Below, piece by piece: positions 1 through 64,000 of a DNA stretch of 64,000 nt. This stretch comes from Pseudokineococcus lusitanus (GTDB lineage: Bacteria; Actinomycetota; Actinomycetes; Actinomycetales; Quadrisphaeraceae), in NCBI RefSeq assembly GCF_003751265.1, contig NZ_RJKN01000004.1, positions 310,001-374,000 of the forward strand, written 5' to 3'. Made by a program: the position numbers and the translations under genes. The notes beneath the pieces were generated by a model. The model saw nothing but the letters and a program-made list of their open reading frames with translations, was not told the origin of the DNA and searched no databases. The first letter of the stretch is position 1. Each line of letters opens with the position of its first letter.

Positions 1-746
1 GCCACCGGCCCGGTGAGCGCGTCGTCGCCCGCGCGCAGCGCCCCGTCGAGGGCGGCGTGCAGCAGCGGGGCGAGGGCACGCCCGGGGTCCGCCACCCCGG
101 CGGCGGCCAGCAGCTCGCGCGCCTGGGCCACGAGCGTCACGACGTGGTTGGCGCCGTGCGAGAGCGCCGCGTGGTACGTCGCGCGGTCCTCCTCGGCGAC
201 GACGACGGGCTCCCCGCCCATCTCGACGACGAGGGCCTGCGCCACCGGCAGCACCGGGCCCGGCGCGGTGACGGCGAACGGGCAGTCGACGAGGCGCGCG
301 AGGTCGAGCGAGGTGCCGGTGAAGGTCATGGCGGGGTGGACGGCCAGCGGGATGGCCCCCGCGGCCCGGGCCGGGGCGAGCACCCCGACGCCGTGGATCC
401 CGGCGGTGTGGACGACGAGCTGCCCGGCCTGCCAGCCGCCCGTGGCGGCCACGCCCGCGACGAGGCCGGGCAGGACGTCGTCGGGGACGGCGAGGAGGAC
501 GAGCTCCGCGCGGCGGACCACCTCGGGGACCTCGAGGAGGGGCACGCCCGGGAGCAGGGCGTCGGCGCGCTCGCGCGTCCGCTCCGAGACGCCGGAGACG
601 CCGACGACGGCGTGGCCCGCCCCGCGCAGCGCCGCGCCGAGGACGGCACCCACCCGGCCGCCGCTGACGACGCCGACGCCGAGCCGGCCGGGCCGGGCGG
701 CGGGGTCGCCCCCTGCGTCGCCCGGTCGGGGCGTCCCCTGCTGCAC
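1..746 (-). CDS. Rossmann-like DUF2520 oxidoreductase (3' end cut by window)
   Basis: NAD(P)-binding protein of the Rossmann-like plus DUF2520 family, distantly related to pyrroline-5-carboxylate and ketopantoate reductases; the substrate is not known. Read from the GTG at 746, the nucleotide-binding segment GVVSGGRVGAVLGAAL is at about residues 23-40. It is followed by the LLAVPDDVLPGLV strand and a histidine-rich stretch (LVVHTAGIHG, LAVHPAMTFTG) typical of DUF2520. About 248 residues are visible and the reading frame runs off the left edge without a stop, so the C-terminus is missing. It is divergent from the methyltransferase at 811. In many actinobacteria this gene precedes panC, which would lie outside the window. 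Family call is firm, function is open. Confidence 0.85.
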   Translation of the reverse strand, partial: MQQGTPRPGDAGGDPAARPGRLGVGVVSGGRVGAVLGAALRGAGHAVVGVSGVSERTRERADALLPGVPLLEVPEVVRRAELVLLAVPDDVLPGLVAGVAATGGWQAGQLVVHTAGIHGVGVLAPARAAGAIPLAVHPAMTFTGTSLDLARLVDCPFAVTAPGPVLPVAQALVVEMGGEPVVVAEEDRATYHAALSHGANHVVTLVAQARELLAAAGVADPGRALAPLLHAALDGALRAGDDALTGPV

Positions 747-810
747 GGCGGCGAGTCTGGCACGCGCGCGGCGGCCGCCCCCGGGCCGCACGGCCTCGTA
801 GGGTCGCCGC

Positions 811-1542
811 GTGGGCAGGCACGAGCGGGTCGCGGCACTCGTCGGCGACGACCTCGCCGGTCAGGCCGTGGCCGACCTCGGCTGCGGCCCGGGGCGCACC
901 GTCCGTGCGCTCCTCGCGGCGGGACCGGCGCGGGTGCACGCCCTCGACCGGGCGTCCGGCCTCGACGACGACCTCCTCGCCGACCGCCGGGTGCGCAGCC
1001 GCCTGGCCGACCTCGACGACGGGCTCCCCCTCGACGACGGCGTCCTCGACGCGGCCGTGTCGCTCAACGTCGTCGAGCACCTCGCGTCCCCCGTCGACCA
1101 CCTCGTCGACTGCCACCGCGTCCTGCGGCCGGGCGGCCGGCTCGTCCTCGCGCACAGCGACTGGGACACCGCGCTCTTCACGAGCACCGACGACGCGCTG
1201 ACACGGGCCCTCGTCGACCGGTTCGCCGCCGCGGCCGCCGGCCCCTCCACCCGCTCCGACGGCTTCATGGGGCGCAAGCTGCCCGCCCTGGCCGACGCCT
1301 CGGCCGCCGCGGGCGCGCCGTGGGAGCTCGTCGCCGTCGACGTCTGGGCCGACCCGCACCGGCGCTTCGACGACGGGTCGGTGGCGTGGAAGGTCGCGAC
1401 GGCCGTCCTCGCCGCCGCGGCCGACGACGCCGCCCTCGCCGCCCGTGCCGCGGGCTGGCTCGAGGACCTGCGGGCGCTGGCCCGGGCCGGGCAGTTCCTC
1501 TTCGCGGTCACCGACGTCGCGGTGGTGCTGGAGCGCCGCTGA
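811..1542 (+). CDS. Class I SAM-dependent methyltransferase
   Basis: Predicted soluble S-adenosylmethionine-dependent methyltransferase of 243 residues. Motif I, DLGCGPGRTVRALL, lies at about residues 22-35. The acidic post-I strand (VHALDRASGLDDD) follows. The DAAVSLNVVEHLASP motif near residue 85 and the RVLRPGGRLVLAHSD motif near residue 105 are classic for Methyltransf_11-type enzymes. The start is the GTG at 811; the upstream reading is antisense to the DUF2520 gene. It is transcribed away from the DUF2520 gene with about 64 bases between the two starts. Nothing in the sequence shows the acceptor; an ASMT-like small-molecule methylase is one possibility. A solitary gene, not obviously in an operon. 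Confidence 0.88.
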   Translation: MGRHERVAALVGDDLAGQAVADLGCGPGRTVRALLAAGPARVHALDRASGLDDDLLADRRVRSRLADLDDGLPLDDGVLDAAVSLNVVEHLASPVDHLVDCHRVLRPGGRLVLAHSDWDTALFTSTDDALTRALVDRFAAAAAGPSTRSDGFMGRKLPALADASAAAGAPWELVAVDVWADPHRRFDDGSVAWKVATAVLAAAADDAALAARAAGWLEDLRALARAGQFLFAVTDVAVVLERR

Positions 1543-1593
1543 CCGTCGGCGGGAGGACGACCACGACGTCTCGTCCGGATCTCCCGGTGGTGG

Positions 1594-2082
1594 CTACTCC
1601 GAGGGGCGGTCCGGGCGGTCGTCGTCCTCCGCGGACGCCGGGCGGCGGCCGCTGCGGCCCATGACGACCTGCTCGAGGCGGGTGAGGCACTCGCGGTTGC
1701 GCACCTGGAAGGCGAGCGCGCTGAGGGGGCGCGGGACGAGGAGCCCGACGCCGGACACCACCTCCTCGGCCAGGGCCACGCGGGTGCCGCCCGGGACCTC
1801 CGCCAGCGTGAGGTGGATGCGGGCGCGGCCGAACGGCCAGGCGCGGGCCGTCAGCTCGAGGTGGCCCGGCAGGTCCGAGGTGACGACGGTCGTGTGGTCG
1901 TCGAGGTGCAGCGGCCACGGGCCCGACGAGTGGTGCAGGCGGGAGCCCTGCGCCGGCCAGTCGGCCTCCACCCCGCGGATGCGGGCCGCCCCGACGACCC
2001 ACAGGCCGTAGAGCCACCCGTCGGACAGGACGGCGACGACGTCCTCCGGGGGGCAGGGGAACGTGCGCGCGACGGTGGTCAT
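1594..2082 (-). CDS. SRPBCC family protein
   Basis: A 162-residue protein of the START/Bet v1-like SRPBCC fold (polyketide-cyclase-like), expected to hold a hydrophobic ligand in a helix-grip cavity. The opening FPCPPEDVVAVLSDGWLYGLWVVG is the usual first helix and strand, and the segment RIHLTLAEVPGGTRVALAEEVV is the typical antiparallel sheet preceding the long C-terminal helix. The ATG at 2082 overlaps the stop of the upstream PH-domain gene by four bases (ATGA), so the two are translationally coupled. It is the third gene of a three-gene operon. The C-terminus is a short charged tail. Ligand and role are unknown. Confidence 0.85.
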   Translation of the reverse strand: MTTVARTFPCPPEDVVAVLSDGWLYGLWVVGAARIRGVEADWPAQGSRLHHSSGPWPLHLDDHTTVVTSDLPGHLELTARAWPFGRARIHLTLAEVPGGTRVALAEEVVSGVGLLVPRPLSALAFQVRNRECLTRLEQVVMGRSGRRPASAEDDDRPDRPSE

Positions 2083-3836
2083 GGGCCCTCCGGGGTGCCG
2101 GGCCGCCCGTCGGGGCGGGCCCAGCCGTCGTGGTCCCCCGGGCGCTCGAGGGACGGGTCGACCGCGGGGGACGTCGCCCCTGCGTCGAGGTCGGGAGCGG
2201 GGGCGCTGCCGGGGGCGGCGCCTCCGGGGGCGGTCGTCGCCGCGGCCGCGTCCGGGGCCGACGGGCCCGCCGGCTCCTCCGCGGCGGCCGGCGCCGGGGC
2301 GCCGCCGACCGAGGGGTCCTGCGTCCCGGCCCCCTGCTCGGCGGCGAGCGCGGTCATCCAGCGCTCGGGACCGGCGGACCGCCGGGCGGTCGCGGCGCGG
2401 TGCGACTGCTCGGCGAGGAGCGCCGCCGCGGCCGGCGCGGCGAGGTGGTCGACGCGCGGCGTCACGGGCCCCGGCGTCGCGTGCGCGACGACGGTCGCCA
2501 CGCCGAGGCGCCGCTGCAGGGGCCCCTGCTCGAGCGAGAGGCTCTGCGTGCGCTCGTGCGGGACGACGTCGAGCTGGCGGGTCAGGCGGCCGCGCCGGCA
2601 CAGCAACGCCGTGCGGGTGACGCGGAAGCCGTTGCGGCGCCAGGCGACCGGGTCGAGCCAGCGCGAGGAGCGGGGCGCGTCCACCCACCCCGCGGCCGTC
2701 CCCGTGCCGGTGAGGCCGGCGCCCAGGACGGCGGCCGCGTCGTCGACGCCCGGGTCGGGCACGACGAGGGACAGCACGCGCACGGCCTCCTCCCGCGTGC
2801 CGACGGGCAGCAGGACGGTGGCCTTGCCGGCGTCCTCGCTGCTCGCGCTCGCGTACCCGGCGACGTCCATCTGCATCGTCCACCAGTCGGGCCCGCGCCA
2901 GAGGAACGGCTGGCTGAGGCGGATGGCCTGGACGCGGCCCGGCGGGACCGTCTGGGCGCGGGTCTCGGTGAGCCCGTGCCGCAGCCGCAGGCCGTCCGGC
3001 GACGCGGCGATCCGGAAGCCGAAGCCGCGGGAGAAGCTGCCCCACAGGCCGGCCGCGACGCCGAAGGCCGCGGGCAGGCCGCCCACGAGGAAGCCCGGCG
3101 AGCCCGTGGCGACGACCGCGACGACGGCGGCCACGACGACGAGCGCGACGGCGACCGTCCACCCCGAGCGGAGCATCGAGCCGACGAGGCGGTCGACGGG
3201 GACCTGCAGCACCTCCCGCTCGGGCGCCTCGGGCGCCTCCTGCCCCTCCTCCACCCGGACGCCGGCGGCCCGGGCGAGCAGCGTGCGCCGCAGCCGCTGG
3301 GCCTCGGCCGAGCGGAGGTAGGCCAGGGAGACGTCGGAGCCGGAGCCGCCGGCCACCTCGAGCTTGAGCTCGGACAGCCCGGTGAGCCGCGCGACGAGCG
3401 GCTGGACGACGTCGACGGCCTGCAGACGGTCCAGGCGCACGCGCCGGTGCTGCCGGTTGAGGACGCCGGTGCGCAGCTCGACGACCTCGTCACCGACCCG
3501 GAACCGCGTGACCCGCCACGTGACGTAGGACCACACCGCGATGAGGAACGCCCCGACCGCGAGCAGCCCCAGCTGGACGAGCAGCGCCACGCCGACGTAC
3601 TCCCGCGGCGGCTCGCCCCCGTCACCGCCGAAGGGCAGCAGGTCGCCGCCGCCCTGCTGGACGACGAAGAAGAGCAGGACCGCGAGCACCGCCCAGCCGC
3701 GCACGAGGGGCGTGACGGGGTGCATCCGCTTCCACGTGCCGTCGGCCTCGGGGGCCTCCTCGACGGGCCCGGCGCCGCGCGGGTCCCCCGGCGCCGGGTC
3801 GGGGGCGGGGCGGGGGACGGGGTCGGGCGTCGTCAC
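2079..3836 (-). CDS. PH domain-containing membrane protein (YdbT-like)
   Basis: A 585-residue membrane protein with bacterial PH-like (DUF304, bPH_2) domains. A hydrophobic hairpin near residues 40-85 (VLAVLLFFVVQQ, then LGLLAVGAFLIAVW) leads into a first PH module (FRVGDEVVELRTGVLNRQHRRV). A second hydrophobic region (VALVVVAAVVAVVAT) and more PH modules follow, ending with VTRTALLCRRGRLTRQLDVV. The last 90 residues are Ala/Pro-rich and probably disordered. The start is the GTG at 3836, which overlaps the stop of the gene at 3833 by four bases. The ydbS/ydbT pairing is conserved in many bacteria, and in Bacillus these proteins contribute to bacteriocin resistance. Longer upstream reading is only antisense overlap. 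Confidence 0.86.
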   Translation of the reverse strand: MTTPDPVPRPAPDPAPGDPRGAGPVEEAPEADGTWKRMHPVTPLVRGWAVLAVLLFFVVQQGGGDLLPFGGDGGEPPREYVGVALLVQLGLLAVGAFLIAVWSYVTWRVTRFRVGDEVVELRTGVLNRQHRRVRLDRLQAVDVVQPLVARLTGLSELKLEVAGGSGSDVSLAYLRSAEAQRLRRTLLARAAGVRVEEGQEAPEAPEREVLQVPVDRLVGSMLRSGWTVAVALVVVAAVVAVVATGSPGFLVGGLPAAFGVAAGLWGSFSRGFGFRIAASPDGLRLRHGLTETRAQTVPPGRVQAIRLSQPFLWRGPDWWTMQMDVAGYASASSEDAGKATVLLPVGTREEAVRVLSLVVPDPGVDDAAAVLGAGLTGTGTAAGWVDAPRSSRWLDPVAWRRNGFRVTRTALLCRRGRLTRQLDVVPHERTQSLSLEQGPLQRRLGVATVVAHATPGPVTPRVDHLAAPAAAALLAEQSHRAATARRSAGPERWMTALAAEQGAGTQDPSVGGAPAPAAAEEPAGPSAPDAAAATTAPGGAAPGSAPAPDLDAGATSPAVDPSLERPGDHDGWARPDGRPGTPEGP

Positions 3837-4342
3837 AGCCCCGCCAGCCGGGCCTCGCCGCGCGAGGCCAGCCGGTCGCGCAGGCGCTCGGCCTCGGCCG
3901 GGGGCAGGCCCGGGATGCTCGCGTCCGTGCCGGCGGAGGCGGTGTGCAGCTGCACGGTGGCGATGCCGAAGCGGCGGTCCACCGGGCCCGCCGAGACGTC
4001 GACGTACTGCATGCGGCCGTAGGGGACGACGACGAGCGACCGGAAGAGCAGGCCGCGCCGGACGAGGAGGTCGTCCTCCCGCTCGGCGTAGCCCAGGGCC
4101 GCGACCTGGCGCCCGATGACGACGAGCCGCAGGACCAGGTGCGCGGCGAAGGGCAGCCAGAGCAGCACGACCCACGGCGTGTCCGTGGCCACGGCCACCA
4201 CGACGGCGGGGACCAGCAGGACGAGGTGGGAGATGACGCTGCCGATGCGGCGGACCGTCGCCAGGCGGGGCGAGACCCGCGTCCACGCCACGCCCTCGGG
4301 GTCGAAGACCCCGTCGTCCGCGCGCCTGCCGCTGCCGGCCAC
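3833..4342 (-). CDS. PH domain-containing protein (YdbS-like)
   Basis: A 169-residue membrane protein that forms the front half of the YdbS/YdbT pair. Two hydrophobic segments at about residues 35-55 and 57-72 form a hairpin. They are followed by the bPH_2 module with REDDLLVRRGLLF and VVVPYGRMQYVDV, the recognisable core of this family. The reading GIATVQLHTASAG near the end is the conserved last strand. It is the first gene of a tightly coupled operon (four-base overlap at each junction) with the genes at 2079 and 1594. Its own 5' region is 134 bases up to the secreted-protein gene at 4477. Biological role is not established in actinobacteria. Confidence 0.87.
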   Translation of the reverse strand: MAGSGRRADDGVFDPEGVAWTRVSPRLATVRRIGSVISHLVLLVPAVVVAVATDTPWVVLLWLPFAAHLVLRLVVIGRQVAALGYAEREDDLLVRRGLLFRSLVVVPYGRMQYVDVSAGPVDRRFGIATVQLHTASAGTDASIPGLPPAEAERLRDRLASRGEARLAGL

Positions 4343-4476
4343 CGGTCCCTCGCCTCCGTCGGGTGCCCGCGGGGCCCTCCCCGCGGTCGTCGGTCGACCC
4401 TCTCAGGTCCGGCGGTGCGGCGCCCGCAGCACCGCCGGGCCCGCTCCCACCGCCCGCGCGCCCGGCGGCGGGACGG

Positions 4477-5568
4477 TCAGCGGCCCCGGGTGACGAGCGA
4501 CTGCACCTCGGCGACGTCGAGGGCGAGGGCGCTCGTCCGGGTGATCGGCGTGAGGGCGCCGCCGGCCACCGGCGTCCCGTCCGTGACGCCGTCCCACGAG
4601 ACCGTGTACGACGTCGTCGTCCGGACGTCGAAGCCGCCCGGCTGCCCGGCGCTGGAGCGCTGCGGGGTCAGCGTGCAGCCCGCCGCGTCGGCGGCCCCGG
4701 GGGCCCACGCCGTCCGGGCCGCCTCGGCGGCGCACGAGGCGCTGCCGGTCGCGGAGCGGGCGGTGAAGAGGTCCGGCTCGGCACGGACGGTCGCCGAGCT
4801 GGCACCGGCGGTCGCGGTGATCTCGACCGGCACGAAGCCGTCCGCCGCGTCGGCGCCGTCGGTGACCCACAGCCAGCTGGGCAGCGAGACGTAGCCGCGG
4901 GCGGTGGGGTTCGTCTCGACGTCGGGCTCGGGGACCGTGATGGCCTCCTGCGCGATCTGGAGGAGCTCCTCGGCCGTCACGACGGGGGGCGGCGGCGGGG
5001 GCGGCGCCTGGCCCTCCGGCACCCACAACCACTCCGAGGAGGGGCCGCCGGTCGCCCCGGCCCGCAGCGTGTCCTTGCACGCCCGCGTGGCGGCCGTGTA
5101 GTCGAAGGAGCCGCTCGAGGCGCCCGACAGGTCCTGCCCCTGCGCGGTCTGGCCGACCAGGACGTACCAGCCGCCGGCCTCGGTCGAGAGCTGCTCGACG
5201 ATGTCCGTGGGGACGACCTCGTTGTTGAGCGAGCCGCGCGTGCCGGGCCCGTAGGAGCCGAGGAAGGACTCGCCGTCGTAGAGCGGGCCGTCCCAGTAGC
5301 AGGCCGGGGGCTTGGAGATCGTGCGCGTGGCGCTGCCGCCCCCGCCGCCCGACGGGCCCCCCGACCCGACGCCGTTGCCGGTGAGGGTGACCGAGATGGC
5401 GACGGCGCCGAGCGTGGAGCCGTCGGAGTCGCCCCGCGCCTGGCCCGCCGCGACGCCGCCGTCGCCCGGCGCGGCCGCCACGGGCGAGGCGACGGCCGTC
5501 GCCGTGACGACCGCCGCCACCAGCAGGGCGGCCGGGCGTCGTCGGGAGGCGGTGGGACGTCGTCGCAC
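4477..5568 (-). CDS. Secreted hypothetical protein
   Basis: A 363-residue protein with an N-terminal Sec signal peptide: an Arg-rich start, a hydrophobic core (AALLVAAVVTATAVA) and a likely cleavage after residues near 33 (VAAAPG). The mature part has a Gly/Ser linker near residue 70, a Cys-containing segment (KPPACYWDG), a proline run (seven consecutive Pro) near residue 190, and two further Cys near the C-terminus that could form a disulfide. Domains of this pattern occur beside secretion or cell-wall genes in actinobacteria, but I do not recognise a defined family. It stands alone between the PH operon and a lipoprotein gene. Function is unknown. Confidence 0.75.
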   Translation of the reverse strand: MRRRPTASRRRPAALLVAAVVTATAVASPVAAAPGDGGVAAGQARGDSDGSTLGAVAISVTLTGNGVGSGGPSGGGGGSATRTISKPPACYWDGPLYDGESFLGSYGPGTRGSLNNEVVPTDIVEQLSTEAGGWYVLVGQTAQGQDLSGASSGSFDYTAATRACKDTLRAGATGGPSSEWLWVPEGQAPPPPPPPVVTAEELLQIAQEAITVPEPDVETNPTARGYVSLPSWLWVTDGADAADGFVPVEITATAGASSATVRAEPDLFTARSATGSASCAAEAARTAWAPGAADAAGCTLTPQRSSAGQPGGFDVRTTTSYTVSWDGVTDGTPVAGGALTPITRTSALALDVAEVQSLVTRGR

Positions 5569-5683
5569 GAGGGGGCTCCGCGAGGTCTGGGCCGGGGCGT
5601 GACGGCCGGGCGAGAGGGACGCGGTGGGGCAATCTACCGGCGGGCCCGCGGCAGCGGGACCCCTCGGACGGGTGCTCCGCCCG

Positions 5684-6340
5684 TCAGCCGCACCCGGCGT
5701 CGCCTTCGGACGCGCGGAGGTCGGACACCTGCCACCGCCCGTCCTCGGCGGTGAGCACGGCGTCGTAGGCGACGCGGGCGCCGCCCGTGCCCTCGGCCGC
5801 GGCGCCGTCCGCGTCGACCGCCACGAGGCCCGAGTCGTCGAGGCAGTCGGTGAGGACGACGACGTCCGTCGGCGTGCCGGCGACCTGCGGGTCGAGCACC
5901 ACGGTGCCGCGGTAGGCGAGGCCCTCCGCCCGCTGCGCCGCGACGAAGGCGAGCGTGCGCTGCCGCTGCGGCTCCGCCGTCAGCGCCTCGAGCGTGCCGA
6001 GGGGCCGGGCGGGGTCGGCCAGCACCGCGACGTCCTCGGTCCAGAAGGCGACGTAGGCGTCGAAGACGGCCCGGGCGGCCGGGTCCTCCGGCGGCTCGGC
6101 GACGACCTCGACCCCGGCGTCGTCCGCGGGCGGCGCCGTGGTCGACGCCGACGTCACGGGCCCGGACGGCTCCGGGGAGCCGCCCGTCGTGGGCGGCGCG
6201 GACGCCGACGGCGCCGGCGTCGTCGTCCCGCTGGGGACGACGACCTCCGGCGCCGGCTCGTCGGTGCAGCCCGCGAGCGCGAGGGCGAGCAGCGGCACGC
6301 CCAGGAGCGCCCGCACCGCCCGGCCCCGCGCCGGGGTCAC
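5684..6340 (-). CDS. Lipoprotein downstream of the osmolyte SBP
   Basis: A 218-residue lipoprotein with a lipobox at residues 21-25 (ALAGC), so Cys25 is the predicted lipidation site. A long Ser/Thr/Pro linker follows (roughly residues 30-75). The globular part begins near AVFDAYVAFWTEDVAVLADP, a pattern seen in small SnoaL/NTF2-like secreted proteins. The GTG start at 6340 overlaps the stop of the substrate-binding protein gene by four bases, so the two are coupled and co-expressed with the OpuC-type importer. It may be an accessory surface protein of that transporter. That role is inference from position only. Confidence 0.78.
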   Translation of the reverse strand: MTPARGRAVRALLGVPLLALALAGCTDEPAPEVVVPSGTTTPAPSASAPPTTGGSPEPSGPVTSASTTAPPADDAGVEVVAEPPEDPAARAVFDAYVAFWTEDVAVLADPARPLGTLEALTAEPQRQRTLAFVAAQRAEGLAYRGTVVLDPQVAGTPTDVVVLTDCLDDSGLVAVDADGAAAEGTGGARVAYDAVLTAEDGRWQVSDLRASEGDAGCG

Positions 6341-7335
6341 CCCTCGACCAGGCCCTTCTCCACGAGGTAGTCGCGGGCGACGTCCTCGGGGAGCAGGCGC
6401 TCCTGGTCGACCTGGGCGTTGAGGTCGGCGAGGTCCTCGGTGGTGAGGACCGGCGCCAGCTGGTTGAGCGTCTCGAGCAGCTGCGGGTCCGCCTCGGCGG
6501 ACTCCGCGTTGACGACCGGCACGAGGTTGTTGGCCGGCTGGACCTCCTGGTCGTCCTCCAGGAGGACGAGGCCGAGGTCGGCGAGGGTCGCGTCGGTCGT
6601 CCCGCTGATGCCGATGGGCACCTGGCCGTCGGCGACCTTCTGCTTGCCGGTGATGCTGCCGAAGCCGTCGCCCGTCACGCCGCCGACGGTGATGCCGTAG
6701 GCGCTCTCGAGGATCGCGGCGCAGAAGGGCTGCTGCGTGGCGTCGAGGCACTCCTGCCCGGCGGCCATCTCGACGGGGCCGGACTGCGCCTCGCCGAACT
6801 GCGTCAGCGTCGTGACGCCCTCGGCGTCGGAGTACTCCTGCGTGACGTAGAAGGCGTTGTCGCTCGACGCCTCGGCGGGCTCCCCGAGGACGAGGCCCTG
6901 CTCCTCGGCGACCGGCTCGAAGGCGGCCATCGTGCCCTCGATGTCCGCGGTGGAGATCGGCTCGCCCGCGAGGAAGTCGGCCATGGAGGCCGCGTACTCG
7001 GGGAGCACGTCGACCTCGCCGCGCAGGAGGGCGTCGGCGTAGGTGGCCCGCTCGTCCGTGGCGGTCACGGTCACGTCGTAGCCGGCGTCCTCGAGGAGCG
7101 CCGCGTACATGGCCTCCATGACGGCCATCTCCGTGAAGGTCGCGCCGCCGACGGTGACGGCGCCGCCGCCGCCGGAGCCCTCGGAGGCGTCGCCGCCCGA
7201 GCCGCCCCCGGACAGGGCGTCGCCGCCGCCGCAGGCGGTGAGGGCCAGGACGCCCGCGAGCGGCAGCCCGAGCAGCGCGCTGCGGCGGCGCGCCGGCCGA
7301 CGGGTGGTGGAGGTGGGGGTGGTGGGAGCGCCCAT
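6337..7335 (-). CDS. Glycine betaine/choline-type ABC substrate-binding lipoprotein (OpuC/OsmF family)
   Basis: A 332-residue lipoprotein that should capture a quaternary ammonium osmolyte (betaine, choline or similar) outside the membrane. The lipobox LTAC places lipidated Cys at residue 35, and a Gly/Ser-rich linker follows to about residue 68. The OpuAC-type domain starts at VTVGGATFTEMAVMEAMYAALLE. It includes LLRGEVDVLPEYAAS and DNAFYVTQEYSD, which are characteristic of the OpuCC/OsmF class. The start at 7335 is preferred over the longer reading because GAAGG-like Shine-Dalgarno bases lie about 10 bases before this ATG. It sits downstream of the two permease genes. The exact substrate cannot be read from the sequence. 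Confidence 0.88.
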   Translation of the reverse strand: MGAPTTPTSTTRRPARRRSALLGLPLAGVLALTACGGGDALSGGGSGGDASEGSGGGGAVTVGGATFTEMAVMEAMYAALLEDAGYDVTVTATDERATYADALLRGEVDVLPEYAASMADFLAGEPISTADIEGTMAAFEPVAEEQGLVLGEPAEASSDNAFYVTQEYSDAEGVTTLTQFGEAQSGPVEMAAGQECLDATQQPFCAAILESAYGITVGGVTGDGFGSITGKQKVADGQVPIGISGTTDATLADLGLVLLEDDQEVQPANNLVPVVNAESAEADPQLLETLNQLAPVLTTEDLADLNAQVDQERLLPEDVARDYLVEKGLVEG

Positions 7336-7419
7336 GGCAGGCCCGCCTTCTGTGTCCCGCGGCGCCGTGCGCCGCGCGTGTCCGGTGGGCCGGTCGGCCC
7401 GCGTCGGGAGGAAGTACAC

Positions 7420-7449
7420 CCCCTGCGCGCCGCGCGGCGCACGCAGGGG
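7420..7449. terminator. Strong hairpin between permease and SBP genes
   Basis: Nested inverted repeat: outer arms CCCCTGCG (7420-7427) and CGCAGGGG (7442-7449), inner arms CGCCG (7428-7432) and CGGCG (7435-7439). It lies in the 166-base gap between the permease stop (7502) and the binding-protein start (7335). There is no T-run, as is usual in high-GC genomes. It may be an intra-operon attenuator that sets the ratio of permease to binding-protein mRNA, or an RNase-stabilising stem. Confidence 0.5.
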
Positions 7450-7501
7450 TGGCCGCCCGCGCGTCACGGTCCGGTGACGGGCGGGCCGCCCCGGTCCGTC
7501 G

Positions 7502-8224
7502 TCAGCCCGCCGGCGTGGCCGCGGCCTGCGGCGCCGCGTCCTCCGGCACCGCCCGGCGGGAGGACGGGCGGCGCGCCAGCCGGCGCTGGAGGAGGCCCAG
7601 CAGCAGCTCCACGAGGAGGGCCACGGCCGCGACCAGCACGGCCCCGGCGACGACCTGCGGCTGGTCGCGCGTGGCGACCCCGGCCCGGATGCCGGCGCCG
7701 AGGGCCGTCGTGCTGACGAGGCCGACGACCGTGGCCGTGGCGACCACCTGCACCGCGGCGATGCGGACGCCGACCATGAGCAGCGGCGTCGCGAGCGGGA
7801 GCTCGACCCGCAGGACCTGCTGCAGCGGGCTCATGCCGAGGCCGCGGGCGGCGTCGACGGCAGCCCGGTCCACCTCCCGCATGCCCGTGTAGGTGTTCGT
7901 CAGCAGGGGCGGGATCGAGAACAGGGCCAGGGCGAGCACGAAGCTCGTCGTGCTGTCCCCCAGGGGCGGACCGACCAGCACGAAGATCACGAGCACGGCG
8001 AAGGTCGGGACCGCCCGACCGATGTTGGCGATGTTGATGGCGAGCGCCCCGCCGCGGCCGGTGTGCCCGAGCCACAGGCCGAGCGGGACGGCGACGACGA
8101 CGGCGAGCAGGAGCGACAGGGAGGCGAGCCCGAGGTGGTCGACGGCCTGGCGGCCGAGCCCGAAGGAGCCGCGCCAGTTCTCGCCGTCGAGGAGGAACGA
8201 CAGGGCGTCGGTGAGCCAGCTCAT
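7502..8224 (-). CDS. ABC transporter permease (OpuC-type, second)
   Basis: A 240-residue inner-membrane permease with about five to six transmembrane helices (for example LASLSLLLAVVVAVPLGLWLG and AVPTFAVLVIFVLVGPPL). The cytoplasmic EAA-like loop DAARGLGMSPLQQVLRVELP contacts the ATPase. This is the proW/opuCB-like class in which the permease is short. Its ATG at 8224 overlaps the stop of the first permease by four bases. With the gene at 8221 it should form the heterodimeric channel of the osmolyte importer. The tail is a short Arg/Ala-rich cytoplasmic extension. Confidence 0.9.
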   Translation of the reverse strand: MSWLTDALSFLLDGENWRGSFGLGRQAVDHLGLASLSLLLAVVVAVPLGLWLGHTGRGGALAINIANIGRAVPTFAVLVIFVLVGPPLGDSTTSFVLALALFSIPPLLTNTYTGMREVDRAAVDAARGLGMSPLQQVLRVELPLATPLLMVGVRIAAVQVVATATVVGLVSTTALGAGIRAGVATRDQPQVVAGAVLVAAVALLVELLLGLLQRRLARRPSSRRAVPEDAAPQAAATPAG

Positions 8225-8934
8225 GCCGCCGCCCCCCGTCGCCACGGGGTGAGCGCCTTCTGCACGCCCAGGAGGAGGAGGTCGACCGCGAAGGCCAGGA
8301 GCACCGTGAGCACCGACGCCGTGAGCACCTGGGCGAAGAAGCGGGTGTCGAGGCCGCGGAAGAGGAGGTTGCCGAGCCCGCCGTGCGCGACGAGGGCCCC
8401 GACCGTCGTCAGCGCGACCGTGGAGACGCCCGCGACCCGGAGCGCGGCCATGAGGGACGGCAGCGCCAGCGGCACCTGGACCTGCCACAGCAGCCGGCCC
8501 GGCCCGAAGCCCATGCCGCGGGCGGCGTCCTCGACGTGCGAGGGCACGCCCTCGAGCCCGGCGACGACGCCGCGCACGACGATCGTCAGCGCGTAGAGCG
8601 ACAGCGCGAGCACCACGGTGGTCAGCGTCAGGCCCGTGTAGGGCAGGACGAGCACGAACAGCGCCAGCGACGGGATCGTGTAGACGACGGTCGCGGCGCC
8701 GAGGACGAGCGTCTTGAGCCAGGCGGTGCGGCGGGCCAGCAGGGCCAGCGGGAAGCCGACGAGGAGGGCGACGGCGAGGCTCAGCACGAGGATCAGGACG
8801 TGCTCGCCGAGCGCCGCGAGGATGATGTCGGAGCGTGTCTCGAGGTAGAGCGGGCAGACCCAGTCGTTGCGGACCAGGCAGTTGTCCGCGACGCTCCCCG
8901 AGTGCAGCAGAGGGACGGACGCAGCGACGGGCAC
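8221..8934 (-). CDS. ABC transporter permease (OpuC-type, first)
   Basis: A 237-residue permease of the BPD_transp_1 family and partner of the gene at 7502. Helices are visible at HVLILVLSLAVALLVGFPLA, VVYTIPSLALFVLVLP, and VLTVLLAFAVDLLLLG. The ATPase-docking loop reads DAARGMGFGPGRLLWQVQVP. The GTG at 8934 was chosen because it is the last plausible start before the divergent ATPase gene at 8959. Longer reading frames upstream are antisense to that gene. Two Cys near the N-terminus (NCLVRNDWVC) are unusual for a short periplasmic N-tail. First gene of the minus-strand importer operon. Confidence 0.88.
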   Translation of the reverse strand: MPVAASVPLLHSGSVADNCLVRNDWVCPLYLETRSDIILAALGEHVLILVLSLAVALLVGFPLALLARRTAWLKTLVLGAATVVYTIPSLALFVLVLPYTGLTLTTVVLALSLYALTIVVRGVVAGLEGVPSHVEDAARGMGFGPGRLLWQVQVPLALPSLMAALRVAGVSTVALTTVGALVAHGGLGNLLFRGLDTRFFAQVLTASVLTVLLAFAVDLLLLGVQKALTPWRRGAAA

Positions 8935-8958
8935 GCCGGGGACGCTAGCGGCGCGCCG
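8935..8958. promoter_or_regulatory. 24-base divergent intergenic region
   Basis: Only 24 bases separate the GTG of the permease operon (8934, minus) from the ATG of the ATPase gene (8959, plus). No room exists for two ordinary promoters with untranslated leaders. At least one of the transcripts must be leaderless or be initiated inside the opposite coding region. No clear Shine-Dalgarno is seen before the ATPase ATG, which fits a leaderless mRNA. Leaderless starts are common in actinobacteria. Confidence 0.55.
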
Positions 8959-10119
8959 ATGATCCGGCTCGACGGGCTCGGCAAGAGGTACCCGGACGGG
9001 ACGGTCGCCGTCGGCTCCCTCGACATGGAGGTCCGCCGCGGCGAGCTCGTCGCCCTCGTCGGCCCCTCGGGCTGCGGCAAGTCGACGACGCTGCGCATGG
9101 TCAACCGCCTCGTCGAGCCGACGAGCGGCCGGATCGTCCTCGACGGCGACGACGTCACGCAGGTCAGCGCGGTCGAGCTGCGCCGCCGCGTGGGCTACGT
9201 CATCCAGCAGGTCGGCCTCTTCCCCCACCTCACCGTCGGCGACAACGTCGCGACGGTCCCCCGCCTCCTCGGGTGGGACAAGAAGCGCCGTCGCGAGCGC
9301 GTCGCCGAGATGCTCGACCTCGTGGGGCTGCCGGCCGGCACGTACGCCGACCGCTACCCGCACGAGCTGTCCGGCGGCCAGCAGCAGCGCATCGGCGTCG
9401 CCCGGGGGCTCGCGGCCGACCCGGACGTCCTCCTCATGGACGAGCCCTTCGGGGCCGTCGACCCCATCGCCCGCGACCGGCTCCAGGGCGAGTTCCGCCG
9501 CATCCAGTCCGAGCTCCACAAGACCGTCCTCCTCGTCACCCACGACATCGACGAGGCCGTGCGGCTCGCCGACCGCATCGCCGTCTTCAGCGAGGGCGGG
9601 AGGCTCGAGCAGTACGCCGAGCCGGCCGCCGTGCTCGGCGCGCCGGCCAACGAGTTCGTCGCCGACTTCGTCGGCAGCGACCGCGGCCTGCGGCGGCTCG
9701 CCGTGCAGCCGGTCGAGGAGGCCGACCTCGTCCACCCGCCCGTCGTGCGCCTCACCGACCGCGCGGCCGACGCCCGGCGCACCATCGCCGGCGCTCCCGA
9801 GCCGTACGCCGTCGTCGTCGACGACGCGGGGTCGCTGCGCGGCTGGGTCGCCGCCCGCACGCTCGAGCAGTGCCCGCCCGACGCGCTCGTCGAGGAGGTC
9901 GCCCGCCGCTTCGGCGAGACGATCACGCTCGGGGAGTTCCTGCGCCGCGCGCTGTCCGAGCTCGTCCGCCACGACGCCGGGTGGCTCCCCGTCGTCGACG
10001 GCGAGCGCTACCTCGGCGTCCTCACGCCCGACGCCGTCTACGCGGCCCTGCGCCGGACCGTCCCCGGCGACGGCGGGGTGGACGCCACCGTCGAGCAGCC
10101 GCTGCTGCGGGCGGTCTGA
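8959..10119 (+). CDS. Osmolyte ABC transporter ATP-binding protein with CBS domains (OpuCA/ProV-like)
   Basis: A 386-residue ATPase that should energise the permeases encoded divergently at 7502-8934. Walker A GPSGCGKS is at residues 35-42, the signature LSGGQ is at 137-141 and Walker B LLMDEP is at 158-163. The Q-loop region reads YVIQQVGLFPHLTV, typical of the betaine/choline class. After about residue 240 it has a regulatory region with two CBS-like repeats (LRGWVAARTLEQ and WLPVVDGERYLGVLT). In OpuCA-type proteins these sense ionic strength or nucleotides. The ATG at 8959 leaves the shortest possible gap to the divergent operon. It is followed after one base by the dehydrogenase gene at 10121. 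Confidence 0.92.
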   Translation: MIRLDGLGKRYPDGTVAVGSLDMEVRRGELVALVGPSGCGKSTTLRMVNRLVEPTSGRIVLDGDDVTQVSAVELRRRVGYVIQQVGLFPHLTVGDNVATVPRLLGWDKKRRRERVAEMLDLVGLPAGTYADRYPHELSGGQQQRIGVARGLAADPDVLLMDEPFGAVDPIARDRLQGEFRRIQSELHKTVLLVTHDIDEAVRLADRIAVFSEGGRLEQYAEPAAVLGAPANEFVADFVGSDRGLRRLAVQPVEEADLVHPPVVRLTDRAADARRTIAGAPEPYAVVVDDAGSLRGWVAARTLEQCPPDALVEEVARRFGETITLGEFLRRALSELVRHDAGWLPVVDGERYLGVLTPDAVYAALRRTVPGDGGVDATVEQPLLRAV

Positions 10120-10120
10120 C

Positions 10121-10984
10121 GTGGCGGGCTCGTCCGCGGGCCGCCGGGTCGCCGTCCTCGGCGCCGGCCTCCTCGGCGCGGCGATGGCCGCACGGCTCGG
10201 CGAGCAGGGCGCGGACGTCCGGCTGTGGAACCGCACGGCCACCCGCGCGCAGGAGGCCGCCGACGGTGCGGACGGCGTCACCGCCGTCGAGCGGGCCGAG
10301 GACGCCGTGGCGGGGGCCGAGGTCGTCCTCACCGTCCTGCGCGACGGCGACGCCGTCCTCGAGGTGGCCCGCGCGGTCCTCCCCTCCCTCGGCGACGCCG
10401 TGTGGGTGCAGGCGAGCACCGTCGGTCCCGTCGCGGCGGGGCACCTGCGGGCCCTGGCGGCGGAGGCGGGGGTCGCCGACCTCGACGCGCCGGTGTCCGG
10501 CAGCACCGCGCCGGCCCGGCAGGGGGCGCTGACGTGGCTCGTCGCCGGGGACGCCGCCGTGCTGGACCGCGCCCGGCCGGTGCTCGACGACCTGGGCTCC
10601 CGCGTGCTGCACGTCGGCGAGCGGGTGGAGGGCAGCGCCCTCAAGGTCGTCGTCAACGCGTGGATGACGGCCGCCACCGCGGCGATGGCCGACTCCCTGG
10701 CCCTGGCCGAGCAGCTCGGCGTCGAGCCCGGCGCCCTGCGCGAGGTCCTCGACGGCGGACCGCTCGGCATGCCCTACGCCCTCGGCAAGGCCGCGATGAT
10801 GGCCGAGGGGCGCTACCCGGCGGGCTTCCCCGCCGAGCTGGCGCTCAAGGACCTCGACCTCGCCGCGGGCGACGGCACGCTGCCCGGCTCGCTCGAGGCC
10901 GTCCGCGCGCGGCTGCGGCAGGCCGGGCCGGCCGGGCGCGGTCGCGAGGACGTCGCCGTCCTGGCCGAGCTCCCGCCCGGCTGA
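10121..10984 (+). CDS. NAD(P)-dependent beta-hydroxyacid dehydrogenase family protein
   Basis: A 287-residue oxidoreductase of the 3-hydroxyisobutyrate/6-phosphogluconate dehydrogenase superfamily. The dinucleotide-binding motif GAGLLGAAMAARL is near residue 12. The substrate-binding signature DLDAPVSGSTAPARQG is near residue 125, and the catalytic-lysine helix GSALKVVVNAWM is near residue 170. All are in canonical order and the length is normal. The GTG start lies one base after the ATPase stop, so the two genes are probably cotranscribed. Its link to osmolyte metabolism is only positional. Substrate could be a short 3-hydroxyacid or a tartronate-semialdehyde-like compound. Confidence 0.9.
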   Translation: MAGSSAGRRVAVLGAGLLGAAMAARLGEQGADVRLWNRTATRAQEAADGADGVTAVERAEDAVAGAEVVLTVLRDGDAVLEVARAVLPSLGDAVWVQASTVGPVAAGHLRALAAEAGVADLDAPVSGSTAPARQGALTWLVAGDAAVLDRARPVLDDLGSRVLHVGERVEGSALKVVVNAWMTAATAAMADSLALAEQLGVEPGALREVLDGGPLGMPYALGKAAMMAEGRYPAGFPAELALKDLDLAAGDGTLPGSLEAVRARLRQAGPAGRGREDVAVLAELPPG

Positions 10985-11006
10985 CCCGACGCCGCGCGCC
11001 CCCGGC

Positions 11007-12908
11007 TCAGCGCACGCGCACCGCGACGAGCGCGACGTCGTCCTCCCGCACGGCGGGGGCGCAGCCCTCGAGCACGGCGTCGCACAGCCGCTGCGCGGAG
11101 CGCCGGACCTCCGGCGGCTGCTCCGAGAGCACCTGCACGAGACGGGCCATGCCGGTGTCGACGTCCTGGTCCCGCCGCTCGACGAGCCCGTCCGTGGCGA
11201 GGACGAGGACGTCGCCGCGGACGAGCCGGAGGCTCTGCGGGGTCCGCTCGCTGCCGTGGTCGACGCCCAGCAGCAGGTCGTGGTCGCCGGAGGCGATGCG
11301 CGCGGTCCCGTCGGCCCCGAGGACCACGGGCGGCGGGTGGCCGGCGTTCGACCAGACGAGGCGCCGGCCGCCGCCCGGCAGCTCGTCGAGCCGGGCGACG
11401 ACGGCGGTGGCCGTCGTCCCGAGCCCGAGGCCGTGCATCGCCTCGTCGGTGCGGCGCAGCACCTCGTCCGGCGGCTCGTCCGTCGTGTAGGCGATGCCGC
11501 GCAGGAGCCCGCGCAGCTGGCCCATCCCCGCGGCCGCCTCGACGTCGTGGCCCATGACGTCGCCGATGACGACGAGCGGCGAGCCGCTGGGCTGGACGAG
11601 GACGTCGTACCAGTCGCCCCCCACCTCGGCGCGGCGCGAGGCCGGCTCGTAGCGCACCGCGACGTCGAGGCCGGGCAGGCGCGGGGGCGGCGTGAGGAGG
11701 CTGCGCTGGAGGCCCTCGGCGAGGCGCTTCTGCGCGCGGAACAGCACGGCGGCGTCGACGGCGATGCCGGCGCGGCGGGCGACCTCCGTGGCGGCCTCGA
11801 CCTCTGCCGCCGAGAACGGGCCCGACGCGGGCTCGCGGACGAGCGTCAGCGTGCCGACCGCCCGACCGCGGACGACGAGCGGCAGCACCATCCCCGCCCC
11901 GGGGTGCAGCGCGCGGAAGGCCGCGGCCGTGCGCGGGTCGGGCAGCGTCGCGTCGATCTCGGCGTCGGTCACCTGGTCGGTGACGTTGGCCCGCAGCGCG
12001 GCGAGCGACTCCCCGACCCGGGGTCCCGGGGCCGGCCCCGAGCCGAGCAGGCGCGCCAGGGCGACGACCTCGGCCGTCCGCCCGGCGTCGCGGTGGGCCG
12101 CGCCGCTGGGGCGCCAGCGGCCCGCCTCGTCGACGAGCAGGAGGACCGACCAGTCCGCCAGCGTGGGGACGACGGCGCCGGCGAGCGCGCCGACGGCCCG
12201 CTCGGCCCACTCGGCGCCCTCCTCCTCGGTGACGTCCGCGGTGGGGCGCGCCGGCGCGGTGGGCGCGAGCACGCGGCCCACCTCGGCGAGGACGGCCAGG
12301 CGGTCGCGGGCCCCCCGCACCTCGGCGAGGACGGCGGCGCGCTCGGCCTCGGCGGCGAGCCGGTCGAGCGCCTGGCCCGCCATGCTGGCCAGCGCCTCGA
12401 GGAGCGGGCCCGCCTCCGGCCCGGCCGCGCCGGCCCACCGGAGCCCGAGGGCGCCGACGACGGTGCCGTGGCACCGCAGGGGCATGGCGGCCGCGGCGGC
12501 GACCCCCTCCGCGGCCAGCCCGGGGAAGCGGCGGGCCACGCCGTGCGGCGAGACGGCCGCGACGACCCGCCCCGTGCGGGCGGCCACGACCTCGGGCAGG
12601 CGGTCGGCGTCGTCGACCGGCGTCCCGGGGCCGGCCGGTGCCGCGTCCGTCCAGCGCAGCGCTCCCGCACCGGGCGCCGCGGTGCTGTCGGGGCGTGGCT
12701 CGGGGAGCAGGACGACTCCGGCGGCGGACGCCCCGGCGAGCCGGCGGCCGGCGACGAGGAGCAGGCGGACGACGTCGGGCCGCGAGCGCGCGGTCGCCAG
12801 GGCCGCGGACGTGTCGAGGAGGCCCCAGGTGCCCTCGCCCGGGGCTCCCGGCGCTGCTTCGGCCCCCGGCACGGCCACCTCGACCTCCTCGGCTCTCGCT
12901 CCCCGCAT
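11007..12908 (-). CDS. GAF-domain SpoIIE-type PP2C phosphatase
   Basis: A 633-residue signalling phosphatase, probably acting on phosphorylated anti-anti-sigma factors. Two GAF-like regions cover roughly residues 30-175 and 190-375; the second contains AGMVLPLVVRGRAVGTLTLV. The C-terminal PP2C domain (about 400-633) has the metal-binding motifs EVGGDWYDVLV, VIGDVMGHDVEAA and the closing REDDVALVAVRVR. The start is the ATG at 12908; longer reading upstream is overlap with other genes. It lacks obvious membrane segments. An anti-sigma-like ATPase is present at 27649, but no partner gene is adjacent here, so the target is unknown. Confidence 0.9.
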   Translation of the reverse strand: MRGARAEEVEVAVPGAEAAPGAPGEGTWGLLDTSAALATARSRPDVVRLLLVAGRRLAGASAAGVVLLPEPRPDSTAAPGAGALRWTDAAPAGPGTPVDDADRLPEVVAARTGRVVAAVSPHGVARRFPGLAAEGVAAAAAMPLRCHGTVVGALGLRWAGAAGPEAGPLLEALASMAGQALDRLAAEAERAAVLAEVRGARDRLAVLAEVGRVLAPTAPARPTADVTEEEGAEWAERAVGALAGAVVPTLADWSVLLLVDEAGRWRPSGAAHRDAGRTAEVVALARLLGSGPAPGPRVGESLAALRANVTDQVTDAEIDATLPDPRTAAAFRALHPGAGMVLPLVVRGRAVGTLTLVREPASGPFSAAEVEAATEVARRAGIAVDAAVLFRAQKRLAEGLQRSLLTPPPRLPGLDVAVRYEPASRRAEVGGDWYDVLVQPSGSPLVVIGDVMGHDVEAAAGMGQLRGLLRGIAYTTDEPPDEVLRRTDEAMHGLGLGTTATAVVARLDELPGGGRRLVWSNAGHPPPVVLGADGTARIASGDHDLLLGVDHGSERTPQSLRLVRGDVLVLATDGLVERRDQDVDTGMARLVQVLSEQPPEVRRSAQRLCDAVLEGCAPAVREDDVALVAVRVR

Positions 12909-12948
12909 CGTCCCCGACCCGCTCCTCCCGCGCCCGCCCACCGCCCGC

Positions 12949-12966
12949 CCGCCCGCGTGCGGGCGG
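12949..12966. terminator. Short hairpin after the carbonic anhydrase gene
   Basis: Eight-base arms CCGCCCGC (12949-12956) and GCGGGCGG (12959-12966) around a two-base loop, just downstream of the minus-strand carbonic anhydrase stop at 12980. Possible intrinsic-type terminator without a U-tract. The surrounding sequence is Cys/Gly-codon-like low-complexity GC, so chance pairing cannot be excluded. Confidence 0.35.
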
Positions 12967-12979
12967 ACGGCGTCCGTGG

Positions 12980-13492
12980 TCAGGCGGTGGGCTCGTCCTC
13001 GCCGACGACGACCTCGAGCCGGCCGGTGGCCAGGTCGTAGAGCGCCCCCGCGACGGGGAGGTCGTCCGGCAGGTAGGGCGAGCTGCGGACGCGCTGGACG
13101 TCGTGCCGCAGGCCCTCGCGCTGGTCGGGCACGGTGCGGAAGTGGAGGCTGCGCGTGTCCAGGCCCCGCCCGGCCATGACGCGGTGCACGTCCTCGTCGG
13201 TGTTCTTCGCCATCCGGCAGTCGGTGTGCGCGACGACGAGGACGCGCGTCACCTCCAGCAGATGCACGGCGAGGACGAGCGTGCGCAGGACGTCGCCGGT
13301 GACGCGGGCGCCGGCGTTGCGGAGGATCTTCGCGTCGCCGGGCTCGAGCCCCAGCATCCGCAGCGGCTCGATGCGCGAGTCCATGCACATGACGAGGCCG
13401 AGGCCCCGGGCGGCGCGCCCGGTGAGCCCTCCGTCGGCGTACGTCCGCGCGTGCACCTCGTTGGCGGCCAGCAGGTCGTCGAAAGCGGTCAC
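12980..13492 (-). CDS. Beta-class carbonic anhydrase
   Basis: A 170-residue zinc enzyme interconverting CO2 and bicarbonate in the cytoplasm. Zinc ligands are in place: Cys36 in VMCMDSR, with the conserved Asp38-Arg40 dyad, and His89 and Cys92 in AHTDC. The length matches the short type found in Mycobacterium (Rv1284-like). The start is the GTG at 13492; reading further upstream gives only low-complexity residues. It is convergent to nothing and faces the manganese catalase gene across a 181-base region. No operon partner is apparent. Confidence 0.92.
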   Translation of the reverse strand: MTAFDDLLAANEVHARTYADGGLTGRAARGLGLVMCMDSRIEPLRMLGLEPGDAKILRNAGARVTGDVLRTLVLAVHLLEVTRVLVVAHTDCRMAKNTDEDVHRVMAGRGLDTRSLHFRTVPDQREGLRHDVQRVRSSPYLPDDLPVAGALYDLATGRLEVVVGEDEPTA

Positions 13493-13673
13493 GGCCGCAT
13501 CGCACCAGACGGGGCGCCCGCGCGGGGCACCGACCCGCCACGTGGACGCCGCCGGCGGCCGGACGGGTGCCGGCGCACGGTCCGCGTCCCGGGTGCGCGC
13601 CCGCGCGGGGCGGGCGAGGGTGGGGACGGGCATCCAGCAGCGGGGGGCCCACGGACGCCACGCAGGAGTCGCG

Positions 13674-14588
13674 ATGTTCCGCCATGTCAGGGAGCTGCAG
13701 TTCGAGGCCAAGCCGGAGAAGCCGGACGCCCTCTACGCCGCCAAGTTCCAGGAGATCCTGGGCGGTCAGTACGGCGAGATGACCGTGATGATGCAGTACC
13801 TCTGGCAGGGCTTCAGCTGCCGTATGCCGGGGAAGTACAAGGACATGATCATGGACATCGGCACGGAGGAGATCGCGCACGTCGAGATGCTGACGACGAT
13901 GCTCGCCCGTCTCCTCGAGGGCGCGCCCGCGGAGACCACCGCGTCGGCCGCGGCCGCCAACCCCGTCCTCGCCGCCGTCCTCGGCGGCCAGAACCCCCAG
14001 CACGCCATCGTCGCCGGCGGCGGCGCCATGCCGACCAACAGCATGGGCGTGCCGTGGAACGCGAGCTACATCGTCGCCAGCGGGAACCTCCTCGCCGACT
14101 TCCGCGCCAACGTCACCGCCGAGGCGCAGGGCCGCCTGCAGACCTCCCGCCTCTACGGCATGACGGACGACCCGGGCGTCAGGGCGATGCTCAAGTTCAA
14201 CCTGGCCCGCGACACGTGGCACCAGCAGCAGTGGTTGCTCGGCATCGAGCAGCTCGTCGCGGACGGCTACTCGGACGTCATCGAGACCTCGAACGCGGAG
14301 GAGGAGGACCAGCGCTGGAACAAGGCGTTCTACTCCCCCAACCCCGGCAGCACCGCGGGCGAGGGGCGCTGGGCCCAGGGGCCCACGCTCGTCGGCGACG
14401 GGCAGATCGAGTTCGTCCCCGACGCGCCGCCGCTCACCGACGACACGGGCGTCCTGCCGGCGCCCGACCCTCTCCTCCACGCCACCTACGACGGGTCGCA
14501 GGGCCCCGGCGCACCGGGCACGCCCGGCGGCGGCCTCAAGAAGGCCGGCCAGGGGCTCGTCGACAAGGTGAAGGACGCGCTCGACTGA
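13674..14588 (+). CDS. Manganese catalase
   Basis: A 304-residue non-haem catalase that disproportionates hydrogen peroxide with a dimanganese centre. The metal ligands can be traced: Glu35 (GQYGE), Glu66 and His69 (TEEIAHVE), Glu150 (AEAQGR) and His183 (ARDTWHQQQW). The C-terminal tail is Gly/Pro-rich and ends in a short amphipathic helix (KVKDALD). The ATG at 13674 is chosen because of the upstream AGGAG at proper spacing; a longer reading would be antisense to the carbonic anhydrase. A perfect 22-base hairpin terminator follows. Probably stress-induced, but no operator is recognised. Confidence 0.95.
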   Translation: MFRHVRELQFEAKPEKPDALYAAKFQEILGGQYGEMTVMMQYLWQGFSCRMPGKYKDMIMDIGTEEIAHVEMLTTMLARLLEGAPAETTASAAAANPVLAAVLGGQNPQHAIVAGGGAMPTNSMGVPWNASYIVASGNLLADFRANVTAEAQGRLQTSRLYGMTDDPGVRAMLKFNLARDTWHQQQWLLGIEQLVADGYSDVIETSNAEEEDQRWNKAFYSPNPGSTAGEGRWAQGPTLVGDGQIEFVPDAPPLTDDTGVLPAPDPLLHATYDGSQGPGAPGTPGGGLKKAGQGLVDKVKDALD

Positions 14589-14616
14589 CCCCGCCGTCCG
14601 GGACTCCCGGACGCAG

Positions 14617-14662
14617 GCACGACGAGGGGCGCCCGCCGGTCGGCGGGCGCCCCTCGTCGTGC
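14617..14662. terminator. Perfect bidirectional hairpin terminator
   Basis: Perfect 22-base arms (14617-14638 and 14641-14662) around a GT loop, placed between the convergent manganese catalase and lipoprotein genes. It would act on both transcripts. The stem is one of the longest in the window. Confidence 0.8.
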
Positions 14663-14683
14663 GTCGGCCCGGGGGCCGGGTGG

Positions 14684-15097
14684 TCAGCCGTCGGCGCCGC
14701 AGGTGGCGTCGGTGTCGACGTCCGCCTCGACCTGCCCCTCCTCGAGCCCGCTCTCGGCGAGCGCCGCGTCGCCGGTGGCCCAACGGAGCTCGGCGATGTC
14801 CTCGCCGCCCTCGTCGCAGACGACCTCGAGGTCGTAGACGCCGTCGCCGCGCTCCTCGCGGAGCTCGGTCGCGATGCCGCGCAGCGCCTCCTCGGTCGGG
14901 ACCTCCCCGACGGAGACGGTCACGTCCGTCTCGCCGTCGTCGCCCGGCTCCTCGGAGACCACCTCGTACGTCGGCGCCTCGCTCTGCACCGAGGGGTCGA
15001 TCTCGGTGCCCGTCTCCTGCGACCCGCTGCACGCGGCGAGGAGGAGGAGGGGCGCGACGAGGGCGGTGGCGAGCGGGGCTCGGGCGGCGGTACGCAT
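14684..15097 (-). CDS. Small acidic lipoprotein
   Basis: A 137-residue exported lipoprotein. The signal has a lipobox LAAC with Cys23 as the lipid attachment site, after a Leu-rich core (VAPLLLL). The mature part is strongly acidic (many Glu and Asp) and has two further Cys (VVCDEGG and DATCGADG) that may form a disulfide. No conserved enzymatic motif is seen. It is convergent with the catalase and divergent from the TRIC-like channel gene at 15168. Family not recognised; role unknown. Confidence 0.72.
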   Translation of the reverse strand: MRTAARAPLATALVAPLLLLAACSGSQETGTEIDPSVQSEAPTYEVVSEEPGDDGETDVTVSVGEVPTEEALRGIATELREERGDGVYDLEVVCDEGGEDIAELRWATGDAALAESGLEEGQVEADVDTDATCGADG

Positions 15098-15167
15098 GCC
15101 GCGACAGTGCCACGGGGCCCCGGCGCCCGCACCGCGGCACGGGCGGGCGCTCCCCTACCGTCGCCCG

Positions 15168-15812
15168 GTGACCGCAGCCACCCTCGCGCTGGCGCTCGAC
15201 CTCTCGGGCGTCTTCGTCTTCGCCCTGGCGGGGGCGCTCGCGGCGGTACGGCGCCACCTCGACGTCCTCGGCCTCGTCGTCGTCGCCACGGTCTCGTCGG
15301 TGGGCGGCGGGCTCGTGCGCGACACCCTCATCGGCGTCCAGCCGCCGTCGGCCCTGCAGGACTGGCGCTACCTCGCCGTCCCCCTCGCCGCGGCGGCGCT
15401 GGTGTGGGCCCTGCACCAGCGGCTCCAGCGGCTGCGCCGGTCCGTCGTCGTCGCCGACGCCTTCGGCCTGGGCCTCTTCGCCGTGTCCGGCACGGCGACG
15501 GCGCTGGCCGCCGGCCTGTCCGCGCCGTCGTCGTGCCTGCTGGGCGTGCTCACCGGCGTGGGGGGCGGCGTCATCCGGGACGTGCTGCTCGTGCAGGTCC
15601 CGCTCGTGCTGTCCGACGGGCAGTTCTACGCCGTCGCCGCGCTGGTGGGCTGCCTGCTCGTGACGGTCACCTACCGGCTCGAGGTCTTCGGGCCCGTTAC
15701 CGCCGTCGCCGCGACGCTGCTCGTCGTCGTCCTCCGGCTCGGGGCGCTGCGCCTGCGGTGGCGCCTGCCGGTCCCGGGGCGCGCGAGGACGGGCGGGGCG
15801 CCCGACGCCTGA
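15168..15812 (+). CDS. TRIC-like (UPF0126) membrane channel protein
   Basis: A 214-residue membrane protein built from two related three-helix repeats plus a seventh helix, the architecture of the trimeric intracellular cation channel family (YadS/UPF0126, formerly "glycine transporter"). The duplicated glycine-kink motif is visible as GGGLVRDTLIG in the first repeat and GGGVIRDVLL in the second. Helices such as LSGVFVFALAGALAAV and FYAVAALVGCLLVTV are clear. The GTG at 15168 follows a short intergenic gap after the divergent lipoprotein start. Probably passes monovalent cations. No operon partners. Confidence 0.9.
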   Translation: MTAATLALALDLSGVFVFALAGALAAVRRHLDVLGLVVVATVSSVGGGLVRDTLIGVQPPSALQDWRYLAVPLAAAALVWALHQRLQRLRRSVVVADAFGLGLFAVSGTATALAAGLSAPSSCLLGVLTGVGGGVIRDVLLVQVPLVLSDGQFYAVAALVGCLLVTVTYRLEVFGPVTAVAATLLVVVLRLGALRLRWRLPVPGRARTGGAPDA

Positions 15813-15830
15813 GCCGCGGGCGCCGGGCCC

Positions 15831-16361
15831 TCAGCCGTCGCGGCGGTCCAGGAGGCCGCGGACGTAGGCGGCCTGGCCGAGGTGCTGCAGGCAGTCCGAG
15901 GCCACGCTGGCGAGGCGGACGCCGTACGTGACGGGCGGGTCCCAACCCTCGTCGACGACCCGGTCCAGCGCCTCGGCGTCGAGGGCGCCGACGACCTCGT
16001 GGGCGCGCGCCCCGACGGCGTCGGCGTAGCCCGCCAGCAGGTCCGCGGACGCCCGCACCCGCGCGACGTCGTCCGCGTCGTGGCCGTAGCCCGTGTCGCC
16101 GGCGGGGAGGTCGAGCGCGAAGGCCTCGCGCCAGGAGCCCGCGGGTCCCTCGCCCGCCTCGTGCCAGACCTGGCGCCGTCCCGCCGCGTCGGCGAGGTGG
16201 TCGTCCATGACCCGGGCCTGGTGCCAGACGAGCCAGGCGATCGTGTTGGCCCCCTCGGCCGGCGGCGTCGCCAGCTCCTCGACGGACAGGCCCTCGACCA
16301 CCCCGGGCGCGAGCTCCCGCGCCCGGCCGAGGACCTCCTGGAGCAGCGTCGCGACGTCCAT
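15831..16361 (-). CDS. DinB family protein (DUF664)
   Basis: A 176-residue member of the DinB/YfiT four-helix bundle superfamily, which bind a divalent metal through three His and often act as thiol-dependent transferases. The first helix contains ELATPPAEGANTIAWLVWHQARVMDDHLA with the expected His. The C-terminal helix has SDCLQHLGQAAYVRG with another His. The ATG at 16361 (MDVATLL) was chosen over the ATG at 16379 since family alignments usually begin at this helix. It is convergent with the channel gene at 15168. Its upstream region runs into the palindrome array at 16457. Confidence 0.82.
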   Translation of the reverse strand: MDVATLLQEVLGRARELAPGVVEGLSVEELATPPAEGANTIAWLVWHQARVMDDHLADAAGRRQVWHEAGEGPAGSWREAFALDLPAGDTGYGHDADDVARVRASADLLAGYADAVGARAHEVVGALDAEALDRVVDEGWDPPVTYGVRLASVASDCLQHLGQAAYVRGLLDRRDG

Positions 16362-16456
16362 GCCCGCCACGGTAGGCACGTCGCGGGGCCCCCGCCCGTC
16401 GCTGCCGTCCGGCGCGCGACGGGGGCCCGGTCGCGCCCACCGGGCGACGCCGGTGA

Positions 16457-16596
16457 CGAACAGGCGCCTGTTCGCGCCTACGAGGCCTCCCCGATGACGA
16501 ACAGGCGCCTGCTCGGGTTCACGGGGTGTCTGGGCGGCGAACAGGCGCCTACTCGCGCCCGGGAGAAGCCCCCGGCGACGAGCAGGCGCCTGCTCG
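16457..16596. repeat. Palindrome array A: four CGAACAGGCGCCTGTTCG-like units at 40-41 base period
   Basis: Four near-identical 18-base palindromes start at 16457, 16498, 16538 and 16579. The first is perfect: CGAACAGGCGCCTGTTCG. The others differ by one or two changes (CGAACAGGCGCCTGCTCG, CGAACAGGCGCCTACTCG, CGAGCAGGCGCCTGCTCG), and the fourth is again perfectly palindromic. Spacers of 22-23 bases are unrelated to one another. The array sits between the DinB gene start (16361) and the stop (16609) of a truncated GH36-like gene. The period is close to four helical turns. No coding capacity is supported here. Confidence 0.85.
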
Positions 16597-16608
16597 CGGT
16601 CCGGGCCG

Positions 16609-17706
16609 TCAGCCGTCCTCGCGCGAGGCGCGGGAGAGCCGGGCGCGCACGTCCTCCCACGAGGGGCCGTGGGCGGCGAGGAGGACCGGCGTCGTCCAGG
16701 TCGCGGCGCCGTCGGGGGGCGGGACGTCCTCGCCGCCGACGAGCAGGTGCGCCCCGCCCGGCAGGGCGACGGCGCGGACGAGGGGGTCGTCCGCCCGGCG
16801 CGCGGAGGAGCGGCGGGAGGCCGTCGACGCCGTCAGCGCCCACAGCTCCTCGGGCTCGCGGCGGGCCGTGGCGAGGACGACCGCGCCGAGCATCTCGCTG
16901 GGGCGCACCACCCCGTCCGGCGGGGGCAGCGGTGGCGTCCGCCGGGTCGAGGCGTGCCGGAGGCGACCACCGACGTCGAGGAGCTCCTGCTCGCCGGCGG
17001 GCGGCACGGGCAGCGCGAGGTGCAGGCCGCCGACGAGCACGGGCGCGTCGGCCGCCGTCGCGGCGAGCGCGCGGAGCCGCAGGACGCCGGTCGGCGACAG
17101 GTCGAGGACCACCTCCACCTCGAGCCCGCACGCCGGGTCCGCGGCCCGCGCCGTCAGCCGCTGGTGGTCGCCGCGGGTGACGCCGAGGGTCAGGCGGGTC
17201 CGCCGGAGCGTGGCGGGCGGCGCCGGCCGGGCCGGCGGCCGCGACGCCGGGACGGCCCTCGGCGGGGCGTCCCCCGGGACGTCGGCCGCCGCGACGTCGC
17301 CGTCCCGGCCGTCGCCCCGGACGGTCGCGGTCGGGGCGGGCGACGTGGTCGTCGGTGCCCCGGGGACGGCCGTCACGGCCACGAGGCCCGGTCCCGGCGT
17401 CCCGAACGGTGCCGGGGCGAGCAGCGGCGTCCCCAGCGGCACCGCCGCCGGCGCCCGCCGCGCCCCGGGACGGCCGCCCGCGCGTCGGGCGGGGGCCAGG
17501 GCCGCCGCGAGCGCGTCGACCTCGTCGACGGACAGCTCGCCGAGGTCCCCGCCCCAGTGCAGGACGCCGGGCAGACCGGTCCCCGCGGCGTCGAGGAGCA
17601 GGCTCGTGCCGCCGGCGCGCAGGTGGACGACCGAGGCGACGCCCCAGGGGTCGTCCACCTCGTCGTCGTCGGACGGCAGGTGCGCGCCGTCGGACGCTCC
17701 GGCCAC
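16609..17706 (-). CDS. GH36 N-terminal-domain-only protein (alpha-galactosidase remnant)
   Basis: A 365-residue protein that matches only the N-terminal beta-supersandwich domain of GH36 alpha-galactosidases. The segment LPGVLHWGGDLGEL (about residue 50) is the hallmark of that domain. The later strand ALPVPPAGEQELLDVGGR and the terminal WTTPVLLAAHGPSWEDVRARL correspond to its end. The (beta/alpha)8 catalytic barrel, about 350 residues that normally follow, is absent and the frame stops at 16609. A Pro/Ala/Thr-rich insertion is present near residues 100-165. The GTG at 17706 has a GGAGG six bases upstream. Either a decayed alpha-galactosidase or a free carbohydrate-binding domain. Confidence 0.72.
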   Translation of the reverse strand: MAGASDGAHLPSDDDEVDDPWGVASVVHLRAGGTSLLLDAAGTGLPGVLHWGGDLGELSVDEVDALAAALAPARRAGGRPGARRAPAAVPLGTPLLAPAPFGTPGPGLVAVTAVPGAPTTTSPAPTATVRGDGRDGDVAAADVPGDAPPRAVPASRPPARPAPPATLRRTRLTLGVTRGDHQRLTARAADPACGLEVEVVLDLSPTGVLRLRALAATAADAPVLVGGLHLALPVPPAGEQELLDVGGRLRHASTRRTPPLPPPDGVVRPSEMLGAVVLATARREPEELWALTASTASRRSSARRADDPLVRAVALPGGAHLLVGGEDVPPPDGAATWTTPVLLAAHGPSWEDVRARLSRASREDG

Positions 17707-17846
17707 TCCGCACCTCCTCGGGCGGGGGCCGCCGGCGTCGGCGCCGGCGGCAGGGCACCACTGTCGCCCCTCGCGCGCCCGTGCGCACCGACTCCGCCGA
17801 GGTCCGTCTCCGCCTCGCCCCTCGGACCCGCGTCCCGTCCACCTCT

Positions 17847-17910
17847 CGCGACGTGTGGCCATGAGGCGCCGGCGGGCCGCCTGCGGACGCCGTCATGGCC
17901 ACACGTCGCG
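17847..17910. repeat. Dispersed inverted repeat element, copy 1
   Basis: Perfect 18-base arms: CGCGACGTGTGGCCATGA (17847-17864) and its complement TCATGGCCACACGTCGCG (17893-17910), separated by 28 bases. A diverged copy lies at 57158-57221 with the same arm sequence and similar spacing. It sits in the 284-base gap between the divergent GH36-like gene and the serine hydrolase gene. The ATG at 17895 belongs to this arm and is not a start codon. Confidence 0.82.
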
Positions 17911-17990
17911 GTGAGGGGGCGCAACGGAGGAGGGCGGGACGGGGCGCGAGGACGGGCGGGCGGGCCGCCGCGAAGCACCACACTGGCGCC

Positions 17991-18866
17991 GTGCACCGTG
18001 CGCAGGCCGTCCTCGACCGCCTCGTCGACGCCGTCGCGGAGGACGGCTTCGGCGCCCTCGGCCTCCACGTCCGCACGGGCGACGCGACGGCGCAGCACCT
18101 CTGGGCCGAGGACGTCCGCCGCGACGTCCACTCCGTCGCCAAGGCCGTGTGCGTCCTCGCCGTCGGGATCGCCGCGGACGAAGGCCTCCTCGACGTCGAC
18201 GCCCCCGTCCTCGAGCACCTCCCCCACCCCCGGCCGGGCGACGGCGTCGCCGGCGTGACGACGCGGCACCTGCTCGCGATGACGAGCGGGATCGACCTGC
18301 CGTGGTCCCCGACGCTCCTCACGGACTGGCCCGACCTCGCCGCCGAGTACCTGGGCCGCCCCTCGCGCGGACGGGTCTTCCAGTACTCCAACGCCGGCAC
18401 CTACACGGCGGCGCGGGTGCTCGCGGCCGTCGTCGGCGACGTCCCCGCGTGGCTGGGGCCACGCCTCCTCGCGCCGCTGGGCGCTGAGGACGCGGTGTGG
18501 GACCGCTGCCCGCTCGGCTTCGTCGCGGCGGGCGAGGGCCTGCACCTGTCGCTGGGCGAGCTCGCGAGGCTCGGTCACCTCGTCCGCGACGAGGGCGCGT
18601 GGGAGGGCCGGCAGCTCGTCGACCCGCGGTGGGTCCGGGCGATGCACACGGGCTGGACGGAGCGCGACGCCGGGCCGGGCTACACGCGGTACGCGCTCGC
18701 CGGGTGGGGCGGCCCCGGCCGCGCGTGGCGGCTGCACGGCGCGTACGGGCAGATGCTGCTGCTCCTCGACGACGCCGTCGTCACCGTGACCGCCGACGAC
18801 CACGCCGGCGCGGACCGGATGGCCGTCCGCGTCGTCGAGGCGCTGGAGGCCACGGCCCCCCGGTGA
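17991..18866 (+). CDS. Serine hydrolase, beta-lactamase (class C-like) family
   Basis: A 291-residue cytoplasmic-looking hydrolase of the beta-lactamase/penicillin-binding superfamily, type EstB or D-aminopeptidase-like. The nucleophile motif SxxK is HSVAK with Ser48 and Lys51. The second motif YxN is at residues 132-134 (QYSN). A possible third motif, HG, is near RLHGAYGQM. No signal peptide is seen. The GTG at 17991 was chosen because the in-frame ATG at 17895 lies within the inverted repeat, and family members begin at this helix (VHRAQAVLDRLVDA). Substrate unknown; a peptide or ester is likely rather than an antibiotic. Confidence 0.83.
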   Translation: MHRAQAVLDRLVDAVAEDGFGALGLHVRTGDATAQHLWAEDVRRDVHSVAKAVCVLAVGIAADEGLLDVDAPVLEHLPHPRPGDGVAGVTTRHLLAMTSGIDLPWSPTLLTDWPDLAAEYLGRPSRGRVFQYSNAGTYTAARVLAAVVGDVPAWLGPRLLAPLGAEDAVWDRCPLGFVAAGEGLHLSLGELARLGHLVRDEGAWEGRQLVDPRWVRAMHTGWTERDAGPGYTRYALAGWGGPGRAWRLHGAYGQMLLLLDDAVVTVTADDHAGADRMAVRVVEALEATAPR

Positions 18867-18959
18867 GCCGCCCGGCGGACGGTGCCGGGCCGTCCCTGGA
18901 CGCCCGCCCCGGGCCGGGCCACGATCGGCGCGACGACGACGGCACGAGGAGGACCACCG

Positions 18960-19397
18960 GTGGGCGAGCAGCAGGGCGGCTTCAGCGACGACGAGCGGGC
19001 GGCGGTGGCGCAGCGCGCCGCGGAGCTGCGCTCCACCAAGGGCCTCAAGGGGGCGGCGCGCCTGGCGAAGGAGCTCGAGGCCTGCGCCGCGGCGGTGGAG
19101 GCGCTCGAGGGCGTCGACCGCGAGGTCGCCGCCCGGCTGCACGTCCTCGTCGCCGAGGAGGCCCCCCAGCTCGACCCCAAGACCTGGTACGGCTTCCCGT
19201 CGTACGCGCGCGACGGCGAGGTCGTCGTCTTCTACCAGCCGGCCTCGAAGTTCGGCACGCGCTACGGGACGGTCGGCTTCCAGCAGTCGGCCCGGCTGGA
19301 CGACGGGCCGATGTGGGCGACGTCCTTCGCCGTCCTCGAGGTGACCGACGAGGTCGAGGCGCGGCTGCGCGAGCTCGTGCGCCGGGCCGCCGGCTGA
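18960..19397 (+). CDS. DUF1801-like (YdhG/iron-chaperone fold) protein
   Basis: A 145-residue protein with the YdhG-like fold (DUF1801). The core is GPMWATSFAVLEVTDEVEARLREL, preceded by DPKTWYGFPSYARDGEVVVFYQPASKFG, the recognisable conserved stretch of this group. A helical N-terminal extension (about 60 residues, Lys- and Ala-rich) precedes it. The GTG start at 18960 is supported by GAGGAGG about seven bases upstream. It follows the serine hydrolase after 93 bases on the same strand and converges on the GH13 gene. Annotated in other genomes only by fold; function uncertain. Confidence 0.78.
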   Translation: MGEQQGGFSDDERAAVAQRAAELRSTKGLKGAARLAKELEACAAAVEALEGVDREVAARLHVLVAEEAPQLDPKTWYGFPSYARDGEVVVFYQPASKFGTRYGTVGFQQSARLDDGPMWATSFAVLEVTDEVEARLRELVRRAAG

Positions 19398-19417
19398 CCC
19401 GGCGGCCCGGAGACGGG

Positions 19418-21307
19418 TCAGCCCCCGAGCGGCTCCGCGCCCTCCGCGCGGCGCAGCACCCGCGCCTCCCACGGCGCGAGGACGGGGTCGGCGACGACGT
19501 CGGCCGGGTCCCGCTCCGGCGTCGAGCCGAGCACCAGCTCGACGGCCCAGCCGTCGGGGTCGGCGACGGCCTCCGGCAGGAGGTCGGTGAGGTCCACGGC
19601 CGAGCCCCCGACGTTGCAGACGACGAGCAGCTCGTCGACGGCCGGCGCCCCCTCGGCGTCCGTCCCCTCCAGCCGCCGCGCGAAGGCGTACACCCGCTCG
19701 TGCTCGGGCAGCAGCATCGTGAAGTCGCCGAGCGCGACGACGGGCCACGTGTGCCGCAGCGCGATGAGGCGGCGGTGGTGGGCGAGGACCGACGTCGGGT
19801 CGTCCGCCTGCGCCGCGACGTTCCAGCCGTCGGCGTGGTCGGGGTTGACGGCGAGCCACGGCTCCCCCGTCGTGAAGCCCGCCGACGGCGACGCGTCCCA
19901 CTGGACCGGGGTCCGCGCGTTGTCCCGGCTGGAGACGGCGACCCGGGGCAGGACCTCCGCCGGGTCCCCGCCGTGGGCGACCTCCTCGGCGAGGTGGTTG
20001 ACGCTCTCGATGTCGCGGAACTCGTCGGCGGAGGACCACGGGAAGTTCGCCATCCCGATCTCCTCGCCCTGGTAGACGTACGGCGTCCCCCGGTGCAGGT
20101 GCAGCAACGTCGCGAGGCACCGGGCCGACGCCGCACGGTGCTCCGGGGAGTCGTCGCCCCAGCGCGACACGATGCGCGGCTGGTCGTGGTTGTTCCAGTA
20201 CAGGCTGTTCCAGCCGCGCTCGGCAAGGCCGGCCTGCCAGCGGCCGAAGGACGCCTTGAGCCCGCGCAGGTCCAGCGGCACGGGGTGCCACTTGCTGCCG
20301 TCGTGGTCGAGGTCGACGTGCTCGAACTGGAAGACCATGTCGACCTCGCGGCTCGCCGGGTCGGTGAACCGCTGGGCGTCGGCCACGGTGACGCCCGGCA
20401 TCTCGCCCACCGTGAGGGTCTTCTCGGGCCGCCCGGCGAAGACCTCGGCGTGCATCTCCGCGAGGTACTCGTGGATGCGCGGGCCGCAGAGGTACTGCTC
20501 GCCGCCGCCGGCCAGCCCCGTGCGCGGGTCGGTGTCGCGGCCGTCGGCCAGCTGCCCGTCGGGGCCGACGTGCTTGCTGACCATGTTGATGACGTCCATG
20601 CGGAAGCCGTCGACCCCCCGGTCGAGCCACCACCGCATCATCTGGTGGACGGCCGCACGGACCTCGGGGTTCTCCCAGTTGAGGTCGGGCTGCTTCCGCG
20701 AGAAGAGGTGCAGGTAGTACTCGCCGCTCGCCTCGTCGAGCGTCCAGGCCGGCCCGGAGAAGTGCGAGCGCCAGTTGGTCGGCTCGGCGCCCGGTGCCCC
20801 GGCGGCCATGCCCTCGCGCGGACCGCGCCACCAGTACCAGTCGCGCCTGTCGCTCGTCGGCGAGCTCTTCGCGTCGACGAACCACGCGTGCTCGTCGCTC
20901 GTGTGGTTGACGACGAGGTCCATGACGAGCCGCATGCCGCGGGCGTGGAGGCCATCGGTGAGGGCGTCGAGGTCCTCGAGCGTGCCGAAGGCCGGGTGGA
21001 CGGCCTGGTAGTCGCTGATGTCGTAGCCGTTGTCGTCCTGCGGGGAGGCGTAGACGGGCGACAGCCAGACGACGTCGACGCCGAGGTCGGCGAGGTGGTC
21101 CAGGCGTGCGGTGATCCCGGGGATGTCGCCGATCCCGTCGCCGTCGGAGTCGGCGAAGGAGCGCGGGTACACCTGGTAGACGACGGCGTCGGCCCACCAC
21201 GGCACCGGCTCGCCGGGGCCGCCGGGCCCGGCGCCGTCCGGCGGGGTGACGACGCGGGGCGCGGGGCCGGTGGGCGGCGGGGTCTGCTCGGTCTCGGCGG
21301 ACGTCAT
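19418..21307 (-). CDS. GH13 alpha-glucosidase / oligo-1,6-glucosidase
   Basis: A 629-residue cytoplasmic glycoside hydrolase that cleaves alpha-glucosidic bonds of short oligosaccharides. The catalytic triad is complete: nucleophile Asp238 in GFRMDVIN, acid/base Glu302 in TVGEMPG, and Asp375 in YWNNHDQPR. Region I, DLVVNHTSDEHAWF, is at residues 130-143. Region QPDLNWENP near 206 is typical of the oligo-1,6-glucosidase subgroup. The ATG at 21307 gives a 33-residue leader of low complexity. It is downstream of the DHH phosphoesterase gene, with a strong terminator between. Sugar import and trehalose genes are found elsewhere in the window. Confidence 0.92.
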   Translation of the reverse strand: MTSAETEQTPPPTGPAPRVVTPPDGAGPGGPGEPVPWWADAVVYQVYPRSFADSDGDGIGDIPGITARLDHLADLGVDVVWLSPVYASPQDDNGYDISDYQAVHPAFGTLEDLDALTDGLHARGMRLVMDLVVNHTSDEHAWFVDAKSSPTSDRRDWYWWRGPREGMAAGAPGAEPTNWRSHFSGPAWTLDEASGEYYLHLFSRKQPDLNWENPEVRAAVHQMMRWWLDRGVDGFRMDVINMVSKHVGPDGQLADGRDTDPRTGLAGGGEQYLCGPRIHEYLAEMHAEVFAGRPEKTLTVGEMPGVTVADAQRFTDPASREVDMVFQFEHVDLDHDGSKWHPVPLDLRGLKASFGRWQAGLAERGWNSLYWNNHDQPRIVSRWGDDSPEHRAASARCLATLLHLHRGTPYVYQGEEIGMANFPWSSADEFRDIESVNHLAEEVAHGGDPAEVLPRVAVSSRDNARTPVQWDASPSAGFTTGEPWLAVNPDHADGWNVAAQADDPTSVLAHHRRLIALRHTWPVVALGDFTMLLPEHERVYAFARRLEGTDAEGAPAVDELLVVCNVGGSAVDLTDLLPEAVADPDGWAVELVLGSTPERDPADVVADPVLAPWEARVLRRAEGAEPLGG

Positions 21308-21338
21308 GGGCCGATCCTGGCGAGCGCGCGGGCCCGGC

Positions 21339-21384
21339 GCACGTCTCCGGGCCCGCCCGCGCGGGAGCGGGCCCGGAGACGTGC
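21339..21384. terminator. Terminator hairpin between DHH and GH13 genes
   Basis: Perfect 16-base arms (21339-21354 GCACGTCTCCGGGCCC and 21369-21384) with a 14-base loop that can itself pair. It follows the DHH gene stop at 21396 on the minus strand and precedes the GH13 start at 21307. It suggests the two genes are not one transcript. Confidence 0.72.
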
Positions 21385-21395
21385 CCGGGGACGGG

Positions 21396-22391
21396 TCAGA
21401 CGCCCGCGGGGACGCGGTCGCCGCGGACGGCGTCGACGACCTCGGCGAGGACGCGCTCGCTGTCCTCGTGCGGGACCTGGCAGGTGCCGGCGGCGCGGTG
21501 GCCCCCGCCGCCGTGGGCGAGGCAGACGGCGCCGACGTCGGCCGGCGACGTGCGGTCGACGATCGACTTGCCCACCGCGAGCACGGTGTTGAGGCGCGCA
21601 CGGCCCCAGATGACGTGGACCGAGACCCGCGCCTGCGGGAAGAGCGCGTAGACGACGAAGCGGTTGCCGGCGTGGATGACCTCCTCGTCGCGCAGGTCGA
21701 CGACGACGACGTCGCCGACGACGGTGGAGCAGCGGCGGAGCTGCTCGACGAAGAGGGCGGACTGGGCGCGGTAGAGCTCGACCCGCTCGGCGACGTCCGG
21801 GAGGCGGAGGATCTCCTCGACGTCGGCGTGCACGGCGCAGGCGTCGACGAGCTGCATCATCAGCCGGTAGTTCGAGACGCGGAACTCGCGGAAGCGGCCG
21901 AGGCCGGTGCGGCTGTCCATGAGGACGTTGAGCAGCGTCCAGCCCTGCGGGTCGAGGACCTCCTCGACGTCGTACGCGGCCGAGTCGGCGCGGTCGACGG
22001 CGTCCATGAGGTCCGCGGACACGAGCGGGAAGCGCTCGGCCCCGCCGAAGTGGTCGAAGACGACGCGGGCGGCCGAGGGCGCCGAGGCGTCGATGACGTG
22101 GTTGGCCCGCTCCTCGCCGCCGCCGCGGACCAGCTCCGACGCGTGGTGGTCGAAGACGAGGCGCGCGCGGGGGTCGTACGGGAGGTTCGTGAGGACGTCG
22201 CGGTCGGTGATCTCCACCGTGCCGTCCTGGACGTCCTTGGGGTGGACGAAGGTGATCTCCTCGACGAGGTCCAGATGACGCAGGAGCACCGCGCACACGA
22301 GGCCGTCGAAGTCGCTGCGGGTGACGAGGCGGAGGCCGCCGGTGGCCCCGCCCTCCCGCGTCGGGGTGGTCTGGGGGCTGGGCTGCGTCAC
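21396..22391 (-). CDS. DHH-family phosphoesterase (NrnA/exopolyphosphatase-like)
   Basis: A 331-residue metal-dependent phosphoesterase. The DHH domain starts with RSDFDGLVCAVLL, contains the metal-binding signature FDHHASE near residue 75, and has DRADSA near 145. The DHHA1 domain closes with the AHGGGGHRAAGTC motif (GGGH). This matches NrnA-type 3'-phosphoadenosine/oligoribonucleotide phosphatases and related exopolyphosphatases; which one cannot be said. The GTG at 22391 is chosen over the longer reading because of the upstream GGAGGAG. It is followed by a strong terminator and preceded by the ATP-grasp gene on the same strand after 154 bases. Confidence 0.85.
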   Translation of the reverse strand: MTQPSPQTTPTREGGATGGLRLVTRSDFDGLVCAVLLRHLDLVEEITFVHPKDVQDGTVEITDRDVLTNLPYDPRARLVFDHHASELVRGGGEERANHVIDASAPSAARVVFDHFGGAERFPLVSADLMDAVDRADSAAYDVEEVLDPQGWTLLNVLMDSRTGLGRFREFRVSNYRLMMQLVDACAVHADVEEILRLPDVAERVELYRAQSALFVEQLRRCSTVVGDVVVVDLRDEEVIHAGNRFVVYALFPQARVSVHVIWGRARLNTVLAVGKSIVDRTSPADVGAVCLAHGGGGHRAAGTCQVPHEDSERVLAEVVDAVRGDRVPAGV

Positions 22392-22545
22392 GGGATCGCG
22401 CTCCTCCGGTCGGCTGCGGCACCGCGCCGCAGACCTCCCTCGGGTCGGCCGTCGCGGCGAGGGACTGAGCCCCCGCCGCCGCCCGTGACCCGGTCGGCCG
22501 TACGCCCGGCCCCCGGCGGGGTGAGCCGGGGCCACCGGGCCGCCG

Positions 22546-23496
22546 TCAGGCCGCGGCGCTCCCCCGTCCCGCCTCCGCGGCGGCCAGCCGGCCGAGGTAG
22601 GCCGCGATGGCACGGGGCCCCGAGCGCGGGGCGACGGCCTCGACGTCGGGGTTGTAGTTCGTGTTCGTGTTGACGTCGTAGGTGACGACGCGCCCGTCGA
22701 CGGTCTCGATCGACTCGATGCCCGCGACGGTCGTGCCCGTCGCGGCGAGGAAGCGGCGGTAGGCGTCGAGCTGGGGCGGCTCGTAGCCCTCGCGGAGGCT
22801 GAACAGGGGCGCCTGGCCGGGCAGCGCGCAGGCGTCCGCCGGGCAGAGCTCGAAGCCCTGCGCCGTCGAGACGCGGACCGAGTAGACGTGCTCGCCGTCG
22901 ACGAGCTCCGTGCGCGTCACGACGGGCTCGGCGGCCACGAGCAGCTCCTGCAGCAGCCAGATGCCGTTGGCCGGCGCGTCGAGCTCGCCGCCGTCGACCG
23001 CCGCGCGCAGCTCCTCGACGTCGTCGAAGCGGCGGACGCCGAGGCCCTTGCCGCCCTGGTCGTGCTTGGTGATGAAGGGCCCGCCGCCCGCCGCGGCGAC
23101 GAAGCGCTCGGCGGCCGCGACGAGGCGGTGCTCGCCGACGACGGCGGTGGTGCGGGGGACGTCGACCCCGGCGGCCCGCAGCGCGGCGTGCTGGGCGACC
23201 TTGCTCATCTCCAGCTCCAGCACGGAGCGGCCGTTGACGACGGTGCGCCCGTGCCCCTCGAGCCACGACAGCACGGCGCGGGTCTGCTCCTTCGCGAGGA
23301 CGTGGCCCCGGGTGTGCGCCGACGCGCTCATCCGCGACCAGAAGACGCCCTCGGGCGGCTCGGCGTCGAGGTCGAGGCCCGCGTCGCCGGTGTCGCCCGT
23401 GAGCAGCCACTGCTCGACGGGGACGCCCTCCGCCGCGAACGCGGCCTCGAAGGGGGGCCACCACTCCGGGTTCTCGTGCAGCGCGTAGACGGTCAC
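22546..23496 (-). CDS. ATP-grasp (RimK-like) ligase
   Basis: A 316-residue ATP-dependent carboxylate-amine ligase of the ATP-grasp superfamily. The substrate-side domain precedes the nucleotide part, where MSKVAQHAALRAAGVDVPRT and GPFITKHDQGGKGLGVRRF (glycine-rich loop with a Lys) are conserved. The metal-binding end contains VVTYDVNTNTNYNP, the usual (D/N)xNxN motif. The GTG at 23496 overlaps the stop of the flavoprotein gene at 23493 by four bases, so both are coupled. The acceptor is unknown. The start VTVYALHENPEWWPP is conserved in unstudied actinobacterial homologues, as far as I recall. Confidence 0.85.
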   Translation of the reverse strand: MTVYALHENPEWWPPFEAAFAAEGVPVEQWLLTGDTGDAGLDLDAEPPEGVFWSRMSASAHTRGHVLAKEQTRAVLSWLEGHGRTVVNGRSVLELEMSKVAQHAALRAAGVDVPRTTAVVGEHRLVAAAERFVAAAGGGPFITKHDQGGKGLGVRRFDDVEELRAAVDGGELDAPANGIWLLQELLVAAEPVVTRTELVDGEHVYSVRVSTAQGFELCPADACALPGQAPLFSLREGYEPPQLDAYRRFLAATGTTVAGIESIETVDGRVVTYDVNTNTNYNPDVEAVAPRSGPRAIAAYLGRLAAAEAGRGSAAA

Positions 23497-24953
23497 CCCT
23501 GCGTGAGCGCCCCGGGGCCCCCGCTGCTTCCCGCCGGCGCGCCCCGGCCGGGACCGCCGGCGGCGGCGAGCATCTCGGCCACCTCGACGATCTTCACCCG
23601 GGGCCGCCCCGCCGCCGCCCCGGCCGCGAGCTCGGCGGCGTCGACCGCGCGCCAGCCGTCGAGGTCGACGACGTGCAGCCCGCCCTCGCGCAGCCGTGCG
23701 ACGAGGTCGAGCGGGTCGCCGGACGGGGCGGCCGCGGCCGGCTCGGCCGCCAGGTCGGCGAGGAGGCTCGCGACCGTCGCGCGCGCCTCCTTCCGGGTGT
23801 GCCCGATGAGGCCGACGGGTCCCGTGCGCAGCCACCCGGTGACGTAGAGGCCCGGCACCCGCTCGCCGTCGGCGGTGAGGACGCGCCCGCCGTCGTCGGG
23901 GACGACGCCGCGCGCCTCGTCGAACGGCGCGCCCGGCACGGGCCGGCTGCGGTACCCGACGGCGCGGTAGACGGCCTGGACGGGGAGGTCCTCGGTGACG
24001 CCCGCCGCCCCGACGTGCGCGCGGCGCGTCCGCAGGCCGGTGACGCGGCCGACGTCGCGGCCGAGCACCTCCACGGGCACGCGCGAGAAGTGCAGGTGCA
24101 CCCGCCGGGGCGCCCCGGTGACGCCGCGGGCGGCCAGCTCCTCGAGGGTGGCGACGACCTGGCGGGCCCGCCGGTCGTGCTCGAGGTGCTCCACGCCGTC
24201 CGGCGTCAGCACGAGGTCCGCCGGGTCGACGACGACGTCCACGCCCGGCACGGAGCCGAGCTCGCGCAGCTCGAGCGGCGAGAAGCGCGCGTGCTCGGGG
24301 CCGCGGCGGCCGACGACGTGGACGTCGGTCAGCGCCGACGCCGCGAGCCCCGCGTGGACGGCGACGGGCACCTCGGTGGCGAGGAGGTCCTCGGCGGGCC
24401 GCGCGAGGACCCGGGCGACGTCGAGGGCCACGTTGCCGACGCCGAGCACCGCGACCTCGCGGGCCGACAGGTCCCACGTGCGCGGGGCGTCGGGGTGCCC
24501 CTGGTACCAGGCGACGACCTCGCTCGCGCCCCACGAGCCGGGCAGGTCCGCCCCCGGCAGGTCGAGCGGCGCGTCCGTGCTGGCGCCGGTGGCGAGCACG
24601 ACGGCGTCGTAGGCGGCGCGCAGCTCGTCGAGCGAGACGTCGCGGCCCACCTCGACGCCCGCGACGAGGCGCACGCGGGGGTGGTCGAGGACCTCGACGA
24701 GGGTCGACGTCACGGCCTTCATGTCGGCGTGGTCGGGCGAGACCCCGTAGCGGACGAGGCCGAAGGGCACCGGCAGGCGCTCGAGGACGTCGACGCGGAC
24801 GTCCTCGCCCGCCGCCACGAGCGCACCTGCCGTGTGGACGCCCGCCGGGCCGCTGCCGACGACGGCCACGCGCAGCCGTCCGGGGCCTCGGTCGGCGGGG
24901 GGCGGGACCGAGGGGCCGCCCGCCGCGGCGGGAGGCGCGTCGTCGCGGCTCAC
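23493..24953 (-). CDS. Ferredoxin-NADP+ reductase, FprA/adrenodoxin reductase type
   Basis: A 486-residue FAD flavoprotein that transfers electrons between NADPH and ferredoxin. The FAD-binding motif GSGPAGVHTAGAL is near residue 33. The RYGVSPDHADMKAV segment and the NADP motif LGVGNVALDVARVL near residue 165 are classic for the adrenodoxin reductase-like FprA family. The C-terminus carries GLYVTGWLRTGPVGLIGHTRKEA, the FAD-closing motif. The GTG at 24953 is the first start after the divergent MFS gene. A short Ala/Pro tail follows the fold. Coupled to the ATP-grasp gene, which is unusual and noteworthy. Confidence 0.93.
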   Translation of the reverse strand: MSRDDAPPAAAGGPSVPPPADRGPGRLRVAVVGSGPAGVHTAGALVAAGEDVRVDVLERLPVPFGLVRYGVSPDHADMKAVTSTLVEVLDHPRVRLVAGVEVGRDVSLDELRAAYDAVVLATGASTDAPLDLPGADLPGSWGASEVVAWYQGHPDAPRTWDLSAREVAVLGVGNVALDVARVLARPAEDLLATEVPVAVHAGLAASALTDVHVVGRRGPEHARFSPLELRELGSVPGVDVVVDPADLVLTPDGVEHLEHDRRARQVVATLEELAARGVTGAPRRVHLHFSRVPVEVLGRDVGRVTGLRTRRAHVGAAGVTEDLPVQAVYRAVGYRSRPVPGAPFDEARGVVPDDGGRVLTADGERVPGLYVTGWLRTGPVGLIGHTRKEARATVASLLADLAAEPAAAAPSGDPLDLVARLREGGLHVVDLDGWRAVDAAELAAGAAAGRPRVKIVEVAEMLAAAGGPGRGAPAGSSGGPGALTQG

Positions 24954-25028
24954 CCGGTGATCGTGCCCCGCGCGGGGGCCGCCGCGCCAGGGGCACGGGT
25001 GGTCGCCGGCGGACCGTAGGGTCGCGCG

Positions 25029-26360
25029 GTGAGCACGTCGGGGACCGGAGGGCTGCGCGCGTACGCCGAGGTCCTCGGCACCGGGGCGGCGTCCCGCCCC
25101 TTCCTCGCCGCGGTCGTCGCGCGGCTGCCGATCGCCATGGCGCCGCTGGGGATGATCCTGCTCGTCGAGGAGGTCTACGGCCGCTACGCGCTCGCCGGTC
25201 TCGTCGCCGGCGCGTACGCCGTCGGCGTCGGCGTCGGCTCGCCGGTGTGGGGGCGCGGGTACGACCGGCTCGGCCAGAGCCGGGTCATCGCCCCGACCGT
25301 CGTCGTCAGCGCGACGACGCTCGTGGTGCTCGCCCTGTCCGCCGCCCGGGACGCCCCCTTCCCCCTCGTCGTCGTGCTGGCCCTCCTCGCCGGCGCGACC
25401 GCGCCGCCCATCAGCTCGGCGATGCGCATGTCGTGGCGTGCGGTCCTGCCCCGGCACCGGTGGCGCACGGGCTACGCGCTCGACGCGTCCGCGGTCGAGT
25501 TCGTCTTCGTCGGCGGGCCCGTCGTCCTCGCGCTCGCCGAGACCCGGATGCCGCTCGGCGGCCCGCTCCTGCTGACGGCCGCGCTGCACCTCACCGGCGG
25601 GCTGGCCTACGCGGCGTCGGGGCCCGCCCGCCTGCGGCCGCAGGACGCCCCGCCGCTCGACGGCCCGGAGGCCGTCCTCGCCGACGCGCTGGCCGACGAC
25701 GACCGCGCCGAGGCCGTCGAGGCCCGGCCGGCGGTCGCGACGGCCGGCCGCGTCCTCACCGGCCCGGTGGTCGCCGTCCTGCTCGTCGGTCTCGTCATGG
25801 CGCTGTCGTTCGGCTTCGTCGACACCTCGCTCGTCGCCACGGCCCGGGAGCTCCTCGGCGACGAGGGGCGCCTCGCCGTCCTCTTCGCCGCCATCGCCGG
25901 CGGCAGCGTCGTCGGCGGCCTCACCTACGGGGCGCTGCCCGGCTCGCCGACGGAGCGGCGGCGGGTGCCCGTCCTGCTGACGGGCTTCGGCACCGGCCTG
26001 CTCGTGCTCGCGCTGCTGCTCGGACGGGACGGCGGCGTGCCGCTCCCCCTCGTCCTCGTGGTGCTCTTCGTCACCGGGCTCTTCATCGCGCCCGGGCTCA
26101 TCCTCCAGCAGGGGCTCGTCGACGGGCTGGCGCCGGAGGGCCGCCGCGGCGAGAGCCAGGCGTGGCTGTCGACGGCGACGACCGCGGGCGGCGCCGGCGG
26201 CACCGCCGTGGCCGGGCTGCTCGTCGACGTCGGCGGCCCGCCCCTCGCGCTGGGCGCCGGGGCCGTGGCCGTCTACGCCGCCGTGGTGCTCGGCGTCCTC
26301 GTCCAGCCGGCGTGGGCGCGGGGGCTGCGGCACGTCGCGTCCGCCCGTCAGGGCGTCTGA
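25029..26360 (+). CDS. MFS transporter
   Basis: A 443-residue twelve-helix major facilitator. Helices are obvious, for example GLVAGAYAVGVGVGSPVWG, and the conserved cytoplasmic loop GRGYDRLGQSRV between helices 2 and 3 corresponds to motif A. A central charged loop (about residues 205-235, DALADDDRAEAVEARP) splits the halves. The second half includes LVMALSFGFVDTSLVA and LFIAPGLILQQGLVDG. The GTG at 25029 starts right after the divergent flavoprotein gene (75-base gap). Substrate unknown; efflux is the common role for this arrangement. Confidence 0.88.
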   Translation: MSTSGTGGLRAYAEVLGTGAASRPFLAAVVARLPIAMAPLGMILLVEEVYGRYALAGLVAGAYAVGVGVGSPVWGRGYDRLGQSRVIAPTVVVSATTLVVLALSAARDAPFPLVVVLALLAGATAPPISSAMRMSWRAVLPRHRWRTGYALDASAVEFVFVGGPVVLALAETRMPLGGPLLLTAALHLTGGLAYAASGPARLRPQDAPPLDGPEAVLADALADDDRAEAVEARPAVATAGRVLTGPVVAVLLVGLVMALSFGFVDTSLVATARELLGDEGRLAVLFAAIAGGSVVGGLTYGALPGSPTERRRVPVLLTGFGTGLLVLALLLGRDGGVPLPLVLVVLFVTGLFIAPGLILQQGLVDGLAPEGRRGESQAWLSTATTAGGAGGTAVAGLLVDVGGPPLALGAGAVAVYAAVVLGVLVQPAWARGLRHVASARQGV

Positions 26361-26393
26361 CCCGGCGGGACGACGTCCGGGAGGATGCCCGCC

Positions 26394-27539
26394 GTGGCCC
26401 CCGACCCTGACGAGCGACCGGACGACCAGCTCGGCCTCGAGGTGGACGGGGACGGCGGGGAGGACCTGCCGGACTTCCTGCGCCGCCTCGCCGGCCTCGT
26501 CGAGGCGGAGCAGACGGCGGGCCGCCTCGTCCCCGGCGCGGCGGTCGAGCTGCACCTCGCCCAGCTCGGCGGGCACGGCGAGCGCACGTGGCGGGCCATG
26601 GCGTCCTGGTACCGCGACGGCCGCGGCGAGGAGGCGCGCTTCGACCCCCCGATCCCCGTGCAGGGCGCGCCCGAGCTGGTGCGGCGGTGGCTCGCGGACC
26701 TGCCACCGGGAGCACCGGCGATCGACGAGGTGCGGTGGGCCCTCGCGCTGTCGTCGCAGGACCGGTTCGGCCAGGACTGGCCCGCGGTCCTGCGGGAGCA
26801 CGACGCCGCGGGGCTGACCGGCCTGTCGTGGCTCGGCGGGCCCGCGCGCTCGCCGCTCGACCGCTGGCCGCGCCGGGCCGACGGACGGCCGCTCGCCCAC
26901 CTCGTCACCGTGGACCTGGAGGACGTCGAGGGGTGGCGCGAGGACGGCTGGCGCTTCCCCGGCGACGGCGACGACCCCGTCCGGCTGCCCACGACCGGCG
27001 TCCTGGAGGTCTTCCACGACCTCGAGAGCCGCGGCGACGACGCGGCCGAGGGCCCGGCGGGCGCGTGGCTCGTCCGGTGGGTGCCGGAGCCGGTGCCCGG
27101 CCTCGTCGAGCCGCCCGAGGACGTGGGCACCCCGACGGACGTCCTCGCCGTCGTCCACCCGCTGCCGACCTTCTCGCTCCCCGCGGCCGTCGACGGCCTC
27201 GGCCGGCTCGGCCCCTTCGAGGGCGCGGAGGAGGCGGAGCGTCAGTACCGCGAGGTGTGGGCCTACCACCGGACCGGCTCGCTCGAGGGCACCGACGTCC
27301 CCGTGAGCCGGCTGTACGGGCACCCGCAGGAGGGGCGCGGCGCCGCCGACCGCGTCCTCCCGCGGGTGCTCCCGCTGGAGGAGCCCGGCGACGCCCACGT
27401 CCTCGTCCTCGAGGTCGAGGGGTGGACGGCCCTGGCCGGCTGGTTCGGCGACGGGGGCGTCGTCGAGGTGTGGGCGCGCGCCTCGGACATCCGCCGTGGC
27501 GAGCTCGGCCGGGCGTGGTGCCTGCTGCGGCTCGGCTGA
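26394..27539 (+). CDS. DUF1963 domain-containing protein
   Basis: A 381-residue soluble protein resembling the YwqG/DUF1963 family. The pattern TDVLAVVHPLPTFSLPAAVDGL leads to PVSRLYGHPQEGRG, which is the family signature. A terminal segment HVLVLEVEG, with GWFGDGGVVEVWARASDIRRGEL, corresponds to the conserved DGG sheet. Start choice: GGAGG lies directly against the ATG at 26385 (no spacing), but nine bases before the GTG at 26394, so 26394 is preferred. The acidic first 40 residues are low complexity. Function is unknown in all bacteria. Confidence 0.8.
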   Translation: MAPDPDERPDDQLGLEVDGDGGEDLPDFLRRLAGLVEAEQTAGRLVPGAAVELHLAQLGGHGERTWRAMASWYRDGRGEEARFDPPIPVQGAPELVRRWLADLPPGAPAIDEVRWALALSSQDRFGQDWPAVLREHDAAGLTGLSWLGGPARSPLDRWPRRADGRPLAHLVTVDLEDVEGWREDGWRFPGDGDDPVRLPTTGVLEVFHDLESRGDDAAEGPAGAWLVRWVPEPVPGLVEPPEDVGTPTDVLAVVHPLPTFSLPAAVDGLGRLGPFEGAEEAERQYREVWAYHRTGSLEGTDVPVSRLYGHPQEGRGAADRVLPRVLPLEEPGDAHVLVLEVEGWTALAGWFGDGGVVEVWARASDIRRGELGRAWCLLRLG

Positions 27540-27648
27540 GCCGGCCGCGGCCTCGTGCGGGTCCCGCCCCATCCACCGGCGCGGCGGCTGCGAAGCGGTC
27601 CACACGGTGGCTCTCCGCGGGGGTGCGGCGGGCGTGCGAGGAGGACCC

Positions 27649-28122
27649 ATGGCGATCAGCGGCCGCCCCTGCCGGGCGACGGAGGTCTCCGAGGACGTCG
27701 ACGCGCAGGTCGTCGAGGACTGCCGCCGCGAGGACGTGCGGTCCCTGCGGCGCATCGTCGACGGGTGCGCGGTGCTCGCGGGGCTCGACGAGGAGGCGCG
27801 CGACGTCGTCGTCCTCCTCACCAGCGAGGTGGTGACCAACGCCGTCGTGCACGGCGGCCCGCCGGCCCGCATGGCCGTCCGCGCGACCCACCGCCACGTC
27901 CACGTCGAGGTCGCCGACGCCGCGCCCGGCGTCCCGGTGGTCCGCGCGCCCGACGAGGCCCGCGCCCACGGCCGCGGCATGGCCCTCGTCGACGACCTCG
28001 CCAGCGCCTGGGGCGTCGTCGCCGGGACGGGCGCCGGGCACCCCGAGGGGAAGACGGTGTGGTTCCACGTCGCGCGCGCCGGCGCCGGCTGCTCGGGCGG
28101 GCACGGGACGACGCCGCGCTGA
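27649..28122 (+). CDS. ATP-binding protein, anti-sigma-factor type (HATPase_c_2)
   Basis: A 157-residue GHKL ATPase of the RsbW/SpoIIAB class, typical single-domain anti-sigma or regulatory kinases of actinobacteria. The N box is LTSEVVTNAVVHGG and the G1 box region is APDEARAHGRGMALVDDLAS, where the G-x-G loop binds ATP. The start at 27649 (MAISGRP) has GAGGAGG about six bases upstream; longer readings are not supported. It lies between DUF1963 and a convergent MarR gene and has no adjacent sigma factor. A SpoIIE phosphatase exists at 11007 but no direct link can be shown. Confidence 0.88.
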   Translation: MAISGRPCRATEVSEDVDAQVVEDCRREDVRSLRRIVDGCAVLAGLDEEARDVVVLLTSEVVTNAVVHGGPPARMAVRATHRHVHVEVADAAPGVPVVRAPDEARAHGRGMALVDDLASAWGVVAGTGAGHPEGKTVWFHVARAGAGCSGGHGTTPR

Positions 28123-28160
28123 GGCGGCGCCGTCGTCCGGCCCGACGAGCGCTCGAGGCC

Positions 28161-28718
28161 CTAGCAGTCGTCGACCTGCTGCGGCATCACGCCGAGCCGC
28201 TCGGCGACGTCGACCAGCGCGGCGAGGTGCTCGGGGGGCAACGGCGCGAGGACGTGGGTGCGGACCGCGTCGACGTGCCCGGGGGCCGCGGACTCGACGA
28301 CGTCCCAGCCGTCCTGCGTCAGCTCCGCCACGGTGAAGCGTCCGTCGGAGGGGTCGGGCGAGCGGCGGACCAGGCCGCGGCCCTCGAGCTTCCGCACGAC
28401 GTTGGACAGCCGCGTCAGCGAGCCGCTGGACCGGCGCGCCAGCGCGCTCATCCGGGCGCTCCGGCCGGGCGTCATCGACAGGGAGCTGAGGACGGAGTAC
28501 TCGAAGAGGCTCAGGCCGGAGTCGCGCTGCAGCTGGGCGTCCAGCGGTCCCGGGAGCAGGGAGGCCAGGCCGAAGACGGCCTTCCACGCCTCCTGCTGCT
28601 CCTCGGTGAGCCAGCCCCCCGTCGGAGCCGCCGCGCCGGCCGCGCTCCCGGCTCGCTGCGGCGTCGCGGGGGCCGGGGTGCCGACGTCCCCGCCCTGCCT
28701 GCCGGTGTCGTGGTCCAC
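28161..28718 (-). CDS. MarR family transcriptional regulator
   Basis: A 185-residue winged-helix repressor. The helix-turn-helix core reads LSLFEYSVLSSLSMTPGRSARMSALARRSSGSLTRLSNVV, followed by the wing KLEGRGLVRRSPDPSDGRF, which is textbook MarR. The N-terminal 35 residues are low complexity. It is divergent from the FMN reductase gene at 28818, and a nested palindrome at 28748-28800 lies between them. This is the usual layout of a MarR repressor controlling itself and an oxidoreductase in response to quinones or electrophiles. The inducer is not known. Confidence 0.9.
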   Translation of the reverse strand: MDHDTGRQGGDVGTPAPATPQRAGSAAGAAAPTGGWLTEEQQEAWKAVFGLASLLPGPLDAQLQRDSGLSLFEYSVLSSLSMTPGRSARMSALARRSSGSLTRLSNVVRKLEGRGLVRRSPDPSDGRFTVAELTQDGWDVVESAAPGHVDAVRTHVLAPLPPEHLAALVDVAERLGVMPQQVDDC

Positions 28719-28747
28719 GGCCCGACGGTAGTCCGCGGTCGGCCGAC

Positions 28748-28800
28748 GATGACTTCACGCGTGTAGTGAGTGTTACTATCACTACAACCCTGAAGTCATC
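28748..28800. promoter_or_regulatory. Nested palindromic MarR operator and overlapping promoters
   Basis: Two nested inverted repeats share one centre. Inner arms are TGTAGTGA (28762-28769) and TCACTACA (28779-28786) around nine bases. Outer arms are GATGACTTCA (28748-28757) and TGAAGTCATC (28791-28800), each separated from the inner arm by four bases. This is the most A+T-rich stretch in this part of the window. A TACTAT hexamer at 28774-28779 could be the -10 box for the reductase gene. Bound MarR dimers would block both promoters. Confidence 0.75.
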
Positions 28801-28817
28801 GAGCGAGGAGACCTCCC

Positions 28818-29459
28818 GTGAGCCTGTTCCGCCTGGACGCCAGCATCCGTGTCGACGGCTCCGCCAGCCGCGAGCTGGCCGACGCCGTCGAGTCCGAGTG
28901 GGTGACGACCCACCCCGGGGACGCCGTCGTGCGCCGTCACGTGGGGACCGAGCCCCTCCCGGCCACGGCGTGGGGCGAGGCCGTCGCCGGCACCATGACG
29001 CCGGAGGACGCGCGCACGCCCGAGCAGCGCGGGGCGCTCGCGCTGGCCGCCGACCTGGTGGACGAGCTGCGCGCCGCCGACGCCGTTCTGCTCGCCGTGC
29101 CGCTGTACAACTACGGCGTCTCCCAGCACCTCAAGGCCTGGGTGGACCTGGTCGTCGCCGGCAGCAGCCCTGGCGCGCGTCTTCTCGAGGGGACGCCCGC
29201 CGTCCTGGCCACGGTCCGCGGCGGCAGCTACGGCGCCGGCACCCCGCGCGAGGGGTGGGACCACTCCACCGCCTACCTGCGGCGGGTCCTCGCCGACGTG
29301 TGGGGGGCGGACCTCACCGTCGTGGAGCGCGAGCTCACCCTCGTCGGCGTCAACCCGGCACTCGACGCCTTCACGGAGCAGGCCGGCGTCATGCACGCCG
29401 AGGCCCTGTCGGCCGCGCGCGAGGCCGGCCGCGCGCTGGGCGTCGTGCCCGTCGCCTGA
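28818..29459 (+). CDS. FMN-dependent NADH-azoreductase / NAD(P)H quinone reductase
   Basis: A 213-residue flavodoxin-fold enzyme of the AzoR/NQO-like family (Flavodoxin_2). It should reduce quinones and azo compounds with NAD(P)H. The FMN phosphate loop is SIRVDGSASRELADAV, and the isoalloxazine-contact motif is VPLYNYGVSQHLKAWVDLV near residue 95. A further FMN motif, TVRGGSYG, is near residue 134. The GTG at 28818 follows GAGGAGA at eight bases. Control by the divergent MarR gene through the nested palindrome is likely. A short tandem repeat and a hairpin terminator follow at 29483-29527. Confidence 0.92.
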   Translation: MSLFRLDASIRVDGSASRELADAVESEWVTTHPGDAVVRRHVGTEPLPATAWGEAVAGTMTPEDARTPEQRGALALAADLVDELRAADAVLLAVPLYNYGVSQHLKAWVDLVVAGSSPGARLLEGTPAVLATVRGGSYGAGTPREGWDHSTAYLRRVLADVWGADLTVVERELTLVGVNPALDAFTEQAGVMHAEALSAAREAGRALGVVPVA

Positions 29460-29482
29460 GCGGTCGGGCCGCACGGTGCACG

Positions 29483-29527
29483 GCGCCGGTCGGGCGCCGG
29501 TCGGGCGCCGGTCGGGCGCCCGACCGG
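29483..29527. terminator. 11-base tandem repeat ending in a 20-base palindrome
   Basis: Three tandem copies of GCGCCGGTCGG (starts 29483, 29494, 29505) run into the perfect palindrome CCGGTCGGGCGCCCGACCGG (29508-29527). It lies between the convergent reductase and DUF4262 genes. The palindrome could end both transcripts. The repeat next to it may have arisen by slippage. Confidence 0.6.
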
Positions 29528-29534
29528 CAGCGCC

Positions 29535-30305
29535 CTAGGCCGAGCCGAGCGGCCACCGCACCCAGGGAGACGTGTGGGCCTCACGCGTGACACAGCTGCC
29601 GGCGGGGATGTCGAGGACCCCGCGGAGCGTGTGGTCGGCCTCCACCAGGTGCTCGCGGTGGGCCAGGACCGGGACCGAGTCGTCCGTCACGTCGCCGTCG
29701 AGGAGCTGCCAGCCCCCGTCGGCCTCGTGCCACACCTTCGTGACGGCCGCGCCGTCGAGGACCGACCGCGTCGTGAGCACGAGGTCGTGCTCACGGTCGG
29801 CCGCGAGCGGGGAGGGCGGCACCTCGGGGCACGGCAGGGCGAGCAGGGCGACCGGGACCTCGCCGCGCAGGCCCTGCACGTCGGGCGGGTTGGCGTACCC
29901 GGGGTGCCAGGGGAAGCGGCCGGTCGAGTCGGTCCAGATCACCTGGAGCGTCGGCCGGTCGCCGTAGAGCATCTCCACGACGCCGAGCTCGTGGTCGTCC
30001 TCGGCCTCGACGAGCACGACCGGGTGCGGCTCGTCGTCGGCCTCGCCGGCGTCGAGGACGCTGCCCGCCCGGAGGACCTCGCCGGCGTGCACCCGGCCGC
30101 CCAGCTGGTTGAGCAGCCAGATCGCCGACGAGGACGGCAGTCCCGTGAGCATCAGCTCCGGGTGGTCGCGGGCGGAGAGCCCGACGGTGTACGCGACGAC
30201 CCGGTCCTCGCCCTCGTCGTCGTCCATGACGCAGCGCACCGCGTGCCCGTAACGGTCGACCACCGCGCGCAGCTCGTCGAGCTCGCGCTGCCGGCGGCGC
30301 TTCAC
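29535..30305 (-). CDS. DUF4262 domain-containing protein
   Basis: A 256-residue soluble protein with the DUF4262 domain (about residues 15-165). The signature segment is GHAVRCVMDDDEGEDRVVAYTVGLSARDHPELMLTGLP, cut here to keep to its core AYTVGLSARDHPELM. The typical end FPWHPGYANPPDVQ is near 145. The C-terminal 90 residues form an extra region with a beta-rich pattern and one Cys (GSCVTREAHT). It is flanked by convergent and divergent single genes. The family has no known function, though it appears near signalling and stress genes. Confidence 0.85.
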   Translation of the reverse strand: MKRRRQRELDELRAVVDRYGHAVRCVMDDDEGEDRVVAYTVGLSARDHPELMLTGLPSSSAIWLLNQLGGRVHAGEVLRAGSVLDAGEADDEPHPVVLVEAEDDHELGVVEMLYGDRPTLQVIWTDSTGRFPWHPGYANPPDVQGLRGEVPVALLALPCPEVPPSPLAADREHDLVLTTRSVLDGAAVTKVWHEADGGWQLLDGDVTDDSVPVLAHREHLVEADHTLRGVLDIPAGSCVTREAHTSPWVRWPLGSA

Positions 30306-30430
30306 CGGTGGCGGTGGGGGGACGGAGCCGTCATGCCCGCATCCTCGTGGTCCCGCGCCTACCGTGCACGGACGTCCGTCACCGGCCGCGACCGCTGGTC
30401 GTCAGCCGTACCGGCGGGCGACCATGCCCC

Positions 30431-30805
30431 GTGACCGCTTCGCTCGGCGCCGTCGTCCTCGGCACCCCCGACCCGCGAGGGCTGGCCGCCTTCTACGCCG
30501 GGCTCCTCGGCTGGCGGGTCGTCAGCGCCGACCCGGACTGGGTCCGGCTGGCCGACCCGGAGCGGGAGCGGCCGGGGCTGAGCTTCCAGCGCGAGCCCGA
30601 TGACGTCGCCCCGACCTGGCCGGCGCACGAGGGCGGGGTGCAGATGCAGGCGCACCTCGACGTCCTCGTGGACGACCTCGACGCCGAGGAGGCCCGCGCG
30701 ACGGCGCTCGGCGCGGTGGTCGAGGCACACCAGCCGGCCCCGGGCGTCCGGGTCATGCGGGACCCCCACGGGCACCTCTTCTGCCTCTTCCAGCCCGGCT
30801 CCTGA
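30431..30805 (+). CDS. VOC family (glyoxalase-like) protein
   Basis: A 124-residue protein with the paired beta-alpha-beta-beta-beta modules of the vicinal oxygen chelate superfamily. It starts VVLGTPDPRGLAAFYAGLLGWRV, the usual first module. Its conserved central segment is QMQAHLDVLVDDLDAEEARATALG, and it ends VRVMRDPHGHLFCLFQ, with a metal-ligand-like residue. This small type is very common and usually annotated as glyoxalase or bleomycin-resistance-like, without proof. The GTG at 30431 was chosen since the longer reading (30308) is antisense to the DUF4262 gene. A hairpin terminator follows at 30849. Confidence 0.86.
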   Translation: MTASLGAVVLGTPDPRGLAAFYAGLLGWRVVSADPDWVRLADPERERPGLSFQREPDDVAPTWPAHEGGVQMQAHLDVLVDDLDAEEARATALGAVVEAHQPAPGVRVMRDPHGHLFCLFQPGS

Positions 30806-30848
30806 CCGGGCCGACGACGAGGGTCGAGCACCGCGAGGCCTCCCCCAC

Positions 30849-30890
30849 GACGACGGCCCCCGCACCGGGCTCGGTGCGGGGGCCGTCGTC
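30849..30890. terminator. Perfect 19-base-pair hairpin terminator
   Basis: Arms GACGACGGCCCCCGCACCG (30849-30867) and its complement (30872-30890) around GGCT. It separates the convergent VOC gene and the old yellow enzyme gene at 30904, and could terminate both. Confidence 0.8.
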
Positions 30891-30903
30891 GGGCGCCACG
30901 ACG

Positions 30904-32037
30904 TCAGGCGGAGAGCGCCGGGTAGTCCGTGTAGCCGCGCGCGTCCGTCCCGTAGAAGGTCGAGCCGTCGGGCTCGTTCTCCGGGGCGCCGAGGCGCCAG
31001 CGCTCGACGAGGTCGGGGTTGGCGATGGCGGCGCGCCCGACGGCGACGGCGTCGGCCGCGCCGGAGGCCACCAGCTGCTCGGCGTCCTCGCGCGTCGTCG
31101 GCGCGGCGAAGCCGCTGTTGGCGACGAGCGGCCCGCCGAAGCGCTCGCGCAGCTCGGCCACGAGCGGGTCGGCGAGGTCCGCGCGCAGGACGCTGAGGTA
31201 GGCGAGACCGAGCGGCGCGAGGCCCTCGACGAGGGCGCGGTAGGTCGCCGCGACGTCCTCGGGGTCGTCCTCGGCGACGCCCTGCACGCCGTGCGCCGGG
31301 GAGATGCGGATGCCGACGCGGCCGGCGCCGATCTCCGCGGCCACCGCGGTGGCGACCTCGACCCCGAGGCGCGCACGCGCCTGCGGGCTGCCGCCGTAGG
31401 CGTCGGTGCGCTGGTTCGTCGTCGGCGCGAGGAACTCGTGGAGCAGGTAGCCGTTGGCGCTGTGCAGCTCGACGCCGTCGAGCCCGGCGTCGACGGCGCG
31501 GCGGGCCGCGGCGACGTGGTCGGCGACGACCTGCTGCACCTCCTCGGTGGTGAGGGCGTGCGGGGTCGGGTACGGCTTCTTGCCGTCGGCCGTGTGCGCC
31601 TCGCCCTCGAGCCGGACGGCGCTCGGCGCCACGATCCGGTCGGTCCCCGTGATGTCGGTGTGGGACACCCGGCCACCGTGCATGACCTGCATGACGAGGA
31701 GGCCGCCCCGCGCGTGGACGGCGTCGGCGACGCGGCGCCAGCCGGCGGCCTGCTCGTCGGTGACGATGCCGGGCTGGCCCGGGTACGAGCGGCTCTCCGC
31801 GGTCGGGTACGTGCCCTCGGTGATGATGAGGCCGAGGCCGGCGCGCTGGCCGTAGTGCTCGACGAGGAGGTCGTTCGGCACGCCCGAGGCGCCGGCGCGC
31901 GTGCGCGTCAGCGGCGCCATGACGACGCGGTTGCGCAGGGAGAGGTCGCCGAGGACCACGGGGTCGAAGAGCGACGGTCCGCCGTCGGGCGTGCCGGCCT
32001 CGCGCTCGACGGGGCGGTCCTGGGTGGTCTGGCTCAC
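30904..32037 (-). CDS. Alkene reductase (old yellow enzyme, OYE/NemA family)
   Basis: A 377-residue FMN-dependent ene-reductase. The N-terminal SLFDPVVLGDLSLRNRVVMAPLTRTRA and the active-site strand GLDGVELHSANGYLLHEFLAP, with the conserved HxxN pair, define the family. The FMN-phosphate region is GPLVANSGF, then GAADAVAVGRAAIANPDL. It reduces activated C=C bonds, nitro esters and similar electrophiles with NADPH. The GTG at 32037 has AAGG about 11 bases upstream; the longer ATG reading has no ribosome binding site. It lies downstream of the nnaR-like gene but with a 127-base gap and thus its own promoter. Confidence 0.92.
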   Translation of the reverse strand: MSQTTQDRPVEREAGTPDGGPSLFDPVVLGDLSLRNRVVMAPLTRTRAGASGVPNDLLVEHYGQRAGLGLIITEGTYPTAESRSYPGQPGIVTDEQAAGWRRVADAVHARGGLLVMQVMHGGRVSHTDITGTDRIVAPSAVRLEGEAHTADGKKPYPTPHALTTEEVQQVVADHVAAARRAVDAGLDGVELHSANGYLLHEFLAPTTNQRTDAYGGSPQARARLGVEVATAVAAEIGAGRVGIRISPAHGVQGVAEDDPEDVAATYRALVEGLAPLGLAYLSVLRADLADPLVAELRERFGGPLVANSGFAAPTTREDAEQLVASGAADAVAVGRAAIANPDLVERWRLGAPENEPDGSTFYGTDARGYTDYPALSA

Positions 32038-32164
32038 GGTGGTGCACCTTCCGACGTCGGTCGGGGCGCCGTCGGGCGCCCGCTGCGTCGAGACCAACCA
32101 CGCACGGGCCGTCGGTGTTCCAGTGCTTGAGCACCGACGTCGGGCGCCCGGGACGCCCTGCCGC

Positions 32165-33358
32165 TCAGCCCGTCCGGAGCGCGTACCCGCGCTTGACGAC
32201 CGTGCGGACGACGCCGTCGGGCAGGACGGCGCGGACCCGCGCGACGGCGACGTCGACGGCGTGGTCCCCCGCCGCCGACGGCAGCGCCGCCAGCAGCCGG
32301 GCCCGCGGCACGACGTCGCCGCCCGCGGCCGCGAGGCGCGCCAGGACGGCCAGGGGGCCGGGGGCCAGCTCGAGCGGCGTCCCGTCGAGCAGGGCCGCGC
32401 GGGCCCGGACGACGAGGCGGCCGGCCGGCGTCGTCACCGCCGCCCGGGGGTGCTCCTCGAGGTGGTCGGCGAGCACGCGCATCATCGCGCCGAGCCGCCA
32501 GCGGCCGGGCACGAGCGGCTCGACGCCGGCCGCGCGCAGCGGGGCCGCGGTGACGTCCCCGACGGCGCAGGCGACGACGCCGTCCTCGCCCTCGGCGCCG
32601 GGCGCCCCCGCGGCGAGCGCGGCCACGACCTCGTCGCGGAGCCCGCGGGCCTCCGCGGCGTCGAGCAGCGCCACGGCGGCCGGGGCGGCGGTGAAGGTGA
32701 CGGCGTCGAGCGAGCGGGCCACGAGCGCGTCGACGAGGCGGTCGACGGCGGCCGGGTCGCGCGGCTCCCGCCAGTGGTACGGCGTGACGGTGCGGACCCT
32801 CGCGCCGGCGGTCACCAGCGGCTCGAGCTCCTCGACCCCTGCGGCGCCGTGCATCTGCACGAGCACGGAGCGGCCCTCGACGCCCTCGTCGACGAGGTGC
32901 TGCACGGCCTCGGCGGTCTGCTCGGTGGCCGCCGTCCACCGCTCCGGCAGGCCCGCGGCGCGCAGCGCCCCGCGCGCCTTGGGCCCGCGGGCCACGACGT
33001 ACGCCGGGCGCAGCGCCGCGACGAGGTCGTCGGCGAGCCCGGCCGCGTCCGCCGACTCCACCCATGCGCGCAGCCCGATGCCCGTGGTGACGAGGAGGAC
33101 GTCCGGCGGGTCCGCCAGCGCCTCGCGGGTGCCGGCGAGCAGCTCCTCGTCCTCGGTGACGGGGACGATGCGCATCGTCGGCGCGTGCAGCACCTGAGCG
33201 CCGCGGCGGGTGAAGGTGCCGATGAGCTCCTCGGACCGGCGGTCGCTCGTGATGCCGATCGTCACGCCGACGAGCTGCGTGCGGTCGAGCTCGCGCCCGG
33301 GCGCGGCGGCGGCCTCGGCGGGCGCGGCGTCCGGCGGCGTGGTGGTGGGCTGGCTCAT
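32165..33358 (-). CDS. Uroporphyrinogen-III synthase-like protein with winged-helix domain (NnaR-like regulator)
   Basis: A 397-residue fusion. Residues about 25-280 are a HemD fold (GVTIGITSDRRSEELIGTF, VLLVTTGIGLRAWVE, and AVTFTAAPAAVALLDAAE), and residues about 300-397 are a response-regulator-type winged helix (VAVARVRAVLPDGVVRTVVKRGYALRTG). In Streptomyces and Mycobacterium a protein of this architecture, NnaR, activates nitrate and nitrite assimilation genes. It is just downstream of nirB-nirD (129 bases), which supports that role. Enzymatic activity cannot be excluded. The ATG at 33358 gives a 28-residue Ala-rich leader. Confidence 0.85.
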   Translation of the reverse strand: MSQPTTTPPDAAPAEAAAAPGRELDRTQLVGVTIGITSDRRSEELIGTFTRRGAQVLHAPTMRIVPVTEDEELLAGTREALADPPDVLLVTTGIGLRAWVESADAAGLADDLVAALRPAYVVARGPKARGALRAAGLPERWTAATEQTAEAVQHLVDEGVEGRSVLVQMHGAAGVEELEPLVTAGARVRTVTPYHWREPRDPAAVDRLVDALVARSLDAVTFTAAPAAVALLDAAEARGLRDEVVAALAAGAPGAEGEDGVVACAVGDVTAAPLRAAGVEPLVPGRWRLGAMMRVLADHLEEHPRAAVTTPAGRLVVRARAALLDGTPLELAPGPLAVLARLAAAGGDVVPRARLLAALPSAAGDHAVDVAVARVRAVLPDGVVRTVVKRGYALRTG

Positions 33359-33487
33359 CGGTCCTCCGGACTCGTCGGGGCTCGGCGCGGGCCGGCTCGG
33401 CGGGCGGGTGCCAGTGTGCCGCGTGCCGGGCGCGGTCCGACCTCCCGCCGACGAGCCGGGGCAGGGACCGACCTCGCGCGCCGCCCC

Positions 33488-33832
33488 TCAGCCGCCCAGC
33501 CGGACCAGCACCCGCCCGTCGACCACCTCGGCGGCGTGCGCGGCCACGTCCTCCTGGCCGGAGCAGGAGCGGCCGGTCCGCAGCTCCCACACGGCGAGGT
33601 GCAACGGGCAGACGACGACGCGGTCGTCGACCTGGCCGTCGGCCAGCGGTCCCCCGGCGTGCGGGCACACGGCGTCGAGCGCGGAGAGCCGGTCGTCGGC
33701 GTGCCGGAAGACCGCCACCTGGCGTCCGGCGACGACGACGGCGCGTCCCTCCCCCACCGCGAAGTCGGTGAGGGGGCCGACGTCGACGGCGAGGTGCCCC
33801 GGTGCGGCGGCGACGCCCGCGAGCGCGCTCAC
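33488..33832 (-). CDS. nirD: Nitrite reductase small subunit NirD (Rieske type)
   Basis: A 114-residue ferredoxin-like subunit of the assimilatory NADH-nitrite reductase. The Rieske [2Fe-2S] ligands are visible: Cys56 and His58 in CPHAG, and Cys75 and His78 in CPLHLAVW. The start is the GTG at 33832, which overlaps the stop of nirB by four bases. It stabilises NirB and helps in electron transfer. Transcribed after nirB and before the nnaR-like regulator. Length and motif order match actinobacterial NirD proteins. Confidence 0.93.
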   Translation of the reverse strand: MSALAGVAAAPGHLAVDVGPLTDFAVGEGRAVVVAGRQVAVFRHADDRLSALDAVCPHAGGPLADGQVDDRVVVCPLHLAVWELRTGRSCSGQEDVAAHAAEVVDGRVLVRLGG

Positions 33833-36462
33833 GCGGCACCGCCCGCCGGGCCCGCGGCGGCGGCCGCGAGGTCGCTGCCGATGTCGGCGACGCTCGTGCC
33901 GCCCGGGGCGCCCGCGGCCCGCCGGGGCACGAGCGGCAGCGGGACGAGCGGCAGCGCGGTGCGGAACTGCCCGGGCGTCACCGGCTCCCGGCCCTCCTGC
34001 CACGGGTCGCGGTAGGCGGCGACGGCCTGCTCCAGGTCCGCGTCGAGGCCGGCCACGAGGCCGCCGGCGTCCTCGAGGAGCACCTTCTGCAAGCGATCGA
34101 GCCCCATCCGCGGCACGAAGTCGTAGGTCCGCTCGAGCCAGTTGCCCCACTCGCGGTAGAGCTGGACGAAGCGCCCGACGACGGTGATGACCTCCTCGGC
34201 CGACCCCACCGTCGCGAGCAGGTCGCCCTTGCGGACGCTCGCGCCCGCGGCGCCGCCGACGTAGACCTCCCAGCGGCCCTTGCCGACGGCCACGACGCCG
34301 ACGTCCTTGACGTACGCCTCGGCGCAGTTCCGCGGGCACCCGACGACCGCCATCTTGAGCTTGGCCGGCGTCTCGAGGCCCTGGAAGCGCGTCTCCAGGT
34401 CGATGCCGAGCTGCGTCGAGTCGTCGAGCCCGAACCGGCAGAAGTCGCTGCCGACGCACGTCTTCACCGTCCGCATGCTCTTGCCGTAGGCGTACCCCGA
34501 CGGCATGCCCAGGTCCTCCCACACCTTCGGCAGGTCCTCCTTCCGCACGCCCAGGAGGTCGATGCGCTGCCCGCCGGTGACCTTGATCATCCCGACGTCG
34601 TACTTGTCGGCGACGTCGGCGATGCGCCGCAGCTCGTCGGCCGTCGTCACGCCGCCCTTCATCTGCGGGACGACGGAGAAGGTGCCGTCGCGCTGGATGT
34701 TGGCGTGGACGCGGTCGTTGACGAAGCGGCCGCCGCGCTCGTCCTCGAAGTCCTCCGGCCACAGCGTCCGCAGCAGCGACGTGAGGCCCATGGAGCTCTT
34801 CGCGTCGGGCTCGCCGCCGGGGGCGAGCGCGGCGAAGACCGCCGACACCGAGAGCAGGCGCCGCTCGCGGATCTCCCGGACGAGCTCGTCCTTGCGCAGG
34901 GGCACGCCCGGCACGTACCAGTGCACCGACGGGTCCTCGGTGAGCGCGCCGTCCGCGGCCAGCTCGACGAGCCGGCCGACGACGCCCTTGCAGGTGCCGC
35001 AGCCCTTCCCGGCGCGGGTGGCGTCCATGACGCCCTTGACGCTCGTGCACCCGCCGGCCACCGCCCCGGTGATGGCGCCCTTGGTGACCTGGTTGCAGCT
35101 GCAGACCGGGGCGTCGTCGTCGAGGTCGGCGACGTCCCCCTCGCCCGCGCCCCCGCCGAGGTCGAGGAGCAGCTCGAGCCGCCGCTCGGGCAGCGGCAGG
35201 CCGCGCTCGAAGGCCTGCTGGAGCGCCGGCGTGCGGCTCACGTCGCCCAGCAGCGTGGCGCCGACGAGGACGCCGTCCCGCACGACGGCGGACAGGTGGA
35301 CGCCGCGGGACGGCTCCGCGACGACGACGAGCTCGTCGCCCGGCAGCTCGGGCGCGGGCAGCCCCATGGCGGCGACGTCGACGCCGGCGACCTTGAGCTT
35401 CGTGCACGTCCGGGAGCCGCGGTACTCCGCCGTCGGGTCGGCGCCCGTGAGGACGTCGGCGAGGACGGTCGCCTGCTCCCACAGCGGCGCCACGAGGCCG
35501 TAGACGACGCCGCGGTGCTGGACGCACTCGCCGACGGCGTAGACGCCGTCCGTGGGCGACGCCCCCGCGACGGACGGCGCTCCGCCGCAGCGCATCCGGT
35601 CGTCGACGACGACGGCCCGGTCGACGTCGAGCCCGGCCGCCTCCGCGAGCCCCGTGTTGGGGGTGGTGCCCGCCGTCAGCACGACGACGTCGGCGGCGAG
35701 GTGGCTGCCGTCGGGCAGGACGACACCGGTGACCCGGTCGGTGCCGGTGACCGCCGACGCGCGCGTGCCCGTGAGGACCCGTACGCCGGTCCCCTCGACC
35801 GACGTCCGCAGGACCGCCCCGGCGGCGGCGTCGAGCTGCTGGTTCATGAGGTGCGCGGGCGAGTGCAGGACCGTGACGTCGAGACCCTGCCGGCGCAGGC
35901 CGTGCGCGGCCTCGAGCCCGAGCAGGCCGCCCCCGAGGACGACGGCGCGCTCGTGGGCGCGGGCCGCGTCGAGCAGCCCGCGGGTGTCGTCGAGGCCGCG
36001 GAAGCCGGTCACCCCGGGCAGGAGCGACCCGTCGGCCCGGCGGACGCCCTCCATCGGCGGGACGCGCGACGAGCTGCCCGTCGCGAGCACGAGGACGTCG
36101 TACGGGGTCACCGCGCCGGTCGCGTCGACGACCTCGCGCGCCGCCGTACGGACGCCGGTGACCCGGACGCCGCAGCGCAGGTCGATCCCGTTGTCGGCGT
36201 ACCACTCCCGCGGGTTGAGGACGATGCCCTCCTCGTCGTCGTCCCCGGCGAGGACCCCGCTGAGCAGGATGCGGTTGTAGCTGCCGTACGGCTCGTCGCC
36301 GAAGACGGTGATGTCGAACATCTCGCCGCCGCCGCGCGCGAGCAGCTCCTCGAGGGTCCGGGCGCCGGCCATGCCGTTGCCGACGACGACGAGGCGCCGT
36401 CGCCCGCTCGTGCCGCCGCGTCGCGGGGCGGGGACCTCGGTGGTGCTCGGTGCCGTGGTCAT
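33829..36462 (-). CDS. nirB: Nitrite reductase large subunit NirB
   Basis: An 877-residue cytoplasmic enzyme that reduces nitrite to ammonium with NAD(P)H, FAD, iron-sulfur and sirohaem centres. Its pyridine-nucleotide-dependent part occupies roughly 1-390 (VVVGNGMAGARTLEELL; VVLGGGLLGLEAAHGL). The BFD-like [2Fe-2S] domain follows, with CSCNQVTKGAI and CGTCKG. The sirohaem/[4Fe-4S] cysteines are at about 669, 675, 709 and 713 (CVGSDFC and CPRNC). The ATG at 36462 has GAGGAG at five bases. It is first in the nirB-nirD-regulator cluster and must depend on sirohaem supply. The upstream 512-base region holds a palindrome array. Confidence 0.95.
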   Translation of the reverse strand: MTTAPSTTEVPAPRRGGTSGRRRLVVVGNGMAGARTLEELLARGGGEMFDITVFGDEPYGSYNRILLSGVLAGDDDEEGIVLNPREWYADNGIDLRCGVRVTGVRTAAREVVDATGAVTPYDVLVLATGSSSRVPPMEGVRRADGSLLPGVTGFRGLDDTRGLLDAARAHERAVVLGGGLLGLEAAHGLRRQGLDVTVLHSPAHLMNQQLDAAAGAVLRTSVEGTGVRVLTGTRASAVTGTDRVTGVVLPDGSHLAADVVVLTAGTTPNTGLAEAAGLDVDRAVVVDDRMRCGGAPSVAGASPTDGVYAVGECVQHRGVVYGLVAPLWEQATVLADVLTGADPTAEYRGSRTCTKLKVAGVDVAAMGLPAPELPGDELVVVAEPSRGVHLSAVVRDGVLVGATLLGDVSRTPALQQAFERGLPLPERRLELLLDLGGGAGEGDVADLDDDAPVCSCNQVTKGAITGAVAGGCTSVKGVMDATRAGKGCGTCKGVVGRLVELAADGALTEDPSVHWYVPGVPLRKDELVREIRERRLLSVSAVFAALAPGGEPDAKSSMGLTSLLRTLWPEDFEDERGGRFVNDRVHANIQRDGTFSVVPQMKGGVTTADELRRIADVADKYDVGMIKVTGGQRIDLLGVRKEDLPKVWEDLGMPSGYAYGKSMRTVKTCVGSDFCRFGLDDSTQLGIDLETRFQGLETPAKLKMAVVGCPRNCAEAYVKDVGVVAVGKGRWEVYVGGAAGASVRKGDLLATVGSAEEVITVVGRFVQLYREWGNWLERTYDFVPRMGLDRLQKVLLEDAGGLVAGLDADLEQAVAAYRDPWQEGREPVTPGQFRTALPLVPLPLVPRRAAGAPGGTSVADIGSDLAAAAAGPAGGAA

Positions 36463-36974
36463 CGGTCTCCTCGGGGACGGGCGCGGGAGGTACGCGGCCG
36501 GTGCGCCGAGCGCACCGATGCCGTGCCGCAGGACGCTAGGGACGGGGTGTTGCGCCGCCGTCGCGCGACGTAACCCGCAGGGCAACTCCGTCTCACAGCC
36601 GGTCACGCGCGCCGAGAGGTCCGGCGACACCGCGCCCGACGACCCCGCGGCGTCCGCGCTCCCGCATCGGCGTCGCGCATCCCCACGTCGCTGCCGATGA
36701 CGAGCCGACGAGGCCCCTGCCGACCACTTCGGCAGCGAAGTGGGCACGACGGCGTCCCTCTGGACGACTTCGGCAGCGAAGTGGAACCCCGCAGGGCCGT
36801 CCCTCCTGACGTCGGAGGAGGGCGGCCGACGGGCGGCGCGCGGGGTGTGGCCGACGCCACGGGTGAGGATCCTCACGGCCGGCCGGGGCCGTGACGGCGT
36901 CCCGGGGCCCTCCCGCGTCCCTAGGGTCGCCGGTCGTGGCGGCCGCCCGGCCGCCGGACGAGGGAGGGGCACGG
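36463..36974. other. 512-base intergenic region between nirB and the GAPDH gene
   Basis: Divergent non-coding region between the nirB start (36462) and the GAPDH start (36975). It holds the nir promoter side, about 220 bases without recognisable features beside nirB, then palindrome array B (36683-36784), and a GAPDH leader ending in GAGGGAGGGG (36960-36969). No NnaR or GlnR box can be asserted by eye. All reading frames through it look like chance translation. Confidence 0.6.
36683..36784. repeat. Palindrome array B: CCACTTCGGCAGCGAAGTGG-like units at 41-base period
   Basis: Three units start at 36683 (degenerate, 16 of 20 positions agree with the complement of the consensus), 36724 (perfect arms CCACTTCG/CGAAGTGG around GCAG) and 36765 (one arm change). 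Spacing is 41 bases twice. A weaker match may follow near 36807. Spacers are 21 bases and unrelated. The palindrome differs from array A at 16457 but the period is the same. It lies between the divergent nirB and GAPDH genes. Confidence 0.78.
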
Positions 36975-38441
36975 GTGCCGCACGCGGAGCACGGGCAGGC
37001 GCTGGAGGACTGGTCGCGACGGCTGGCCGTCGCGGAGGAGCTGGTGCCGCTCGTCGGCCGCCTGCACCGGGAGCACGGCGTCGTGCTGTCCGTCCACGGG
37101 CGCGGGCTGGCGGGGCTGTCCGCCGTCGGGCTCGTCAAGGCCCACCGCTACGGCCGGCACGCCGACGGCGTGCCGCTGCCGGTCGAGGACACCCTGGCTC
37201 TCCTCCGCCTGCTCGTGGCGCTGCGCCCGGGGCCCGGCTCGGTCGACGTCGGCGAGCTGCTGGCGGCCCACCGGGCGGCGGGCGGGGACCTCGAGGCGCT
37301 CGTCCGCGAGCAGCTCGCGGACGCGCTCGGCGCCGCCGCGGCCGAGCCGCGCGACGTCGTCCTCTTCGGCTTCGGCCGGATCGGCCGCCTCGTCGCGCGC
37401 ATCCTCGTCGAGCACGCCGGCCCGGCGAGCCCTCTGCGGCTGCGCGCCGTCGTCCTGCGGCCCGCGGGCCCCGGCGACCTCGTCAAGCGGGCCAGCCTCC
37501 TGCGCCGCGACTCCGTCCACGGCCCCTTCCGCGGGACCATCACCGTCGACGAGGAGACGCAGACCGTCCTCGCCAACGGCACCCTGGTCCAGGTGCTGCG
37601 GGCGACCGACCCCGCGGCCGTCGACTACCGCGCGGCCGGCATCGACGACGCCCTCGTCGTCGACACCACCGGCCGGTGGCGCGACGAGGACGGCCTGCGG
37701 CAGCACCTGCGCAGCCCCGGGGCGGCGCGCGTCCTGCTGACGGCGCCCGGCAAGGGCCCCGTGCCCAACGTCGTCCACGGCATCAACGAGGCGGAGGTCG
37801 GCGACCACGACGTCGTCTCCGCGGCCTCGTGCACGACGAACGCCATCACCCCGGTCCTGCACGTCGTCCACGAGCGTTTCGGCGTCGCGCACGGCCACGT
37901 CGAGACCGTGCACTCCTTCACCAACGACCAGAACCTCATCGACAACGTCCACGGCGGCGCCCGCCGCGGCCGGGCCGCCACGCTCAACATGGTCATCACC
38001 GAGACGGGCGCGGCCCGCGCCGTCGCCAAGGCCCTGCCCTCGCTGGCGGGCCGGCTCACCGGCAGCGCCATCCGCGTCCCCACGCCGGACGTCTCCCTCG
38101 CCGTCCTCGCCCTCCGCCTCGAGCGCCCGACGACGACGGCCGAGCTCAACGACCACCTCCGCCGGACGTCGCTCGTCGGCCCGCTGCGCCGCCAGGTCGG
38201 CTACATCCACTCCCCCGAGGTCGTCTCCACCGACTTCCTCGGCTCGCACCAGGCGGGCGTCGTCGACGGCCTCGCCACGCAGGCCGACGGCCACGACGCC
38301 GTCCTCTACGTCTGGTACGACAACGAGTACGGCTACAGCCACCAGGTCGTGCGGGTGCTCGAGGAGATGGCAGGTCGGCCGCGCCCGCCGCGGGTTCCCA
38401 CGTCTACTGCGGCTCTCTTCGGCGCTGACCAGGCTGGGTGA
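36975..38441 (+). CDS. Glyceraldehyde-3-phosphate dehydrogenase, long actinobacterial type
   Basis: A 488-residue enzyme of the extended GAPDH class, with an N-terminal helical region of about 120 residues (EDWSRRLAVAEELVPLVGRL) before the NAD domain. The dinucleotide motif is FGFGRIGR (131-138). The catalytic Cys is residue 286 in SAASCTTNAI. WYDNEYGYSHQVVRVLEEMAG is the usual end. Beyond that, about 20 extra residues (RPRPPRVPTSTAALFGADQAG) are not typical, and the base composition falls there, so the 3' end may have been replaced during insertion of the following islet. The GTG at 36975 is preferred for its GGGAGGGG. This type is often gluconeogenic. Confidence 0.9.
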   Translation: MPHAEHGQALEDWSRRLAVAEELVPLVGRLHREHGVVLSVHGRGLAGLSAVGLVKAHRYGRHADGVPLPVEDTLALLRLLVALRPGPGSVDVGELLAAHRAAGGDLEALVREQLADALGAAAAEPRDVVLFGFGRIGRLVARILVEHAGPASPLRLRAVVLRPAGPGDLVKRASLLRRDSVHGPFRGTITVDEETQTVLANGTLVQVLRATDPAAVDYRAAGIDDALVVDTTGRWRDEDGLRQHLRSPGAARVLLTAPGKGPVPNVVHGINEAEVGDHDVVSAASCTTNAITPVLHVVHERFGVAHGHVETVHSFTNDQNLIDNVHGGARRGRAATLNMVITETGAARAVAKALPSLAGRLTGSAIRVPTPDVSLAVLALRLERPTTTAELNDHLRRTSLVGPLRRQVGYIHSPEVVSTDFLGSHQAGVVDGLATQADGHDAVLYVWYDNEYGYSHQVVRVLEEMAGRPRPPRVPTSTAALFGADQAG

Positions 38442-38460
38442 CGCAGAGGACGGTGCCGTC

Positions 38461-39162
38461 ATGCCTGGACGCCTCTCGGTCGATGGGTCCGGCATGGACA
38501 TGCTTCTGCCGCTCGATCGCACCGCGGTCGACGATGCCCCGCCCGTCGTGGCCGACCAGCGCTGGCTGGCGAAGGCAGTCGAGGCCGTAGATCGCTGCGT
38601 CGACCGCTTGGTCGACGACTTCGTCACGCATCCGTTCCGTCACCGCGTCGAGCACTCTCTTCATGTCGCGCTCATGTCTGACCTCCTCGCACAGGAGGAG
38701 CTCTCAGGACTGTACGAGATGGCTGGCGGTCAGAAGACCCAACTGGTGCACAAGGAGTGGCCCGAGACGAGGAAGCGGCCCCTGAAGAAGGGGCGCGGAA
38801 ATTTCGACATCGCCGTCCTGTCGCCCGAGGGCGTTGCCCAGACGACGACCGACCGCTTCCTGCAGGGCCGGATCGCGGCACCGATCGCTATCGAGATCGG
38901 GCTCAACTACCCGCTGAAGCATCTCAAAGACGACGACTGGAAGCTCGAGAACAGCGCCGTTCCTCATGCTTACCTGATCCACTTCTCGCACAGCCTGACG
39001 AAGCGCGATGTCGCGGTCGAGCAGTTCGTGGCCAGCAGCGCGAGCACAGGGACCGCCCAGTCGTTCTCTCGCTCAGCCTTCGCTCACCACGACCCGAAGA
39101 GTGGCGCGTCGCACCGCAAGCGCCTCGATGAGCACTCGGCCACGCCGATCCCGAACGCTTGA
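38461..39162 (+). CDS. Putative PD-(D/E)xK-like nuclease family protein (islet gene)
   Basis: A 233-residue protein with no assured family. It has the order of conserved residues seen in PD-(D/E)xK nuclease-like proteins: an early Glu (HRVEHSLHVAL, Glu64), VHKEWPET, NFDIAVL with Asp116, then IAIEIGLNYPLKHL with Glu145 but Gly in place of the usual Lys, and DDDWKLENS. Local G+C is lower (roughly 60% against about 75%), with codons such as CTT, TAC/TAT and AAG/AAA used more freely than in neighbours, which suggests transfer. It fills the gap between GAPDH and the sugar permease. A solitary defence or restriction-type enzyme is one possibility, not proven. Confidence 0.6.
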   Translation: MPGRLSVDGSGMDMLLPLDRTAVDDAPPVVADQRWLAKAVEAVDRCVDRLVDDFVTHPFRHRVEHSLHVALMSDLLAQEELSGLYEMAGGQKTQLVHKEWPETRKRPLKKGRGNFDIAVLSPEGVAQTTTDRFLQGRIAAPIAIEIGLNYPLKHLKDDDWKLENSAVPHAYLIHFSHSLTKRDVAVEQFVASSASTGTAQSFSRSAFAHHDPKSGASHRKRLDEHSATPIPNA

Positions 39163-39188
39163 CGACCTGGCACGGCAGCCGCACCACG

Positions 39189-40067
39189 TCAGCGGATCCC
39201 GCTCCGCGCGAAGCCCTGGACGAAGTACCGCTGGAAGACGAGGAACAGCAGCACCATCGGCGCGACGCTCATCAGCGCGAAGGCCATGGTCCCGCCGTAG
39301 TCCGCGCCGAACTGGCCCTGGAGGAACAGCAGGCCGATCGGCAGCGTGAAGAGCTCGTTGGACCGCAGCGCGATGAGCGGCCAGGCGAAGTCGTTCCAGC
39401 TCTGCAGCAGGGCCATGAAGAAGAGGACCGCCACGAGGGGCCGGCACAGCGGCAGCACCACCTGGAGGAAGACGCGCAGGTGGCCGGCGCCGTCGATCTG
39501 CGCCGCCTCGAGCAGCTCGCGCGGCACCGACAGGAAGAACTGCCGGGCGAGGAAGATGCCGAAGGCCGACGCCGCGCTCGGGAGGATGACCGCCCAGTAG
39601 CTGCCGTAGATCCCCATCTCGGTGACGAGCCGGAAGAGGGCGACCATCGTCACCTGCACGGGGAGCATGAGCGTCGCCAGCGCCAGCAGGAAGACCACGC
39701 CGGACCCGCGGAACCGCAGCTGCGCGAAAGCGTAGCCCGCGAGCAGGTTGCAGACGACGGTGATGACCGACGCGACGAGCGCGATGGCGACCGAGTTGCC
39801 GAACCACGTGACGACCGGGAAGGCCTCGAGCACCCGCCGGAAATTCTCGAGCGTCAGCTCGCGGGGCCACAGCCTCAGCGTCCCGCCGAGCAGCTCGGCC
39901 CGCGTCGACAGCGCGACGACGACCATCCAGTACAGCGGCGCGAGGACGACGAGCGCCACGAGCGTCGCCGCCGCCGTCCGGAGGACGACGAGGCGCCGGT
40001 CGCGACGCCGACGGGCGGCGCCCGGGACGGCACGGGCGGCCCGGCGGTCGGTGCCCACGGCGCTCAC
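39189..40067 (-). CDS. Carbohydrate ABC transporter permease (MalG/UgpE-like)
   Basis: A 292-residue inner-membrane permease of the CUT1 class. About six helices are seen (LVALVVLAPLYWMVVVAL; AIALVASVITVVCNLLAGYAF; FALMSVAPMVLLFLVFQRYF). The EAA loop is ELLEAAQIDGAGHLRVFLQVVLP. The GTG at 40067 overlaps the stop of the companion permease by four bases. It is last in the operon; no terminator is seen before the islet gene converges at 39162, 26 bases away. Its ATPase is not encoded in the operon. Confidence 0.92.
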   Translation of the reverse strand: MSAVGTDRRAARAVPGAARRRRDRRLVVLRTAAATLVALVVLAPLYWMVVVALSTRAELLGGTLRLWPRELTLENFRRVLEAFPVVTWFGNSVAIALVASVITVVCNLLAGYAFAQLRFRGSGVVFLLALATLMLPVQVTMVALFRLVTEMGIYGSYWAVILPSAASAFGIFLARQFFLSVPRELLEAAQIDGAGHLRVFLQVVLPLCRPLVAVLFFMALLQSWNDFAWPLIALRSNELFTLPIGLLFLQGQFGADYGGTMAFALMSVAPMVLLFLVFQRYFVQGFARSGIR

Positions 40068-41026
40068 TCGGTCACGTCCCGGGTCCGGCTGGTGCGCCAG
40101 TGGACGGCGGTCACCGCCAGCGTGAGCAGGAGCAGCACGACGCCGATGGCGGCCGCGTAGCCCTGGTCGCGGGTGACGAAGCCGTTCTCGTAGGCGTAGG
40201 TCACGAGGACCGACGTCGCGTCCTGCGGCCCGCCCCCGGTCATGACGAAGACGACGTCGAAGACCTGGAACGAGTAGATGACGTTCATGATCATGAGGAA
40301 GAACGACGCCGGCCCGACCATGGGCACGGTGATGTGCCGGAAGCGCTGCCACGCGTTCGCGCCGTCGAGGGTGGCCGCCTCGTAGAGGTGGGCGCCGACC
40401 CCCTGCAGCGCCGCGAGGTACACGAGCATGTTGAAGCCGACGCGCCACCACAGCGTCACGAGGACGACGGACGCGAAGGCCGCCGGCCCGCCCGACTGCC
40501 ACGGCACGTCCGGCAGGCCGACCGCCCGGAGCAGCCCGTCGAGCACCCCGCTGTTCTCGTCGAAGACGAGGACGCCGATGAGCGCCGTCGCGACGCCCGA
40601 GACGGCCATCGGCAGGATGAGGACGGAGCGGAAGAGCCCGCGCGCCGGCAGCGCGCCGTCGAGGAGGACGGCGGCGCCGAGCCCCAGCCCCATGGCCAGG
40701 GGCGTGACGAGCGCGGTGTACAGCGTCGTGTTGACGACGGCGCGCCAGAAGCGGCCGTCCTCGGCGAGGCGGACGTAGTTGTCCGCGCCGACGAAGACGC
40801 CCGTGCCGAAGCCGTCGGTCGCCTGGAGGCTGATCCACAGCGCCCACAGCAGGGGCACGGCGACGAAGAGGACGAGCAGGACGAGGTTCGGCGCGAGGAA
40901 GCCGTACGCCGCGAGCGACTCCCCGCGGCGGCCCGCCCGTGCGCGGCGCGGGCGCAGCGACGCGTCCGGCGGCCCCGCCGGGCGGTCGCCGACCGCCGTC
41001 ACCTCGGGGGCGACGGGCTGCGTCAC
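40064..41026 (-). CDS. Carbohydrate ABC transporter permease (MalF/UgpA-like)
   Basis: A 320-residue permease of the CUT1 family, partner of the gene at 39189. The opening helix is AAYGFLAPNLVLLVLFVAVPLLWALWISL (only its core cited: LAPNLVLLVLFVAVPLL). The EAA loop is LYEAATLDGANAWQRFRHITVP, with ITVP at its end. The GTG at 41026 is the first start after the 34-base gap from the binding protein gene. The N-terminus carries about 40 charged residues before the first helix, common for MalF-like proteins. The transported sugar is unknown. Confidence 0.92.
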   Translation of the reverse strand: MTQPVAPEVTAVGDRPAGPPDASLRPRRARAGRRGESLAAYGFLAPNLVLLVLFVAVPLLWALWISLQATDGFGTGVFVGADNYVRLAEDGRFWRAVVNTTLYTALVTPLAMGLGLGAAVLLDGALPARGLFRSVLILPMAVSGVATALIGVLVFDENSGVLDGLLRAVGLPDVPWQSGGPAAFASVVLVTLWWRVGFNMLVYLAALQGVGAHLYEAATLDGANAWQRFRHITVPMVGPASFFLMIMNVIYSFQVFDVVFVMTGGGPQDATSVLVTYAYENGFVTRDQGYAAAIGVVLLLLTLAVTAVHWRTSRTRDVTE

Positions 41027-41060
41027 CGTCGCCCCCCGCGGTGGCGGGCCACCGGGCGGG

Positions 41061-42365
41061 TCACCGGACGGCGGCCGCGATGCCGTCGGACATCGCGGTG
41101 ATCGTCGTCTCGACGTCCTGGCCGCCGACGAAGGCGCCCTCGAGCGCGTCCTGCAGCACCGTGATGATCGAGGCCATGTCCGGGGACGCCACCTGCCCGG
41201 AGTCCTCGGGGAGGACGACGCCGGCCTGGCCGACGAAGACCGGCGACAGCTCCGGCCGCACGGCGAACTCGATGCCCTGCTCGACGAGGTCGGTGCGGGT
41301 CGGCAGGAGGGACGCGCCGGCGCAGAACTCGCGCATCGACTCCTCCTCCGTCACCGAGGCGAGGAACGCCGCCGCGAGCTCGGCGCGCGGCGTCCCCGCC
41401 GTCGCGACGAGCGCGTTGCCGCCGAAGTCGCTGCCGCCACGCACCTTCCGCGGGGCGTACGTGGCCGTCCACTCGAAGTCGAGGGTCGCCTCGGCGTCGG
41501 GGACGAGGAAGGCGCCGCCCCAGACCATGGCGACGGTCTGCGCGTACCAGGAGTCGCTCGAGTAGGTGGCCGACTGGACCGAGCTGTTGGGCGGCACCCA
41601 CCCCTGCGCGAAGAAGGACTGCGTGAAGGCGACGGCCTCGCGCGCGGCGGCGGAGTCGATCGCCGGGCCGGACAGGTCCTCCGTGAGGAAGCGGCCGTCG
41701 GCCTGGAAGAGCCAGCTGAGCCAGCGGGTCACGCCGTTGCCCTGCCAGTTGACGGCGAACGGGTACTGCTCGGCCGGCAGCGAGCCGCGCAGCGTCGTCG
41801 CGACCTCCGCCAGCTGGTCCCACGTCCACGCCTCCTCCGGCGAGGCGGGGAGCTCGGTGATGCCCGCGGCGCCCAGCAGCTCCGTGTTGACGAGGATCGC
41901 CGACGTGTCGGTGTGGTGCGGCACGCCGTAGGGGGCGCCGTCGCTCTGCACCGCGGCCCAGGCCTGCGGGGTGAAGCGGTCGGCGAAGCCGTCCTCGAGG
42001 TACGGCGAGAGGTCGAGCAGCTGGCCGCGGCCTGCGTAGCTGCCGAAGGTGTAGTACGGGACGCGGAAGACGTCGGGCGGGTTGCCGGCCTGGATCTGCG
42101 CGTCGACGTTGGAGAACATCTGCTCGTAGGGCACGACGTCGAGCGCGACCCGCGCACCGCTGGACCCCTCGAAGCGCGCCACGGCGGCCCGCAGGCCCGC
42201 GAGCTCGCTGTCGGTGCCCCACGTCGTCACGGTCAGGGTGTCGGTGTCCCCTCCCGCCGCGTCGTCGTCGCCGGACGAGGTGGAGAAGCCGCCGCAGCCG
42301 CCGAGGAAGGTCGGGAGCGCCAGCGCGCCCGCCGCCCCGAGGAGCCGTCGCCGCGTGAGGTCCAT
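41061..42365 (-). CDS. Sugar ABC transporter substrate-binding lipoprotein
   Basis: A 434-residue solute-binding lipoprotein of the SBP_bac_1 class. The N-terminus combines a Tat-like twin-arginine (TRRRLLGAAG) with a lipobox LGGC, so it may be exported folded by Tat and then lipidated at Cys24. The ligand domain starts at TLTVTTWGTDSELAGLRAAV and holds the family motifs GNPPDVFRVPYYTFGSYAGRG (core NPPDVF) and APYGVPHHTDTSAILVN (core PYGVPHHTD). First gene of the importer operon, followed by both permeases. Ligand cannot be predicted; a neighbouring FGGY kinase and GH13 suggest sugars. Confidence 0.92.
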   Translation of the reverse strand: MDLTRRRLLGAAGALALPTFLGGCGGFSTSSGDDDAAGGDTDTLTVTTWGTDSELAGLRAAVARFEGSSGARVALDVVPYEQMFSNVDAQIQAGNPPDVFRVPYYTFGSYAGRGQLLDLSPYLEDGFADRFTPQAWAAVQSDGAPYGVPHHTDTSAILVNTELLGAAGITELPASPEEAWTWDQLAEVATTLRGSLPAEQYPFAVNWQGNGVTRWLSWLFQADGRFLTEDLSGPAIDSAAAREAVAFTQSFFAQGWVPPNSSVQSATYSSDSWYAQTVAMVWGGAFLVPDAEATLDFEWTATYAPRKVRGGSDFGGNALVATAGTPRAELAAAFLASVTEEESMREFCAGASLLPTRTDLVEQGIEFAVRPELSPVFVGQAGVVLPEDSGQVASPDMASIITVLQDALEGAFVGGQDVETTITAMSDGIAAAVR

Positions 42366-42486
42366 GTGTCGCTCCTGCCCTGGTGCCGGGCGAGCCGGCG
42401 AGCCGACGGCAGGCCCGGGTTCAGGGGGCCCTGGGGCGCGTGACCGCGCCCGCCGCGGCAGACCGTAGCCCCCGGCGCCGACGGCG

Positions 42487-42524
42487 GCGGCCCGGGCGCC
42501 CGCAGGAGCGGGAGCCCGGGCCGC
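42487..42524. terminator. Hairpin terminator after the aldo/keto reductase genes
   Basis: Seventeen-base arms (42487-42503 and 42508-42524) around AGGA with one mismatch. It lies just past the minus-strand stop at 42547 and before the binding-protein gene start at 42365. It should end the reductase transcript. Confidence 0.7.
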
Positions 42525-42546
42525 ACGAGCCGGACGCGGAGGTCGG

Positions 42547-43479
42547 TCAGGGGACGGTGTACCCCGCGGCGCGGAAGAGCTCGTACCACTCGGCGCGCGT
42601 GAGCGGCAGGTCCGAGCCCTGCGCCGCGGCGCGCACGCGCTCGGGGCTCGTCGTGCCGAGGACGACCTGCATCTGCGCCGGGTGGCGCGTGATCCACGCC
42701 GTCGCCACGGCGAGCTTCGGCACGTCGTACTGCGCGGCCAGGCGGTCGAGGACCGCGTTGAGCTCGGGGTAGCGCTCGTCGTCGAGGAAGACGCCGGAGA
42801 AGAAGCCCGCCTGGAACGGCGACCAGGCCTGGACGGTGATGTCGTGCAGGCGGGCGTGGTCCAGCGTCCCGGTGTCGCGGGCGACCGACTGGTCGAGCGC
42901 CTGCATGTTCGAGGCCACGCCCTGCGCGACGAGCGGGGCGTGGGTGATGGACAGCTGCAGCTGGTTGGCGACGAGCGGCTGCGTCACCGACCGCTTGAGC
43001 AGGTCGATCTGCCCCGGCGTGTGGTTCGAGACGCCGAAGTGCAGCACCTTGCCGGCGGCGGAGAGCTCGTCGAAGGCGCGGGCGACCTCGTCGGGCTCCA
43101 CCAGCGCGTCGGGCCGGTGCAGGAGCAGGACGTCGATGCGGTCGGTGCCGAGCGCCCGCAGCGACCCCTCGACCTGGGAGGTGATGCGCTCGTAGGAGAA
43201 GTCGAAGTACGGGCCGTCGGGGACGATGCCGCACTTGGTCTGGATCGTCACCGCGTCGCGCTCGGACGGCGACAGCGCCACCGCCTCGGTGAAGCGCTCC
43301 TCGCAGCGGTGCATCGAGCCGCCGTAGACGTCGGCGTGGTCGAGGAAGGTGACGCCGGCGTCGCGGGCCGCGGCCCACAGCTCCCGGATCTCCTCGTCGG
43401 TCTTGTCGGCGATCCGCATGACGCCGAGGACGACGGCGGGCACCTGCAGGCCGCTGGTGCCGAGGGGGACGGTCTTCAC
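42547..43479 (-). CDS. Aldo/keto reductase (YdhF-like)
   Basis: A 310-residue NADPH-dependent oxidoreductase with the (beta/alpha)8 AKR fold. The catalytic Asp and Tyr appear in FLDHADVYGGS near residue 53, and the Lys in TIQTKCGIVPDG near residue 86. His follows in DVLLLHRPDALV, and the C-terminal cofactor loop is VVLGTTSPERV. The pattern is close to the E. coli YdhF class. The GTG at 43479 starts two bases before the stop codon of the second reductase gene (43482), so both form a unit. Substrate unknown. Confidence 0.9.
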   Translation of the reverse strand: MKTVPLGTSGLQVPAVVLGVMRIADKTDEEIRELWAAARDAGVTFLDHADVYGGSMHRCEERFTEAVALSPSERDAVTIQTKCGIVPDGPYFDFSYERITSQVEGSLRALGTDRIDVLLLHRPDALVEPDEVARAFDELSAAGKVLHFGVSNHTPGQIDLLKRSVTQPLVANQLQLSITHAPLVAQGVASNMQALDQSVARDTGTLDHARLHDITVQAWSPFQAGFFSGVFLDDERYPELNAVLDRLAAQYDVPKLAVATAWITRHPAQMQVVLGTTSPERVRAAAQGSDLPLTRAEWYELFRAAGYTVP

Positions 43480-43481
43480 GG

Positions 43482-44354
43482 TCAGGCCTCCTGGCCGGTC
43501 GAGGAGAGACGGGCGACCTCGTCCGCGGTGAGCCGGAGGTCGGCCGCGCGGGCGGAGTCGGTGACGGACGCGGGCCGCGAGGACCCGGGGATCGGGACGA
43601 CGACGGACGCGAGCGCGAGCTCCCACGCGAGCGTCACCTGCTGCGGGCTGACGCCGTGGGCGTCCGCGACCTCCTGGAAGGCGGAGTGGCGGCTGCCCAG
43701 CTCCGCCGCCTTGGCGATGCCGCCGAGCGGGCTCCAGGGGAGGAAGGCGATGCCCTTCGCCGCGCAGTGCTCGAGCTCGGCGAGGCTCGAGCGGAACGCC
43801 GGGGAGAACTGGTTCTGCACCGCGACGAGGCGGCCGCCGAGCACGTCGTCGGCCTCGTCGATCTGCGCCACCGAGGCGTTGGAGATGCCGGCCATGGCGA
43901 TGACGCCCTCGTCGAGGAGGTCGGCGAGCGCGCCGACCGACTCCGCGTAGGGCACCTGCGGGTCCGGGCGGTGCAGCTGGTAGAGCCCCACGGCCTCCAC
44001 GCCGAGGCGCCGCGCCGACTCGCGGGCCGCGGCCTTGAGGTGCTCGGGCCGCGCGTCCTGGGTCCACGAGCCGTCGCCCGGGCGCAGGTGCCCGCCCTTG
44101 GTGGCGACGAGGACGGCGTCCGTGCCGCCGCCGTAGGTGCGCAGGGCCTCGGCGACGAGCTCCTCGTTGTGCCCGACCTCCCCGGCGTCGCGGTGGTAGG
44201 CGTCCGCGGTGTCGACGAGGGTGACCCCGGCGTCGAGGGCCGCGTGGACGGTGGCGAGGGCCCGCTCGCGGTCGGGGCGGCCCTCGATGGACAGGGGCAT
44301 CGCCCCGAGGCCGATGGCGGACACGGCGTGCGTGCCGATCTGTCGCTGCTCCAT
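43482..44354 (-). CDS. Aldo/keto reductase (IolS/YajO-like)
   Basis: A 290-residue AKR, more like the general aldo/keto reductase group. The active-site Asp/Tyr are in LVDTADAYHRD, the Lys in LVATKGGHL and the His in YQLHRPDPQVPY. The cofactor loop is VVVPIPGSSRPASV. The ATG at 44354 is chosen over the ATG at 44390 since family members begin MEQRxIG. It is divergent from the LysR gene at 44429, and the overlapping palindromes between them suggest LysR control. The two tandem reductases are only distantly related to each other. Confidence 0.9.
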   Translation of the reverse strand: MEQRQIGTHAVSAIGLGAMPLSIEGRPDRERALATVHAALDAGVTLVDTADAYHRDAGEVGHNEELVAEALRTYGGGTDAVLVATKGGHLRPGDGSWTQDARPEHLKAAARESARRLGVEAVGLYQLHRPDPQVPYAESVGALADLLDEGVIAMAGISNASVAQIDEADDVLGGRLVAVQNQFSPAFRSSLAELEHCAAKGIAFLPWSPLGGIAKAAELGSRHSAFQEVADAHGVSPQQVTLAWELALASVVVPIPGSSRPASVTDSARAADLRLTADEVARLSSTGQEA

Positions 44355-44394
44355 GTCACGACCGTAGGAAGGGTCGGTCCAGAAGTCCAACGTT

Positions 44395-44428
44395 TGCTTC
44401 TCATGGCATCGAGAAGCACCATCGATGC
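44395..44428. promoter_or_regulatory. Two overlapping palindromes in the LysR/reductase intergenic region
   Basis: First: TGCTTCTC (44395-44402) and GAGAAGCA (44411-44418) around eight bases. Second: GCATCGA (44406-44412) and TCGATGC (44422-44428) around nine. They overlap and the second abuts the LysR start at 44429. The first resembles a LysR-type T-N11-A box. The area is more A+T-rich than its surroundings. Confidence 0.62.
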
Positions 44429-45352
44429 ATGGACCTCCGGCAGATGCAGTACGTCGTCGTGCTCGCCGACGAGCGCAGCTTCACCCGCGCGGCGTCCCTG
44501 GTCGGCGTCTCGCAGTCGGGCCTGTCCGCGGCCCTCCGCACCCTCGAGGCCGAGCTCGGCACCGCGCTGTTCTCGCGCACGTCCCGCCGCGTCGAGCCGA
44601 CGGCGGCCGGCCTGGCGCTGCTGCCCTTCGCGCGCTCGATGCTCGCGCAGGCGACGGCCGGTCGCGACGCCGTCGTCCGTGCGACGCAGGCGCTCTCGGG
44701 GGTGCTGCGGGTGGGCGCGGAGCAGTGCCTCGGGGTCGTCGACGTCGCGGGGCTGCTCGAGCGCTTCCACCGCCGGCACCCGCAGGTGGACATCTCCTAC
44801 CTCCAGGCGGGCTCGCACGACCTCCTGACCGGCGTCCGCGAGGGCGAGCTCGACGTCGCCTTCGTCGGCACGACCGACGGCCTCGGCACCTCCCCGGCCG
44901 TCGAGCTGGGCCGCCAGCCCCTCGTCCTCCTCGCGCCGCCCCGGCACCGCCTCGCGACGGCGCCCGGCGACCTCGCGTGGGCCGACCTCGCCGACGCCGC
45001 CCTCGTCGACCTGCACCCGACGTGGGCCGTGCGCGGGCTCACCGACGCGGCCGTGGAGGCGCACGGCGTCCGGAAGCAGGTGCGCTGCACCGTCGGTGAC
45101 GTCCACGCGCTGCTGGACCTCGTGGGCCGGGGCCTGGGCGTCGCCCTCGTGCCGCGGCACGTCGCGGCCAAGCCCGAGGCCGCCGGGCTCGTCGCCCGGC
45201 CGCTGCCGGCCGACGCCCCGCCGTGGGTCGTCAGCGTCGTCACCGGCGGCCGCGAGCGTGTCGGCTCCCCCGCCCCGCACCTGCTCGAGCTGCTGGACGT
45301 CCCCGACGACGCCGACCGCCCGGCCCCGGTGCCCCGTCCCGTCGCCGTCTGA
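44429..45352 (+). CDS. LysR family transcriptional regulator
   Basis: A 307-residue regulator. The N-terminal winged helix is MDLRQMQYVVVLADERSFTRAASLVGVSQSGLSAALRTLE, with the usual recognition helix VSQSGLSAALRTLE. The effector domain begins near GVLRVGAEQCLGVVDVAGLLE. The C-terminal part is shaped as a periplasmic-binding fold, including VGRGLGVALVPRHVA. It is divergent from the reductase pair, and the palindromes at 44395-44428 fit autoregulation and control of those genes. The effector is unknown. The tail is Pro-rich. Confidence 0.93.
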   Translation: MDLRQMQYVVVLADERSFTRAASLVGVSQSGLSAALRTLEAELGTALFSRTSRRVEPTAAGLALLPFARSMLAQATAGRDAVVRATQALSGVLRVGAEQCLGVVDVAGLLERFHRRHPQVDISYLQAGSHDLLTGVREGELDVAFVGTTDGLGTSPAVELGRQPLVLLAPPRHRLATAPGDLAWADLADAALVDLHPTWAVRGLTDAAVEAHGVRKQVRCTVGDVHALLDLVGRGLGVALVPRHVAAKPEAAGLVARPLPADAPPWVVSVVTGGRERVGSPAPHLLELLDVPDDADRPAPVPRPVAV

Positions 45353-45394
45353 GCCTCTTGCCCAGGCGCAGGGCCCCTGAGCACACTGCGCCGC

Positions 45395-45847
45395 ATGAGG
45401 TTCCGCACGCGCGTGGAGCAGCACGGCCGGAGCGCCACCGGGCTGCCCGTGCCGGCCGAGGTCATGGAGGGACTGGGTGGCGGGGGCCGCCCTGCGGTCG
45501 TCGTCACGCTCGGCGGCCACACCTACCGGACGACGGTGGGGACCATGGCCGGGCAGCGGCTCCTGCCCCTCGCGGCGGAGCACCGGACCGCGGCGGGCGT
45601 CGCGGCCGGCGACGAGGTCGACGTCGAGGTCGTCCTCGACACCGCGCCCCGGACCGTCGAGGTGCCCGAGGACCTCGCCGCGGCCCTGGCCGCCGAGCCC
45701 GCGGCCCAGCGGCTCTTCGACGACCTGGCGCCCTCGCACCGCAAGGAGTGGGTGCGGTGGGTGACCGAGGCGAAGCAGGCGGCCACCCGGGACCGCCGCC
45801 TCGCCGCGACGGTCGAGGCCCTCCGCGAGGGGCGCCGGACCCGCTGA
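45395..45847 (+). CDS. YdeI/OmdA-like protein (DUF1905)
   Basis: A 150-residue protein of the DUF1905 plus bacteriocin-protection (YdeI/OmdA) type. The front part is a small beta barrel (RFRTRVEQHGRSATGLPVPAEVM and TYRTTVGTMAGQRLLPL). The tail holds AQRLFDDLAPSHRKEWVRWVTEAKQAATRDRR, with its core LAPSHRKEWVRWVTEAK diagnostic for YdeI-type helices. It follows the LysR gene by 42 bases on the same strand. A hairpin (45891-45911) separates it from the convergent kinase gene. The biochemical role is unknown. Confidence 0.88.
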   Translation: MRFRTRVEQHGRSATGLPVPAEVMEGLGGGGRPAVVVTLGGHTYRTTVGTMAGQRLLPLAAEHRTAAGVAAGDEVDVEVVLDTAPRTVEVPEDLAAALAAEPAAQRLFDDLAPSHRKEWVRWVTEAKQAATRDRRLAATVEALREGRRTR

Positions 45848-45890
45848 CGCCGGGCCGACCGCCGCCCCGGCGCAGGGGCCGCCCCGCCCG

Positions 45891-45911
45891 CCCGGTGGGA
45901 CGGCCACCGGG
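45891..45911. terminator. Hairpin between the convergent YdeI-like and FGGY kinase genes
   Basis: Arms CCCGGTGG (45891-45898) and CCACCGGG (45904-45911) around five bases, flanked by further partially pairing GC-rich bases (45883-45919). Located between convergent stops at 45847 and 45927, so it could end both transcripts. Confidence 0.55.
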
Positions 45912-45926
45912 GGGCGGGACGGCGGC

Positions 45927-47549
45927 TCAGGCGTGCTCGACCGCGGCCCGCTCGACGGGCAGGCCGGCCACGTAGCGGCGCAGGAAGGCGTCGAAGCCGG
46001 CGACGTCGTCCGCGTCCGGCGCGGCGGTGACGAGGCGGGCGTCGGCGAAGACCTTGCGCTGCAGGTAGTCCGCGAGCGTCTCGCCCTCCTCGCGGCCACC
46101 GGTGCCGGCCGCGAAGGCGGCGAGCACCGCGATGCCCCAGGCGCCGCCCTCGGCCGCGACGTCGCCCACCGTCACCGGGGTGCCGAGGGCCGCGGCGAGG
46201 TGGCGCTGCGCGACGCCCTCGGTCGCGAACATGCCGCCGTGGGCGAACATCCCCTCGAGCCGTACGCCCTCGCCGTCCAGCACGTCCATGCCCAGGCGCA
46301 GCGTCGCGAAGGCGCTGTAGATCTGGGTGCGGACGAAGGTCGCCAGGTCGAAAGGGCTGCCCGGCGTGCGGAGGAAGAGCGGGCGCCCCTCCTCCATCTC
46401 CGTGATGGGCTCCCCCGACAGGTAGTTGTAGGCGAGCATCCCGCCGCCGTCCGGGGCGCCCGCGAGCGAGGCCCGGAAGAGGGCGCCGAAGACGGTCGCG
46501 TCGTCGGCGGGGGCGCCGACGGCGACCGCGAACTCCTTGAAGAGGCCCGCCCAGGCGTCGAGCTCGCTGGCGCCGTTGTTGCAGTGGACCATCGCGACCG
46601 GGTCGCCCGCGGGGGTCGTCACGAGGTCGAGCTCGCGGTGCACCTGCCGCAGCGGCCCCTCGAGCACGACCATCGCGAAGATGCTCGTCCCGGCGCTGAC
46701 GTTGCCGGTGCGCGGCGCGACGGAGCCGGTGGCCACCATCCCCGTCCCGGCGTCGCCCTCGGGCGGGCAGACCGGCGCGCCCGCGGCCAGGCGGCCCGTC
46801 GGGTCGAGCAGCGCGGCGCCGTCGTCGGTGAGGACGCCGGCGACCTCGCCGGCCGGCAGGACGCGCGGGAGCAGCTGCGCGAGCGGCGTCGTGAAGCCGG
46901 CCCCGGCGAGGAGGCGGTCCGCCCTCGCGAGGCGCCCCTCGTCGTAGCCACCGGCGGTGCTGTCGACGGGGAACATCCCGCTCGCGTCGCCGACGCCGAG
47001 GACGTGCTCCCCCGTGAGGCGGCGGTGCACCCACCCCGCGAGCGTCGTGAAGGAGGCGAGCCGGGCGAGGTGCTCCTCGCCGTCGAGGACGGCCTGGACG
47101 AGGTGGGCGACGCTCCAGCGGTGCGGGACGTTGAACTCCAGCGGGCCGCTGAGGAGCTCGACGGCCTCGCCCGTGCTCGTGTTGCGCCAGGTGCGGAAGG
47201 GCACGAGGAGGCCGCCGTCGGCGTCGAGCGCCACGTAGCCGTGCATCATCGCCGAGACGCCGAGACCGCCGAGCCGCTCGAGCCCGACGCCGTGCCGCTC
47301 GCGGACGTCGGCGGCGAGACCCGCGTAGGCCTGCTGCAGCCCGTGCCAGACGTCGTCCTCGGCGTAGGTCCAGACGCCGTCCTCGAGGCGGTTCTCCCAC
47401 GAGTGGCTGCCGGCGGCGAGCGGCTCGTGGTCGGGCCCGACGAGGACCGCCTTGATGCGGGTCGAGCCGAGCTCGACGCCGAGGACGGCACGGCCCCCGG
47501 TGATGGCGTCGCGGGCGGACGACGCCCCTGCCGACGGGGTGACGGACAC
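45927..47549 (-). CDS. FGGY-family carbohydrate kinase
   Basis: A 540-residue ATP-dependent sugar kinase of the FGGY class (xylulokinase, ribulokinase and relatives). The first phosphate motif is LGVELGSTRIKAVLVG, the second ATPase-like segment AGTSIFAMVVLEGP, and the C-terminal FGGY-like region with LEGMFAHGGMFATEGVAQRHLAAALG (core LEGMFAHGGMFATEG). The substrate-discriminating residues cannot be assigned by eye. The ATG at 47549 gives a normal start. It lies near but not within the importer operon, which suggests but does not prove that it phosphorylates an imported sugar. Confidence 0.88.
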   Translation of the reverse strand: MSVTPSAGASSARDAITGGRAVLGVELGSTRIKAVLVGPDHEPLAAGSHSWENRLEDGVWTYAEDDVWHGLQQAYAGLAADVRERHGVGLERLGGLGVSAMMHGYVALDADGGLLVPFRTWRNTSTGEAVELLSGPLEFNVPHRWSVAHLVQAVLDGEEHLARLASFTTLAGWVHRRLTGEHVLGVGDASGMFPVDSTAGGYDEGRLARADRLLAGAGFTTPLAQLLPRVLPAGEVAGVLTDDGAALLDPTGRLAAGAPVCPPEGDAGTGMVATGSVAPRTGNVSAGTSIFAMVVLEGPLRQVHRELDLVTTPAGDPVAMVHCNNGASELDAWAGLFKEFAVAVGAPADDATVFGALFRASLAGAPDGGGMLAYNYLSGEPITEMEEGRPLFLRTPGSPFDLATFVRTQIYSAFATLRLGMDVLDGEGVRLEGMFAHGGMFATEGVAQRHLAAALGTPVTVGDVAAEGGAWGIAVLAAFAAGTGGREEGETLADYLQRKVFADARLVTAAPDADDVAGFDAFLRRYVAGLPVERAAVEHA

Positions 47550-47714
47550 GTCAGACCTCCAGGGCCACGGCGATGTGGGCGTTCACAAGCACGGACGGTA
47601 CCGCCCGCGCGGAGCCGGCGCGGCGACCTCCCCCGCCCGGGGGCCGGACGCCACCGGCGCCCGGGCCGGAGGACAGTGGGTGGGGACAGCACCCGTCCAC
47701 GGAGAGGACAGACG

Positions 47715-48659
47715 ATGAGAGCGGCCCGCTTCCACCGGTACGGCGGCCCCGAGGAGCTGAGGGTCGAGGACGTGCCCGAGCCGCACGCCACGGCGGGCAC
47801 CGTCCGGGTCCGCGTCCTCGCCGCCGGCGTCAACCCGATCGACTGGAAGCTGCGCCGCGGCGACCTGCGCGGCGTCGTGGACCCGCCGCTGCCGCTCGTG
47901 CCCGGGCGGGACGCCGTCGGCGTCGTCGACGAGGTCGGCGAGGGCGTCGACGACGTGACGACCGGCGACACCGTCTTCGGCAGCGCGGGTCTCGGCGGGC
48001 TGTCCGCGGAGCACGCCGTGCTGACCGCGTGGGCCGCCCCGGCCGCGGGCTGGTCGGTCGAGCAGGCGGCCTCCGCCGGGCTGGCCATGACCACGGCCGT
48101 CCACGCCCTCGCGGCGGTCGGCGTGCTCGAGCCGGGCACCTCGGCGCCCGGCCCCGTGGGCCGTGCGGGCGGGACCGTCCTCGTCGAGGGTGCCTCGGGC
48201 TCGGTCGGCGCCGCCGCGGTCGTCGCGGCCGTCGCCGCGGGCGCCCGCGTCGTCGGCACGGCCCGTCCGGAGAACCACCGCGTCCTCGAGGAGCTGGGGG
48301 CGGTGGCCGTCGCGCACGGCCCGGGCCTGGCCGGGCGGGTCGCCGCCGTCGCCCCGGAGGGCGTCGCCGTCGTCCTCGACGCGGCGGGCGCCGACCTCGA
48401 CCAGCTCGTGGCGCTCGTCGGCGACCCGGCGCACGTCGTCACCGTCGTCGACCCCGTGGCCGCCGGTCGCCTCGGCGCGCTCGTGGCCGGCGGCGAGAAC
48501 GACGTCGCGGCGCTCCGGACCGCCGCCGCGCTCGGCGAGCGGGGGCTCTACCTGCCGCGCGTCGGACGCACCTTCCCCCTCGAGGAGGCCGCGGCGGCGC
48601 ACCGGCTGGCCGAGGGCGGGTTCCCGGGCGGCAAGGTCGTCCTCGACCTGCGGCGGTAG
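47715..48659 (+). CDS. NADP-dependent oxidoreductase (quinone oxidoreductase-like MDR)
   Basis: A 314-residue zinc-free medium-chain reductase. It opens MRAARFHRYGGPEELRVEDVPEP, the usual entry of quinone oxidoreductase-like MDR enzymes. The nucleotide-binding motif is LVEGASGSVGAAAVVAAVAAGA, with core GASGSVGAAA, and the end is GRTFPLEEAAAAHRLAEGG. Catalytic zinc ligands are not present. The ATG at 47715 has GGAGAGGA eight to ten bases upstream. It is divergent from the kinase gene over 165 bases. Two overlapping hairpins follow at 48671-48746. Confidence 0.92.
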   Translation: MRAARFHRYGGPEELRVEDVPEPHATAGTVRVRVLAAGVNPIDWKLRRGDLRGVVDPPLPLVPGRDAVGVVDEVGEGVDDVTTGDTVFGSAGLGGLSAEHAVLTAWAAPAAGWSVEQAASAGLAMTTAVHALAAVGVLEPGTSAPGPVGRAGGTVLVEGASGSVGAAAVVAAVAAGARVVGTARPENHRVLEELGAVAVAHGPGLAGRVAAVAPEGVAVVLDAAGADLDQLVALVGDPAHVVTVVDPVAAGRLGALVAGGENDVAALRTAAALGERGLYLPRVGRTFPLEEAAAAHRLAEGGFPGGKVVLDLRR

Positions 48660-48670
48660 GCGCGGGCGGG

Positions 48671-48714
48671 GTGGCCGTCCCTGCTCGTGCACCTGCGCGA
48701 CGAGGGACGGCCAC
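48671..48714 (+). terminator. Terminator hairpin of the quinone-reductase gene
   Basis: Arms GTGGCCGTCCCT (48671-48682) and AGGGACGGCCAC (48703-48714), 12 base pairs with a loop of 20 that can pair further (GCTCG/CGACG region). Twelve bases after the stop at 48659. Its last four bases belong also to the next hairpin, so only one of the two can form. Confidence 0.72.
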
Positions 48715-48746
48715 CTCGGGCGCCGGCGGGTCGGCGCCCGAGGTGG
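48711..48746. terminator. Second hairpin, overlapping the first and abutting the tRNA repeat array
   Basis: Perfect 15-base arms: CCACCTCGGGCGCCG (48711-48725) and its complement (48732-48746) around GCGGGT. Its right arm ends on the first base of repeat copy 1. It could end read-through of the minus-strand tRNA transcript, and it competes with the 48671-48714 stem because of the shared CCAC. Confidence 0.68.
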
Positions 48747-48895
48747 CGGGACTCGAACCCGCGACCGCCCGATGACACGTCGGGTCGGCGCCAGGGGCCA
48801 GCAGCGGGACTCGAACCCGCAACCGCCCGATGACACGTCGGGTCGGCGCCAGGGGCCAGCAGCGGGACTCGAACCCGCAACCGCCCGATTACAAG
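48746..48895 (-). repeat. 58-base tandem repeat of the tRNA-Thr 3' half
   Basis: Copies begin at 48746, 48804 and 48862, exactly 58 bases apart. Copies 1 and 2 agree at 57 of 58 positions. The third is the true tRNA gene, agreeing over the first 28 bases. On the tRNA strand each unit holds the 3' side of the anticodon stem, variable loop, T arm and (copy 2) the full acceptor 3' strand, then a 24-base spacer that ends in an imitation anticodon arm CCCGACGTGTCATCGGG. Copies 1 and 2 lack the 5' half (D arm and acceptor) and cannot be functional tRNAs. Confidence 0.88.
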
Positions 48896-48926
48896 TCGGG
48901 TGCGCTACCAGTTGCGCCATGCTGGC
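48855..48926 (-). tRNA. tRNA-Thr (anticodon UGU)
   Basis: A 72-base cloverleaf: acceptor GCCAGCA pairs with TGCTGGC; D arm GCGC/GCGC with loop AACTGGTA; anticodon arm CCCGA-CTTGTAA-TCGGG with anticodon TGT; T arm GCGGG-TTCGAGT-CCCGC. No encoded CCA (CCC follows). The 3' half is duplicated downstream as a 58-base tandem repeat. Confidence 0.93.
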
Positions 48927-49009
48927 GCGGCCGGGGAGGCCCCGGCCGTCCCCCCGAGCGTAGCGACGCGCGGCGGGCGCGCCCCGCCCGGCGCGGTGAC
49001 GACGGCGCG

Positions 49010-49360
49010 GTGACGACGCCCGCGCCGCAGGAGCTCCCCGGCCTCCCCCTCGACGACGTCGAGCGCGTCCTCGTCCTCGCCGCGCACCCCGACGACCCGG
49101 AGCACGGCGTCGGGCCCGCGGTGGCGCGCGGGACGTCGGAGGGCCGCGACGTCCGCCACGTCCTCGCCACCCACGGCGAGGCGGGGATCGCCGGCCTGGA
49201 GCCGGCGGACTCCCGGGTGCTGCGGGAGGCGGAGCAGCGGGCGTCGTGCGCCGTCGTCGGCGTCACCTCGCCGGAGCTGCTCGACCACCCCGACGGCGTC
49301 CTCGCCGAGGGGCCGGCGCTGCGGCGCGACCTGGCCGCGGCCGTGCGCCACCACCGGCCG
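49010..49360 (+). pseudogene. Truncated PIG-L deacetylase remnant
   Basis: About 117 codons from the GTG at 49010 match the N-terminal part of PIG-L/LmbE deacetylases (MshB-like zinc enzymes). The metal motif VLAAHPDDPE is present, as are HVLATHGEAGI and LLDHPDGVLAEG. Similarity ends near AVRHHRP at about 49360; the remaining half with the His metal ligand is missing. The frame has no own stop and just runs on antisense through the next genes. It is therefore a 3'-deleted relic lying between tRNA-Thr and the convergent DsbA-like gene. A second-frame continuation was looked for and not found. Confidence 0.7.
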
Positions 49361-49444
49361 TGCCGTCCGTCGCGACGACCACCGGCGCCGGGGACGACCT
49401 CTCGGGACGCGGGGTCGTCCGCTCCGAGGTCCTCGGCCGACCGG

Positions 49445-50212
49445 TCAGGCGCCGGCGGCCGCCACGGCGTCGTCGACGACCTGCTGGAACTGGCCGAGCT
49501 GCTCCGGCTCGAGCACGGTGCCGTCGACGAGGACCGTCGGGGTGCCGGTGACCCGCTCGTCCCGGGCCGCCGTCGCCTGCGTGACCCACTCGCGGTAGGT
49601 GCCGTCGGTGATGCACCCCGACGCCGCGCCCGCGCCCACCTCGTCGGCGATCTCGACGAGGCGGTCGTCGGGCAGGCCGCCCTCGCCCTCGGCCGGCTGC
49701 TCCGCGAAGAGCGTGTCGTTGAAGGCCACGAGCGCGTCGGGCGCCTCCTCGGCGACGCACGCCGCCGCCGAGCCGGCCCGCGTCGAGTAGTCGCCGAGGC
49801 GGGACAGGATGTCGAGCGGGTAGATGGTGACCGCGACGTCGCCGGACTCCCGCGCCTGCTGGAGGTACCCGGCGTTGGCGGCCTCGAACTCCGCGCAGAA
49901 GGGGCACTGGTAGTCGAGGTAGACGCCCACCTGCACGGGGGCCGCCGGGTCGCCGGTGACGAAGCCGCCGTCGGAGGTGGCCGAGGCGGGCACGGCGACG
50001 GGCGCGTCGTCGTCACCACCGGAGGTCACGGTGACGACGACGAGGGTCACGACGGCCGCCGCGGCGATGACCCCGCCCGTGACGAGCCCGAGCCGGCGCC
50101 GCCGGGCCGCGCGCTCCTGCTGCTCGCGCATCGCGCGCGCCTTCGTCCGCGCGTCCTCGCGGCGCCGGTCGTCGCGCTCGGCCTTGGACGGCTTGCGGGG
50201 GTCGCCGCTCAT
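49445..50212 (-). CDS. Membrane-anchored DsbA-like thioredoxin-fold protein
   Basis: A 255-residue protein with a charged cytoplasmic N-terminus (about 40 residues rich in Arg, Glu and Lys), one transmembrane helix (41-63, [20 protein letters not shown]) and an extracellular Thioredoxin_4/DsbA domain. The active site is C103-P-F-C106 in [11 protein letters not shown]. The cis-Pro loop is near [12 protein letters not shown]. Two more Cys ([15 protein letters not shown]) could pair. Likely a disulfide oxidase or isomerase in the cell envelope, of the type common in actinobacteria. Single gene; convergent with the PIG-L remnant. Confidence 0.92.
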
Positions 50213-50346
50213 GGGTGTGCCTCCGGTGCTGCCGGCCGGGCCGGCGACGGGTGGGACGGCCCCGGCGGGGGCTCGTGCGCTCTCGGACGGGTGACGAACG
50301 GGGACGGGCCGACGTTCCGGCCCGCGGCGGTGGCGCGGGCCGGGCG

Positions 50347-50676
50347 TCAGAGCCGGCGCTCGTCCCGCGCCCGCCGCTGGACGCCCGCGGCGAAGGCGAG
50401 ACCGCCGGCGACGAGCACGACGACCGTCGTGACGAGGATCGGCAGCACGAGCCCCGTGCCCGAGTCGTCGCGCGCGACGGGGGCCGACGTCGGCTGCCCC
50501 GGCGCCGGCGTGGCCGCGCCGCCGGGGGTCGTGGCCGGCGCGGTCGGGGAGGCCGCCACGACGGCGACGGGGGTCGTCGTCACCGGGGCGGCGGCGGAGG
50601 CCGCGGAGGCCGCCGCCGGTCCGAGCAGCAGCGCCCCGGCGAGGGCCAGGGCGGCAGGGCGGGCAGCGGGACGCAC
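50347..50676 (-). CDS. Small secreted/membrane-anchored protein
   Basis: A 109-residue protein with an N-terminal signal peptide ([21 protein letters not shown]), a Pro/Thr/Ala linker of about 45 residues, and a single C-terminal helix ([24 protein letters not shown]) followed by basic residues. The topology, extracellular linker and C-terminal anchor, resembles small LPxTG-less surface proteins. It lies between the DsbA-like gene and the kinase gene on the same strand. No family is recognised. Alternative: a spurious reading of GC-rich sequence, but signal and anchor in proper order argue for a gene. Confidence 0.66.
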
Positions 50677-50772
50677 GACGGTCAGGCTACGTCCGCCCCG
50701 GGACCGCCCGCGGGCCGGGAGGGGCGGCGCCGGGCCCCGCCGACGGACGGCCCCGCGGGGCGTCGGCCCGCG

Positions 50773-53100
50773 TCAGGGCAGCGACGGCGCGGCGGGCAGG
50801 GGACGCCAGTCCGGCATCGTCCCCGTCACCGAGAGCCACACGGCCGCGACGACGACGAGCAGCGCCACGAGGACGACGACCCGTCCGCCCGCGCCCCGGG
50901 GCGCCGCCCGCGAGAGCAGGACGGCCCCGCGCCGGGTCCGGCGCCCGCCGGGTCCCCACCACGTCGTCGCCGCGCCCGCCGCCGCGCCCGCCGCGAGGGA
51001 GACGGTGTCGCCCGTGACCACCGCGGCGCCGGACAGCGCGAAGGCGGTGACGTAGGCGGTGGCGACCGCCACGACGAGCGGCAGGACGAGCGAGAGCACC
51101 GACGGGACGGCGGCCGCGAGGAGGGACAGCGGCGAGCGCACGACCGCCCACGGCACGTCGCCGCGCCGCGGGCCCAGCCCGCCCTCGCGACGCCGGGTCA
51201 CCCACCGCGAGGAGCGCTCGACCGTGCGGCTGACGAGGACGACCGCGAGGCCGAGCAGCACCCCGACGACCGGCACGAGGGACGTCGTGGCGACGAGCGC
51301 CGCCGCGACCGCGGCGCGCAGCCCGGGGCGGTCAGGGCGGCGCGCCGCCGGGACGGGCGCCGACCCGTGCGACGCCGGCTCGCCCCAGGGCCCTCCGGTG
51401 GCCGGCGGGCCGTACCCGGCCGGCGGGCCGTACCCGGCGGGCGGCGGCTGGTCCGGCCCCGCCCGGTACGGCGGAGGGGCCTGCGCGGGGCGGCCCTCGT
51501 CCCACGCCCGGTGGTCGTGGTGGAGCGGGACGGGCGCGACGGCGTCGCGCGGCACGCCGCGGAGGGCGCGGTCGTCCCCGTACCGCTCGTCCGGCGGGGC
51601 GTACCGGTCCGCGCGGTGCTCGCCGGCGAGGTCGTCCCCGCTGCCGAGGTCGTCGAGGTCGTCGGCGACGACGTGCCGGTCGGCGGGCGGCGGGACCACC
51701 GGCATCGCGCTCGTGGCGACGACCTCGATGGCGGAGGTCGCCGGCGCGGGCTCGACGACGGGGACCGCGGAGGTCGGCAGCTCGTCGCGCGGCACGGCCC
51801 GGGTGCGCTCCTCGCGGGCGGGGTCGAGGTCGTCCTCGTCCCACGCCCCGGCGTCCTCGTCGTCCCAGGCGTCATCGGCGTCGTCGAGGACGAGGTCGTC
51901 GTCGAGGTCGTCGGCGCGGCCGCGCGGGACCGCGCTCGTCGGCACCTCGTCGCGGGGCACGGCCGCGGTGGCCGCGGCGTCGGGCAGCGGCGTGAGCACC
52001 GTGCGGCCGTCGTCGAGGTCGTCGCCCTCGTCCCACGGGTCCCGCTCGCCCCGCCCGCCGTCGACGACGTCCCCCGGGCCGGTGTCGAGGTCGGCGGCGA
52101 GGTCGTACGGCGCGTCCGGGTCGTGCGGCGGCCGCGGCCCGCGCGGGCGGACGGCCACGGCGGAGGTCATGTCGGCGTCGAGCCGGCCGCCGGCCAGCTC
52201 CGCGAGCGCGCTCGTCGCGGCCGCGTCCCCGGCGCTGGGCGCCACGTCGCCGGCCGTGGCGGCGAGCTCCTCGACCGCGCGCCGCAGCCACCCCTCGCGG
52301 GGGCGGCGGGCCACGTCCGGCGAGAGCGCGGCGGCCAGGACGGGCACGAGCTGGGCCGGCACCCCGTCGAGGTCGGGCTCGCCCCGGCGCACGCGCCCGA
52401 GCACGGCCTCGAGCGGGCCGCGGCCGAAGGGCGGGCGGCCGGTGGCCGCGAAGGCCGTCGTCGCGGCCCAGCCCCACCAGTCGGCGGCCGGCCCGACCTC
52501 GGCGCCCTCGACGAGCTCGGGCGCCAGGTACCCGGGGGTCCCCATGACCATGTCCGCGCGGGTGAGGCGGACGTCGTCGGCCACCTTGGCGATCCCGAAG
52601 TCGATGACGACGGGGTCGCCGTCGAGCATGAGGACGTTGGCCGGCTTGAGGTCGCGGTGGACGACCCCGGCGTCGTGGACGGCGGCGAGCGCCTGCCCGA
52701 GGCCGTCGGCGAGGCGGGCGAGCGCCGCCGGGGCCAGGGGCCCCTCGTCCTCGACGTGCTGCTCGAGGCTGCGGCCGGGCACGAACTGGGTGACGACGTA
52801 CGGCTCGGGGCCGTCGGGATCGGCGTCCAGCACCTCGGCGACCCGCCGGTGGCGCACCCGCCGGAGCGTCTCGACCTCGCGGCGCAGGCGGTCCCGTGCC
52901 GAGGGGTCGCCGGCCACGTGCGGGCGCAGGAGCTTGAGCGCGACGGTCCGGCCGTCGGGGTCGAGGGCGAGGTGGACGACGCCCATGCCGCCCTCGCCGA
53001 CCTGGACGAGGAGCCGGTAGGGCCCGACCCTGCGGCCCAGCGGCGCCGTGGGGCCCCCACCGCGCGCCCCGCCGGACGGCGTCGCCGGCGTACCCGTCAC
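50773..53100 (-). CDS. Serine/threonine protein kinase (Hanks type) with membrane tail
   Basis: A 775-residue transmembrane kinase. The N-terminal catalytic domain has the glycine-rich loop [12 protein letters not shown], Lys56 in [17 protein letters not shown] with Asp150, DFGIAKV with Asp167 and [12 protein letters not shown] long acidic linker (about residues 330-560) holds several TSA(V/I/M) tripeptides, including [11 protein letters not shown] and [11 protein letters not shown], then a Pro/Tyr/Gly part with [12 protein letters not shown]. Several hydrophobic helices form the C-terminal region from about 600. No PASTA domains are seen. The GTG at 53100 is taken as start; GTG at 53169 is possible. 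Confidence 0.87.
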
Positions 53101-53361
53101 CCGGCGCACCCCCGTCCCGACCCGTCCCCGTGGTGGTCGGGGCGCCCGGTCGGGCACCCCGTCCGCCACCGTACGCCCGGCACCCGGACGTCCCCTGGAC
53201 GTCGCCGGGAGGCGGCGGGGACGTCGCGGGGCAGGTGCCGCGGCCCGTCGTCGCGCGCTCGCCGGGCCACGGACCTGGCACTACGTTCGGTGACGGCCGG
53301 TCCTGCCGGTCGACGGGCCGGGGGAGCCCCCGCGGCCTGCCGCACGACGCGAGGAGGGCCG

Positions 53362-54996
53362 GTGCCGGGCGCGCAGGCTTCACGCAGTGGCCACCAGCCC
53401 GACCGTCCTCCCGGGCCGTCGGCCCGCGAGGGGGCGCCCGCCGGCGTCCTGCCCCCCGACAGCGTCGGCCGTCCCGGCGACCGCGGCGCCGGGGACGACC
53501 TCGAGGTGGCGGACGCGCAGCCCGCCCCGCCCGCCGGCGAGGGCTACGACGTCGTCGTCGTCGCCAACCGCCTCCCCGTGGACCGCGACGGCGACCACCC
53601 CGACGGCCGTCCGCGCTGGAAGCGCTCCCCCGGCGGCCTCGTCACGGCGCTCGAGCCGGTCATGCAGTCGCAGGACGGCGCCTGGGTCGGCTGGTCCGGC
53701 GGCGCCTCCGACGACCCCGGCGCCGAGGAGGTCACCGAGCCCTTCGACGAGGGCGGCATGCGCCTCGTGCCCGTCGGCCTGTCCGGCGAGGAGGTGGCCG
53801 GCTTCTACGAGGGCTTCTCCAACGGGACGCTGTGGCCGCTCTACCACGACGTCATCGTCGCGCCGGAGTACCACCGGACCTGGTGGGAGCACTACGTCAC
53901 GGTCAACCAGCGGTTCGCCGCGGCGGCCGCCGACGTCGCGGCCGAGGGCGCCGTCGTCTGGGTGCAGGACTACCAGCTGCAGCTCGTCCCGGCGATGCTC
54001 CGCGCCCGCCGGCCGGACCTGTCCGTCGGCTTCTTCAACCACATCCCGTTCCCGCCGTACGAGATCTTCGCCCAGCTCCCCTGGCGGCGGCAGGTGCTCG
54101 AGGGGCTGCTGGGGGCGGACCTCCTCGGCTTCCAGCGGCCGGGCGACGCGCAGAACTTCCTGCGGGCCGTGCGCCGCTCCCTCGGTCTCGTGCCCCGCCA
54201 GCAGGCGGTCGAGGTGACCGACGCGGACGGCAGCCGGCGCCGCGTCACCGCGTCGGCCTTCCCCATCTCCATCGACACCGCGGCCATGGACGCGCTGGCC
54301 CGCACCGACGCCGTCGCGGAGCGCGCCCGGCAGATCCGCGCGGACCTCGGCAACCCGGAGACGGTCCTCCTGGGCGTGGACCGCCTCGACTACACCAAGG
54401 GGATCGGCCACCGGCTCAAGGCCTTCGCCGAGCTGCTGGACGACGGCCTCCTCGAGGCGGACGGCACCGTCCTCGTCCAGGTGGCGACGCCGAGCCGCGA
54501 GCGCGTGGAGCAGTACCGGCTCCTGCGCGAGGACGTCGAGCTGCAGGTGGGCCGCGTCAACGGCGCCCACGGCACCCTCGGGCACTCCGTCGTGCAGTAC
54601 CTGCACCACAGCTACGGGCGCGAGGAGATGGCCGCCCTGTTCCTCGTGGCCGACGTCATGCTCGTCACGAGCCTGCGGGACGGCATGAACCTCGTGGCCA
54701 AGGAGTACGTCGCCGCTCGCCACGACGAGCGCGGCGCGCTCGTGCTGTCGGAGTTCACCGGGGCCGCCGACGAGCTCGGGCAGGCCGTCCACGTCAACCC
54801 GCACGACATCGACGGCCTCAAGGCGGCCGTCGTCCAGGCGGTCGTCATGGCACCGCGCGAGCAGCGTCGGCGCATGCGCGCCATGCGGCGGCGGGTGGGC
54901 GAGCACGACGTGCAGCGGTGGGCGCGGGACTTCCTCGCCGCGCTGCGCCCGGACGTCGCCCGCGACGTCGCCGAGGCCACCGAGGGGACCGCATGA
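53362..54996 (+). CDS. otsA: Alpha,alpha-trehalose-phosphate synthase (UDP-forming)
   Basis: A 544-residue GT20 enzyme that makes trehalose 6-phosphate from glucose 6-phosphate and a nucleotide-glucose. [15 protein letters not shown] opens the fold. [21 protein letters not shown] (core [12 protein letters not shown]) and [14 protein letters not shown] carry sugar-phosphate-contact residues. [17 protein letters not shown] and [17 protein letters not shown] form the nucleotide-sugar side. The GTG at 53362 has GAGGAGG four bases upstream and adds a 60-residue Pro-rich leader not typical of OtsA. It overlaps otsB by four bases. Trehalose would protect against osmotic and drying stress. Confidence 0.95.
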
Positions 54997-55802
54997 GCAC
55001 CGACGCGACCGGCACGCCGAGCACCGACGCCTCGTTCCGGGCGGCGCTGGACGCCTTCGCCGCCCGCACGCGCCCCCTCGTGGCGCTCGACTTCGACGGG
55101 TGCCTGGCGCCGCTCGTCGACGACCGCGACGCCGCCCGGCCCACCCCCCGCGCGGCCGCGGCGCTCGCGGCCCTCGGCGACCTCCCCGAGGACCGCCGCC
55201 CCCTGCTGGCCCTCGTCTCGGGCCGGCCGCTCGAGCCGCTGTCCCGTCTCGCGGCGCCGCCGGCGGGCACGGCCCTCGTCGGCAGCCACGGCGCGGAGGT
55301 CCGCCTGCCGGGCGACGACGCCGCCACGGCCCCCCTCGAGGAGCACGAGCGCGCGCTGCTCGCCGACGTCACCGCCGCGGTGCGGCGCGTCGTCGAGACC
55401 CACCCGGGCACCGACCTCGAGCCCAAGCCCGCGGGCGCCGTCCTCCACACCCGGAACGCGGACGTGGCCACGGCCTCGGCCGCCGCCCGTGCCGTCGTCG
55501 ACGGGCCGGGGCGCCTGCCGGGCGTCCACGCGCTGCGCGGCAAGGACGTCGTCGAGCTGGCCGTCCTCGACGTCGACAAGGGCCGTTCGGTGCAGATGCT
55601 GCGCGAGCGGCTCGGGGCCGACGTCGTGCTCTACGCGGGCGACGACGTCACCGACGAGCACGCGCTCGCGGTGCTCGACCCGGCGGCCGGCGACGTGGGC
55701 GTCAAGGTCGGCCCGGGCGAGACCGCGGCGTCCTTCCGCGTCGCGGACCCCGACGCCGTGGCCGAGGTCCTCGAGCACCTCGTGGCGGCGTTCTCCCGCT
55801 GA
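54993..55802 (+). CDS. otsB: Trehalose-6-phosphate phosphatase
   Basis: A 269-residue HAD-family phosphatase that completes trehalose synthesis. Motif I is [11 protein letters not shown] with nucleophile Asp33 and Asp35. Motif II is [14 protein letters not shown]. The cap contains GSHGAEVRL. Late motifs are [14 protein letters not shown] with Lys, and [12 protein letters not shown] for the metal-binding aspartates. The ATG at 54993 overlaps the otsA stop by four bases (ATGA). The trehalose-specific pattern VGSHGAE supports TPP over other HADs. Convergent to benE. Confidence 0.94.
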
Positions 55803-55880
55803 CCGCCGGGCGGCAGGAGACGGTCGGCCGCTCCTGCGGCGCCAGGCCCCTGACCTGCGGCGGCACCCGCGGCCGCCGAC

Positions 55881-57092
55881 CTACTCCTGCCGTGGGGCGG
55901 CGTGGCGGCCCGGAGGCGTCCGGGGCCGACGGCGGCGCAGCAGCTCCCGGACGACGAGCCCGCCCAGCAAGGCCAACGGGGCGCTGCCGAGCCCCAGCAC
56001 GCTCGCGCCGCTGGCGGTGACGAGCAGGACGAGGGCGGACGGCAGCCGCTCGCCCTCGTCGCGGACGGCCGCCGCGGTGGACGCCGCGAAGGTCGTCAGC
56101 AGGGCGAGGCCCGCGGCGGCCGTGACGAGGTCCGCCGGGGCCCGCGTCACGACGACGGCCGCGACCGGCGCCAGCAGCCCCAGGACGACGTGCGCGACGC
56201 CGGCCGACGCCGCCGCCACCCAGCGGCGCGCCGGGTCGGGCGAGGCCTCCGGGCCGGCGGTCAGCGCCCCGGTGATGGCCGCGAGGTTGCTCGTCGGCGC
56301 GAGCAGCGGCGCCAGCAGCGCCGAGGCCGCCCCCGTCGTCACGAGCGCCGCGCCGACGGGCGGGCGGTACCCGTAGGAGGCGAGGACCGCGGCGCCGACG
56401 AGGTTCTGGGCGGCCATCGTCACGAGGTAGACGGGGAGCGCCACCTGCAGGAGCGCCGCGACGGAGAAGGTCGGGACGACCACCTCGGGCACCGGCAGGG
56501 CGAGCCCACCGGCGACGCCGAGCCCTCCCCCGGCCGCGACGACGACGAGGAGCGCGGCGAGGACGGCGGGGCCCGCGAAGCGCGGCGCCCACCGGAGCGC
56601 GGCCAGCCAGGCGACCCAGAGCACCGCGCCCTCGAGGGGCCGGTCCTCGAGGACCGTCGCCGAGGTGAGGCAGAAGGGCAGCAGGACGCCCGCGAGCACG
56701 GCCGACGTCAGCGCCGCGGGCAGCCGGGCGAGCAGCCGCGGCAGCGCGGGCACGAGCCCGGTGAGCGTGAGCGCGACGCCGACGGCCACGAGCGCCCCGA
56801 CGGCGCCGGGCAGCCCGCCGGGCACCTCGCCGAGGCCCACGAGCAGCGCGAGACCCGGTGTGCTCCAGACGACCGCGACGGGCACCCGCGTCGTCGCGCT
56901 GAGCAGGACGCTCGTGACGCCCAGCCCGACGCCGAGCGCGAGCAGCGCCGTCGCCACCTGGCCCGGGCTCGCCCCGACGGCGGTGAGCCCCGCGACGACG
57001 ACGGCGACCGACCCGGCGTACCCGACGACCGCGGCGCCCACGCCGGCGGCGACGGCCTGGCCGCTGACGTCGGCGAGGCGTGGCCCGGTCAC
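55881..57092 (-). CDS. Benzoate/H+ symporter family transporter (BenE)
   Basis: A 403-residue polytopic membrane protein of the BenE family with about 12 hydrophobic helices, in the UraA-like fold. Characteristic parts are VVWSTPGLALLVG and LLAPTSNLAAITGALTAGPEA, where the sodium- or proton-dependent substrate site is formed. FSVAALLQVALPVYLVTMAAQNLVG (core LVTMAAQNLVG) is the half-helix repeat. The GTG at 57092 was selected because longer readings fall into the inverted repeat at 57158. It is divergent from the XRE-cupin gene, the usual genetic partner. Benzoate is the name substrate; other aromatic acids or small acids are possible. Confidence 0.92.
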   Translation of the reverse strand: MTGPRLADVSGQAVAAGVGAAVVGYAGSVAVVVAGLTAVGASPGQVATALLALGVGLGVTSVLLSATTRVPVAVVWSTPGLALLVGLGEVPGGLPGAVGALVAVGVALTLTGLVPALPRLLARLPAALTSAVLAGVLLPFCLTSATVLEDRPLEGAVLWVAWLAALRWAPRFAGPAVLAALLVVVAAGGGLGVAGGLALPVPEVVVPTFSVAALLQVALPVYLVTMAAQNLVGAAVLASYGYRPPVGAALVTTGAASALLAPLLAPTSNLAAITGALTAGPEASPDPARRWVAAASAGVAHVVLGLLAPVAAVVVTRAPADLVTAAAGLALLTTFAASTAAAVRDEGERLPSALVLLVTASGASVLGLGSAPLALLGGLVVRELLRRRRPRTPPGRHAAPRQE

Positions 57093-57111
57093 GCGCCGGA
57101 CGCTACCGTCA

Positions 57112-57131
57112 TCGTTCTGTTCGTGGAACGA
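57112..57131. promoter_or_regulatory. Candidate operator upstream of the BenE gene
   Basis: Inverted repeat TCGTTC (57112-57117) and GAACGA (57126-57131) around eight bases, 19 bases upstream of the GTG at 57092, in the A+T-richest part of the region. It is a reasonable binding site for the divergently encoded XRE-cupin protein. Not verified. Confidence 0.5.
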
Positions 57132-57157
57132 CGAGCCGCCGCGCGCACCCCCCGTTC

Positions 57158-57221
57158 CGCGACATGTGGCCATGTCGCACCGATCGACGCCGGTCGACCC
57201 GCCTCGTGGCCACACGTCGCG
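57158..57221. repeat. Dispersed inverted repeat element, copy 2
   Basis: Left arm CGCGACATGTGGCCATG (57158-57174) and right arm CGTGGCCACACGTCGCG (57205-57221), 15 of 17 positions pairing. The same sequence core forms copy 1 at 17847-17910. Spacer is 30 bases. It lies between the benE start and the XRE gene start. Confidence 0.8.
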
Positions 57222-57271
57222 AGGAGGGGCGACGGGAGAGGCCGCCGGCGGGCGGGAGGGAGGGAGGGTCG

Positions 57272-57799
57272 GTGGACGGGACGGACGACGTCGGCCGCGA
57301 GGTCGGGGCGCGGCTGCGCGCCCTGCGCGAGGCCACCGGGCTCTCCCTGTCCGCGACGGCGCGGCGGGCGGGGCTCGGCAAGGGGACGCTGTCCGAGCTC
57401 GAGGCCGGGCGGCGCAACCCCACCCTCGGGACGCTCTTCGCCGTGACGACGGCGCTGGGGCAGCCGCTCTCGGCGGCGCTGCCGGTGCCGGCGGACGCCG
57501 CCCCGGACGCCGCGGGGACGGCCGTCGACGCCTGGCTCGTCGAGCGCGGCGAGGAGGCCGACGTCTACCGGCTCCGCGTGCGGGCCGGCGCCCGCCGCCG
57601 CTCGGCCCCGCACGGCCGCGGGGTCCGCGAGCAGGTGCTCGTCGTCGCGGGGCACCTGCGGTGCGGGCCGGAGGACGGCCCGGTCGTCCTCGCGCCCGGG
57701 GGCACGACCTCCTTCGCCGGCGACGTCCCCCACGTGTGGGAGGCCGAGGGCGGCGAGGACGTCAGCGCCGTCCTCGTCATGCGCCGGCCGCCCGCCTGA
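57272..57799 (+). CDS. XRE family regulator with cupin domain
   Basis: A 175-residue regulator. The N-terminal helix-turn-helix is LRALREATGLSLSATARRAGLGKGTLSELEAGRRNPTLGTLFAV (core LSATARRAGLGKGTLSELE). The C-terminal cupin barrel has HGRGVREQVLVVAGHLRCG and APGGTTSFAGDVPHVWEAEGG, with His residues suited to bind a metal or small ligand. The GTG at 57272 follows GGGAGGGAGGG. It is divergent from benE, a conserved pairing, so it likely controls that transporter through the inverted repeat at 57112. The effector may be the transported acid. Confidence 0.9.
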   Translation: MDGTDDVGREVGARLRALREATGLSLSATARRAGLGKGTLSELEAGRRNPTLGTLFAVTTALGQPLSAALPVPADAAPDAAGTAVDAWLVERGEEADVYRLRVRAGARRRSAPHGRGVREQVLVVAGHLRCGPEDGPVVLAPGGTTSFAGDVPHVWEAEGGEDVSAVLVMRRPPA

Positions 57800-57818
57800 C
57801 GGCCGCGGGGCCGCCCCG

Positions 57819-58850
57819 TCAGCCGGCGGGGGCCGCCGCCGTCGTCCCGCGGACGACGAGGTCGGCGCGGAAGGCCAGCTCGCGGGGCAGCCGCTCCTCG
57901 GCGTCGCCGAGGAGCGCGGTCACGGCGGCGCCGGCCATCGCGGGCAGCGGCGGCCGCAGCGTCGTCAGGGGCGGGTCGGTGAAGTCGCAGACCAGCGGCA
58001 GGTCGTCGTGGCCGACGACCGACAGGTCCTCCGGCACGCGCAGCCCCGCCTGCCGCGCGCCCCGCAGCACCCCCAGCGCGAGCGGCAGCGACGTCGTGAG
58101 GACCGCGGTCACGCGGCGCTCGCGCAGCCGCACCACCGCCTCCTGCCCGCCCTCGACGGTCGGGGACGTGCGCACGACGAGCCCCGTCGCGCTCTCCACG
58201 CCCAGCCGCGCCCGCAGCGCCCGCTCGAAGCCGGCGACGCGCCGTGCCGCCGGCGCCGACCGGCCGGTGCCCGTGACGACGCCGAGGCGGCGGTGGCCCA
58301 GCGCCACGAGGTGGGCCACCGCGAGGTCGGCCGCCGCGGCGTCGTCGACCGCGACGACGGGCACCTCCAGCGCCCGCCCCTCCGGTCGGCCCGCGGCCGC
58401 CCCGACGGCCACGACCGGCAGGCCCCCCGCCGCCAGCGCCCGGTGCGGCGCGAGGTCCGCCGCCGGGTCGGTGTGCCGCCCCCCGACGAGGACGAGCCCG
58501 ACGACGCCCCGCCCGACGACCGCCTCGAGCCGCTCCGCCTCGACCGCCGCGCCGGCGCCCGGCGGCGGCACCTCGAGGACCGGCGAGAGCCCGCGCAGCG
58601 CCAGCCGGTCGGTGAGCTCGCGGACGAGGACGGGGTGCGCGACGTCGTCGAGGTCGGGGACGACGAGGGCGACGAGGCCGGCGGAGGAGGTGACGAGCCG
58701 CGCCGGCCGCTCGAGCCCCAGCGTGTCGACGGCGACGAGCACGCGCCGGGTGGTCGCGGCCGAGACGCCGGGCCGGCCGTTGAGGACGCGGCTCACCGTC
58801 GCCTCGGACACCCCGGCCCGCGCCGCGACGTCGACCAGCCTCGCCCGCAC
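57819..58850 (-). CDS. LacI family transcriptional regulator
   Basis: A 343-residue regulator. It opens MRARLVDVAARAGVSEATVSRVLNGRPGVSAATTRRVL, with the classic LacI helix-turn-helix (VDVAARAGVSEATVSRVLNG). The periplasmic-binding-like sensor domain follows, with AVAHLVALGHRRLGVVTG and PEDLSVVGHDDLPLVCDFTDPPLTTLRPP (core LSVVGHDDLPL). The sugar is unknown. It is divergent from the MsmK-type ATPase gene at 59182 with a 331-base gap. That makes control of the ATPase or of remote sugar operons plausible. No clear LacI operator was found nearby. Confidence 0.93.
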   Translation of the reverse strand: MRARLVDVAARAGVSEATVSRVLNGRPGVSAATTRRVLVAVDTLGLERPARLVTSSAGLVALVVPDLDDVAHPVLVRELTDRLALRGLSPVLEVPPPGAGAAVEAERLEAVVGRGVVGLVLVGGRHTDPAADLAPHRALAAGGLPVVAVGAAAGRPEGRALEVPVVAVDDAAAADLAVAHLVALGHRRLGVVTGTGRSAPAARRVAGFERALRARLGVESATGLVVRTSPTVEGGQEAVVRLRERRVTAVLTTSLPLALGVLRGARQAGLRVPEDLSVVGHDDLPLVCDFTDPPLTTLRPPLPAMAGAAVTALLGDAEERLPRELAFRADLVVRGTTAAAPAG

Positions 58851-59181
58851 CCGTCGACGCTACCGAGCGGGCGCCCGCGGGGGCCGACGGCCGCCCCCGG
58901 CACGGACCGTCACCTCTTCGGCGGGGGTGCTCCCGCGGCCGTCACCGGTGGTGCATGATGACGCCCGCACGGCGACGACGCCGTCCGCACCCCGGACCGC
59001 ACCGTCGCCGCGCCGGGACACGCCTCGAGGTCGAGCGCGCGTCCCGGGGGCCACCCCGTGCTCGTCGCCGAGCGCACGGCCCCGCACCACGGCACGACGG
59101 CGTACGTGGCTCCCGCCCCGGACGCCCGGCAACCCCTACGACGGATCGTCCGGCACGTACCTGCCGGTGGGAGGACACACC
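58851..59181. other. 331-base region between LacI and MsmK-type genes
   Basis: Non-coding divergent region. It should hold the promoters of both genes. I see no convincing palindromic LacI operator and no ORF that looks like protein. The Shine-Dalgarno GGGAGGA before 59182 is clear, and the leader of the ATPase gene is unusually long for this genome. Confidence 0.55.
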
Positions 59182-60252
<1,071 letters not shown>

Positions 60253-60277
60253 CGCCGAGCCGCTCGACCGCCCGGAC

Positions 60278-60316
60278 CCGGAGGGCCGGCCCGCTCGTCG
60301 CGGGCCGGCCCTCCGG
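60278..60316 (+). terminator. Terminator of the MsmK-type ATPase gene
   Basis: Perfect arms CCGGAGGGCCGGCCCG (60278-60293) and complement (60301-60316) around seven bases, 25 bases after the stop codon at 60252. Confidence 0.8.
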
Positions 60317-60402
60317 CGCGTCCGGGACGGCCGCGGGGACCCGCGGCGCGAGGACGGGACGACGGCGCCGCGACCGCGGCGCGCAGTGGGAGGATCACCG
60401 AC

Positions 60403-61650
60403 ATGGCCGGCCTGCAGATCACCGCGGCGGCGCCCGACCCAGCGCTGCTCGACCTGCCCTGGGGCACCCCGCTCGAGGAGTGGCCCGAGGAGCTCATCGC
60501 GGCGCTCCCCCGGGGCATCTCGCGGCACGTCGTGCGCTTCGTGCGCCTGTCCGACCAGGTGATCGCCATCAAGGAGATCAAGGAGTCGGTGGCCCGCCGC
60601 GAGTACCAGATGCTCCGGGTCCTCGGCCGCCTCGACGTCCCGGCGGTCCACCCCGTCGCCGTCATCGCCGGCCGCGAGGACCGGGCGGGCGAGCCCCTCG
60701 AGGCGGCGCTCATCACCCGCCACCTGCAGTTCTCGCTCCCCTACCGTGCCCTCTACAGCCAGGCGCTGCGCCCCGACACGGCGACCCGCGTCGTCGACGC
60801 CCTCGCCGTCCTCCTCGTGCGCCTGCACCTGCTGGGCTTCTACTGGGGCGACGTCTCCCTCTCCAACACCCTCTTCCGCCGCGACGCGGGCGCCTTCGCC
60901 GCCTACCTCGTCGACGCCGAGACCGGCGAGCTGCACGAGCAGCTCTCCCGCGGCCAGCGCGAGTACGACCTCGAGCTGGCCCGGGTGAACATCGCCGGCG
61001 AGCTCATGGACCTGCAGGCCGGCGAGCTGCTCGAGGACGACGTCGAGCCGCTGCAGATCAGCGAGCACATCGTCAGCCGGTACCGCTCGCTGTGGGACGA
61101 GCTGACGGGGACGGAGTCCTTCGAGGCCGGCGACCGCTGGCGCGTGGCCGCCCGGATCGAGCGGCTCAACGACCTCGGCTTCGACGTCGACGAGCTCTCC
61201 ATCGCGACGGACCTCGACGGCACCCGGGTCAGCATCCAGCCGAAGGTCGTCGACGCGGGCCACCACAGCCGACGCCTGCTGCGGCTCACGGGGATCGACG
61301 CGCAGGAGAACCAGGCGCGGCGGCTGCTCAACGACCTCGACGGCTACGGCGCCGCCACGGACCAGCAGAACGAGGACGAGGAGATCGTCGCCCACGAGTG
61401 GGTGGCGCGGTCCTTCGAGCCGGTCGTCCGGGCCGTCCCGCGCGAGCTGCGCCGCAAGCTCGAGCCCGCGGAGGTCTACCACGAGGTGCTCGAGCACCGG
61501 TGGTTCATGAGCGAGCAGCAGCGCCGCGACGTCCCGCTCACGGAGGCCGTCCGCGCCTACGTCGACGGGGTGCTCGTGCACCGCCGCGACGAGGCCGCGT
61601 TCATCGGCGTCGACACCGCGGGCGTCGACGTCGTCGAGGGGCCGCGCTGA
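60403..61650 (+). CDS. DUF4032 domain-containing protein (kinase-like)
   Basis: A 415-residue protein well conserved in actinobacteria. The N-terminal half resembles a lipopolysaccharide-kinase/RIO-like fold: HVVRFVRLSDQVIAIKEIKES (a VAIK-like Lys), LVRLHLLGFYWGDVSLSNTLFR (a catalytic-loop-like HxxxxxWGDxxxxN) and AYLVDAETGELH (DFG-like Asp). The DUF4032 region occupies the C-terminal half with IQPKVVDAGHHSRRLLRLTG (core PKVVDAGHHSRRLL). No substrate is known. The ATG at 60403 follows GGGAGGA at nine bases. Convergent with RlmB. Confidence 0.9.
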   Translation: MAGLQITAAAPDPALLDLPWGTPLEEWPEELIAALPRGISRHVVRFVRLSDQVIAIKEIKESVARREYQMLRVLGRLDVPAVHPVAVIAGREDRAGEPLEAALITRHLQFSLPYRALYSQALRPDTATRVVDALAVLLVRLHLLGFYWGDVSLSNTLFRRDAGAFAAYLVDAETGELHEQLSRGQREYDLELARVNIAGELMDLQAGELLEDDVEPLQISEHIVSRYRSLWDELTGTESFEAGDRWRVAARIERLNDLGFDVDELSIATDLDGTRVSIQPKVVDAGHHSRRLLRLTGIDAQENQARRLLNDLDGYGAATDQQNEDEEIVAHEWVARSFEPVVRAVPRELRRKLEPAEVYHEVLEHRWFMSEQQRRDVPLTEAVRAYVDGVLVHRRDEAAFIGVDTAGVDVVEGPR

Positions 61651-61675
61651 CGCGCGGCCCCCGGAGGGCCGGGCG

Positions 61676-62644
61676 TCAGCCCCGGCGGCGCGCCACCTCG
61701 TAGAGGGCGACGCCGGCCGCCACCCCGGCGTTGAGCGACTCGGTGTCGGCGCCCATGGGGATCGACACGACCTGGTCGCACGCCTCGCGCACGAGCCGGC
61801 CGAGGCCCTTGCCCTCGGAGCCGACGACGACGACGAGCGGCTCCGTGGCCAGCTCGAGCGCCGGCAGCTGCACGTCGCCGCCGGCGTCGAGCCCGACGAC
61901 GAAGAGCCCGGCCTGCCGCAGCTCGCCGAGCGTCCGTGTGAGGTTCGTGACCCGCGCCACGGGGACGCGCGCCGCGGCACCGGCCGAGGTCTTCCACGCC
62001 GACGCGGTGACCCCGGCGGAGCGCCGCTCGGGCACGACGACGCCGTGGCCGCCGAAGGCGGCCGTCGAGCGCAGGACCGCACCGAGGTTGCGGGGGTCGG
62101 TGACGCCGTCGAGCGCCACGAGGAGCGGCGCGCGGTCGGAGCTCTCGGCCGCCTCGAGGAGGTCGGCGACGTCGGCGTACGCGTACGGCGGCACCTGGAG
62201 CGCGAGGCCCTGGTGCACGGCGCCGTCGGTGAGCCGGTCGAGGTCGGTACGGGAGGCCTCGAGGAGGGCGATGCCGCGGTCGGCGGCCGTCTTGATGGCC
62301 TCGCGCGTGCGGTCGTCGGACTCGACCCGGGCGGCCACGTAGAGCGCCGTCGCGGGGATGCCCGCGCGCAGCGCCTCGACGACGGAGTTGCGGCCCGCGA
62401 CGACCTCGGTGCTGCCGCCGGACCGACGGCGCTGCGGGGCGCGCCCGCCGCCCGCCGGGGCGCCGGTGCGCTTGGCCGCGGCCGCGGCCCGCTTGTGGGC
62501 CACGTGGTACACGCGGTCCTCGGCCTTCGGCGTCGGGCCCTTGCCCTCGAGGGCGCGCCGTCCCCGTCCGCCGCTGCCGACGGTGGGGCCCTTCTTCGAG
62601 GCGCCGCGGCGGACCGCGCCACGCCGTTCGCTGTTGCCGGCCAC
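61676..62644 (-). CDS. rlmB: 23S rRNA (guanosine(2251)-2'-O)-methyltransferase RlmB
   Basis: A 322-residue SPOUT-class enzyme that 2'-O-methylates G2251 in the peptidyl-transferase P loop. The N-terminal 75 residues are basic and disordered ([15 protein letters not shown]). The substrate-binding part begins [15 protein letters not shown]. The knot motifs are [41 protein letters not shown], and [23 protein letters not shown] (core [13 protein letters not shown]). It is 67 bases downstream of cysS; this cysS-rlmB order is common in actinobacteria. Confidence 0.95.
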
Positions 62645-62711
62645 GGGGTGCTCCTTGCTGAGGGGGTCTGCGGGGGTGGTGCTCCGGTGCCCGACGTCGC
62701 CGGGCGGACGA

Positions 62712-64000
62712 TCAGGAGGGCCGGTCGGCCCAGGTCCAGCGGGCCCCGTCCGGGGTGTCCTCGACGGCGATGCCGAGGCCGGCGAGCCGGTCCCGGACCG
62801 CGTCGGCGGCCGCGAAGTCGCGGGCGGCCCGCGCCCCGGCCCGGCGCTCGAGCTCGGCGCGCACGAGCGCGTCGAGCGCCTCCTCGGCGCGGCCGCCGCC
62901 CGCGGTGGTGCCGGCCCAGTGCGGGTCGAGGGGGTTGATGCCGAGGACGTCGGCCATGGCGACGACCTCGCGCCGGGCCTCGCCGGCGGCGGCGACGTCC
63001 CCCGCCTCCAGGGCGGTGTTGCCGGCGCGGACCCGCTCGTGGAGGACGGCGAGCGCCCCGGGCACGTTGAGGTCGTCGTCGAGCGCCGCGGCGAAGGCCC
63101 CGGGCACCGACGACCGCTCGAGCCGGTCCGGCGCCGCCGCGGACCCGGCGTCCCCGGCCGCCTCCCCCGCCCGCCGGAGGAAGCCCTCGACGCGGTCGAG
63201 CGCGCGGCCGGCGTCCGCGAGGTGCTCGGGCGCGTACTCGATCATCGAGCGGTAGTGGGCCGTCCCCAGCGCGTACCGCAGCGCGAGCGGCCGCGCGCCG
63301 CCGGCGAGGACGGTCGAGACGACCAGCGAGTTGCCGAGCGACTTGCTCATCTTCTCGCCGCCGACGGTGACCCAGCCGTTGTGCAGCCACGTGCGGGCGA
63401 AGTCGTCGCCCGCCGCCCGCGACTGCGCCTGCTCGTTCTCGTGGTGCGGGAAGCGGAGGTCGAGCCCGCCGGCGTGGATGTCGAAGGCCCGCCCGAGGTA
63501 GCGGCGCGCCATGGCGGAGCACTCGAGGTGCCAGCCCGGGCGGCCGCGGCCCCACGGGGTCCGCCAGCTCGCCTGCTCGCCCTCCTTGGCGCCCTTCCAG
63601 AGGGCGAAGTCGCGCGGGTCGCGCTTGCCGCGCGGGTCGGCGTCCGCCGCCGGCTCCATGTCGGCGAGCGCCTGGTGGGTGAGGGAGCCGTAGTCCGGCC
63701 ACGAGCGGACGTCGAAGTAGACGTCCCCGCTGCCGTCGGGGGCGAGGTAGGCGTGCCCCTTCTCGACGAGCTCGTCGACGAGCTCGAGCATCTCGGTGAC
63801 GTGCCCCGTGGCGCGGGGCTCGTAGGTCGGCCGGCGGACGCCGAGCGCGTCGTAGGCCGCGGTGAAGGCCTGCTCGTTGACGGAGGCCCAGGCCCACCAG
63901 GGGACACCCGCCTCGGCGCTCTTGGCGAGGATCTTGTCGTCGACGTCGGTGACGTTGCGGACGAAGGTGACGCGGAGCCCGTGGCCGACCTCGAGCCAGC
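62712..64000 (-). CDS. cysS: Cysteinyl-tRNA synthetase (5' end cut by window)
   Basis: The C-terminal 429 residues or so of CysRS are visible; the start lies beyond the right edge. The signature [12 protein letters not shown] is near the right end, WHLECSAMA with the zinc-ligand Cys and [15 protein letters not shown] are downstream, and [12 protein letters not shown] carries the KMSKS loop. The rest is the DALR and C-terminal anticodon-binding part, [15 protein letters not shown] at the end. It charges tRNA-Cys. It is followed by rlmB on the same strand. The frame is open to 64000. Confidence 0.95.

Follow-up and report, generated by a model that had tools for sequence, protein, structure and literature searches.

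The window analysed here, a stretch of 64,000 nucleotides from Pseudokineococcus lusitanus, carries on its minus strand an intact tRNA-Thr(UGU) gene (48852..48926; called by ARAGORN and matching the Rfam tRNA model with 70.8 bits at 48854-48926), and downstream of it, also on the minus strand, two copies of the 3' half of that tRNA at 58-base steps. The first copy (48794..48843) runs from the anticodon arm to the acceptor strand and is 96% identical to tRNA positions 26-75; the second (48746..48785) is 93% identical to positions 26-65, with its acceptor strand replaced. Whereas the anticodon arm of the tRNA reads CCCGA-CTTGTAA-TCGGG, the arm of both copies (minus strand, 48826..48842 and 48768..48784; motif matches G000:C4:358826-358842 and G000:C4:358768-358784) reads CCCGA-CGTGTCA-TCGGG, the loop being changed by U33G and A37C and the anticodon TGT being kept. 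Neither ARAGORN nor Rfam calls a tRNA at either copy. A strong hairpin (48711..48746, minus strand) adjoins the second copy on its 3' side and is perhaps the end of the tRNA transcript, and a second strong inverted repeat (48670..48715, assigned to neither strand), between the array and a convergent gene, is a possible two-way terminator; both were read from the sequence and folded. The convergent gene, alcohol-dehydrogenase-like, ends at 48659, beyond both inverted repeats. Elsewhere in the window, ARAGORN calls a 91-base tRNA-Arg (25595-25685) that has no Rfam support and is probably false, and an msiK RNA (RF01747, 54.3 bits) lies at 59124-59182 on the plus strand.

An earlier note on this DNA had described the 3' half as present three times at exact 58-base steps, with 57 of 58 bases shared by copies 1 and 2. 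The coordinates and the step are right (blocks start at 48746, 48804 and 48862), and the identities recompute to 57/58 for blocks 1 and 2, 44/58 for 1 and 3, and 45/58 for 2 and 3, but the third block is part of the tRNA itself, so that the array consists of two extra copies and the tRNA. The rebuilt anticodon stem of the same description is indeed found as an altered arm in both copies, with the correction that the farthest copy is without the tRNA acceptor strand. The best 58-base self match in the window, at lags of 20-999, is 58/58 at the Thr array and 46/58 at the next lag; since this is far beyond the window background, the array is not a product of chance. Its TRF score is 291, against 114 for the next best repeat. 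An assembly artefact is also unlikely, because other assemblies, of two further genomes, carry the same kind of array. The first copy is chimeric, having the altered loop of the second copy and the tail and spacer of the tRNA, and the tail of the second copy differs from that of both the first copy and the tRNA; such a chimera fits the product expected of unequal crossing over between a tRNA and a copy.

Four genomes of the genus Pseudokineococcus were compared, namely that of the window (G000), G001, G002 and G003, the neighbourhoods in G001 being short because its assembly is in 580 contigs. We scanned the 500 bases downstream of 142 tRNAs (39, 26, 37 and 40 in G000 to G003, respectively), with upstream sequence and the reverse complement as controls; as these are 142 of 178 Rfam tRNA matches (46, 41, 45 and 46), further cases were possibly missed. 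Six tRNA loci score 58 to 90, and the controls and every other tRNA score 27 or less. These six are Thr(UGU) in G000 (two copies), G001 (one) and G003 (three), Arg(UCU) in G001 (three) and G003 (one), and Arg(CCU) in G000 (one); G002 is without a copy at all three genes. Copy number at the Thr locus therefore varies among the relatives, and the constancy that the earlier note would have counted against its readings is not seen. The Arg(UCU) copies of G001 (L164, about 4676-4880) are in tandem with a spacing of 78 bases and have one T-loop base changed, the single Arg(UCU) copy of G003 (L130, about 4690-4730) is degenerate, and the Arg(CCU) copy (L094, about 580-628, minus strand) lies just upstream of a gene that by eye is aldo/keto reductase-like. 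The gene that follows tRNA-Arg(CCU) is the same in all four species, with or without a copy. At tRNA-Thr, the genes between the tRNA and a conserved aldo/keto reductase gene differ among the genomes: G002 has a CorA family gene there, G000 carries a different set, and G001 and G003 have yet others. Beyond the Thr 3'-half copies of G001 and G003 (L030 and L029), there are direct repeats around GGCTACGAAGTCC, roughly 40-50 bases apart.

All 11 copies in the genus lie downstream of their parent tRNA on the same strand, with spacers of about 12-38 bases, the distance from tRNA to copy being about 12-35. Eight copies were compared with the parent tRNA; with the changed bases allowed, their identity to it starts between positions 22 and 30, in or beside the anticodon stem, and the left flank of the remaining three is the same as that of a compared copy. 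By reading, the acceptor strand is kept in 9 of the 11 copies. The T loop is broken or altered in five (the three G001 Arg copies, one G003 Arg copy and one G003 Thr copy).

The loop changes recur at more than one tRNA gene. In the Arg(UCU) copies, the loop CTTCTAA has become CGTCTCA, with U33G and A37C as in the Thr copies, and in the Arg(CCU) copy of G000, TTCCTAA has become TTCCTCC, with A37C and A38C and with U33 kept. Thus, every one of the 11 copies has A37C and all but one have U33G, the anticodons being kept throughout, at three tRNA genes and in few independent events. If any change is allowed, the rough odds are 0.0003 that both Thr changes turn up again among the three by which the Arg copy differs from its tRNA; they are 0.006 if only A/T to G/C changes are counted, an apt restriction where GC content is high. 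Conversion is by itself not enough to explain the shared change, because a tract passing from Thr to Arg would have brought base 35 along, and that base is not the same in the two. All three parent tRNAs read ANN codons (chance 0.02), which is only a hint. Two candidate causes were rejected: losing a -10-like hexamer would leave U33G without a reason, and A37C as the removal of a TAA stop in a spurious frame does not hold, the frames differing between copies. The parallel change at two different tRNA genes is odd and unexplained. A bolder interpretation, which we hold to be possible but rather doubtful, is that the genus has a family of 3'-half repeats behind ANN-codon tRNAs, in which U33-A37 is switched to G33-C37 (Thr and Arg-UCU) with the anticodon kept, and that this symmetric switch is either the core of a novel family of integrases, which would target these tRNAs and leave their own overlap in attR, or the mark of a selected anticodon-arm RNA.

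Folding gives no reason to see a structured product in the unit. The earlier note had proposed that the loop changes allow G-C pairing across the anticodon, and G33 and C37 are indeed complementary; such a pair is possible on paper but absent from the predicted fold, in which the 17-base anticodon arm has -5.5 kcal/mol for copy and tRNA alike and the seven-base loop stays open. A D-armless tRNA-like fold of the unit was considered and rejected, being no better than shuffles (z -0.12). The whole 267-base stretch (z -4.0) and its last 135 bases (z -4.7) both include the terminator-like hairpins. No sign of function for the copies was seen in the sequence and fold analyses.

In light of these features, how might the copies have arisen? 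One option is site-specific integration, for which there is a case at the same gene. In G012, of another genus in the same family, an intact tRNA-Thr(UGU) lies on one contig and its 3' half (positions 27-75) on another; the fragment, which keeps the normal loop, has beside it a phage-type integrase (PF00589, 57.5 bits) and is followed by the flank seen in G011, a relative in which the gene is uninterrupted. A tyrosine-integrase element therefore appears to occupy the same tRNA gene in G012, with a boundary similar to that of the genus copies, although we infer this element, since its two contigs are not joined in the assembly. In the window's own genome, a 38-base 3' fragment of tRNA-Lys(CUU) with a foreign left flank is found near an integrase, and an element probably lies between tRNA-Lys(CUU) and this fragment (G000:C1, about 591035-639800), with the integrase near its far end. 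Two side observations concern similar pieces. In G008 (L066, about 1180-1221), a remote piece resembles tRNA-Thr(UGU) positions 34-75 (81%), is without the normal anticodon arm, and is possibly another integration scar; and near the end of viral contig L034 (minus strand, 12712-12744), a tRNA 3' half with the anticodon arm CCCGACTTGTAATCGGG, a normal loop and a T arm has a left flank unlike a tRNA and looks like an att site.

The genus copies share some of the properties of attR fragments. They are end pieces that start at a known crossover subsite and lie downstream in the orientation of the tRNA, but no island with an integrase was found between tRNA and fragment, nor any element with a matching attP. 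None of the three copy-bearing tRNA genes in the genus genomes has an element left, and only one of the 12 rows of integrase-domain matches in the four genomes is on an array contig (G000:C5), some 173 kb off. A right flank equal to that of an uninterrupted relative is seen in G012 versus G011; in the genus, the neighbours differ at Thr and are the same at Arg(CCU). The idea that the array is the scar of repeated integration at a tRNA att site, put forward in the earlier note, thus keeps its first half, as the copies begin at the anticodon arm, most reach the 3' end, and the apparent G012 element has a similar boundary. Repetition of the integration is not borne out: no element lies between copies, no integrase match of the genus is near any array, and the equal spacers and the chimeric first window copy fit local recombination. 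Likewise, an attP with the altered core was looked for among viral contigs and genomes and was not found. A common left flank of the Thr and Arg copies, as from one element, was set aside as marginal: in 17 comparisons, uncorrected, the lowest p was 0.022 when judged by shuffles and 0.035 when judged by background. Also rejected was the notion that the copies are whole tRNA duplicates with a decayed 5' half: eight spacers are unlike the 5' half (p 0.097-1.0), and neither a copy alone nor a copy with its spacer gives a complete tRNA.

Beyond the genus arrays, the altered loop next to a T arm was not found in viral contigs, 297 relatives or 394 genomes of the class. The Thr motif occurs in one of 293 other relatives searched (G241), without tRNA context, and when the genome contigs of 84,980 species (a set that may leave out the window's own record) were searched for the Thr pattern together with a T arm, five stretches matched, two of the genus and three without a T arm. 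Altered-loop stretches that by eye lack tRNA context (one in G241, five from other genera, L177-L181, and one in G625) were discarded, as were 16 and 2 in viral contigs, all without a T arm by eye. Matching phage and plasmid records number 410 and 103, none covering more than 80% of the query; among the 20 matches listed for each, several are annotated tRNA-Thr and many are unannotated. In a wider survey of the 394 genomes of the class for two consensus T loops 42-71 bases apart, 11 match, and seven loci were read; the matches in G022 and G539 look like coding DNA, and that in G048 was judged by its likeness to G116. In G541, a distant genome, a 3'-half copy lies behind tRNA-Arg(UCU) (L235, about 1480-1552, minus strand) with the loop CTTCTCA (A37C, U33 kept) and a T stem that is different yet fully paired. 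The tRNA-Ser(GGA) gene of G226, a genome from a different family of the class, is followed by two 70-base 3' parts in tandem (L226, about 1438-1700). A T-arm and acceptor piece behind tRNA-Gln(UUG) in G459 may be a further 3' fragment, and the other four loci read look like neighbouring tRNAs or other tRNA-like pieces. Given the survey cases outside the genus, tandem tRNA 3' parts, though rare, are not peculiar to it. The joint U33G and A37C change beside a T arm was seen only in this genus in the searches made, and among open-access titles and abstracts we found no description of tandem tRNA 3' halves with altered anticodon loops.

We propose, with a confidence a little short of even, that the copies are displaced fragments of the att type, left behind by an element that has since gone, and that local recombination later multiplied them and made them alike. 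A tyrosine-integrase element would have integrated through the anticodon arm of tRNA-Thr(UGU), giving the tRNA a new 3' half and pushing a 3' half downstream as an attR-type fragment, of which the case in G012 is an example at the same gene. The element would then have been lost, with a short spacer left behind, and the leftover half would have been multiplied and kept alike through unequal crossing over between direct repeats, a step that the chimeric first copy shows in part. The copies would be without present function. If strand exchange runs across the seven-base loop with mismatches, its usual order implies that the daughter chromosome whose tRNA keeps the host loop has the element's loop in attR. 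The loop changes may therefore be the overlap of the element, left in attR by a mismatched exchange in which the tRNA kept the host loop; given this order, such an exchange would explain a normal tRNA standing beside altered copies. Alternatively, the loop changes may be later drift, retained at the edge of a homologous block. Taken together, the array most likely has no function and is what remains of a site-specific integration that was followed by amplification on the spot.

Since the searches for an element, an integrase close by and an att site to match the altered-loop copies found none, a serious rival is local partial tandem duplication without any mobile element, which we consider plausible though clearly below an even chance. 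Here, a stretch made up of the tRNA 3' half and its trailer would be copied through slippage or recombination between short repeats; unequal crossing over would then alter the copy number, and the copies would drift as pseudogenes. The short spacers and the want of an element agree with this, as do the two tandem 3' parts behind tRNA-Ser(GGA) in G226 and the sequence ACCCG, which in the window's array occurs within the tRNA, opens each unit, and recurs past the last copy. The trailer behind the last copy is informative as well: its likeness to the tRNA trailer, which agrees with local duplication whether or not an element stood at the beginning, is clear in two of the six loci (at G000 Thr, 0 of 390 background pieces are as good, and at Arg(CCU) p is 0.015). 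The same likeness, however, is weak in two loci (p 0.062 and 0.128) and absent in two (p 0.88 and 0.92), and by our reasoning a local duplication spares the tRNA wherever it starts, yet the starts are seen at positions 22-30. Nor does drift predict the same two changes at two tRNA genes, at the odds given above.

Selection on the altered-loop copies is an unlikely account. The copies could be kept as RNA, in the form of an anticodon-arm mimic made from the tRNA transcript, or as DNA, in the form of a symmetric site for a recombinase or other protein, given that the pair 33-37 has gone from T-A to G-C at two tRNA genes. In favour of selection, A37C and U33G recur almost throughout, at three tRNA genes and with the anticodon kept; A37C is seen again in the distant G541 Arg(UCU) copy; and the parent tRNAs have ANN codons in common. 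In addition, the six Thr copies from three genomes have one and the same anticodon arm, although the spacers differ between G000 and G001/G003. The first G000 Thr copy and the G001 copy have a common run of 47 identical bases, and the second G000 copy is identical to the G001 copy at 39 of 40 bases up to its lost acceptor strand; a neighbouring gene is 86-87% identical between these genomes, and 45 unchanged bases at 87% have a probability of 0.002. This likeness is no clean sign of selection, because the tail of the first G000 copy came from the tRNA by recombination, and the remainder of a copy can be held constant through conversion by the tRNA. Further arguments against selection are the few independent loci, the damage to the T loop in 5 of 11 copies, a unit that folds no better than shuffles with G33-C37 outside the predicted fold, and G002, which does without copies at these three genes. 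Least of all do we credit the earlier suggestion that the copies are decoys or sponges for tRNA-binding factors, which we judge very improbable: the array, lying between the tRNA and the terminator-like hairpins, may be transcribed, but positive support is lacking, as the T loop is so often damaged and the unit folds like shuffles, the changes at positions 33 and 37 take away the bases by which enzymes acting on the anticodon arm usually recognise it, and one to three copies would, we reason, titrate little.

Returning to integration followed by amplification, several known systems resemble the array in part. The repeats of the E. coli tyrT operon (rtT RNA) carry a piece of the tRNA 3' end and, as here, are direct repeats behind a tRNA gene; unlike them, the repeated piece here is of about 47 bases and has the anticodon arm and T arm. 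RtT RNA is described in PMC4986893, and the window has no RtT match at the Rfam gathering score. A second comparison is with actinophage attP sites. Their cores are of 30-45 bp with mismatches in some phages, and lysogeny is tRNA-dependent (PMC10865867); such an attP holds a tRNA 3' half and may differ from attB at single bases, as the copies differ from the tRNA, but no phage or attP with these changes was found in the searches made. Third, integration sites are divided into class I (anticodon-loop) and class II (T-loop), as for mycobacteriophages L5 and Ms6 (PMC1762012). Exchange in the 7-base anticodon loop, as at class I sites, would account for the left boundary of the copies, whereas the two loop mismatches between copy and tRNA are normally a hindrance to exchange.

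The closest likeness is to the attR fragments of tyrosine-integrase islands and prophages (the Islander "tDNA fragment"). Integration is reported to produce partial tRNA copies (PMC9897764, PMC4383910), and the anticodon-type subsite of tRNA att sites yields a fragment running from the anticodon arm to the 3' end (PMC4383910). The copies have the same extent, strand and side as these fragments, and the same tRNA gene is apparently used by the G012 element; they differ in having no island or integrase in between, in being several and in tandem, and in the same loop change in each Thr copy. Because an island, an integrase and a matching attP were sought and not found, we class the array as a variant, and not a strict member, of the displaced tRNA fragments. 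Should the loop change be an overlap left by a lost element, the arrays record past integrations in the element's absence and show which strand's loop the tRNA kept; if it was selected, the arrays would represent a new use for anticodon-arm copies. Against the known systems, the array is unusual in copy number, position and parallel loop change: such fragments are normally found where an island ends, far from the tRNA, and within this one genus they follow the tRNA directly, as tandem copies at two tRNA genes and as a single copy at another, with the same two-base change around the anticodon at two of the three.
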